From positions 1 through 32,856 of the forward strand of contig JARGGJ010000019.1 of assembly GCA_029210915.1 (NCBI GenBank): a stretch of 32,856 bases of DNA, in the 5' to 3' direction. Below the pieces are notes generated by a model, which was given only the letters and a program-made list of their open reading frames with translations, ran no database searches and was not told the DNA's origin. Of the stretch, positions 1 through 32,856 are shown one piece after another (the first letter of the stretch is position 1; each line of letters starts with the position of its first letter). The translations under genes and the position numbers were made by a program. This DNA is from Patescibacteria group bacterium. Its GTDB lineage: Bacteria > Patescibacteriota > Patescibacteriia > 2-12-FULL-60-25.

Positions 1-104
1 GTCGTAGCAGAAATGCTTAATAATTTTTTTAATCTTGTAGTCTGATATTTTAGCTTTGTTGACGAGCATATCTCTATTTTAGCATAGAGTTTGCTAGTCT
101 AGAG

Positions 105-222
105 CCATAATAAATAACAAATAACAAAGCGAGCGGAACTGATTAATTAACAAATTACAAATAACAAATAACAAAGCGAGCGGATGGGATTTACTTTATT
201 ATTTGTTATTTATTATTTTGCG
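105..222. repeat. AT-rich iterated inverted repeat upstream of murI
   Basis: The words 'aataaataacaaataac' and 'aaagcgagcgg' occur twice (about 107-142 and 150-183). The complementary word 'ttattatttgttatttatta' follows at 196-216, so the stretch can fold into a hairpin. Bases 1-104 hold nothing I can assign. The same vocabulary recurs near 14040-14075 and 18978-19008, so this is a dispersed intergenic repeat rather than a murI-specific signal. Confidence 0.6.
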
Positions 223-236
223 TAGCGCAGCGAAGC

Positions 237-1016
237 ATGAGTATGATTGGTTTATTTGATTCGGGGGTAGGAGAGCTGACGGTTGTTAGAGAGTTGATAA
301 GAAAATATCCCGGGGCGGATTTTGTTTATCTGGGAGATACTGCCCGTTATCCTTATGGGAATAAAAGTAAAGAGACTGTAGAGAGGTATGCTGTAGAGGA
401 TGCCAAGTTTGTTATAGATCAAGGAGCCGAGTTAGTCATAGTCGCATGTAATACTGCGAGTTCTCTTGCGATGGATAAATTGCGCGCTACATACCCCGAT
501 ACGCCTTTTTTGGGAGTGATAAAGCCCGCCGCTGCTCTTGCTGTTACGCAAAGCAAAACCTCTGTTGGAGTTGTGGGAACCAGAGCGACTGTTGGATCGG
601 GGATTTATGATGAGGTTATAAAAGAATTGAATCCGAAACTTAAAGTTTTGCAAAAAGCTTGTCCGCTTTTTGTGCCTTTGGTTGAGGAGGGAATGATTGA
701 TGACCAGGTGACAAAGATGATGGTGAGGAGGTATTTGATGCCTTTGAGGCAAAAAAATGTGGAGACTTTGATTTTAGGATGCACTCACTATCCATTTTTA
801 CAGCCTTTGATAGAGAGGTTTATGGGAAAGAGAGTAAAAGTTATTAATTCCGCAGAGGCTGTGGTGGATAAAGCTTATGAGTTATATCCTGGATTGTTTA
901 AAGAATCTAAAGATTCGAAGCAAACAATTTCCTTTACAGATGCGTCATCGCATTTGGACAGTTTGGCATCTAAGTGGCTTGGGAAAAAGTTTGTGGGAAC
1001 AGCGGTAAGTTTATGA
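237..1016 (+). CDS. murI: Glutamate racemase
   Basis: MurI interconverts L- and D-glutamate without a cofactor and supplies D-Glu for peptidoglycan in the cytoplasm. The 259-residue protein has the usual family length. Both catalytic cysteines sit in their motifs: Cys71 in ACNTAS and Cys182 in GCTHYP. The N-terminal motif reads FDSGVGELTV with Asp8. Glu13 replaces the Gly normally found in GVGGLTV, an odd change close to the active-site loop. ATG codons at 237 and 243 are both possible starts; no clear Shine-Dalgarno sequence separates them. The next gene starts 35 bases downstream on the same strand. The family call is secure; whether Glu13 alters activity is unknown. Confidence 0.95.
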   Translation: MSMIGLFDSGVGELTVVRELIRKYPGADFVYLGDTARYPYGNKSKETVERYAVEDAKFVIDQGAELVIVACNTASSLAMDKLRATYPDTPFLGVIKPAAALAVTQSKTSVGVVGTRATVGSGIYDEVIKELNPKLKVLQKACPLFVPLVEEGMIDDQVTKMMVRRYLMPLRQKNVETLILGCTHYPFLQPLIERFMGKRVKVINSAEAVVDKAYELYPGLFKESKDSKQTISFTDASSHLDSLASKWLGKKFVGTAVSL

Positions 1017-1051
1017 TATATTGTTTAGAGTTATATTTAAAAAAATAATAT

Positions 1052-1609
1052 ATGGAAAAAGCTTTTGCTTCAAAAATCGATCGTACAAATAATGACACAA
1101 TGATTAGTGATCTGAAACCGGGCCCACAAGAGGAGGTGCTTAATCCATTCACTGAACTTTCCGAACCTTTTTCAGGGAGTGAGATTAAAGAAAGTGAAGC
1201 AAACAAGGTTTCAGAAATTAGAGAAAAGTTGGGAGTGGCTACAAAAAAAGAAAATTTTTCAGAACAAGATCATGTGAATATGTTAAAAGAGGCAATGGAG
1301 TATATAGCGCGTGGTTGGGTTTTTGGGATCGATAGGTTAATGATGACGGCAACGCCAGAGTTCATATCTTCTCCAAATTTTCAGGAGGCTGTACGAACGG
1401 GTATTTTGACGGCACTAAAAGAGAATCAGGCGGATAATGCTTTAAATATCAAAGATATGTATTTAGAGGATTTTAAGTTTTTGGAAGACCCTAATTTACT
1501 AGAGGCAGCAAAGTCTTCATATGATAAATATGTAAAAGCAGGAAATGAGGAAATGGCGGATAGAATTAGAAATGAATTTTTATTGCAAGATAAGCGAAAA
1601 GCGGTATAA
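1052..1609 (+). CDS. Hypothetical protein, 185 aa
   Basis: I do not recognise this protein. It is soluble-looking and acidic, with no signal peptide or membrane segment. Residues 1-60 are low in hydrophobics and probably disordered. From about residue 68 it becomes regular amphipathic helix, with a run of Glu/Lys/Leu to the end. The pattern resembles short helical-bundle proteins seen in Patescibacteria. It lies 35 bases after murI and 44 bases before rseP on the same strand, so co-transcription is plausible. The ATG start is taken because the AT-rich upstream bases do not encode a longer conserved N-terminus. No function is proposed. Confidence 0.7.
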   Translation: MEKAFASKIDRTNNDTMISDLKPGPQEEVLNPFTELSEPFSGSEIKESEANKVSEIREKLGVATKKENFSEQDHVNMLKEAMEYIARGWVFGIDRLMMTATPEFISSPNFQEAVRTGILTALKENQADNALNIKDMYLEDFKFLEDPNLLEAAKSSYDKYVKAGNEEMADRIRNEFLLQDKRKAV

Positions 1610-1653
1610 GGCATCATCTTCACAAAATTGTGTAATTTAAGTAAGATACCTTC

Positions 1654-2814
1654 ATGTCTGTATTTATTTTATTTTTACTAGTGCTTTCGGTTTTGGTTTT
1701 AATCCATGAGGCTGGGCACTTTTTTGCGGCAAGAATCTTTAAGGTTAAAGCCGATGAGTTTGGTTATGGGTTTCCACCCAGGGCTTTTGGTTTTGTAAAA
1801 GTTGACGGCAAATGGAAGTTTGTTGGGCGTAAAGATGAGAAAGAGTATAAAAATACCATTTGGTCGGTTAATTGGCTGCCTCTTGGCGGTTTTGTCCGCA
1901 TTAAGGGCGAAAGCCCCGAAGATTCACCAAATGATCCGGATTCGTTTCAGAGTGTGGCAATTTGGAAGAGAATTATCATTTTGGCAGCAGGTGTCACTAT
2001 GAACTGGTTTTTGGCATTTGTTTTGTTCGCATCAATATTCATGATAGGTGCGCCGGCCATACTGGAGGATTTACCGGAAGGCGCTGTGATTGAAGACAGG
2101 AGAATCAATATAACCCACATGCTCGAAGGTCAGCCGGCGGAGCAGGCCGGTCTTCTGGCGGGTGATGAAGTACTAAGTATAGCCGGCGTCGAGCCTACCG
2201 ATTATGAAAACGCGGTAGCCTTGATTGGCGCGCAAGGTGAGAATGAATTTGAAATGAAAGTGGCGCGCGGTGAAGAAGAGTTGAGCCTTACCTTGCAGCC
2301 GCGATATATCGAAGAGATAGATAAGGCGGGGATTGGAGTTGCCATGGCAAACGTGGGAGTTGTGAAATTTACTTGGTATCAGGCTATATATCAAGCAGGT
2401 GTAGCTACTTACACTTATACCAAGATGATTATTATTGCGTTTGGTGGAATTATTAAAGATTTAGTGACTCTTAAAGGTGTTAGCGATGATGTTTCCGGGC
2501 CGGTTGGAATTGCGGTTCTTACAGGCCAGTTCGCCAAACAGGGGATTGTTCCGCTTTTACAATTTGCCGCCATTTTATCTATTAACCTCGCTGTAATTAA
2601 CTTTTTGCCTATCCCAGCACTCGATGGAGGCAGAGTTGTGTTTTTGCTGATAGAAAAAGTACGCCGTAAGGCACTTAGGCCAAAATTGGAAGCTATGATC
2701 CACCAAATTGCCTTTTTGTCGCTTATCATATTAATATTACTGGTAACTCTGCGTGATATCGGTAAATATGGAGGGGCAATACTCGGGGGGATTAAGAATT
2801 TTATTGGGATTTAA
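1654..2814 (+). CDS. rseP: RseP-type site-2 intramembrane zinc metalloprotease
   Basis: This is an S2P/M50 protease that cleaves membrane-spanning substrates such as anti-sigma factors or leftover signal peptides within the bilayer. The first membrane helix carries HEAGH (His18, Glu19, His22), the zinc-binding and catalytic motif. The second catalytic region is NFLPIPALDGG, with Asp324 as the third zinc ligand. Between them lie a membrane segment at about 112-135 and one PDZ-like domain at about 145-205, where E. coli RseP has two. A terminal membrane helix is at about 350-370. The length of 386 is close to Gram-positive RasP-like members. It sits between a hypothetical and pheS with no obvious substrate gene beside it. 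The ATG at 1654 places the HEXXH helix directly at the N-terminus, as expected. Confidence 0.93.
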   Translation: MSVFILFLLVLSVLVLIHEAGHFFAARIFKVKADEFGYGFPPRAFGFVKVDGKWKFVGRKDEKEYKNTIWSVNWLPLGGFVRIKGESPEDSPNDPDSFQSVAIWKRIIILAAGVTMNWFLAFVLFASIFMIGAPAILEDLPEGAVIEDRRINITHMLEGQPAEQAGLLAGDEVLSIAGVEPTDYENAVALIGAQGENEFEMKVARGEEELSLTLQPRYIEEIDKAGIGVAMANVGVVKFTWYQAIYQAGVATYTYTKMIIIAFGGIIKDLVTLKGVSDDVSGPVGIAVLTGQFAKQGIVPLLQFAAILSINLAVINFLPIPALDGGRVVFLLIEKVRRKALRPKLEAMIHQIAFLSLIILILLVTLRDIGKYGGAILGGIKNFIGI

Positions 2815-2825
2815 CTAAAATAGTA

Positions 2826-2906
2826 AAACGTCATAATGTCATAAAGTCATAACGGGGTGAAGTTTGGTATGTATGTTACGACTTTATGACGTTAAGACGT
2901 TATGAC
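2826..2906. repeat. Word-iterated hairpin, GTCnTAAn type
   Basis: The left arm (2826-2853) is three copies of a word like 'cgtcataa' or 'agtcataac'. The right arm (2874-2906) is the reverse-complementary series 'gacttta', 'tgacgttaa', 'gacgttatgac'. The arms pair over roughly 28 bp around a G/T-rich loop. The copy fills almost the whole rseP-pheS gap. The same word set returns at 19343-19423, 20007-20086 and 20496-20571. Confidence 0.8.
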
Positions 2907-2917
2907 TAATAGTATTT

Positions 2918-3982
2918 ATGAAAGATCAATTAGAAGCCTTGAGGCTGCAAATCGTGAAAGAAATCGGAGGGGCGGAGACGCTTGAGGTTTTGGATGAACT
3001 GGAGATAAAGTATTTGGGTCGTAAAGGAGAGTTGACCTCGATGCTTAAGGGTTTGGCTAATGTTTCCGCTGAAGATCGCCCGGTTTTGGGTGCGCTGGCA
3101 AATGATGTTAAGCAGGCGGGAATGGAGTTGCTCGAGAAACGGCGAGCTGAGCTGGCTTCCAGCAAGTTTGAGGCTTTAGCAGATACGGAGCGCGCGGATA
3201 TGACAGAGCCGGGGAATCGCCCGCCTGAGGGGCATCTTCATCTTGTAACGCAAGCTATTCGTGAGATTACGACGATTTTTGAGAGAATCGGATTTTATCG
3301 CACACGCTACCCCGAAGTTGATTGGGATTGGTATGCTTTTGAATCTTTAAACATGCCTCCCGAGCACCCCGCTCGTGATGATTGGGAGACTTTTTTTATG
3401 GATGCGGAATCGAGTGATAAGAAAAAAGAGGGGAGAATGGTTTTGACCCCGCATACATCAAATGCGCAAGGTCACGAGCTCGAAAGAGGGGAGTTCCCCG
3501 TGCGGATGCTTAACATCGCAAAGTGCTATCGCCGTCAGTCGGATGCCACTCATGCGCCAATGTTTCATCAGTTTGAGGGGTTGTATGTTGATAAAGGAGT
3601 GAACCTCACACATTTGCGCGGAATCTTGGATTATTTTGCGGAGCAGTTTTTTGGGCCGGGCAGAGTATCGCGTATTCGCCCGCATCACTTTAGATTTACG
3701 GAACCATCTTTTGAGGTAGATATCTCGTGTGGAGTTTGTGGAGGAACCGGTAAAGTAAACGATGTAAAATGTAAACTTTGCAAACAAGGCTGGCTCGAGA
3801 TTGGCGGAGCCGGTATGGTGCATCCAAATGTTTTAATCGCATCGGGTGTTGATCCTAAAAAATACTCGGGTCTTGCATTTGGTTGGGGAATTGAAAGAGT
3901 TGCAATGATGAAAGAGGGCACTCAGTTGGATGATATCAGAATTTTGTATCAGAATGACATCCGATTCTTAAAGCAATTTTAA
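2918..3982 (+). CDS. pheS: Phenylalanyl-tRNA synthetase alpha subunit
   Basis: PheS is the catalytic subunit of the alpha2-beta2 enzyme that charges tRNA-Phe. The N-terminal 90 residues form the tRNA-binding coiled coil. The class II core follows, with motif 2 around CYRRQSDATHAPMFHQFEG and motif 3 at GLAFGWGIERVAM. A four-cysteine knuckle (Cys271, Cys274, Cys285, Cys288) lies just before the GGAGMVHPNVL segment. This zinc-ribbon-like insertion also exists in many other bacterial PheS proteins, so it is not novel. The 354-residue length is standard. pheT follows after one small gene, an unusual split of the normally adjacent pair. No Shine-Dalgarno sequence precedes the ATG. Confidence 0.96.
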   Translation: MKDQLEALRLQIVKEIGGAETLEVLDELEIKYLGRKGELTSMLKGLANVSAEDRPVLGALANDVKQAGMELLEKRRAELASSKFEALADTERADMTEPGNRPPEGHLHLVTQAIREITTIFERIGFYRTRYPEVDWDWYAFESLNMPPEHPARDDWETFFMDAESSDKKKEGRMVLTPHTSNAQGHELERGEFPVRMLNIAKCYRRQSDATHAPMFHQFEGLYVDKGVNLTHLRGILDYFAEQFFGPGRVSRIRPHHFRFTEPSFEVDISCGVCGGTGKVNDVKCKLCKQGWLEIGGAGMVHPNVLIASGVDPKKYSGLAFGWGIERVAMMKEGTQLDDIRILYQNDIRFLKQF

Positions 3983-4004
3983 TACCTAGAAAGAAACTGA
4001 TACC

Positions 4005-4090
4005 AGTCTATCAAGTCCGTCAAGCCAAAAGTCTATCAAGCTAATACAAACCAGCTTTATGGACTTGATGGACTTTAAGCTTGATGGACT
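4005..4090. repeat. Word-iterated hairpin, AGTCTATCAAG type
   Basis: The left arm (4005-4042) reads as the units 'agtctatcaag', 'tccgtcaagcc', 'agtctatcaagct'. The right arm (4053-4090) is their reverse complement, 'agctttatggacttgatgg' followed by 'actttaagcttgatggact'. The arms are nearly 38 bp with a loop of about 10 bases. It occupies the pheS to 4099 gap and shares its vocabulary with the hairpin at 8480-8564. Confidence 0.8.
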
Positions 4091-4098
4091 AAAATTAT

Positions 4099-4458
4099 AT
4101 GTCTGATAAATACGAACCATATTTAGAGCCACTGTTTATACCGGGAGTTTTGGGATTGTTTCAAGTGTTAGTTTATGAATATCATCGCTTTTTTTATTAT
4201 TACCAGAGCTTAGATGTGATTTTGGGCTATGCATCGACCTTTGTTTTGTTTTTATTAGGTCCAATATCACTTGTAGTTTTGGTATATGAATTATTGTTAG
4301 TATTTAAGATTCTTAAACCGCGTGTGTTTGTTAAGTCGGAAAGCGGGTTTTATAAGTTTTTTAGATGGCCGTTAGCAGGTGTAGGTGTTTTGACTATTTT
4401 ATTTACAAGTGCATTTTGGTTGATTGGCGGCTATGTTTTTTTAACTTATAAAGGCTAA
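4099..4458 (+). CDS. Small integral membrane protein, 119 aa
   Basis: I do not recognise a family. The sequence is dominated by aromatic and aliphatic residues, with three likely membrane segments at about 12-30, 42-68 and 92-115. A short basic stretch at about 70-88 (residues KILKPRVFVKSESGFYKFFR) probably faces the cytoplasm. There is no signal peptide cleavage site and no conserved polar residue inside the helices to suggest a transporter or enzyme. It sits between pheS and pheT, 30 bases before pheT, which interrupts a normally tight operon. The reading frame is clean and its composition matches its neighbours, so it is likely a real gene. Confidence 0.65.
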   Translation: MSDKYEPYLEPLFIPGVLGLFQVLVYEYHRFFYYYQSLDVILGYASTFVLFLLGPISLVVLVYELLLVFKILKPRVFVKSESGFYKFFRWPLAGVGVLTILFTSAFWLIGGYVFLTYKG

Positions 4459-4488
4459 AGCTAAAAAGGTAAGTAAATTAATCTAAAT

Positions 4489-6987
4489 ATGAATCTATTA
4501 GTATCGTACGATTGGCTCAAAGAATATGTGGGCCTTAAACAGACTCCCGAAGAATTTGGAGCACGGATTTCGTTATCCGGGCCATCTGTAGAAAAGATCT
4601 TTCCGCAGGGGGTTGATTTGGATGGGGTTTATGTTGGGAAGATTACAAAAATATCCAATCACCCTCAAGCCGATAAACTTAAGCTTGTTGATGTTGATTT
4701 GGGATCCTTAAAGCCCCCTTTGGGAAAGGGGGAATCGAAGGGGGAATCGCGCATTGTCTGCGGCGGCTCCAATCTCTATGAAGGCCAAATAGTCGCTGTT
4801 GCCGTTTCCGGAGCTAAAGTTCGTTGGCATGGTGAAGGGGATTTGATAGAGCTTCAGCCAACAGAGATTCGCGGAGAGAAGAGTGATGGTATGATTTGCG
4901 CGGCAAGCGAGATAGGTTTGGGCGAAGCTTTCCCTGTTAAAGATGATCATGAGATTTTGGATTTGGGCAAAGAAATTCCTGAGATGAATGTTAAACCCGG
5001 CACAACCCTTGCGAAAGCTTTGGGGTTGGATGGGGATGTTGTCATGGATATTGAGGTAACTTCGAATCGTCCTGACTCTATGGGGATGGTTGGGATTGCG
5101 CGCGAAGCCGCAGCGATTCTCGATGTACCATTTACATATAAACCTAGTGATTTAAAAGTCCCCTTTTCGAAAGGGGGAAGCAAAGGGGGAATAAAACTCA
5201 AGATCGAAGCTAAAGATGCTTGTTCGCGTTATATCGGAACCAGAATTGACGGTGTGAAAGTTGGTCCTTCTCCATGGTGGCTGAAACGTCGCTTATTGTC
5301 TGCCGGGATTAGACCTATCAATAACCTGGTCGACATCACTAACTATGTGATGTATGAGACAGGTCAGCCGATGCATGTTTTTGATGTGGATAAGTTGAAA
5401 TCCTCTGTCTCGTCGGACGAGACATCTCCTTTATTAAAGGAGATTAACGTGCGGTATGCGCGGAAGGGGGAGAAGATAATGGCGCTGGATGGGAAGGTTT
5501 ATGATTTGCCAGATAGCGTGCTTGTGATTGCTGATGCGGAAGATCCTATTGCGATAGCGGGTGTTATGGGTGGGGAGGAAACAGGGTCAACAGAAGAGAC
5601 GGTGAATATTATTTTAGAGGCGGCGGCTTTTGACCCGGTTGTTGTGCGTAAAGGATCGCGCAAGCTTTTGTTGCAATCGGATTCGCAATTGAGATTTGAA
5701 AAGGGTTTGTCGCAAATCGGGCCTGAATCGGCAATGGCTAGGGCTATTGAACTTGTAAAAGAACTTGCGGGAGGTGAGGTTGTTGGCGCGCCGGTTGATG
5801 TGCAGACTAAGAAGTATAAACCCGAGTCATTCTCGATAACTACAGATGAGGTGAATGCTCTGATTGGAGTTGAGATTTCTAAGAAGGAGATGATCGACGT
5901 TTTGAAACGACTTGGATTCAAGATTAAGGATTCAGGTAAAAAGCTGACAGCGGAAGTTCCTTGGTGGAGAGATCATGATATCGAGTCGGGGCGTGATTTG
6001 GTGGAGGAGATAGCTCGTATTTATGGTTATGGAAAAATAGAGGCTGTTGTGCCAACAGCAGTTGCACCACGAAAATCGGATGATATTATTGTTTGGGAAG
6101 ATAGGATTAAAGATCTTTTAGCAGGTGCTGGGTATACGGAACTTTATGGTTATTCATTCGTCTCAAAAGATTTACTGGCAAAGTCGGGGTTTGACGCTAA
6201 GGATTTGTTGCATGTACAAAATCCGCTTACCGTTGAACTGGAAGTGATGCGTTCATCGTTGATTCCACAATTGCTGGAGGCGGTTGCTAACAATCAGGAA
6301 CGCGCGGATACGCTTAGGTTGTTTGAATGTTCGAATGTGTATTTGAGGAAAGCCGGTAAGAAAGGTGCGTGGACAGATTTACCCGATGAGAATCCGCAGT
6401 GCGTGATTGGTTACATTGAACACAAAAATGGTTCACCATGGCGCGAGGCCAAGGGTATTGTTGAGTACATATTTGATACATTTGATATAAAAGATGTGAA
6501 ATGGAAACGAGTTTCGCAAGATGATATTTGGCATCCGGGTCGGGGAGTGCAAGCTTATAAAGATGATAAATTGTTGGCGACAGTTGGCGAGATTTCACCA
6601 AAATATACCGAAGCATTTAAAATTGAGTCTCGAGTTGGCGCTGTTCAGTTGGAACTTCGCAACGTAATTAACTTCGCTAAAACTCATAAATCTTATACTC
6701 CACCAATGCCTTTCCCTGAATCAAAACGTGATTTGGCAATAGTAGTTGGCGAAGATGTTGAATATCGTGATATTGAGTTAGTGATTCTTAAAGTAAATGA
6801 TTTGATACTTAATGTTGAGTGGTTTGATACGTATCAAGGCAAAGGCGTTGCAGAAGGTAAAAAGTCTGTGGCGATGCATTTAACTATTGGATCGAGAGAG
6901 AAGACTTTGACTAGTCAGGAAATTGATGGAGTTTTGGAAGAGGCTTTGCTTGCAGCTAAGGAGAAGTTTGGGGCGGAGTTGAGGTGA
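4489..6987 (+). CDS. pheT: Phenylalanyl-tRNA synthetase beta subunit with repeat-derived insertions
   Basis: PheT is the non-catalytic subunit that binds tRNA and edits Tyr-tRNA-Phe. Domains in order are an N-terminal OB-fold tRNA-binding domain (about 40-165, including the DKLKLVDVD segment), the B3/B4 editing domain (about 230-430), the B5 domain (about 440-515), a catalytic-like core, and a C-terminal anticodon-binding FDX-ACB domain (about 740-832, starting near PPMPFPESKRDLAIVV). The 832 residues slightly exceed the usual 790-810. The excess can be explained by three low-complexity inserts at residues 73-87, 222-237 and 304-320, each encoded by a palindromic repeat that also occurs between genes. 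The frame stays open through all three. The ATG start matches the MNLLVSYDWLKEYV family N-terminus. Confidence 0.96.
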   Translation: MNLLVSYDWLKEYVGLKQTPEEFGARISLSGPSVEKIFPQGVDLDGVYVGKITKISNHPQADKLKLVDVDLGSLKPPLGKGESKGESRIVCGGSNLYEGQIVAVAVSGAKVRWHGEGDLIELQPTEIRGEKSDGMICAASEIGLGEAFPVKDDHEILDLGKEIPEMNVKPGTTLAKALGLDGDVVMDIEVTSNRPDSMGMVGIAREAAAILDVPFTYKPSDLKVPFSKGGSKGGIKLKIEAKDACSRYIGTRIDGVKVGPSPWWLKRRLLSAGIRPINNLVDITNYVMYETGQPMHVFDVDKLKSSVSSDETSPLLKEINVRYARKGEKIMALDGKVYDLPDSVLVIADAEDPIAIAGVMGGEETGSTEETVNIILEAAAFDPVVVRKGSRKLLLQSDSQLRFEKGLSQIGPESAMARAIELVKELAGGEVVGAPVDVQTKKYKPESFSITTDEVNALIGVEISKKEMIDVLKRLGFKIKDSGKKLTAEVPWWRDHDIESGRDLVEEIARIYGYGKIEAVVPTAVAPRKSDDIIVWEDRIKDLLAGAGYTELYGYSFVSKDLLAKSGFDAKDLLHVQNPLTVELEVMRSSLIPQLLEAVANNQERADTLRLFECSNVYLRKAGKKGAWTDLPDENPQCVIGYIEHKNGSPWREAKGIVEYIFDTFDIKDVKWKRVSQDDIWHPGRGVQAYKDDKLLATVGEISPKYTEAFKIESRVGAVQLELRNVINFAKTHKSYTPPMPFPESKRDLAIVVGEDVEYRDIELVILKVNDLILNVEWFDTYQGKGVAEGKKSVAMHLTIGSREKTLTSQEIDGVLEEALLAAKEKFGAELR
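4705..4752. repeat. In-frame three-arm palindromic repeat in pheT (copy 1)
   Basis: The pattern is CCCCCTTT, a short loop, AAAGGGGGAATCG, then a direct copy AAGGGGGAATCG. It encodes SLKPPLGKGESKGES in the OB-fold domain. It aligns almost base for base with copy 2 at 5155-5197 and with intergenic members of the family such as 28934-28987. Confidence 0.75.
5155..5197. repeat. In-frame three-arm palindromic repeat in pheT (copy 2)
   Basis: TCCCCTTTTCG, then AAAGGGGGAAGC, then AAAGGGGGAAT. It encodes KVPFSKGGSKGG, just before the segment KLKIEAKDACSRYIG. The DNA and the reading frame match copy 1, which supports insertion of the same mobile repeat in the same translational phase. Confidence 0.75.
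5399..5447. repeat. In-frame double palindrome in pheT (copy 3)
   Basis: Two adjacent small hairpins: GTCTCGTCGGACGAGAC, then ATCTCCTTTATTAAAGGAGAT. They encode SSVSSDETSPLLKEI, in a loop between MHVFDVDKL and NVRYARKGEKI. The same two-hairpin layout occurs just after pheT at 6990-7033 with different bases, so the structure is kept while the sequence varies. Confidence 0.65.
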
Positions 6988-6989
6988 AT

Positions 6990-7038
6990 TCCCCTGTCGA
7001 GCATAGCTCGACATCCCCTTTCACAAAGGGGACTTGAA
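6990..7038. repeat. Intergenic double palindrome after pheT
   Basis: GTCGAGCATAGCTCGAC is followed by ATCCCCTTTCACAAAGGGGA. This is the intergenic counterpart of pheT copy 3. Confidence 0.7.
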
Positions 7039-7076
7039 TACCGGTGTAGGGATAATCCCTTGTGGTTATCCGTACC

Positions 7077-7107
7077 AAAAATCGAAGCTGGGAACTTCGA
7101 TTTTTTT
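7077..7107. terminator. Bidirectional Rho-independent terminator between pheT and the converging gene
   Basis: The stem AAAATCGAAG (7077-7087) pairs with CTTCGATTTT (7095-7105), with a seven-base loop and T/A runs on both sides. It serves pheT on + and the gene ending at 7106 on -, whose TAA stop lies inside the T run. Confidence 0.85.
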
Positions 7108-7726
7108 ACATCTCTTCAATTATTTGATTGTATATGCTTTCAATTTTTTTCAGCATTTCAGGATCTGTTTGAAATTCTTTTGTCTTATTAATTACTTGAT
7201 TGATTAGATCATCATCAAGACCAAGGGCTTTAAATTGTGAGCTGTAGCTTTGGAAATTGGGAGATTTTGAGTAAAGCAATTTGTTTTCTTGAAAGTATTT
7301 TTTTAATAATTTAGGGTCTTCGTTATTTGGAGGTTCCGGAGTTTGAATATTTTGGATTATTTCGGTATTGTCTTTTATGAATTCATAGCTTTGTAAATCT
7401 TCAACCAATTTTTCGGCGGTAATAAATACCCAAAAATCGCCAAAGCCGGATACGTGTTGATCGGGCCAGGGTGAGAGTTGTTTGTATTTGGGGAGTCCGT
7501 GTTCGTCGTAATATATGTGTGTTGCCCAACCTTTTTGAAAGTCGGTTAAATCCTTTTGAAAGGGATTGTTTGGTGCCGGTAATTTGTGGGTAAGGTTACG
7601 ATGAATGCCGGTGGTATAACGAGAATCCGGGTAGATGGATCCGGCTAAATAAAGACCGCGATTTGAAATGTTTAATCGCGGTTCTATTTCTAGTGCAAAT
7701 CGGAGATGTGTAGCTTCGAGCGCCAT
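7106..7726 (-). CDS. Zinc-dependent phospholipase C-like hydrolase
   Basis: The N-terminal half matches the pattern of zinc phospholipase C/GPLD1-like proteins. It has His7 in ATHLRFA, Asp34 in GSIYPDSRY, His47 in RNLTH, and His70 and Asp74 in the helix GWATHIYYDEH. This spacing of His/Asp ligands is what a multi-zinc active site of that fold needs. Residues 120-206 are charged helices without a recognisable domain. There is no signal peptide, so it may act in the cytoplasm, unlike secreted bacterial phospholipases. It starts 5 bases after the ferritin-like gene's stop, with GAGGAA serving as ribosome-binding site inside the end of that gene, so the two are an operon. The substrate is unknown; the family call rests on motif pattern only. 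Confidence 0.55.
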   Translation of the reverse strand: MALEATHLRFALEIEPRLNISNRGLYLAGSIYPDSRYTTGIHRNLTHKLPAPNNPFQKDLTDFQKGWATHIYYDEHGLPKYKQLSPWPDQHVSGFGDFWVFITAEKLVEDLQSYEFIKDNTEIIQNIQTPEPPNNEDPKLLKKYFQENKLLYSKSPNFQSYSSQFKALGLDDDLINQVINKTKEFQTDPEMLKKIESIYNQIIEEM

Positions 7727-7731
7727 ACTTG

Positions 7732-8007
7732 TTACATTTCCTCAACTTCCTTCTTACCATGCTCCAGCTCACCAACTTGTTCTGTATCTTTGGATAGTAG
7801 CAATGCTTGGAATTCGCCGACGTGGGTTTTTTCTTCTTTGGCGATGTCGGCGAGCATTTCTTTGAGTTTTGGGTCTTGCGCAAGAGCTGACATTTGTTCG
7901 TAGAGATTGATCGCATCTAGCTCGGCTATAAGGCCGGCTCGGCAGATTTCTTGGTCAATTTGATCGGGGCTTAAGCCCGCTAGTTTTTTGGGGATATCGC
8001 TTAACAT
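7732..8007 (-). CDS. Encapsulated-ferritin-like (EncFtn-type) protein
   Basis: This 91-residue protein has the two-helix layout of EncFtn-type ferritins, which dimerise to complete a four-helix ferroxidase. Glu29, Tyr36, Glu59 and His62 (motifs AELDAINLYEQ and AKEEKTHVGEF) have the same mutual spacing as the Glu/Tyr/Glu/His metal site of the known EncFtn family as I recall it. Such proteins oxidise ferrous iron, usually inside an encapsulin shell. No encapsulin gene lies in this window. The C-terminus, GELEHGKKEVEEM, lacks the short Gly-Ser-Leu cargo tag, so it may act free. It is the first gene of a two-gene minus-strand operon. A rubrerythrin-like fragment is the main alternative. Confidence 0.65.
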   Translation of the reverse strand: MLSDIPKKLAGLSPDQIDQEICRAGLIAELDAINLYEQMSALAQDPKLKEMLADIAKEEKTHVGEFQALLLSKDTEQVGELEHGKKEVEEM

Positions 8008-8118
8008 AACAATATAATAAAAATTATGAATTATGAATTATGAATTAAAAATATTTGAGGTCTTCGACATTTACTATATTCTTGTAAGGCTGGTTTGGCA
8101 AATTTACCCACAGGTTTT

Positions 8119-8153
8119 AGCGTAGGACGTGGGACGAGCGACGTGGGACGTGT
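8119..8153. repeat. GACGTGGGACG word repeat
   Basis: The word 'gacgtgggacg' and its fragments ('ggacgagcgacgtgg') repeat directly in front of the 8169 gene. The same word turns up in the dnaE N-terminal coding region at 8692-8702. Together with the 'atgaattatgaattatgaatt' run at 8026-8046, it makes up the 8008-8168 spacer. Confidence 0.5.
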
Positions 8154-8159
8154 TATACT
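8151..8159 (+). promoter_or_regulatory. Extended -10 promoter of the 8169 gene
   Basis: TG-t-TATACT is an extended -10 element. The predicted transcript start (about 8166) would be only about 3 bases before the ATG at 8169, so the mRNA would be essentially leaderless. No convincing -35 is seen. Confidence 0.55.
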
Positions 8160-8168
8160 AAAGTTAGT

Positions 8169-8474
8169 ATGATAGATTTACAAACTGCGCAAGCATTTTT
8201 TTGGCTCTGTTTTGGAACCGGGCTGTTTATTGTTTTGGTTTTATTAGGCTGGGTGCTTTTCGAAGTGGCTCGGCTCGTAAGGCAGGGCAATGATGTATTG
8301 CTTCATGTACGCGATATTGTTGCAGAGATAGAAGAGGATATTGCAAATTTAAAAGAAAAATTTGGAACTGTAATCGGCAACGTTGCCGGGATGGCTAAGG
8401 GCGCATCAAAAATTTCGGGGTTGATGGATGAATTTAGAACGGAGGGTAAAAAGAAAACCAGGAGTAAGTCTTAG
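8169..8474 (+). CDS. Small membrane protein with helical tail, 101 aa
   Basis: One strong membrane segment spans about residues 8-34. An amphipathic helix of heptad character follows (about 35-85) and the tail KKKTRSKS is basic. This is the general design of DUF948-like or YtxH-like small bacterial membrane proteins, in which a short N-terminal anchor carries a cytoplasmic coiled coil, but I cannot name the family with certainty. The gene has its own extended -10 promoter almost touching the start codon and no Shine-Dalgarno sequence. It lies between a divergent ferritin-like operon and dnaE, separated from dnaE by a long hairpin repeat. Confidence 0.65.
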   Translation: MIDLQTAQAFFWLCFGTGLFIVLVLLGWVLFEVARLVRQGNDVLLHVRDIVAEIEEDIANLKEKFGTVIGNVAGMAKGASKISGLMDEFRTEGKKKTRSKS

Positions 8475-8479
8475 ATACA

Positions 8480-8564
8480 GTCTATCAAGCAAAAAGTCTA
8501 TAAAGTCCGTCAAGCTGATCAATTTTGGCTTGATGGACTTTTTACTTTATGGACTTGATAGACT
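8480..8564. repeat. Word-iterated hairpin, AGTCTATCAAG type
   Basis: The left arm (8480-8517) is 'gtctatcaag', 'agtctataaag', 'tccgtcaagc'. The right arm (8528-8564) is 'gcttgatggac', 'actttatggac', 'ttgatagac'. The arms pair over about 37 bp, with words in corresponding order. It uses the same vocabulary as 4005-4090 but with a different word order and a 'tataaag' variant. Confidence 0.8.
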
Positions 8565-8641
8565 GATGCTGGGTGGGTAAGATAATGCAAATTGAATTTA
8601 AGTATTAAGGCAGGCTTTATGCCGTCAGCCGGATACATGAT

Positions 8642-11600
8642 ATGACTAATGATCAAGGATTAAAGACTAAGGATTTGGGTTCGACTATGCAGGACGTGGG
8701 ACCCTCCTTCGTTGAAGCTTCGGTGGGCAGGCGAGCGACAAGCGACGATGGCCGTTGTCCGTTTGTGCACTTACACGTGCATTCCATGTATTCACTATCT
8801 GATGCATTGTCCAGTCCAAAGCAAATCGTTGCGAAGGCAAAGAGTTTGGGTTATGACGCAATAGCGTTAACCGACCACAGGAGTTTGTATGGGGCGATAG
8901 ATTTGTATCAGGCCTGTGAAAAGGAAGGGTTGAAGCCGATAATTGGAGTAGAGGCGGATGTGGCACTGAATTCTTTGCATGATAAACGGCCGCGTATCGA
9001 TGAGGCTACGCATCATATTACATTGCTCGCGGAAAATTTTACGGGTTATCAAAATTTGTTAAAATTGGTCTCCATCTCTTATTTGGAAGGTTTTTATTAT
9101 AGGGCTCGCATGGATAAACAGGTGATGAAAGAGAATCATGAGGGAATCATTGCTTTGTCGGGGTGTTTAAAAGGGGAGATTCCCAAGGCTTGTAATGATG
9201 GTGATTTTGAAAAGGCAAAAAAGGTTTTAGCGGAGTATCAGGAGATTTTTGGGAAAGACAATTTCTTTTTGGAGCTTGTGCATCACCCTGATTCACCCAC
9301 ACAGATTCATGTTAATCATAATATTATTAAGCTCGCGGAAATGACCGGGGCACCGCTTGTAGCAACTCGTGATGCGCATTATTTGGAGACTGATGATGTT
9401 GATGCGCAGGATGCTTTGCAGTGTATTCACGCGGGGAAGTTGTTATCGGATACGAATAGGTTTTCGATTAGGACGATGGATCACTCTCTTTCATCTCCCG
9501 AGGAAATGGTGAAGGCTTTTGCCGATACTCCGCAAGCGATAGAGAATACCAGAAAGATTGCGGATAGGGTGAATGTAAAGATAGAGCTGGGAGTGAATTT
9601 GTTGCCGACTTTTCCGGTGCCCGAGGGCGAGACTGAGATGAGTTATTTGCGGAAGTTGGCAATGGAGGGTGTGAAAGAGAGATATGGCGACCCTGTGCCA
9701 AAAGAGGCTATGGAGAGGGCGGAGTATGAGCTTTCGGTTGTAGAGAATATGGGTTTTCCGGGGTACTTTTTGATTGTGAATGATTACACGGTTTGGGCCA
9801 AGAAAAACAATGTGATTGTGGGGCCGGGGCGCGGATCTGCGGCGGGGTCGATTTTGGCATATGCACTGCATATTACCAATTTGGATCCGTTAAAGTATGG
9901 TTTGCTTTTTGAGAGGTTTTTGAATCCCGACCGTATCAGTATGCCTGATGTTGATATGGATTTTGATGATGTAAAGCGTAAGGATGTTATTCAGTATGTA
10001 ACGGAAAAGTATGGAGCGGATAGAGTGGCGGGGATTATTACTTTTGGAACAATGGCGGCACGTGCGGCTGTAAGAGATGTAGGGCGTGTCTTGGGTTGGA
10101 CTTTTCAGGAAGTGGATAGAGTGGCAAAGATTATTCCACCGCCGGTGCAGGGTAAGAATCAGCCGATAGCAATATCTAGAGTCGAGAATCCGGAGTTAAA
10201 GGCTTTAGATCAATCGGACCCAAAAGTTAAGGAGTTGTTGGATTTGGCATCCAAGCTCGAGGGAACCGCGCGCCATGCCAGCCAGCATGCTTGCGGAATT
10301 GTGATTGCACCAAGGCCACTCGAGGAATATGCGCCTTTGCAAAAAGCCCAAGGTGGTGATGTTGAGCAGGTTGTACAGTACTCGCTTAAGCCCGCAGAAG
10401 CTGTTGGGTTGCTCAAAATGGACTTTTTGGGTTTGTCCAACTTAACAATTATCCGCGAGGCTTTGGAAATTATCGAGGCGGTGCATGGTGATATTGTTGT
10501 GTTGGATGATATTCCACTCGATGATGAGGCGACATATGACCTTTTGGGCAGGGCGGAAACGACAGGTGTGTTTCAGTTGGAATCTGATGGAATGAAGCGA
10601 TATATTCGCGAGCTAAAACCGACAGTTATTGATGATATTATTGCCATGGTGGCGCTTTACCGCCCGGGTCCGATGCAGTTTATCGATTCGTTTATTGCGC
10701 GTAAACATGGAAAAGAGAAAGTTAAATATATCCATCCGCTTACAGAAAGTGCCTTGGCGCAAACTTACGGTATACCTGTTTATCAGGAGCAAGTTATGCA
10801 AGTTTCAAAAGATATGGCGGGTTTTACCGGTGGTGAAGCTGATACTTTGCGTAAAGCAATGGGTAAAAAGATTGCGGAGCTTATGGTTAAGATGCGGGCT
10901 AAGTTTATCGAGGGATCTGTGAAAAATGGTGTACCGCAGGATAAGGCTGAGAAAGTATTTACGCAATTTGAGGAATTCGCAGCTTATGGTTTTAACAAAT
11001 CTCACGCGGCTTGTTACGCGTATATCGCCTATCAAACAGCTTACCTAAAAGCACATTGGCCGGAGGCTTTTATGGCGGCGCTTTTAAATTCCGATTGTTT
11101 GAATTTAGATCGTATTACTATTGAGGTTGAAGAATGCAGGAGAATGGGAATAGAGGTTTTGGCGCCCGACGTGAACGAATCTTTTGCCGGATTTTCCGTT
11201 GTAAAAGATACAGTTCAGCCATCCGCGGAGCGTGAAGATGGAGATAGGGGAACTGTGAGGTTTGGCCTGTTGGCGATTAAAGGCTTGGGTTATGACGTGG
11301 TAGAGGAAATCATAAAAGAGAGGAAAGTAAATGGGTTGTTTAAAGATATGGCGAATTTTTTGATCAGGATTAAAGGTAGATTTGTAAATAGAAAATCTTT
11401 GGAAGCACTTATAAGATCCGGTGCGTTTGATCAGTTCGGCGATAGATCGGAGTTTTATTATAACATCGAGAGATTATTGGATTATCATAAGCAACATGAG
11501 AAAGAGGCTGCGAGCGGGCAATTTAATTTGTTTGCGATGGGTGGTGGAGATGCTCCGCAAAATGCTTTGGTTTTGGCACCATCTCCAAAGTTGCAGCAAA

Positions 11601-12337
11601 AAGATATGTTGGCTTGGGAAAAGGAGTTGTTGGGGCTGTATGTTTCCGAGCATCCTTTTAAAGAATATGCCAAGAGAATGGGGGATGCTTTTATACCACT
11701 TGGTAAGTTGGATCAATACAAACAAGAAAAGAAAGTCAGAGTCGCGGGAATAATATCGACTACTAAAAGGATTTATACCAAGAAAAAGAATGAGCCGATG
11801 TTGTTTGTTAAGATAGAAGATGGTTATACGGATTGTGAGGTTGTTGTTTTTCCCAGGGTTTTGCAGGAGAGTGAATCTTGCTGGGAGCCCGAGAATATGG
11901 TGATGGTTTCGGGAAGACCTTCGGAAGATGGCGGAAAGATGAAAGTGCTGGCAGAAAATGCGTATGTGATTAATGATCAGAATATTGAACAAATAATTGC
12001 GGATGCCAATCAATTTTCATCACCGCAAATTACAAATGATAACGAACTTGAGGGCGGAATTTGTTCTGCAAATGGTTTAACCGCCCTGAGTGAGGATTGC
12101 GCAAAGCCGATAGAGCAGACAATTGTTGCTTTGAGTGTGGGTGCGACTTTACCCGAGACTGCGATTAGGAGGTTGAGGCAAATATTTGATGCAAACCCGG
12201 GGAACATGAAAGTTGATTTTGTGATTGATGATGTGGGCGGTCAGCGCAAGGTTAGGTCATCGGCATTAATACGGTTGACGCCAGAGGTGACAGAGCAGAT
12301 AGAGGAAGTGTTGGGGCCGAGGACTGTGAGTTTTTAA
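8642..12337 (+). CDS. dnaE: DNA polymerase III alpha subunit
   Basis: DnaE is the replicative polymerase. Domains are an N-terminal PHP domain (about 41-250) beginning FVHLHVHSMYSLSDAL with an intact His-rich metal site (also TDHRS and RDAH), the polymerase core with catalytic Asp436 and Asp438 in PDVDMDFDD and Asp594 in KMDFLGLSNLT, then the helix-hairpin-helix region and a C-terminal OB fold (about 1045-1130). The PHP metal ligands appear complete, so it may proofread itself. Residues 1-40 are not part of the fold and include repeat DNA (word GACGTGGGAC and CTTCGTTGAAGCTTCGG). The true start could be the ATG at 8687 or an alternative codon near residue 42. The length of 1231 is normal after allowing for this extension. 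Confidence 0.96.
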   Translation: MTNDQGLKTKDLGSTMQDVGPSFVEASVGRRATSDDGRCPFVHLHVHSMYSLSDALSSPKQIVAKAKSLGYDAIALTDHRSLYGAIDLYQACEKEGLKPIIGVEADVALNSLHDKRPRIDEATHHITLLAENFTGYQNLLKLVSISYLEGFYYRARMDKQVMKENHEGIIALSGCLKGEIPKACNDGDFEKAKKVLAEYQEIFGKDNFFLELVHHPDSPTQIHVNHNIIKLAEMTGAPLVATRDAHYLETDDVDAQDALQCIHAGKLLSDTNRFSIRTMDHSLSSPEEMVKAFADTPQAIENTRKIADRVNVKIELGVNLLPTFPVPEGETEMSYLRKLAMEGVKERYGDPVPKEAMERAEYELSVVENMGFPGYFLIVNDYTVWAKKNNVIVGPGRGSAAGSILAYALHITNLDPLKYGLLFERFLNPDRISMPDVDMDFDDVKRKDVIQYVTEKYGADRVAGIITFGTMAARAAVRDVGRVLGWTFQEVDRVAKIIPPPVQGKNQPIAISRVENPELKALDQSDPKVKELLDLASKLEGTARHASQHACGIVIAPRPLEEYAPLQKAQGGDVEQVVQYSLKPAEAVGLLKMDFLGLSNLTIIREALEIIEAVHGDIVVLDDIPLDDEATYDLLGRAETTGVFQLESDGMKRYIRELKPTVIDDIIAMVALYRPGPMQFIDSFIARKHGKEKVKYIHPLTESALAQTYGIPVYQEQVMQVSKDMAGFTGGEADTLRKAMGKKIAELMVKMRAKFIEGSVKNGVPQDKAEKVFTQFEEFAAYGFNKSHAACYAYIAYQTAYLKAHWPEAFMAALLNSDCLNLDRITIEVEECRRMGIEVLAPDVNESFAGFSVVKDTVQPSAEREDGDRGTVRFGLLAIKGLGYDVVEEIIKERKVNGLFKDMANFLIRIKGRFVNRKSLEALIRSGAFDQFGDRSEFYYNIERLLDYHKQHEKEAASGQFNLFAMGGGDAPQNALVLAPSPKLQQKDMLAWEKELLGLYVSEHPFKEYAKRMGDAFIPLGKLDQYKQEKKVRVAGIISTTKRIYTKKKNEPMLFVKIEDGYTDCEVVVFPRVLQESESCWEPENMVMVSGRPSEDGGKMKVLAENAYVINDQNIEQIIADANQFSSPQITNDNELEGGICSANGLTALSEDCAKPIEQTIVALSVGATLPETAIRRLRQIFDANPGNMKVDFVIDDVGGQRKVRSSALIRLTPEVTEQIEEVLGPRTVSF
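8690..8745. repeat. Repeat-derived N-terminal coding stretch of dnaE
   Basis: This holds 'ggacgtgggac', shared with the spacer at 8124-8150, followed by the palindromic 'ccttcgttgaagcttcgg' and 'gcgagcgacaagcgacga'. It encodes low-complexity sequence before the conserved PHP start, or is untranslated if translation starts later. Confidence 0.5.
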
Positions 12338-12342
12338 AAGCA

Positions 12343-12426
12343 CAACCCCCAAACCCCCTTGTCAGGGGGCTGTAAAATTTATTAACAAGTCTCCCATGAC
12401 AAGGGGAGATTTAGAGGGGTTGAGCT
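12343..12426. repeat. Large C/G-rich inverted repeat after dnaE
   Basis: The outer arms are CAACCCCCAAACCCCCTTGTC... and ...GACAAGGGGAGATTTAGAGGGGTTG. The inner hairpin CCCCCTTGTCAGGGGG belongs to the same element. It is a long member of the three-arm repeat family that also interrupts pheT and may act as the dnaE transcription end. Confidence 0.65.
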
Positions 12427-12431
12427 GTAGC

Positions 12432-12460
12432 TTGGTGATTCTTTATTTCTTTGCTATACT
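12432..12460 (+). promoter_or_regulatory. Promoter of the baseplate-J-like gene
   Basis: TTGGTG (12432-12437), a 17-base spacer, and TATACT (12455-12460) preceded by TG-c, an extended -10. The predicted transcript start at about 12467 is 3 bases before the ATG at 12470, which again gives a near-leaderless mRNA. Confidence 0.7.
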
Positions 12461-12469
12461 AAAGGTAAT

Positions 12470-13654
12470 ATGGCGATAAAATTATCACGTGGTATGTCTC
12501 GGGGTTCATTTCCGCAACCTCCGGCTCCAAAGTTGTTTAGAAATATTGCAGTTACTTTTGTTCTAATAACAATTGCGGTGATTGCGGTGGCTTTGTGGAC
12601 ATCATCGGTTAAAGCAACAGTATCTGTTACAGCCACGGAAGAGCCTGTTAGTGTTGATGCGGTTATCGAGATAGCGCCGTCTCCGGCAACAAATCAAATT
12701 CGCGGCAGGGTTGTGGCCGGTTCTTATGTGGAAGCTAAGGAATATATCGTTACTCCAATTGAAATAGATGCATCTGTTCCCAAGGTACCTACAAAAACTT
12801 CAGGAAAGGTAAAAATAGTAAATAATTATTCAAAAGCACAACCATTGGTTGCAACTACCAGATTGTTAACCAAAGATGGGAAACTTTTTAGAATCAATAA
12901 AACAGTAACTGTTCCGGTTGGGGGTTCCGTGGAAGTTGAGGCAACATCCGATAAAGAAGGTTTTGAATTTGAGATTGCTAAAGGTGAAAGATTAACTATA
13001 CCAGGTCTTTGGGAAGGGATTCAAGACAAGATTTATGCTGAAAGTGTGACCGAATTCGTTGGCGAAGGTCAGGAGACCGGGCCTGTTACCATGGTTACCG
13101 CCGATGCTATAGCTAAAGCCCAGGAAGAGCTTTATACTGCGGCGCTTGAGACAGCTAAAAGGACATTGGTTCTCGAGGCAGGTGCGGATCCGGAGTGGGA
13201 ATCTGTTTTTATAGTCACAGAATCCAAAAAACAGAGTAATGCCGCCCCTGGGCAAAAAATGGATATGTTTATGGCGCAAGTAAGGGTTTCTGTTACAGGT
13301 GTGTTTTTTCCAAAAGATGATGTTGCGGCGCTTGTACGATCTAAGCTATCTGAAAAATTACCCGAGGGATATTCTCTGTCAGATGTAGACATGGCGCAAA
13401 TTTCTTTTAAATTGCAAGATGCGGACGAGGAAAACAGCACAGCGACTTTAGCGGTATCGGCAGAGGCTATGAGCCGGTTAACGGAAACTAGTTCGGTATT
13501 TCGTAAAGATATGATTGTTGGGTTGCCAATGGACGAAGTTATCCGCAAATGGTCGGCTATCGATGGCGTACAAAGCGTTGACGTGAAATTACAACCAAGC
13601 TGGGTTCATAGGTTACCAAGCATGAAAGATAAGATTACGATCGAAGTTCAGTAG
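12470..13654 (+). CDS. Membrane-anchored baseplate J-like protein
   Basis: A basic, proline-containing N-terminus (1-25) is followed by one membrane helix (about 26-45) and a large extracytoplasmic region. Residues about 85-225 carry the pattern common to baseplate J/gp47-like proteins of Patescibacteria: KVKIVNNY, VATTRLLTKDGKLFRI, VTVPVGGSVEVEATSD, IPGLWEG and IYAESVTEFVGEG. Residues 230-394 hold further alternating alpha/beta segments. Phage relatives form tail baseplates. Chromosomal CPR copies with a membrane anchor are frequent and their role at the cell surface is unknown. No other tail genes occur nearby, so this is not a prophage or a complete contractile system. Its own promoter nearly abuts the start codon. 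Confidence 0.75.
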   Translation: MAIKLSRGMSRGSFPQPPAPKLFRNIAVTFVLITIAVIAVALWTSSVKATVSVTATEEPVSVDAVIEIAPSPATNQIRGRVVAGSYVEAKEYIVTPIEIDASVPKVPTKTSGKVKIVNNYSKAQPLVATTRLLTKDGKLFRINKTVTVPVGGSVEVEATSDKEGFEFEIAKGERLTIPGLWEGIQDKIYAESVTEFVGEGQETGPVTMVTADAIAKAQEELYTAALETAKRTLVLEAGADPEWESVFIVTESKKQSNAAPGQKMDMFMAQVRVSVTGVFFPKDDVAALVRSKLSEKLPEGYSLSDVDMAQISFKLQDADEENSTATLAVSAEAMSRLTETSSVFRKDMIVGLPMDEVIRKWSAIDGVQSVDVKLQPSWVHRLPSMKDKITIEVQ

Positions 13655-13665
13655 CTTTGGAGTAA

Positions 13666-13772
13666 ACTCATCCCAACCCCTCTCTTAAGATTAAGAGAGG
13701 GGTTTTAAAACTGTTTAACAAAAGCCCCCCTCTCTTAATCTTAAGAGAATTGGGGGTTTGGGGGATGAGTTT
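13666..13772. repeat. 107-bp imperfect palindrome
   Basis: The left arm is ACTCATCCCAACCCCTCTC followed by a nested TTAAGATTAAGAGAGGGG hairpin. The right arm mirrors it as CCCCTCTCTTAATCTTAAGAG and then GGGGGATGAGT. The centre is AT-rich. The left arm occurs again, cut short, at 32515-32543 beside the IS element. Confidence 0.75.
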
Positions 13773-13785
13773 ATATCCCATATGT

Positions 13786-13814
13786 TTGACGGATTTTTTT
13801 TACTTGGTTATTAT
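13786..13814 (+). promoter_or_regulatory. Promoter of the thrS leader
   Basis: TTGACG (13786-13791), a 17-base spacer, and TATTAT (13809-13814). The predicted transcript start at about 13821 leaves about 258 bases of leader before thrS, enough for a T-box riboswitch. Confidence 0.7.
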
Positions 13815-13820
13815 GTTTAC

Positions 13821-14036
13821 ATCGGCTACCAACCGACGGTTCTTCGAAGTTTTTTTGGAGGCCACAATATAAGATAAAGAGTGCCATATAATCGTATAAA
13901 GTACTAAGTAGCTCGTACTACGTAGTACTTAGTACATAGTACGGTTAAATGGAATTCGGGTGGAACCGCCCCGATGTACATCGGGGTCCCGGCAGATTAT
14001 CTGTGTTAAATATGCAGAGATCGGTCGGTTTTTTTA
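13821..14036 (+). promoter_or_regulatory. T-box riboswitch controlling thrS
   Basis: The antiterminator is textbook. CGGG (13957-13960) is followed by the seven-base bulge TGGAACC (13961-13967). The helix GCCCCGAT/ATCGGGGT follows, and CCCG (13988-13991) closes the lower stem. In the T-box family the bulge UGGA pairs with the uncharged tRNA end; here it expects UCCA, that is, discriminator U. The competing terminator pairs AACCGCCCCGAT (13965-13975) with ATCGGTCGGTT (about 14020-14030), with one mismatch and one bulge, followed by seven T. It sequesters the bulge, as T-box logic requires. Stem I and the Thr specifier codon should lie in 13821-13900 but I cannot fold them with confidence; ACC triplets occur at 13828-13834. 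A GTAC-word hairpin (13900-13943) sits where stems II/III normally are. Confidence 0.85.
13900..13943. repeat. GTACTTAGTAC word hairpin inside the T-box leader
   Basis: 'gtactaagtagctcgtac' pairs with 'tacgtagtacttagtac', and a further 'atagtac' word follows. It has the same build as the other word-iterated hairpins but is embedded in a regulatory RNA. Related GTAC words occur at 21042-21071. Confidence 0.65.
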
Positions 14037-14078
14037 AATCTTTATTATTTATAATTTAATATTTGTTATTTAATCGAT

Positions 14079-15908
14079 ATGGAAATTGAGTTAATGAGAC
14101 ATAGTGCGGCGCATGTAATGGCGGCTGCAATTCAGAGATTGTTCCCCGAGGCCAAGTTTGGGGTTGGGCCTACGGTGGATTTTGGGTTTTATTATGATGT
14201 GGAGATAGGAAGAACTGTAACACCCGAGGATTTGGTTGCGATTCAAGCTGAGATGAAGAAGATTGTTGAGGAAAATGAAGCTTTTGTGCGTAAAGAAATG
14301 AGTATTGATGAGGCTATCAGTTTGTTTGAAGGATTGAAACAGCAATTTAAAGTTGAATTACTTCGAGATCTTAAAGAGAAGGGGACTACCAAGATTAGTG
14401 ATGAAGAGGCGAAAGATATTGATCCCGCTAAGCGGGATGTGGCATCTGTTTATACTTTGGGAGGATTTACAGATCTTTGTCGTGGTCCTCATGTGGAGAC
14501 TGCAAATCAGATTGGGGCTATTGAACTTAATAAAATCGCCGGCGCTTACTGGAGAGGTAATGAGAATAATCCACAGTTGCAGAGAATATACGGTTTATGT
14601 TTTACGACGCAAGAGGAATTGGATAATCATAAAGCCCTGCTCTTAGAGGCGGAAAAGCGCGATCACCGAAAACTCGGCAAAGAATTGGATTTATTCCATA
14701 TTGATGAGATGGTTGGTTTGGGTTTACCGCTTTGGCATCCAAAAGGTGCAATTTTATGGCGCGCGATAGAAGATTTTTGGTATGCCGAGCATTTAAAGAA
14801 TGGCTATGATTTGGTGCGTACACCTCATATTGGCAAACAAGCACTCTGGGAAACATCCGGCCACTGGGGATTTTACAATGATTCCATGTATCCACCGCTC
14901 GAAGTTGGTAAAAGCTTAAAAGATGAGCAGGATGAGAAAGAAGTAGCTGTTTCGGAGCGCTATCTGCTTAAGCCAATGAATTGTCCGTTTCACGTACAAA
15001 TCTATAAAAATGGAATGCATTCTTATCGTGATTTGCCAATGAGATGGGCTGAATGCGGAACTGTGTATCGTTTTGAGAAGAAGGGTGAGTTATCCGGCTT
15101 AACTCGTGTCAGGGGTTTTACTCAGGATGATGCGCATATTATTTGCCGTGCCGATCAGGTTGAGGATGAGTTGAAAAAGGTTGTGGATTTTACGCTATTT
15201 ATGTTTAAATCCTTTGGATTTGATATTAAAGATATACATGTATACCTATCAGTTAGAGACCCAAATGCGGAAAAATCAATTGGAAGTGATGAGGGTTGGA
15301 GGTTTACGGAAGAGGTTTTAGAAAAGGTTGCAAATGATAAAAAGTTAAATATCAGCAAGGATATTGGTGGCGCGGCTTTTTATGGACCAAAGCTCGATTT
15401 TAAGATTAAAGATTGTTTAGGGCGTGAGTGGCAGTGTTCCACTTTGCAATTTGATTTTAACTTGCCGGAGAGATTTAAGATGACTTATATCAACGCAGAA
15501 GGCGCGGAGGAACAGCCGTATATGTTGCACAGGGCTTTGTTTGGTTCGTTTGAAAGGTTTATTGGTTTACTTATCGAACATTATGGCGGTGCTTTCCCAA
15601 CTTGGATTGCTCCGGTGCAGGTAATGATTTTGCCTGTGGCCGATAGACATGCGGAACCGGCGCTTGGGCTTGCAGATGAATTGACTAAAAAAGGATTCAG
15701 AGCCGAGGTTGATACGGCGTCAGAATCGGTTGGGAAAAAGATTCGCAATGCAGAGATGAAAAAGGTGCCTTATATGATTGTGTTTGGTGATAAGGAAATG
15801 GAGGGTAATTTAACGATTCGTAAACGTGGAGTAAAAGATCAGTATGGTTTAGTTAAAGATGAGTTTATTGAAGTGTTGCTAAAAGAGGTTAAAGATCATT
15901 TGACCTAA
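14079..15908 (+). CDS. thrS: Threonyl-tRNA synthetase lacking the TGS domain
   Basis: ThrRS charges tRNA-Thr and edits Ser-tRNA-Thr. The protein starts directly with the N2 editing domain (HSAAH at 8-12, CRGPH at 134-138). It then has the linker, the class II catalytic core with zinc ligands Cys302, His353 and His484, and the C-terminal anticodon-binding domain (about 510-609). The usual 60-residue TGS domain at the N-terminus is missing. 609 residues against about 640 in E. coli agrees with that loss. No TGS-coding DNA lies upstream; that space is the T-box leader. The ATG at 14079 is the only reasonable start and has no Shine-Dalgarno sequence. Expression is predicted to rise when uncharged tRNA-Thr accumulates. 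Confidence 0.96.
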   Translation: MEIELMRHSAAHVMAAAIQRLFPEAKFGVGPTVDFGFYYDVEIGRTVTPEDLVAIQAEMKKIVEENEAFVRKEMSIDEAISLFEGLKQQFKVELLRDLKEKGTTKISDEEAKDIDPAKRDVASVYTLGGFTDLCRGPHVETANQIGAIELNKIAGAYWRGNENNPQLQRIYGLCFTTQEELDNHKALLLEAEKRDHRKLGKELDLFHIDEMVGLGLPLWHPKGAILWRAIEDFWYAEHLKNGYDLVRTPHIGKQALWETSGHWGFYNDSMYPPLEVGKSLKDEQDEKEVAVSERYLLKPMNCPFHVQIYKNGMHSYRDLPMRWAECGTVYRFEKKGELSGLTRVRGFTQDDAHIICRADQVEDELKKVVDFTLFMFKSFGFDIKDIHVYLSVRDPNAEKSIGSDEGWRFTEEVLEKVANDKKLNISKDIGGAAFYGPKLDFKIKDCLGREWQCSTLQFDFNLPERFKMTYINAEGAEEQPYMLHRALFGSFERFIGLLIEHYGGAFPTWIAPVQVMILPVADRHAEPALGLADELTKKGFRAEVDTASESVGKKIRNAEMKKVPYMIVFGDKEMEGNLTIRKRGVKDQYGLVKDEFIEVLLKEVKDHLT

Positions 15909-15964
15909 AAATGCTGTAGCGACATCCCTATGTGGTTGACGCATACAATATGGATCAGGTATTT

Positions 15965-15989
15965 AAAAACCCCGATAAACGGGGTTTTT
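15965..15989. terminator. Bidirectional terminator between thrS and the converging gene
   Basis: AAAAACCCC (15965-15973) pairs with GGGGTTTTT (15981-15989) with loop GATAAAC. The A and T flanks let it work in both directions for two converging genes. Confidence 0.9.
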
Positions 15990-15992
15990 GTT

Positions 15993-18422
15993 TTATGCGG
16001 CTTGCTGTAGTTCTTCTTTGGCGTTTTTTAATAATTCTTTGACTTGATCTATTGTTTGATTCTCGACACCGTTCTTTCGAAGTTTACGAGAGACATTTCC
16101 CAGAAGGCTCCTTATCTTTATCTCATTATTATCATTTAATGCTGTGAAATATTTTTCCAGGTCTGGATTGACTGCTTTTTTAACATCTTCACCCGCGATG
16201 TCCAGAGTTTTAAATATCTGATTTTTTATATTTTCTTTTCCGCCCGCTTTCTCGATGCTACGGCTCATTAACTTGCGATCTATTTCCGATACAGCCTCTA
16301 CAAGTGCGACCTGCAATTTTTTGTCATCCTCTGTAACAGGTGTTAGCTCGCTGGCCGCTTTTAGCATCACGTAACGAGTTGCCTCTGCGGGGTCTCCGAT
16401 ACGCAGGCTGGGTAATTTATTTATTCCATGGTACTCGTTAGAAATTTCTTCACTGGAGTTGATGAGTTCTTTTACATGTTTTGTGACCTTTCTTATTTCT
16501 CCATTGATTTCTTTTTTGGCTACGGATGCATCTTCTTTTATATATTCACTTACTTTGTCCCATTCGGCTTTGGCATTTGGCAATAAACGAGCCGCCCACT
16601 CTATGCTGTAAGGAGTGTCGTTGATAATTTCTCTTTTTTTACCTCCTGTTTCGACTGTTTTTGCGCTGATGCCAGAAACTTTTTCAGCGGTGCGCGCCAT
16701 TTCGGAGCGAGCGCGATTCTTGCCTAATCCGCGAGTCTCTTTTTGTGGGGATTTGCCCATGCCTTCGCCTGTGGATGGGTTCATACCTTTGGGGTAGCCG
16801 AGGAGTTTGTTGATTTCGTCGAGTTTTTCGTTGTGTTTAGCGGCTGCATCCAAGTCGTTATCTTGGAGTGCTTTATCACGTAGAGCTGATTGGGTTACGT
16901 AGTAGATTGGGTCTAAACTTTCGAGTTTTGCTTTTTCAGAATCATCCATGGATGGAGATTTGAGCAGTTCGGTTTTGTGATCAAAGATTTCTTGCCAGAT
17001 TTCTCCGGAGCGTTGTTGACCTAAAATATCTGAACTGAGTTTGGTTTTCTCGGCAAACGCATGAACATAATCCAAAGCATCTTTAAATTTGCCCTTTTCA
17101 CCTTGAAGCGAGATACCGCCTTTTTCTTGAATGATTTTGTTGGCATGGTCCCAAAGATCTGCGGCATATTTACGGCCGGCTTCGCCTCCGCCAAATACTT
17201 CAATGGAATACTCGGTTTTAAGGGAGCGCTCTTTGTTTTCGCCTTCAGCTCTAATTGTTGGCGCTTCGTGTTGGGATTTTACCTCGGGTAGTATTACTTT
17301 TTCTTCATGTTGGAAATCTCTGGCTGTTGGCGGGGTAAACTCTTTTAAAGTGTCCGTGTCTTTAAGTGTATCCGCAGTCTCCAAGTCGATGGGTTCCGAG
17401 GGAAGTATTGTGGTTCTGTCGGGGTGAGATTTATCGTTTTCGGACCTTCTGATGAGTTCGGGGAAGTGTTCTTTGAGTGAGTTGTAGATGGTGTAAATCT
17501 CGTTTTTAAGCTCTTCGGCGCGAGTGTCATCGTTAGCGTCGCGCGCAGCTTTGATTTCATTTGTAAAAGATTCTCTTAAAGTTGGCAAAGAGATGGTTTC
17601 ATCGAGCTCTGATTCATCGATAACATCTGAATTATTTGCATCTATAAGAGCTTCTTCTTTTTTAGCTTTCTTCCATTCTTTATCGATGTTTGTTTCGAGA
17701 TTCTGGATATCTTTCAACAGTTCTTGAGCTTCTTGTGAACGGATGACGCTTAGTTTTTTGCGCTCTTCTCTGGAGGGCATTTTGCCGTCTGCGAGGCCTT
17801 TTAACGCACCAAGAAAACCCGTTGGCTGGGATAATAAAATAATAGCGCGGGCCGGCGACATTTTGTAGGCTCCGGCGAACGCGGACTTTAGTTTTGCAAG
17901 TTTGACTCTAAGCTTTTTGATCTGGTCTTTACTGCGGATTTTTTCTTTAACGCTCTTTTTGATCGATTCACGTGAATCCGCACTTTCATCTAAAGATTTT
18001 TGAAGACGGGGCATGTCTTTTTTGATTGGTGCATATTCTTGTCCTGTAAACCTGGGTAGCTCGGCGATTTCTTTGCGGGCGAGTGCCAGAGTTTTTTTCA
18101 TTTTATCACTTGATACCAGGATTTCACTTTCTCTAAGTTCGGCATGGATTTCTTCACCATGAATAGTGTCCCAAAGTGTTTGGAGTTCATTTTTGAGTTG
18201 AATTTGTTCCTCGGTTGGCGGACCTGCTTTTTTTTGCGTAAGAAGTGCCAGCTCGTATTTGGAGCGCGTAATCTCGTATTCATCGATGAGCTTATTTATT
18301 TTACGACGTACATCCAGAGCCCGAAGATCATCGGGAGATCTTTCGTCATCCAAAAAGGATGGGAGTGGTGCTTCGGGCGTTTTGTGCATCTCGGTTTTAG
18401 ATGACTCGTAGTTTTTGGGCAT
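15993..18422 (-). CDS. Large charged, mainly helical hypothetical protein, about 809 aa
   Basis: I do not recognise a family. The protein is rich in Lys, Glu, Asp and Ala and predicts as long helices with coiled-coil character (about 100-270, 280-330, 590-800). They are separated by a disordered proline-containing segment near 340-395. One short hydrophobic stretch near residue 200 (SPARAIILLSQPTGFLGALKG) may be a re-entrant or buried helix. There is no signal peptide. The ATG at 18422 (protein starting MPKNYESS) is preferred over an upstream TTG that would add six hydrophobic residues. Converging thrS shares its terminator. Such long unannotated helical proteins are common in Patescibacteria; a cytoskeletal or scaffolding role would be a guess. 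Confidence 0.7.
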   Translation of the reverse strand: MPKNYESSKTEMHKTPEAPLPSFLDDERSPDDLRALDVRRKINKLIDEYEITRSKYELALLTQKKAGPPTEEQIQLKNELQTLWDTIHGEEIHAELRESEILVSSDKMKKTLALARKEIAELPRFTGQEYAPIKKDMPRLQKSLDESADSRESIKKSVKEKIRSKDQIKKLRVKLAKLKSAFAGAYKMSPARAIILLSQPTGFLGALKGLADGKMPSREERKKLSVIRSQEAQELLKDIQNLETNIDKEWKKAKKEEALIDANNSDVIDESELDETISLPTLRESFTNEIKAARDANDDTRAEELKNEIYTIYNSLKEHFPELIRRSENDKSHPDRTTILPSEPIDLETADTLKDTDTLKEFTPPTARDFQHEEKVILPEVKSQHEAPTIRAEGENKERSLKTEYSIEVFGGGEAGRKYAADLWDHANKIIQEKGGISLQGEKGKFKDALDYVHAFAEKTKLSSDILGQQRSGEIWQEIFDHKTELLKSPSMDDSEKAKLESLDPIYYVTQSALRDKALQDNDLDAAAKHNEKLDEINKLLGYPKGMNPSTGEGMGKSPQKETRGLGKNRARSEMARTAEKVSGISAKTVETGGKKREIINDTPYSIEWAARLLPNAKAEWDKVSEYIKEDASVAKKEINGEIRKVTKHVKELINSSEEISNEYHGINKLPSLRIGDPAEATRYVMLKAASELTPVTEDDKKLQVALVEAVSEIDRKLMSRSIEKAGGKENIKNQIFKTLDIAGEDVKKAVNPDLEKYFTALNDNNEIKIRSLLGNVSRKLRKNGVENQTIDQVKELLKNAKEELQQAA

Positions 18423-18579
18423 AAAAATGTAAATAACCAATCATCAGACTCGAAGCGAGTTTGAGTATAAGGGCTCATCCTCAGAGTTGAAGTCCAATAA
18501 CCAATTAAGAATTTAGAAAATGGTCATTGATTGATTTGGTGATTGTGATTTGGTTATTGATTATTGCCTTAATTATAGC

Positions 18580-18608
18580 ACAAAAAGCTCCGCAATGATG
18601 CGGAGCTT
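18580..18608 (-). terminator. Terminator of the rplT end of the cluster
   Basis: On the minus strand AAGCTCCGCA and TGCGGAGCTT form a ten-base-pair stem with loop TCAT, followed by a T run. It lies 20 bases beyond the rplT stop and closes the smpB-ssrA-infC-rpmI-rplT region. Confidence 0.9.
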
Positions 18609-18628
18609 GTTTTTGTTGTTGTGGATAT

Positions 18629-18967
18629 TTATGCTTTTACGATTTTCTCGAAAACTGCAGGGTATTTATCCGCAATTTGGGATAAGACCAAACGGTTCAG
18701 ATTGATATTCTTTTTCTTGATTTGGCTGATGAGTTGGCTGTATGTGGTGCCGTGTAATCTGGCTGCCGCATTGATGCGGATGTTTTGCAAGCCTCGATTG
18801 ACTCGTTTTTTGATCTTGCGATCGGTAAAAGCATGCAAACCGGCTTTGGTAGAAGCGATTTTGGCTTGGGTTAGTTTGGATTTTCTGCCCCACATCATTC
18901 CTTTTGTGCGGGCTAAAATATTTTTGCGGCGTTTAATATGATGTGTACCGCGTTTTACTCTAGGCAT
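18629..18967 (-). CDS. rplT: Ribosomal protein bL20
   Basis: bL20 is an early-assembly protein of the large subunit and a translational repressor of its own operon in several bacteria. The 112-residue sequence has the typical basic start MPRVKRG and the conserved RKNILARTKGMMWGRKSKLTQAK region and globular C-terminus ending near VFEKIVKA. Length is normal. It is the last gene of the minus-strand cluster before a strong terminator. The 139-base gap to rpmI is filled by a hairpin repeat, longer than the few bases normally seen between these two genes. Confidence 0.97.
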   Translation of the reverse strand: MPRVKRGTHHIKRRKNILARTKGMMWGRKSKLTQAKIASTKAGLHAFTDRKIKKRVNRGLQNIRINAAARLHGTTYSQLISQIKKKNINLNRLVLSQIADKYPAVFEKIVKA

Positions 18968-19019
18968 AACTGGCTTTAATTAACAAATAATAGATTATAA
19001 ATAACAAAGCTGTGGGATG

Positions 19020-19099
19020 GTCAAAAGTTTATAAAGTTTATAAAGTTTGTAAAGTTGGTATTACTTTATGAACTTTATAAACTTTTGACTTTATAAACT
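19020..19099. repeat. Word-iterated hairpin, AAGTTTATA type
   Basis: The left arm (19020-19055) repeats 'aagtttata' three to four times. The right arm (19062-19099) carries 'actttatga', 'actttataa', 'acttttgac', 'tttataaact'. It fills most of the rpmI-rplT spacer. The AT-rich 'aacaaataatagattataaataac' words at 18978-19005 adjoin it. Confidence 0.8.
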
Positions 19100-19106
19100 A
19101 ACTCCG

Positions 19107-19310
19107 TTATCGATTGGTTTGAGCAAGTTGTTTGATTGTTTTTTCGAAAGTCTTTCCAATTTGTTTATCGCGACGTTTGTTGCGAGTGGTATTGCCAGAT
19201 TCGTGGCTGTTAAAATGGTCTTGCCCGCCGGCACGTTTTAGGAGTTTACCTGTCTTGGTAACGGTGATGCGTTTGCTGACCGATTTTTGAGTTTTCATTT
19301 TGCCGGACAT
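19107..19310 (-). CDS. rpmI: Ribosomal protein bL35
   Basis: bL35 is a small, very basic protein of the large subunit. The 67-residue sequence contains the family core MKTQKSVSKRITVTKTGKL and GGQDHFNSHESGNTTRNKRR. Translation could begin at the ATG at 19310 or at the internal ATG four codons later; the latter matches the family start MKTK more closely. It is placed between infC and rplT as in most bacteria, but hairpin repeats occupy both spacers. Confidence 0.95.
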   Translation of the reverse strand: MSGKMKTQKSVSKRITVTKTGKLLKRAGGQDHFNSHESGNTTRNKRRDKQIGKTFEKTIKQLAQTNR

Positions 19311-19342
19311 ACTTATTCAATTACAAATTATTTATTAGGTAC

Positions 19343-19423
19343 AAGTCTTAACGTCGTAACGTCTTAACGTATCTGAATAGGATTGACCCTTTATGACGTT
19401 AAGACTTTATGACGTTAAGACTT
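19343..19423. repeat. Word-iterated hairpin, GTCTTAAC type
   Basis: The left arm (19343-19370) is 'aagtcttaac', 'gtcgtaac', 'gtcttaac'. The right arm (19391-19423) is 'ttatgac', 'gttaagac', 'tttatgac', 'gttaagactt'. It lies in the infC-rpmI spacer, where a hairpin could affect coupling between the two genes. Confidence 0.8.
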
Positions 19424-19433
19424 ATGGTTGTTA

Positions 19434-19991
19434 TTATGATTTTCTGCCGATGATTGCGGAGACGTTACCGCCTTGGCGTTTGGGAGCTTGTTCAATGAAG
19501 AGTTCGTAGTGCTCGGCGATGGCGTTCATGAATTCTTGGATTTTTTGAACAGCTATGTCGCCATGGGCTTTTTCGCGGCCGCGGAGGATTATTTCGATTT
19601 TAAGCTTTTGGCCTTCCTCTAGGAATTTAAGTGCTTGCTTTTTACGTATCTCCAAATCGCCTGTGCCGATTTTTACAGAGAGGCGGATGCCTTTAACTTC
19701 GACTTTTTTAGCGTGCACTTTTTGCTGTTTCATCTCTTTTTCTTTTTGATATTTGAATGCGCCATAATCCAAAAGCTTACATACGGGGGGTTCGGCTTTT
19801 GGAGAAACCTCTACAAGATCAAGGCCGCGCTCTTCTGCCAACGCAAGTGCAGCTTCCGTTGACATAACACCGCGTGCAACGCCTTCATCGTCTATAACAC
19901 GAACTTCCGGTACACGAATCCTTTGATTGTACCGGTATTTAACTTGGTCGAATTTATGCGTCATTCGACGACGCTTGTAGTGGATACGCAT
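19434..19991 (-). CDS. infC: Translation initiation factor IF-3
   Basis: IF-3 prevents premature subunit joining and checks start-codon pairing on the 30S subunit. The N-terminal domain shows YRYNQRIRVPEVRVIDDEG and the family signature LDLVEVSPKAEPPVCKLLDYGAFKYQKEKE. A lysine-rich linker and the C-terminal domain follow, with KIEIILRGREKAHGD. I start at the ATG at 19991 (MRIHYKRRR). An upstream TTG would lie inside a hairpin repeat arm and add only six non-conserved residues. The start codon is thus an ordinary ATG, not the rare AUU used for autoregulation in E. coli. It is followed by rpmI and rplT as in most bacteria. Confidence 0.95.
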   Translation of the reverse strand: MRIHYKRRRMTHKFDQVKYRYNQRIRVPEVRVIDDEGVARGVMSTEAALALAEERGLDLVEVSPKAEPPVCKLLDYGAFKYQKEKEMKQQKVHAKKVEVKGIRLSVKIGTGDLEIRKKQALKFLEEGQKLKIEIILRGREKAHGDIAVQKIQEFMNAIAEHYELFIEQAPKRQGGNVSAIIGRKS

Positions 19992-20006
19992 TTTTTTGCT
20001 TAGGGA

Positions 20007-20086
20007 CAAGTCTTAACGTCTTAATGTCTTAACTGTATTTATTGTATTGCTACGTTATGACGTTAAGACTTTATGACGTTACGACT
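20007..20086. repeat. Word-iterated hairpin, GTCTTAAC type, between ssrA and infC
   Basis: The left arm (20007-20033) is 'aagtcttaac', 'gtcttaat', 'gtcttaac'. The right arm (20053-20086) is 'cgttatgac', 'gttaagac', 'tttatgac', 'gttacgact'. It begins eleven bases from the tmRNA 3' end, so it could also be part of 3' processing or termination of ssrA. Confidence 0.8.
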
Positions 20087-20096
20087 ATGGTTGGTT

Positions 20097-20485
20097 TGGT
20101 GGAGATGAGGGGAGTTGCACCCCTGTCCGGAAACGCACAGCTTATTTATCGTTACAGGTTTGGCTTGCTCATATATACAGCAATTGCACAGAGCAAGCGA
20201 GTAGCAATGGCTGTTGATACGTGCCTTTTTGTGATTAAACCCGTATCAAGGTTTAACCCTTAGCCCGAAATATGTCGATCGAACCACAGCATCGGGCTTG
20301 TTGTGGGGATCGCGGTTGTCTTAAGCGAGAACCGGTACAGCTTGAGGCATGCGTACTGCGTTAGCAATAGCGGCCTTAGCCTTTTCTACGATGTTGGCAA
20401 TTATCGTTTTTGATATAGTTTAACGAGTTGTATCAGCTCGGCCTGCAAAATAAGTTGAAACGTACCGTCGAAGCTCGTCATCCCC
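20097..20485 (-). ncRNA. ssrA: Transfer-messenger RNA
   Basis: On the minus strand the 5' end reads GGGGATGACGAGCTTCGACGG, the conserved tmRNA start. The 3' end reads GGACAGGGGTGCAACTCCCC, then TCATCTCCACCA with an encoded CCA. The 5' GGGGATG pairs with CATCTCC to form the acceptor stem. The tag frame begins at the alanine codon GCC at 20398 and ends at TAA at 20321-20323. It gives ANIVEKAKAA, then IANAVRMPQA, then VPVLA: 25 residues, long for a tmRNA tag but ending in a typical small hydrophobic degron. The T-loop reads TGCAA where tmRNAs and tRNAs normally have TTCAA or TTCGA, so position 55 is G. Total length is 389 bases. smpB lies directly upstream on the same strand. Confidence 0.93.
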
Positions 20486-20495
20486 GAAATTAGTT

Positions 20496-20571
20496 AAACG
20501 TTGAACGTCGTAACGTCTTAACGGGGTTTGTTTAGTAACTTCGTTAAGACGTTATGACTTTATGACGTTTT
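20496..20571. repeat. Word-iterated hairpin, GTCTTAAC type, between smpB and ssrA
   Basis: The left arm (20496-20522) is 'aaacgttgaac', 'gtcgtaac', 'gtcttaac'. The right arm (20542-20570) is 'gttaagac', 'gttatgac', 'tttatgac', 'gttt'. It ends ten bases before the smpB stop and begins eleven bases upstream of the tmRNA 5' end. Confidence 0.8.
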
Positions 20572-20580
20572 ACTATTTGC

Positions 20581-21033
20581 TTAATAATCGATTTCTCTGA
20601 GGTAGCGGTTTGTTTCGCGGTTTATATCGCGTTCTTTGATTTTTTGCTTCTTTTCAAAGGCCTTTTTACCTCGTGCCAGCCACAGTTCGAGCTTTATACG
20701 ATTACCGCGAGTATATAGTGAAATGGGTACGGCTGTCAAGCCTTTTTCGCTTAATTTACCAATTAATTGCCGGATTTCTTTTTTATGCATTATCAGTTTC
20801 CTGGATTGCGCCGGGTCATAATCTTCGAGTTTTGAAGCTCGTTTATAGGGTGCTATATTAACTCCAATGAGCCATAATTCGCCTTTGTTAACAACAATAT
20901 GGCCAGCATCTATCTTGGCGCCACCATCTCTTATGGATTTAACTTCTTGGCCTGTTAACACTAAACCAGCCTCAAAAGAATCCAGGCGTTCGTAGTCATA
21001 TCGGGCTTTGCGATTAACGGCTAAGGTTGGCAT
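20581..21033 (-). CDS. smpB: SsrA-binding protein
   Basis: SmpB binds the tRNA-like end of tmRNA and delivers it to stalled ribosomes for trans-translation. The 150-residue protein has the OB-fold core with NRKARYDYERLDSFEAGLVLTGQEVKSIR, the GELWLIGVNIAPY strand and the IKLELWLARGKKAFEKKQKIKERD region, ending in a basic tail. Its partner ssrA lies 95 bases downstream on the same strand. A divergent gene begins 137 bases upstream, so the shared intergenic region should hold both promoters. Confidence 0.97.
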   Translation of the reverse strand: MPTLAVNRKARYDYERLDSFEAGLVLTGQEVKSIRDGGAKIDAGHIVVNKGELWLIGVNIAPYKRASKLEDYDPAQSRKLIMHKKEIRQLIGKLSEKGLTAVPISLYTRGNRIKLELWLARGKKAFEKKQKIKERDINRETNRYLREIDY

Positions 21034-21101
21034 GGGCAGTATCGTACCTCGTACATCGTGCTTTGTACATGATAAATGGCGTTGTTTGATTTTTGTTTAT
21101 A

Positions 21102-21127
21102 TTGACAAGTATTGCTTTTTGTATAAA
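21102..21127 (+). promoter_or_regulatory. Possible promoter and strong ribosome-binding site of the dsRBD-nuclease gene
   Basis: TTGACA (21102-21107) is a perfect -35 and TATAAA (21122-21127) a good -10, but the 14-base spacer is short. Downstream, AAGGAGG (21158-21164) sits five bases before a GTG at 21170, a strong Shine-Dalgarno sequence in a genome that mostly lacks them. This fixes the start of the gene. Confidence 0.45.
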
Positions 21128-21169
21128 TCTTCAACCGAGATACTTTGTTATAGGGATAAGGAGGATTTT

Positions 21170-21934
21170 GTGGGTAAGACAGCAAAAAGTGTTAATTATA
21201 AAGCTGTTTTTTGTGATTATTTACAAAAAAGAGAAAAGTTTTGTAGGTATGTTACAAACATTGTTAAGGGTACAAAAAGTGTTTATGTCGCTAAATTGAT
21301 CATTGAAAAACAAGTTGTTGCCACAGGAACGGGTTTTAGTGTATCTGAAGCGGAACAAAATGCCGCGGAGAAATATTATAACGATGCCATGAAAATTGAA
21401 AGCGATGAGCTTCAAAGGGCTAAAAATGCAAAATATCAAGAATATTTAGCATCTCGTGAAAGATATGACAGGATTGTTGGTAATAAAACCGGCAAGCCGG
21501 GCTCTTCTAACATTGATTTAGAGGTTCTGGGCACTTTTCAGAATTTGAGGCGTATCAAAAAAGAAAGAAAAATTGCATATTGTCGTGCACGGAGTGCTAA
21601 AGGTCAGCGTAACGAGGAAATGGTGCTAAAGGCTCTTTCTGATCCTCACTATATTTATCCTAAATGGTTTGTTTCTGCACGGCTTCATGATCAGGATGAA
21701 GATGCTATGGGAATTGATATAGTTGTAACAACGAACGATTTAGGGGATTTGTATTTACAAGTTAAAAGTTCTTACACGGGAAAACGTAAGTTTATCCTTC
21801 GAGGAAGACGACGTAAATTGATAGGAATAGTTGTTGTTACAAGGATCGACGCAGAGCCTGAAGTGTTGTTGAAAGCCTTACAGGTTTGTTGCGACTTACG
21901 TAATGAGATTATGCGTCGACGTGAAAATGGTTGA
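21170..21934 (+). CDS. Double-stranded-RNA-binding domain fused to a PD-(D/E)XK-like nuclease domain
   Basis: This 254-residue protein is read from the GTG behind a perfect Shine-Dalgarno sequence; the open frame extends 54 codons further upstream, antisense to the smpB start. Residues about 9-74 have the dsRBD order helix-strand-strand-strand-helix: KAVFCDYLQKREKFCRYVTN, SVYVAKLIIEKQVVATG and GTGFSVSEAEQNAAEKYYND, close to the family's GxGxSxxxAxxxAA signature. The lysines that usually start the second helix are replaced. Residues 75-140 are a charged helical linker. Residues about 143-250 look like a restriction-endonuclease fold: helix with Glu149/Glu150, Asp183 in AMGIDIVV, then YLQVKSS with Gln197 and Lys199, as in Mrr- or NERD-like nucleases. 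The substrate is unknown; RNA or R-loop cleavage is possible. A terminator follows at once, so it is a single-gene unit. Confidence 0.7.
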   Translation: MGKTAKSVNYKAVFCDYLQKREKFCRYVTNIVKGTKSVYVAKLIIEKQVVATGTGFSVSEAEQNAAEKYYNDAMKIESDELQRAKNAKYQEYLASRERYDRIVGNKTGKPGSSNIDLEVLGTFQNLRRIKKERKIAYCRARSAKGQRNEEMVLKALSDPHYIYPKWFVSARLHDQDEDAMGIDIVVTTNDLGDLYLQVKSSYTGKRKFILRGRRRKLIGIVVVTRIDAEPEVLLKALQVCCDLRNEIMRRRENG

Positions 21935-21938
21935 TCTC

Positions 21939-21965
21939 AACTCCAACAATGTATGGAGTTTTTTT
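21939..21965 (+). terminator. Terminator of the dsRBD-nuclease gene
   Basis: AACTCCA (21939-21945) pairs with TGGAGTT (21954-21960), followed by a T run. It begins five bases after the stop codon. Confidence 0.85.
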
Positions 21966-21968
21966 ATA

Positions 21969-21977
21969 TGTTATAAT
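21969..21977 (+). promoter_or_regulatory. Extended -10 promoter of the AI-2E transporter gene
   Basis: TG-t-TATAAT is a perfect extended -10. It overlaps an ATG that could be mistaken for the start, so translation more likely begins at 21994 after GGAG at 21984-21987. The predicted leader is about 10 bases. Confidence 0.65.
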
Positions 21978-21993
21978 GAAGATGGAGAATTAT

Positions 21994-23010
21994 ATGCAAA
22001 AAATTCAAGTTAATATTACGGTGGTGACCTTGTTAAAGATACTTGCGGTAGTCGCCGGCGTGTTTTTGATTTGGAAGGCGTGGCAAGTCGTTTTTATTAT
22101 AGTCGCGGCATTGTTTTTGGCTTCGCTTTTACAGCCTGTGGCGGATTGGGCGCATAAATATCATATACCCAGAGGTGTTACCGTTATATCGGCTTATGTT
22201 ATTGGGCTGGGTTTATTGGCTTTAACCATTACTCTCATGGTGCCAACGCTAATTGATCAAGCTTTAAAGATAGGGCCGATATTTGGTGCCAGGTGGGAAT
22301 CTTTGCAGGATGTGATTGTTGGAGTTCAGGATGTGGCCGTTAAGTATGATTTGTTGCCCGAAAATGGTTTTGCCTCAATACAAACACAGGCCGCGGAGGC
22401 GATATCAAGATTGATGAGGACTTTGACCGGGATTTTTGGTGGAATTGCGGCTTTTGTGATTGTGCTCGTTATCGCTTTTTATTTAGTTGCGCAAGATGAT
22501 AAAGCAAAAACATTGGTTCATGATTGGGTTGCGGTTAAGCATCAAAAGTTTGTATTGAATTTAATAGATGAGCTGCAGGCGCAAATGAGCAGATGGTTTG
22601 CGGGGCAAGCAACTTTGAGTTTAATAATTGGCATCTTGGTTTATACGGCTTTGACGATTTTGGGTATTGAGGGGGCGTTGGTTTTTGCTCTTTTTGCCGG
22701 TTTGCTTGAATTTATTCCTTACCTTGGCCCCATCCTTAGCAGTATACCGATAATTTTTGTTGCATTTACGCAGTCACCGCTTCTTGGTGTTTTGGCTTTG
22801 GGTGCTTTGGTGGTTATTCAACAATTGGAAAATCATATAATCGTACCAAAGGTAATGCAAAAAGCGGTTGGTTTGAATCCGCTTATCAGCATCATATCAA
22901 TGTTGGTGGGCGCTAAACTTTTTGGAGTTGCCGGCGCCTTGCTTGCCATACCTTTTGCAACGGCGCTCATGGTTGTTGTTAAAGAGGTGAGAGCGTATAT
23001 TGAAAAATAA
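21994..23010 (+). CDS. AI-2E family transporter
   Basis: This is a member of the AI-2E/UPF0118 permease family of integral membrane proteins. Characterised relatives export autoinducer-2 or act as sodium/proton antiporters; the substrate here cannot be told. The 338-residue protein has about seven membrane segments: two near the N-terminus (about 10-55), one at about 62-90, a long soluble loop of about 60 residues, then a helix cluster to the end. The family signature FIPYLGPILSSIP and the segment QQLENHIIVPKVMQKAVGLNPL are present. The start at 21994 is chosen because the upstream frame overlaps a terminator and the -10 element. The next gene follows after 27 bases. Confidence 0.88.
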   Translation: MQKIQVNITVVTLLKILAVVAGVFLIWKAWQVVFIIVAALFLASLLQPVADWAHKYHIPRGVTVISAYVIGLGLLALTITLMVPTLIDQALKIGPIFGARWESLQDVIVGVQDVAVKYDLLPENGFASIQTQAAEAISRLMRTLTGIFGGIAAFVIVLVIAFYLVAQDDKAKTLVHDWVAVKHQKFVLNLIDELQAQMSRWFAGQATLSLIIGILVYTALTILGIEGALVFALFAGLLEFIPYLGPILSSIPIIFVAFTQSPLLGVLALGALVVIQQLENHIIVPKVMQKAVGLNPLISIISMLVGAKLFGVAGALLAIPFATALMVVVKEVRAYIEK

Positions 23011-23037
23011 TTAAAAAAATCAGCAGAATTTTATCTT

Positions 23038-24114
23038 ATGATTGAACCAAGATCGCCAAATAAGGAAAGTGCGGATGTGAATGATCCGGGTGTTGTGATT
23101 AATACCGAACAAACCGGCTCAAAAAACGATAATTCTCAGAATGGTATATCGGCTGATGCAAAGATTTTACAGCCGGCATCTAACGCGGAAGTTAAAGATG
23201 GTTTCGGGTCAACGGTTACAGAGCCTTTGGGTTTAGAAAAAAAGGAGGATGAGGTTCCGCGGTTTATTAAAGAGCAGACCAAGGAAAAAAGTGAAGATGT
23301 ACGACCAGAAGGTGTGAGAGATGGGATTGTGAGTAATGCAACAAGTGGAACTGATGATAGTAACTTACAAACTCAAGCTTCTCATGAAGCATCGGTTGAT
23401 GGCATCGCTCCTTTGCCGGCGCCAATAGCCCAAAAAGAGAGGGTGATAGAAAAGAAAAAAAAGATTATTTGGAGAGATGCTTTAAGTTGTTGGGTTTTGG
23501 GCATGGGGATGATTTTAATCGTACTTGTGATTGGATTGTTTTTGATTGTTAAGTCGGGAATTTTAAATATTCCATATTTGAGTGATTGGTTTTATGACGC
23601 ACCATTGCCCACCAGGTATGTTGAAGCGGGTACCATGAGTTGGGATGAGTTTAGAGATTTAATATCGGTTAAGCTTACGGAGAATAATTTGGATAACGAG
23701 CCGCCCATACCTTTGGATTTATCCGAAAAAGAGTTTACCGCTTTTTTGCATGGTGTAATTACCGGCGGATTAAGAAACAGCGAGTACAGATCCGAAGTGG
23801 CTCAGGTTGTTATTTTGCCGGAATCGGTGGAAATGTATTTTTATCTGACTTGGCACGATTACATTACTTTTGAGATCTTGACACACCTTGCACCCATCGT
23901 GGAAGATAATGGTACTTTGCGTTTCGAGGTGATAGATGCCAAGTTTGGCGATTTACCTTTGCCCGGTTTGTGGGTTATCAGGCTTATAGGATATGTTTTT
24001 GCACGTGACGTGGGTGTGTGGCGTATTATTTTATCGAATGGTTATGGTATTCAATCATCGGTTTTATCCGATCAGAGCATTAAACTTTTAATTGGCCCCG
24101 TAGTTGTAGAATGA
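23038..24114 (+). CDS. Single-pass membrane protein, 358 aa
   Basis: I do not recognise a family. Residues 1-135 are polar, rich in Ser, Asn, Glu and Lys, and probably disordered. A lysine cluster (KKKKII near 139-144) precedes one membrane helix at about 152-172, so the first part is cytoplasmic and residues 173-358 are extracytoplasmic. The outer region is a compact alpha/beta domain with several alternating strands (VVILPESVEMYFYLTW, FEVIDAKFGDLPLPGLWVI). Its stop overlaps the next gene's ATG by four bases (ATGA), indicating translational coupling to the polytopic protein that follows. The pair may form a membrane complex. Confidence 0.7.
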   Translation: MIEPRSPNKESADVNDPGVVINTEQTGSKNDNSQNGISADAKILQPASNAEVKDGFGSTVTEPLGLEKKEDEVPRFIKEQTKEKSEDVRPEGVRDGIVSNATSGTDDSNLQTQASHEASVDGIAPLPAPIAQKERVIEKKKKIIWRDALSCWVLGMGMILIVLVIGLFLIVKSGILNIPYLSDWFYDAPLPTRYVEAGTMSWDEFRDLISVKLTENNLDNEPPIPLDLSEKEFTAFLHGVITGGLRNSEYRSEVAQVVILPESVEMYFYLTWHDYITFEILTHLAPIVEDNGTLRFEVIDAKFGDLPLPGLWVIRLIGYVFARDVGVWRIILSNGYGIQSSVLSDQSIKLLIGPVVVE

Positions 24115-24872
24115 TATTTATTTACCGTTTATTACCATTATTAAGTGCTGTTTTTGTCGCATTTAGTTTTTGGTTGCAGTTGCAATATCCATTTCAATAT
24201 CCTTGGATCGCTCTTGTTGGAGTGGCTGTGTTATTTATCAGCGCTTTTTTGATGTCGCAAGGCAGGGTAAAGCTTTCCGATTTGATGGAAAAGATGCTTC
24301 CAACTTTTATTTTTTTAGCTACCTTGGTTTTTAGTTTGTTGCTCTCTGAAAGTGCAGTAGGGCGGTGGATTATAATATGTTTGGGTACAATCGCCACTTA
24401 TTTATCTTTGGAACTTTTATTTTTACTGGCTTTTGCTCCGCCAAAGTATCCTGTGCATGGTTTGTCGCGGGTTAATATCGCTTATGTGCCGATTATACTT
24501 TTTTACGCGGCCGCTACATCGGTTGGTTTGATGACTTTTATTCATACGCCAATTTGGATTCATATTACTTTGATGGCCGTGTTGGGGTTGGTATTGTTTC
24601 GAACCACCGGCCACCCCGAGGCCACTCGAGAGCAGAATAATCGTTGGATGTTGATAGGATTAATTTTGGGCTTGCATTTGGGATTTATGGGAGCTGTATT
24701 GCCTCTTAGCATGTATGCGCAAGGAGCGATCGCCATGTTGCTATTTTGCGGGCTTTTACGTATGCGAAGATATCTTTATCATCCGTTACCAAAAAAAGCA
24801 CAGGCTTGGGTAGAGGGAGTGGCAGCGGTGGTTTTATTGATTGCTATCTTAACAACTACCAGGTGGCTTTAG
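24111..24872 (+). CDS. Polytopic membrane protein, 253 aa
   Basis: No family recognised. About seven hydrophobic helices follow one another with short loops: about 5-22, 29-48, 62-80, 86-108, 120-142, 146-160, 176-215 and 232-250. The longest polar loop is around RTTGHPEATREQNNR (about 163-178). No transporter motif or catalytic residue stands out. The gene overlaps the stop of the preceding single-pass protein by four bases and belongs to the same unit. A 110-base gap with its own promoter separates it from the HtrA-like gene. Confidence 0.7.
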   Translation: MIFIYRLLPLLSAVFVAFSFWLQLQYPFQYPWIALVGVAVLFISAFLMSQGRVKLSDLMEKMLPTFIFLATLVFSLLLSESAVGRWIIICLGTIATYLSLELLFLLAFAPPKYPVHGLSRVNIAYVPIILFYAAATSVGLMTFIHTPIWIHITLMAVLGLVLFRTTGHPEATREQNNRWMLIGLILGLHLGFMGAVLPLSMYAQGAIAMLLFCGLLRMRRYLYHPLPKKAQAWVEGVAAVVLLIAILTTTRWL

Positions 24873-24943
24873 ATAAAGGGCGAATTTATTTTAAATTCTG
24901 AGTGGATTTGCGGAAATGTTTTTAATAACTGTTTTTAGAGCAC

Positions 24944-24971
24944 TTGAAAAAGTGATTAATTGTGCTACACT
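24944..24971 (+). promoter_or_regulatory. Promoter of the HtrA-like gene
   Basis: TTGAAA (24944-24949), a 16-base spacer and TACACT (24966-24971) preceded by TG-c. The predicted start at about 24978 leaves a 5-base leader before the ATG at 24983, so the upstream in-frame GTG at 24962 cannot be the start if this promoter is used. Confidence 0.7.
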
Positions 24972-24982
24972 TAAGCCAATCT

Positions 24983-26173
24983 ATGAAGTTAAATTCAAAA
25001 TATATCGCGTGGGGTGCGCTCGTTGGCTTGGGTGTTATGATTATTTCGGTAATCAGCAGTACTGTTTCGGCTAGGATTGTGGCTAAGGAAGTGGCAATTC
25101 AAACAATAAACAACCAAAGTGGTTTTACGTTGCCGGTTGGTACCAGTACGGGTTCCGTGGCTACAAACACAACTTTGGGCGCAATGGAAACTTCAACAAT
25201 TCGATTGGTTCCTTTATCGATGTTAGATGCTTCACCGCGCTTGGTGCCCGAGTCGGTTTTGGATAGGCGATCGCCGGTGGGGATTTTATACGCAAGGCCA
25301 AAGAAAGCATCGGATATGCTACTCGAGAGCGAGGCTGTTTCCAGAGTAGTGGCCATGACATCCGATGGATGGTTTACCGCTCCTTACGAGGCTGTTAAGG
25401 CATCTGTTAATTTGGATTGGTATATTTGGCACGACACGCAGGTTTATAAAGTGGAACAAAAAGTTTTAGACAGCGCAACGGGGGTTGTGTTTATTAAAGT
25501 TAACGCAAGTAACCTTACGGCTGCAGATTTTGCGCAACAACTTTTAAACAGAACCGGTATAGCTGTTTGGCTCGAGTTGGGGCCAATGCAATTTGTACCG
25601 TCTTCTTTATCGGCAATGCGTGCATCTTTTTACAGTGAACCGAGGTTAAGTGATGAATTGGCAAGAAGAATGGTGGCAATGGGTCAAATAGAAGATAACG
25701 AAGTGGGTTCACCCATTTGGGATACAAACGGATCGTTGGTTGGTATAACCGAATCGGGCGAGGGTGATAAATTAAAGATTATTCCGGGCTCGGCCATATC
25801 CGGATCTTTACAGAGTTTGATATCCAAACAAAAAATAGAACACGCGTCACTTGGAGTTAGAACAATTCCAACCTCGCTGGTTAGATCCATAGATGAAGAG
25901 TTAAATTTACCTGAACGAGGCGCTTGGGTTTATTCATCTAATCCAAATTTACCATCTGTTTTGCAGGGCGGTGTTGCATTTACATCGGGTGTTAAAGATG
26001 GTGACGTGATTTTGCGGGTGGATCGTGATATAATAGATGAAAGCTTGGATCTTGGGGATATTATTTTGCAGTTTGTGCCGGGTGCAAAAGTAACACTCCG
26101 AGTTTTACGAGATGGGGAGGAAATAGATATTCCCGTAACACTTGGAACTCAAGTAACAAGTAAAGAGCTTTAA
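24983..26173 (+). CDS. Membrane-anchored HtrA-like protein with lost catalytic residues and a PDZ domain
   Basis: The 396-residue protein has one N-terminal membrane helix (about 9-30). An S1C/HtrA-like beta-barrel region (about 95-285) and a C-terminal PDZ domain (about 287-388, with LGVRTIPTS, GVKDGDVILRVD and VTLRVLRDG) follow. Where active HtrA enzymes read DG-hydrophobic-TNxHVV, this one has DGWFTAPYEAV, with Glu136 in place of the catalytic His. Where they read GNSGGP, it has NEVGSP, with Val241 in place of the nucleophilic Ser. It is therefore probably a pseudoprotease that binds peptides or scaffolds at the outer face of the membrane. The frame is intact, so it is not a decayed pseudogene. 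The Wzz-like gene follows. Confidence 0.75.
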   Translation: MKLNSKYIAWGALVGLGVMIISVISSTVSARIVAKEVAIQTINNQSGFTLPVGTSTGSVATNTTLGAMETSTIRLVPLSMLDASPRLVPESVLDRRSPVGILYARPKKASDMLLESEAVSRVVAMTSDGWFTAPYEAVKASVNLDWYIWHDTQVYKVEQKVLDSATGVVFIKVNASNLTAADFAQQLLNRTGIAVWLELGPMQFVPSSLSAMRASFYSEPRLSDELARRMVAMGQIEDNEVGSPIWDTNGSLVGITESGEGDKLKIIPGSAISGSLQSLISKQKIEHASLGVRTIPTSLVRSIDEELNLPERGAWVYSSNPNLPSVLQGGVAFTSGVKDGDVILRVDRDIIDESLDLGDIILQFVPGAKVTLRVLRDGEEIDIPVTLGTQVTSKEL

Positions 26174-26182
26174 ACAAATAAG

Positions 26183-26242
26183 TAACAAGTTTATCGAGTT
26201 CAGTTCGATTCTTCCGTTGCGCTTAATTGCTCTTGATAAACT
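26183..26242. repeat. Inverted repeat between the HtrA-like and Wzz-like genes
   Basis: 'agtttatcgag' near 26187 pairs with 'ctcttgataaact' at 26230-26242, and 'gttcagttcgattc' words lie inside. It shares the 'tttatcaag' vocabulary of 26922-26976. AGAGGGG at 26268-26274, directly before the Wzz-like ATG, may be the ribosome-binding site although it is very close. Confidence 0.5.
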
Positions 26243-26274
26243 TTAATCTTTTATCTTTAATCTAAAAAGAGGGG

Positions 26275-26886
26275 ATGCCGAGCATAAATTTATTTCAATT
26301 GTACCTTCGCGGTTGGAAGCTGATAGCAATACTGGCGGTTTTGGGTTTTGCATTTGCTTTGGTTTTTTCTTTGGTGCAAACAAAAAAGTATTCCTCGCAA
26401 ATCAGGTTATTGATTACACAAACTAATGTAACCGGCGTTGACCCATACACAGCCATAAAATCCACCGAAAGAATCGGCCAGAATTTATCGGAGTTAGTTT
26501 TTTCTTCCAGCTTTTTTAATGGTGTTATAAACGAGGGTGGAGTTGATGCCGGTTATTTCACATTAAACGACGAGATAGATAAAAGAAAAGAGTGGGCACA
26601 AACGGTTGATGTTGGCGTTACCCCCGGCACAGGCGTAATGTACGTTACCGCATATCACCCCGAAAGAGCACAAGCTTCTGCTATAGCCATTGCGGTTGCC
26701 AATCAACTTGCCGAGCAAGCCCCCAACTTTTTTGGATATTCGGTTCGCGTGCAAATCATTGACGATCCATTGCCTAGCCGTTTTTACGCCAAACCTGATT
26801 TTGTCTCAAACTTGGGTTTTGGCCTCATACTTGGGTTTTTGGTTGGGTCGGCTTGGGTTTTGGCCAGAGTACGGCAAATTCGCTAG
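26275..26886 (+). CDS. Wzz/chain-length-determinant-like membrane protein
   Basis: The protein has 203 residues with the polysaccharide co-polymerase layout. A membrane helix lies at about 14-36 and an extracytoplasmic alpha/beta and helical segment at about 37-170. The characteristic pre-membrane motif VQIIDDPLPSRFYAKPDF and a second membrane helix (about 179-198) follow. Family members set polymer length during export of surface polysaccharide. There is no attached tyrosine-kinase domain and no kinase gene next door. It is shorter than full Wzz proteins (about 300-350), so the extracytoplasmic domain is reduced. It follows the HtrA-like gene by 101 bases, with an AGAGGGG adjoining the ATG. 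Confidence 0.75.
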   Translation: MPSINLFQLYLRGWKLIAILAVLGFAFALVFSLVQTKKYSSQIRLLITQTNVTGVDPYTAIKSTERIGQNLSELVFSSSFFNGVINEGGVDAGYFTLNDEIDKRKEWAQTVDVGVTPGTGVMYVTAYHPERAQASAIAIAVANQLAEQAPNFFGYSVRVQIIDDPLPSRFYAKPDFVSNLGFGLILGFLVGSAWVLARVRQIR

Positions 26887-27102
26887 AGCGAATTTAAAAC
26901 CAATAAAGGTAAAGGTTCATCAAGATCAAAGTTTATCAAGAGTTACTTAAATTTCTCTTGATGAACGATACGTATAACAAATTACAACCCACTTCGCCCT
27001 TCGATTAACTCAGGACTACGAGGGTCAGGAATAATAACCCACTACGCTCTACGAGCTGCGAGGGTCAAGAATAATAAAGATCGAGGGTGCTCGGTTTTTT
27101 TT
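26876..27102. other. Repeat-rich spacer after the Wzz-like gene
   Basis: The hairpin AAATTCGCTAGAGCGAATTT overlaps the stop codon of the Wzz-like gene. An inverted repeat 'gttcatcaagatc...tcttgatgaac' covers about 26922-26976. Two direct copies of 'gagggtcaggaataataa' or 'gagggtcaagaataataa' lie at about 27020-27075. A weak terminator, CGAGGGTGCTCG plus eight T, is at 27082-27102. No gene is visible here. Confidence 0.6.
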
Positions 27103-27123
27103 GTATTTAAAATTTCTCTTAAT

Positions 27124-27351
27124 TTAGGCAAATTTTATAGCTAAAAGGTTATTTTTACTATCTAAACAGTTAATCGGCTTGGAATCGTAATAATCGAGCG
27201 AATCAAGGTTCAGGCATTCCTTTAAAACCTCTTGACATTTTGGCTTATTTATGATATAGTCATTCATTCGTAACTTTTGCAATGTCTCTGTGAAATCGAT
27301 AAATATCGATGAATCGAAGAATAATTGTGTGCGGTTTTTAAATCGTTTCAT
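27124..27351 (-). CDS. Short hypothetical protein, 75 aa (doubtful)
   Basis: The frame is open and its codons match the AT-rich chromosome, but I recognise no family. The sequence mixes hydrophobic and polar residues without a membrane segment (FFDSSIFIDF, then CQEVLKECLNLDSLDYYD). A purine-rich GAGGAGGAAG lies about 14 bases upstream of the ATG, too far for a normal ribosome-binding site. It stands alone between the Wzz-like gene and the G+C-rich island. It may be a real small gene, a remnant of a gene cut by the island, or chance. Confidence 0.3.
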   Translation of the reverse strand: MKRFKNRTQLFFDSSIFIDFTETLQKLRMNDYIINKPKCQEVLKECLNLDSLDYYDSKPINCLDSKNNLLAIKFA

Positions 27352-27415
27352 GGGCGGTGGGATGTCTTCCTCCTCAGCTCATCATCCATGGGACGGTTTA
27401 AAGGCCTCACTACTA

Positions 27416-27444
27416 AAAGCTTCTAGCCTCTAGCTTCTAGCTGA
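27416..27444. repeat. Left island-flanking direct repeat
   Basis: AAGCTTCTAGCCTCTAGC (within 27416-27435) is identical to the copy at 32446-32465 on the far side of the three-gene island. It continues here as TTCTAGCTGATGG. It is also built of repeated 'ctagc' words. Confidence 0.75.
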
Positions 27445-27501
27445 TGGTGATGATGGTTTGTACCTTAAATTTTTAAACTACTAGAAAACCAGGAGAACAA
27501 G

Positions 27502-27535
27502 TCTCTCTTTAATAAAGAGAGATTTAGAGAGATTT
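27502..27535. repeat. AT-shifted three-arm palindromic repeat
   Basis: TCTCTCTTTAAT, then AAAGAGAGATTTA, then GAGAGATTT. This is the same arm, reverse arm, direct arm architecture as the CCCCCTTT family, with A/G-rich arms instead of G-rich ones. Confidence 0.6.
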
Positions 27536-27551
27536 CCGATCGAAGCAAAAA

Positions 27552-27602
27552 TGCCCCACAAGGGCGCTAACATAAAGGCGCCTCCAAGGGGGGCAAAAGG
27601 AG
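27552..27602 (+). promoter_or_regulatory. Structured 5' leader and ribosome-binding site of the first island gene
   Basis: The outer stem TGCCCC (27552-27557) pairs with GGGGCA (27590-27595). The inner stem GGCGC (27563-27567) pairs with GCGCC (27578-27582). AAGGAG (27598-27602) follows at once, six bases before the ATG. The hairpin could stabilise the mRNA or modulate access to the ribosome-binding site. No promoter is clear upstream. Confidence 0.5.
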
Positions 27603-27608
27603 ACGAAC

Positions 27609-28847
27609 ATGAGAAACTTTTGGACGATTTTGGTTGCGGTTTTCGCTTTGACTTTCACGACGGCTGCCAAGGCGGAGCTCCCTGACCCGAGTGCCGGATC
27701 TGCGGCCGCGGAGCATATCGAGAAGGACAAGATCCTTACTTGTGAGGACGCAGCCAAGTGTGCCGAAGAGGCTCTCAAGCGCACTCGAAAGAGTTCGCGC
27801 TGGGAAAGCTGTATCGCACCCAAGGAGGTGCGGATTGTGAACACCGATGGCACGTTCTCTGTGAAGACTACGGAGGGCGAGGCCAAGGTTGTGAATGGGC
27901 AGTGCGTCTGTCCCGAAGGTTTCGAGCTCTCGAAGGCTTACAGGATGGTTTCCAAATCTGAACAATCGGATGGAACTATTTTGGAAAGTTGGGTCATAAG
28001 GGGGCGCTGTATGCCCACGAACGTCGAGCCTAACGCCGACGTGATAGTAGAGGGTTTGAATCAGTTGCGACAGTTCGTGTCCCGAGTCGATGTTCGTTCG
28101 GCCAACACGGACAACGCGGTTGCAATCATCCACCGGACGATCGGTGGGCATACCCACAAGATCGCGTACAACGCCGGTCAAATCGAGCAGTTGCGAGCAG
28201 ACATGGAGGACGTGAAAGCCTTCATGCGTGATGCTTGCTCTTACGAGAACCTCTCTGATGAATGGAAGAAAGTTTGTCAGGGGGTCGATGATTACCAGCG
28301 AAAGCTCGACGAGCATCTGCGGAATCACTGGGTGCTCGGCGCCGGCGCAGCGATGGAAATTGTCCGGTTCCCGGATAACACTTACGTTGGCCCCGCGCTC
28401 CAGCTTTCTCTGGAAACTCCGCCGGTTGCCGGCCCCATGAGCCTTGCCTTTGTTGGAAGGCTTGGGACAGGTCGTGCCGAGGACATCGGTACTGATAACT
28501 CTGCCGGCTGGGCATACAAAGGGTCTTTTGTTCCCTCGTTGCTCTGGCACCTCGACGACAACGAGCGTGCCAAGTTGTACACAGGCTTCCTTGCGGAGCA
28601 GTTGTACAAGCCGACCGGCGACAACAAGGATCGCGCACGTCGGCTTGGCGGTGAGGTTGCCGGAGCGTATTGCCCCATGGCAGAGCTCGGCAGCCCCGCG
28701 TCGATCTGTTTCGGTGGGTTCCTCAACTTGGCCCATGGGACGGCGATTTTCGATCGGCAGCCCACGGAAATTGATCCAAACCCGGAGAACCGCGGAGAAA
28801 AGGCCATCACACTTGGCGGCGGCTTCACGGTTACCGGTCAGTTCTAG
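27609..28847 (+). CDS. Secreted Cys-rich, helical and beta-barrel-like surface protein (island gene A)
   Basis: A classical signal peptide (1-22) ends AKA before Glu23. Residues 23-140 form a head with cysteines at about 45, 51, 68, 99, 101 and 134 (motif VNGQCVCPEGFEL), probably disulphide-linked. Residues about 150-245 are helical and may form a coiled coil (NQLRQFVSRVD, IEQLRADMEDVKAFM). Residues about 250-412 are alternating strands with Gly/aromatic turns and end GGGFTVTGQF, the terminal Phe typical of outer-membrane barrels. Patescibacteria are thought to lack a classical outer membrane, so the location is unclear. Base composition is much more G+C-rich than the chromosome, and it has a perfect Shine-Dalgarno sequence. 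Architecture is shared with island gene C. No named family is claimed. Confidence 0.75.
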   Translation: MRNFWTILVAVFALTFTTAAKAELPDPSAGSAAAEHIEKDKILTCEDAAKCAEEALKRTRKSSRWESCIAPKEVRIVNTDGTFSVKTTEGEAKVVNGQCVCPEGFELSKAYRMVSKSEQSDGTILESWVIRGRCMPTNVEPNADVIVEGLNQLRQFVSRVDVRSANTDNAVAIIHRTIGGHTHKIAYNAGQIEQLRADMEDVKAFMRDACSYENLSDEWKKVCQGVDDYQRKLDEHLRNHWVLGAGAAMEIVRFPDNTYVGPALQLSLETPPVAGPMSLAFVGRLGTGRAEDIGTDNSAGWAYKGSFVPSLLWHLDDNERAKLYTGFLAEQLYKPTGDNKDRARRLGGEVAGAYCPMAELGSPASICFGGFLNLAHGTAIFDRQPTEIDPNPENRGEKAITLGGGFTVTGQF

Positions 28848-28859
28848 TAGTTCACAAAT

Positions 28860-28910
28860 CTCACAGCGTCCTGCTGTGAGTAATCGGGTGGATTCGTTCT
28901 GAATTCACCC
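28860..28910 (+). repeat. Two tandem hairpins after island gene A
   Basis: CTCACAGC/GCTGTGAG (28860-28880) is followed by GGGTGGATTC/GAATTCACCC (28886-28910). Neither has a T run, so they may protect the mRNA 3' end rather than terminate transcription. Confidence 0.55.
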
Positions 28911-28933
28911 CTTCTTCCCGAGCAACAATCTCC

Positions 28934-28987
28934 GAAAATGCCCCCTTGTCAAAGGGGGATAATCACACAAAGTGTGATTTGGGGGAT
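28934..28987. repeat. Three-arm palindromic repeat between island genes A and B
   Basis: GCCCCCTTGTCAAAGGGGGAT, a nested AATCACACAAAGTGTGATT, then GGGGGATT. A chromosome-type repeat inside the G+C-rich island suggests the island is resident and not just a foreign contig joined by assembly. Confidence 0.75.
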
Positions 28988-29014
28988 TGTATCTCGGGCT
29001 GGGAGACCAGTTGT

Positions 29015-29051
29015 TTGAATGAAAATGTAAAAAAGTAACTAAATGCGGCTA
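29015..29051 (+). promoter_or_regulatory. Candidate promoter of island gene B
   Basis: TTGAAT (29015-29020), an 18-base spacer and CTAAAT (29039-29044). The extended word CTAAATGCGGCTA differs by one base from CTAAATGAGGCTA before gene C. A small GCGG/CCGC hairpin follows, then AGGAGA at 29081-29086, eight bases before the start codon. Confidence 0.5.
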
Positions 29052-29094
29052 AAAACCGCACGGACATCGAAAAAAGAAAGAGGAGATAGAAATC

Positions 29095-30816
29095 ATGATG
29101 AAGTCAAGCGTATTTGCATCTTTCGTGCTGTTCTCGACTCTCGTTTTTGGTTGCGTCGGTTCTTCCGGCGAAGCCCTCACGGGTGCTGCAGGTGCTGCAG
29201 GTGCTGCAGGTGCGGCCGGCACCGGTGGCACGGGTGGCGAAAGCCCCTCGTGCTTCCCGGAAGGCATGGAGCGTGTTTGCAAGTGCCCCGACGGCACGAG
29301 CGGGACGCAAATGTGCGTGAATGGCGAATTCGACGATTGTGTTTGTTTCTACTATCCCGATGAGGATGGTGACAAGCACGGCGACGAAGGAGCTGATCCG
29401 GTCACCGATACCGATGAGCCCGACGGGCATGTTGGTAACGGAGACGATTGTGACGACGACTCGGAGGACACCTACCCAGGTGCGGCCGAGGAGGAGTCCG
29501 ATTCCGCGTGCATGAAGGACGCGGATGGCGACGGCTACGGGGACGATGATCCCCCCGCCGGAGTCACGCCGGGTCGTGATTGCGATGATGACAACAAAGA
29601 TGTAAATCCCGGCATGGCCGAGATCTGCAACGACTTCATCGACAACAACTGCAACGGCGAGGTGGACGAGGGCTGTGAAGGCCCGCAGTACACCTACTGC
29701 CGAGACGCGGATGGCGATACTTGGACCACGTCCGAGTGCAAGCCCTTCGCAACAGCAACCCCCCCCGATGGGTGGCGTTCGACCAAGTCGAGCACGCCCG
29801 ACTGCAACGACGGCAACGCCGCGGTAAACCCCGGCGCGGTCGAAGTTTGCAACGGAATCGATGACAACTGCAGAGATGGCATCGATGAGTTCGGAGTTTG
29901 TGACAATCCGACGACCTGGTATCGCGATGCGGACCAGGATGGACACGGCGACCCCGCGGTCAGTGTCAGCGCCACGAATCAGCCCTCGGGCTATGTGGCA
30001 CTCGGCGATGACTGCGACGACAACAATCCGCAGCGCCACCCCGGCGCAACTGAAGTCTGCAACAACATCGACGATGACTGTGATGGTCAGGTGGATGAGG
30101 GGTTGCAGTGTGGTGCTACCGATAGTGATAATGATGGTGATCCGGATAGCACGGATTGCCAGCCGAACAACCCCGCTGTTCACCACGGCGCGACGGAAGT
30201 CTGCAACGGCATCGACGACGACTGTGACAATCAGGTCGACGAAGGGCTGAACTGCGGAACGGTTGAGAACTGCACGAACGAGGTTGACGACGATAACGAC
30301 GGCCTGGTGGATTGCGACGATCCGGATTGTGCAAATAACTCGGCTTGTCAGCCGACCGGTAACTACAAGGTCCGGATGACGCTCGAAGCTCCGAGCTACT
30401 CGATGCCGACTCCCGAACCCTACTACTGGACATCTGGTTCCGGTTGGGTGGATCTCGGCTGCCAGACCCTCGCAACTCGGAAGGTGCAATGTCATCTCCA
30501 GTTGGCGAGCGAATCGCAAGCGTACTCTTTGGAGGCGCAAGCAACGCTTACCGACGAGGGTGTGAATTCACTCTTCTGGGGTGACTGTTCGGGCAATCGG
30601 GATTCCGTTTGCTTGACCCAGGCTCAGATTGACGCCATTCATGGCAATTGTCTCGACGTGAACGGCAAATTCTGTTTCTGGTTGGTCAACCCGAACGGTT
30701 CCGAGGAACCGCTCAATATGCATCTTTGCAGCAATGGTTACCAAAAGTTGCCGAGCTGCCAAGATTGTTGTGACGAATCGCCCAGTCAGCCGTACCAGAA
30801 TGCGTGCGCTGACTGA
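29095..30816 (+). CDS. MopE-type Asp/Cys-repeat lipoprotein-like surface protein (island gene B)
   Basis: A signal sequence ends LVFGC with Cys20, a plausible though imperfect lipobox. Residues about 28-48 are Gly/Ala low complexity (encoded by a 9-bp DNA repeat) and probably a spacer. A small Cys module (CFPEGMERVCKCPDG) follows. From about 85 to 410 there are five or so repeats of the MopE-like metal-binding motif: DADGDGYGD, DCDD, NPGA-EVCNGIDDDCDG, VDEG. In Methylococcus MopE such motifs bind copper; the Asp-rich loops can also bind calcium. Residues 411-573 form a C-terminal domain with paired cysteines and ending in the SCQDCCDE segment. Proteins of this design are frequent in Myxococcota-like bacteria. 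It is G+C-rich and lies between two barrel-like proteins, followed by a strong terminator. Confidence 0.8.
   Translation: MMKSSVFASFVLFSTLVFGCVGSSGEALTGAAGAAGAAGAAGTGGTGGESPSCFPEGMERVCKCPDGTSGTQMCVNGEFDDCVCFYYPDEDGDKHGDEGADPVTDTDEPDGHVGNGDDCDDDSEDTYPGAAEEESDSACMKDADGDGYGDDDPPAGVTPGRDCDDDNKDVNPGMAEICNDFIDNNCNGEVDEGCEGPQYTYCRDADGDTWTTSECKPFATATPPDGWRSTKSSTPDCNDGNAAVNPGAVEVCNGIDDNCRDGIDEFGVCDNPTTWYRDADQDGHGDPAVSVSATNQPSGYVALGDDCDDNNPQRHPGATEVCNNIDDDCDGQVDEGLQCGATDSDNDGDPDSTDCQPNNPAVHHGATEVCNGIDDDCDNQVDEGLNCGTVENCTNEVDDDNDGLVDCDDPDCANNSACQPTGNYKVRMTLEAPSYSMPTPEPYYWTSGSGWVDLGCQTLATRKVQCHLQLASESQAYSLEAQATLTDEGVNSLFWGDCSGNRDSVCLTQAQIDAIHGNCLDVNGKFCFWLVNPNGSEEPLNMHLCSNGYQKLPSCQDCCDESPSQPYQNACAD
29182..29217 (+). 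repeat. 9-bp tandem repeat GGTGCTGCA in gene B
   Basis: Three exact units plus one degenerate unit encode Gly-Ala-Ala repeats right after the signal sequence. Changes in copy number would keep the frame and only alter linker length. Confidence 0.85.
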
Positions 30817-30825
30817 CATTCAGTT

Positions 30826-30908
30826 CTCAGCCGAATGATCGGCTGAGTCTAATAGTTCTTTGAATGTCTTGCCCCCTTTAGCACTTGCTAGAGGGGGTAT
30901 TTTTTTAC
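30826..30908 (+). terminator. Double hairpin with Rho-independent terminator after gene B
   Basis: The first stem is CTCAGCCGA/TCGGCTGAG (30826-30847). The second is CCCCCTTTAGC/GCTAGAGGGGG (30872-30897), followed by TATTTTTTT. Gene B is therefore an independent unit from gene C. Confidence 0.9.
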
Positions 30909-31070
30909 CTTGATTACCAGGATTACAAACCGATTTTTAGGATTGTTATTTAAGTTTTTTGGTCTATGTTTAGCAAAAACTATATTGGGTAAACTGTATT
31001 TTGAGCGTTATCTTGATTGACTATACGGAGCCAGGACCAAGTACGCAGGACCATATACCGGTACGTGAGC
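30909..31070. other. AT-rich spacer between genes B and C
   Basis: The composition returns to chromosome-like AT richness. Short words 'ccaggacca', 'gcaggacca' and 'taccggtac' occur near 31030-31065. I see no gene and no strong structure until the promoter at 31071. Confidence 0.5.
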
Positions 31071-31135
31071 TTGACAAAAGTGCAGAAATTTGCCTAAATG
31101 AGGCTACGAACCAGGTCTTTTCTCCAAAAAAGGAG
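31071..31135 (+). promoter_or_regulatory. Promoter and leader of island gene C
   Basis: TTGACA (31071-31076), a 17-base spacer with TG-c, then CTAAAT (31094-31099), the strongest promoter in the island. The extended word CTAAATGAGGCTA nearly equals that of gene B. Downstream, CTCC-AAAAAA-GGAG (31122-31135) can fold over the Shine-Dalgarno sequence AGGAG, which sits eight bases before the ATG. Confidence 0.7.
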
Positions 31136-31143
31136 TTTCAAAA

Positions 31144-32436
31144 ATGACACGGACTTTCACAATCATTTCGGTATTTGTTTTTTCATTTCTGGTTGCATCG
31201 TCCGCAAAAGCGGAGCCGGTAACCAATCAAACGGACTTGGGCAGGTGTATCGCAGAATGCGAAGCCAGCTTAAAGCTGATTTGCTTTGATGAAACCAATC
31301 GTGACATCTCGATGATGTGCGGTGCGGTTGAATCTTGTAAAAAACTGGACGCAGGTGATGTTTCGGCGGCGTCGGCGCTTTTGGGTGCTTGCTACGAAGG
31401 GGTGACCAATCATTGCCCCTCCAATTGCCTGCCGGGTGATGGAACCGCAACCACGGATCCACCGGTAAAAAAGAGCCCGCCCAAACAAGTGCGCAGACCT
31501 CCACCCAGGAAGGACTTGTGCAAAGATGCTGGAGGTTTCTACATCACAGAGCCCGGTGGGACAGAGAAATTCTGTTACACTCATCAGGCGATGTACGAGC
31601 ACTTGCTGGGCATCGAAGCTCGCTTGGCTGAACTGGAAAGAAAGGCCAAGGGCCATGTCGACAATGGCGAGCCGGTGCCTTTTGATTTGCGGCGCGATTA
31701 CCAGAGCGAGAAACAACTTCTCATGGATATCGATAGAAGCCTTGTGGGTATGAACGAGCAGTTGCATGTCATGAGCAATCGCATCATCGAGTACGCACGG
31801 CATTTCGAACAGCGATTGGCAGAGCTCGATGGCCGTGTGACTGCAAACGAGTCCAACATTCGCGGACTCACAGGCAAGGTCGATGAACTCGATCAGAGGC
31901 AAACGGGCAATATCAAGCCGGCGCTTACCGGTTGGAGTGTGAGCCCGTACTTTACGGTGCAAGCGTTTGACCTTTATGGTGAAACGCAGTACGCCGGCGG
32001 TTTGGAGCTTGGGGTTTACCCCTCGCTTGCTACCAACGGGCGTCATCGCTTGGCTATCAACCTTGGTTTTGGCAAAGCGGCCGATTACTTCGAGAAGAGC
32101 ATGGTGCAACACCATCTCTTTGGCGGGTATGGCTACTATGCCAAAGAAGGTAGTGTGGCGGTTGGCCTCGGAGTTAATCGCTACAGCCTCACGGATGTTC
32201 AGCAAGGCCGGCTCTTTTGGGTTGGTCCGCAGTTGGATGGAAAGATCAACCTCGCCGACCTTAGCGATTCGAGTGTAAAGGATAAGGGCACGTACCTGTT
32301 CCTCGGCGCACGAATCGGAGTCGGCTATCGCTACGGGCGCCATGGGATCTTGGATCCCAAGTTCGAACCGGTGCAAGGCCGGTTTGATGTGCCCTTCACG
32401 TTCAGCCTCGGAGTACAGGGTATTCCGATTCTGTAA
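31144..32436 (+). CDS. Secreted Cys-rich, coiled-coil and beta-barrel-like surface protein (island gene C)
   Basis: A signal peptide (1-23) ends AKA before Glu24. Residues 24-100 hold about eight cysteines (CIAECEASLKLICF, SCKKLD, CPSNCLPGD). A proline/lysine linker follows (about 108-125), then a further Cys pair. Residues about 148-255 are a coiled coil with clear heptads (LLGIEARLAELERK, FEQRLAELDGRVTANESN). Residues about 258-430 alternate short strands and glycine turns (SVSPYFTVQAF, YAGGLELGVYP, IGVGYRYG) like a small outer-membrane barrel, ending GVQGIPIL. The order head, stalk, barrel matches island gene A, although the sequences are not obviously homologous by eye. It has its own strong promoter and a terminator 36 bases downstream. 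Function unknown. Confidence 0.75.
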   Translation: MTRTFTIISVFVFSFLVASSAKAEPVTNQTDLGRCIAECEASLKLICFDETNRDISMMCGAVESCKKLDAGDVSAASALLGACYEGVTNHCPSNCLPGDGTATTDPPVKKSPPKQVRRPPPRKDLCKDAGGFYITEPGGTEKFCYTHQAMYEHLLGIEARLAELERKAKGHVDNGEPVPFDLRRDYQSEKQLLMDIDRSLVGMNEQLHVMSNRIIEYARHFEQRLAELDGRVTANESNIRGLTGKVDELDQRQTGNIKPALTGWSVSPYFTVQAFDLYGETQYAGGLELGVYPSLATNGRHRLAINLGFGKAADYFEKSMVQHHLFGGYGYYAKEGSVAVGLGVNRYSLTDVQQGRLFWVGPQLDGKINLADLSDSSVKDKGTYLFLGARIGVGYRYGRHGILDPKFEPVQGRFDVPFTFSLGVQGIPIL

Positions 32437-32445
32437 CTTCACATT

Positions 32446-32465
32446 AAAGCTTCTAGCCTCTAGCT
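32446..32465. repeat. Right island-flanking direct repeat
   Basis: AAGCTTCTAGCCTCTAGC is identical to the left copy at 27416-27435, followed here by TGCTAGCCC. It starts ten bases after the stop of gene C. Confidence 0.75.
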
Positions 32466-32471
32466 GCTAGC

Positions 32472-32502
32472 CCCTCTCTGAATTTTTGGAGAGGGTTTTT
32501 TT
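32472..32502 (+). terminator. Terminator of island gene C
   Basis: CCCTCTC (32472-32478) pairs with GAGAGGG (32489-32495), followed by seven T. Confidence 0.88.
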
Positions 32503-32514
32503 ATTGCTTTGGGA

Positions 32515-32543
32515 TAAACTCACCCCAACCCCTCTCTTAAGAT
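32515..32543. repeat. Left arm of the long palindrome, truncated by the IS element
   Basis: AACTCACCCCAACCCCTCTC and then TTAAGATT match the left arm at 13665-13693. The expected mirror arm is missing; at 32544 the sequence changes to TGTGTTTTTAGC, taken here as the IS end. Confidence 0.65.
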
Positions 32544-32856
32544 TGTGTTTTTAGCAAGCGTTGTCGCATTTTTCATAAAATGAGGACAGTTTTTGGAAGG
32601 GGGTTTGATTGTTTAGGCTCATGTGAGCTCTCTTGTGATTATAATGATCGACAAATTCATATAAAGAAGCACGTCTTTCTTCACAGGAACTAAAATGATT
32701 TTTTCTTAACCATTCGTACACGATGGTTTTAATCACCCTTTCTGCTTTGCCATTGGTCCAAGGATGATATGGTTTTGTAAATCTTTGAATAATACCGAAT
32801 CTGGCACAAGCTGCGGCAAATGCATGACTATTGTTTCCTTTGTACTCGCCACCATT
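32544..32856 (-). mobile_element. IS481-family insertion sequence, partial (one end only)
   Basis: The element starts with TGT, as IS481-family ends usually do, and carries the transposase C-terminus on the minus strand. The rest lies beyond the window. It interrupts a copy of the palindromic repeat known in full at 13666-13772. Confidence 0.6.
32551..32856 (-). CDS. IS481-family transposase, C-terminal part
   Basis: The minus-strand frame is open from the window edge to TAA at 32551 and encodes about 101 residues of an rve-type DDE integrase core. It reads NGGEYKGN (just after the second catalytic Asp of the usual DNG motif, which is cut off). Then come RFGIIQRFTKPYHPWTNGKAER, whose Glu is the third catalytic residue, the helix VIKTIVYEWLRK, and the typical C-terminal YNHKRAHMSLNNQTPFQKL. 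No frameshift is seen in the visible part, so the element may be active. AT-rich codon use agrees with the chromosome rather than with the island. Confidence 0.88.
   Translation of the reverse strand, partial: NGGEYKGNNSHAFAAACARFGIIQRFTKPYHPWTNGKAERVIKTIVYEWLRKNHFSSCEERRASLYEFVDHYNHKRAHMSLNNQTPFQKLSSFYEKCDNAC

Follow-up and report, generated by a model that had tools for sequence, protein, structure and literature searches.

A dsRNA-binding domain joined to a PD-(D/E)XK-like nuclease domain in a fast-evolving protein family of Patescibacteria

Among the 41 genomes of the family to which the window belongs, the double-stranded RNA-binding domain (dsRBD) is otherwise confined to RNase III, and nucleases of the restriction type are generally taken to act on DNA; a gene that appears to join one to the other raises the question of whether both domains are real and on which nucleic acid the protein would act. 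The window, i.e. the whole stretch of 32,856 nucleotides analysed here, belongs to a genome of 1.46 Mb that is 98% complete, and the features relevant to this question are as follows.

20097-20485, minus strand: tmRNA gene (ssrA), beside smpB
20581-21033, minus strand: smpB, adjoining the fusion gene
21158-21164, plus strand: Shine-Dalgarno sequence AAGGAGG, 5 nt upstream of the GTG (from the sequence)
21170-21934, plus strand: fusion gene, GTG start, encoding the 254-residue dsRBD / PD-(D/E)XK protein
21197-21379, plus strand: dsRBD, residues 10-70 (Pfam dsrm, PF00035 genome scan, fold)
21380-21589, plus strand: charged helical linker, residues 71-140 (AlphaFold2 pLDDT 52-77, partly low confidence)
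21590-21931, plus strand: PD-(D/E)XK nuclease domain, residues 141-254 (alignments A2/A12, AlphaFold2 model, fold searches)
21614-21616, plus strand: E149, acidic residue of helix A, invariant (alignment of relatives)
21716-21718, plus strand: D183, putative metal-ligand aspartate, invariant (alignment of relatives)
21758-21766, plus strand: Q197-V198-K199, the QxK motif, with Q and K invariant (alignment of relatives)
21939-21967, plus strand: terminator-like hairpin and T-run, correctly placed downstream of the fusion gene (pattern search)

The N-terminal half, proposed as a dsRBD in an earlier sequence-only reading of this DNA, is a dsRBD by both profile and predicted fold. Pfam dsrm (PF00035) matches residues 10-70 with an E-value of 9.6e-7 and 29.7 bits, compared to a curated cut-off of 23, and a dsRBD model built from the relatives, with the 254-residue protein left out, scores it at 14.0 bits, against 7.0 for the best of 1000 shuffles; a model built from RNase III alone was too specialised and saw the fusion family poorly. 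The AlphaFold2 model computed with alignment A10, which holds four sequences only, two of them spanning the dsRBD besides the fusion protein, displays a helix (residues 10-20), three strands (25-31, 39-45, and 48-55) and a helix starting at residue 58, the α-β-β-β-α order, with pLDDT mostly 75-88 across the domain. This model supersedes an earlier one in which the N-terminus was badly aligned and appeared as low-confidence helices. Each of the top 50 PDB fold matches of the domain contains a dsRBD; among them are PKR, mitoribosomal large-subunit proteins, and dsRNA-bound Aquifex RNase III (2.1 Å rmsd). The canonical RNA-contact regions 2 (GPxH loop) and 3 (KKxAK) are both absent from the dsRBD of the fusion protein, region 3 reading SVSEAEQ (SKQEAQ in the resident RNase III), so that canonical dsRNA binding by this member may be weak. 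Across the dsRBDs of nine relatives, region 2 is kept in none, and the lysines or arginines of region 3 are kept in eight, as in KKKRLAE (G006), NKRQAK (G027), and KKRRDAE (G038).

The C-terminal half had been assigned a restriction-endonuclease core with the pattern Glu149/150, Asp183, and Gln197-x-Lys199. E149, D183, Q197, and K199 are indeed invariant, together with W166, T188, and S200, over 17 divergent members at ~30% identity; E150 varies and drops out of the pattern. The predicted topology matches the proposed core, comprising helix A (with E149), two strands, a third strand carrying QxK, a helix, and a final strand (AlphaFold2, pLDDT ~92). In the model, E149 lies within a long helix, D183 just precedes one strand, and Q197-x-K199 end the next. 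Thirteen residues separate D183 from Q197, giving the form D-x13-QxK, and Q197, invariant in the 17, replaces the second acidic residue, as in the Mrr-like PD-QXK subgroup, which is marked by QxK active sites and includes modification-dependent DNases (PMC11347163). Fold searches with the first AlphaFold2 model, confident in its C-terminus, returned among their best matches, from the PDB, (i) SfsA, (ii) AvaII, (iii) Hjc, (iv) EcoO109I, (v) PvuRts1I, (vi) influenza PA, (vii) VRR_NUC, and (viii) Card1, the PD-(D/E)XK members of that listing all being weak (E ≥ 0.4, model 1), and from BFVD a DUF2726 match at 5e-4, as well as Mrr, RecU, and VRR-NUC. Below-threshold Pfam matches include four PD-(D/E)XK families, DUF4365 (5 members, best value 0.016), MjaI (3 members, best value 0.046), NERD, and Mrr_cat, and a weak relative from the profile search is a HARE-HTH + PDDEXK_5 protein. 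Membership of the nuclease half in the PD-(D/E)XK superfamily is well supported. None of the curated families of Pfam, NCBIfam, PADLOC, or PHROGs covers it above cut-off, and it belongs to no family described in these libraries, constituting a new, fast-evolving Patescibacteria family. Both checks named in advance as able to refute the sequence-only reading were run, and neither another N-terminal fold nor a C-terminus without a nuclease core was found; the original observation is confirmed, and its interpretation is supported.

The relatives, gathered by protein and profile searches, reveal a patchy distribution, with the family present in 12 of the 41 genomes of the window's family and matched in 17 of 381 genomes drawn from the class and 11 of 380 drawn from the phylum, the last mostly weakly. 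A dsRBD-like N-terminus, often degenerate, is fused to the nuclease in eight genomes (G000, G006, G026, G027, G033, G035, G038, and G040), with two dsRBD-bearing copies in G038. Pfam dsrm exceeds its cut-off only in G000, G006 (30.7 bits), G027 (23.5 bits), and the split G023 pair (48.3 bits for the first ORF); the dsRBD calls of other members constitute weaker evidence, since the family-specific alignment already included them. Members sampled from beyond the window's family are all nuclease-only, as are those of G032, G016, and G028 and the second copy of G033, suggesting that the dsRBD is dispensable for the basic activity of the nuclease. G023 carries two adjacent genes, the first ORF encoding a strong dsRBD (1.5e-12) and the second, ~40 nt downstream, the nuclease alone. 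The retention of both as neighbours argues that the two halves are functionally linked. The G023 dsRBD protein ends in a tail that resembles the final 35 residues of the nuclease domain and has no catalytic core, so that the pair looks like a fusion that was duplicated, with the labour then divided, and the tail suggests the C-terminal strand-helix as the joining surface.

The nuclease sequences are too divergent for their tree to decide on a single origin of the fusion; in the dsRBD tree, the family dsRBDs group apart from those of the resident RNase III enzymes (89/78; very long branches). Beyond the fusion family, every dsRBD that Pfam recognises in the 41 genomes belongs to RNase III, apart from one in a contig-end fragment that resembles this enzyme, in line with the earlier remark that bacterial dsRBDs are normally attached to this enzyme. 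One genome, G037, contains three RNase III genes, and at L040 (G037:C1) an RNase III extended at its N-terminus (508-residue frame) adjoins a helicase-like ORF. Scanning genome_contigs and viral_contigs for close relatives with the protein alone gave no match, the alignment A3 scan of the same collections yielded three loci in genomes and, from phage, a single distant nuclease, and two further viral-contig scans found no relatives. The protein encoded at 4815-5519 of a phage contig (L039), within a replication region, is PD-(D/E)XK-like but distant (DEDRAGID...DLK).

Both domains are of already-known kinds, and the fusion is new as far as open-access papers and Patescibacteria architectures show; limited searches of the open-access literature and of the searched libraries found no dsRBD-PD-(D/E)XK fusion, as the sequence-only reading had supposed. 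RNase III shares the dsRBD fold and provides the only other above-cut-off dsRBD proteins in the 41 genomes, but carries its dsRBD at the C-terminus, whereas that of the fusion protein is N-terminal. In addition, the RNase III catalytic domain is absent from the fusion protein, the TIGR02191 match being to residues 149-217 (the dsRBD end) at 26.3 versus 166.25 bits. Mrr-like PD-QXK nucleases (Mrr_cat, NERD, the BisI family, and HARE-HTH-PDDEXK_5) share the core topology, the D...QxK site, and weak profile links; the fusion protein differs in having a dsRBD and no DNA-reading domain, and falls below every curated cut-off. HicA is antitoxin-paired and is not known to have a separate nuclease domain, whereas the fusion protein carries such a domain, of the PD-(D/E)XK type, and lacks a partner gene. 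This mRNA interferase is a small bacterial RNase described with a dsRBD (PMC2701414). According to sections of the respective papers, cyanobacterial HEPN-RNase III-dsRBD fusions are nucleases proposed to be directed at RNA (PMC3710099), and CoCoNuT type IV systems comprise proposed RNA-directed nucleases, some of them PD-(D/E)XK (PMC11090510). As presented in those sections, which contain no dsRBD-PD-(D/E)XK fusion, these are other nuclease folds or large multi-gene systems, unlike the fusion protein.

Taken as a whole, the protein is tentatively read, with the chances close to balanced, as a two-domain accessory nuclease brought by its dsRBD to duplex RNA or hybrids. The dsRBD would dock on an A-form duplex, such as structured RNA, dsRNA, or an RNA-DNA hybrid, and the PD-(D/E)XK domain, with its Mrr-type D-x13-QxK site, would cut nearby using a divalent metal ion. 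The enzyme would probably be a dimer held together by its C-terminal helix, and would act alone, with no antitoxin, methylase, or helicase partner. Its gene would be accessory, gained or lost between species and kept in some genera, a patchy pattern of the sort expected if its role is against foreign or aberrant RNA. The dsRBD profile and fold, the invariant core, the G023 split, and the region-3 lysines and arginines of the relatives speak for duplex RNA; the substituted RNA contacts, the relatives lacking a dsRBD, the DNA preference of the superfamily, and the missing defence context speak against it. Weighing most against it are the loss of RNA contacts in this member and the superfamily's general preference for DNA, PD-(D/E)XK enzymes being mostly DNA-specific, with just some RNases reported (PMC11090510).

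The leading alternative, rather unlikely in our judgement, is a restriction-type DNA nuclease (Mrr-like type IV or repair) whose degenerate dsRBD serves protein contact, dimerisation, or non-specific binding. The modification-dependent DNases of the Mrr-like PD-QXK subgroup (PMC11347163), the existence of nuclease-only relatives, and a dsRBD devoid of canonical RNA contacts are consistent with it; however, region-3 lysines or arginines persist in 8/9 relatives' dsRBDs, and G023 retains a core-less dsRBD protein with a strong dsrm score beside its nuclease. Returning to the duplex-targeted two-domain nuclease, we consider still a little more doubtful its broadest form, in which a stand-alone or, as in G023, two-subunit class of RNA-duplex-targeted, restriction-type nucleases, using a dsRBD unlike the one in the resident RNase III, would destroy dsRNA, hybrids, or paired DNA as a dsRNA- or R-loop-sensing defence of ultra-small bacteria. 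No defence genes were seen by eye in the neighbourhoods, and no PADLOC model matches the fusion protein, the relatives giving just single matches at the 0.02 level.

The genomic surroundings bear on the remaining alternatives. The sequence-only reading had placed the gene, correctly, next to smpB-ssrA; this adjacency turns out to be incidental and uninformative on function, since in close relatives the fusion gene is missing from the corresponding junction. On the other flank lies an AI-2E-type transporter gene, probably starting at ATG 21994, and the smpB-transporter junction (window 21034-21993; also L083) is a variable slot: located in seven genus mates, it measures 37-201 bp in six, compared to 961 bp with the fusion gene in the window, and in G006 it holds an unrelated 214-codon frame. 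A functional link to ribosome rescue was considered and rejected, given this variability and the different neighbourhoods of nearly all relatives. The tmRNA itself (20097-20485, minus strand) encodes a long, 25-residue tag, ANIVEKAKAAIANAVRMPQAVPVLA. The neighbourhood survey of homologues that had been proposed as a check found surroundings common within genera g14 (G033, G040) and g19 (G026, G038) and not conserved beyond them. A stomatin/SPFH-like gene lies between the two fusion-gene copies of G038 (L073, G038:C6, 177-2118) and adjoins the single copy of G026, where a further ORF close to the fusion gene carries the nuclease-like motif IEVKGG (L074, G026:C4, 9293-10009). As anticipated, the gene stands alone: the 136 bp upstream contain no separate small partner of the antitoxin type, and the neighbours are housekeeping genes. 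The Shine-Dalgarno sequence ascribed to it is present; the ascribed terminator is rightly placed, but its hairpin pattern is as common in shuffles, i.e. no rarer than chance.

An RNA-binding domain joined to a nuclease with no partner genes would also suit a host enzyme of RNA processing or turnover, complementing RNase III on structured RNAs rather than serving defence. The neighbourhoods shared within the two genera above and an RlmI-type rRNA methyltransferase-like gene that adjoins in G028 and lies nearby in G006 point the same way. This is nevertheless improbable, as the family occurs in just 12/41 genomes, whereas RNase III is nearly universal, and the fusion family diverges very fast. 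Far less probable is a free-standing mobile, homing-like endonuclease gene, a single cassette that spreads among intergenic slots. Homing enzymes of the PD-(D/E)XK type exist, and the gene is a single unit that has its own Shine-Dalgarno sequence and terminator-like hairpin, occupies a site left empty or taken by another ORF in relatives, and shows a GC3 of 0.275 versus 0.37-0.46 in neighbour genes; yet no repeats were found flanking the insertion in the smpB-transporter junction, no shared target site is apparent, since the relatives lie at unrelated junctions, and the phage and plasmid collections searched contain no copy of the gene. An inactive or decaying chance ORF, for which the low GC3 and the substituted RNA-contact residues could be cited, is contradicted by an active site invariant over 17 divergent sequences and by the intact Shine-Dalgarno sequence and reading frame, and has a negligible probability.

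With a conserved fusion, an intact active site, and a natural two-gene split, the question of PD-(D/E)XK enzymes acting on duplex RNA or hybrids becomes directly testable, the candidates for assay being (i) the 254-residue fusion protein, (ii) its G006 relative (L036, 5758-6375), with intact region-3 lysines, and (iii) the G023 pair (L037, 5324-5791 and 5827-6354). Elsewhere in the window, an 815-residue ORF (15993-18440, minus strand) encodes a charged, apparently helical protein. Toward the contig end (27500-32856), the GC content climbs from ~0.42 to 0.51-0.58 over GC-rich MopE-like repeat ORFs, with an integrase/transposase fragment at the end itself, and this region may represent a foreign island or a mis-join.
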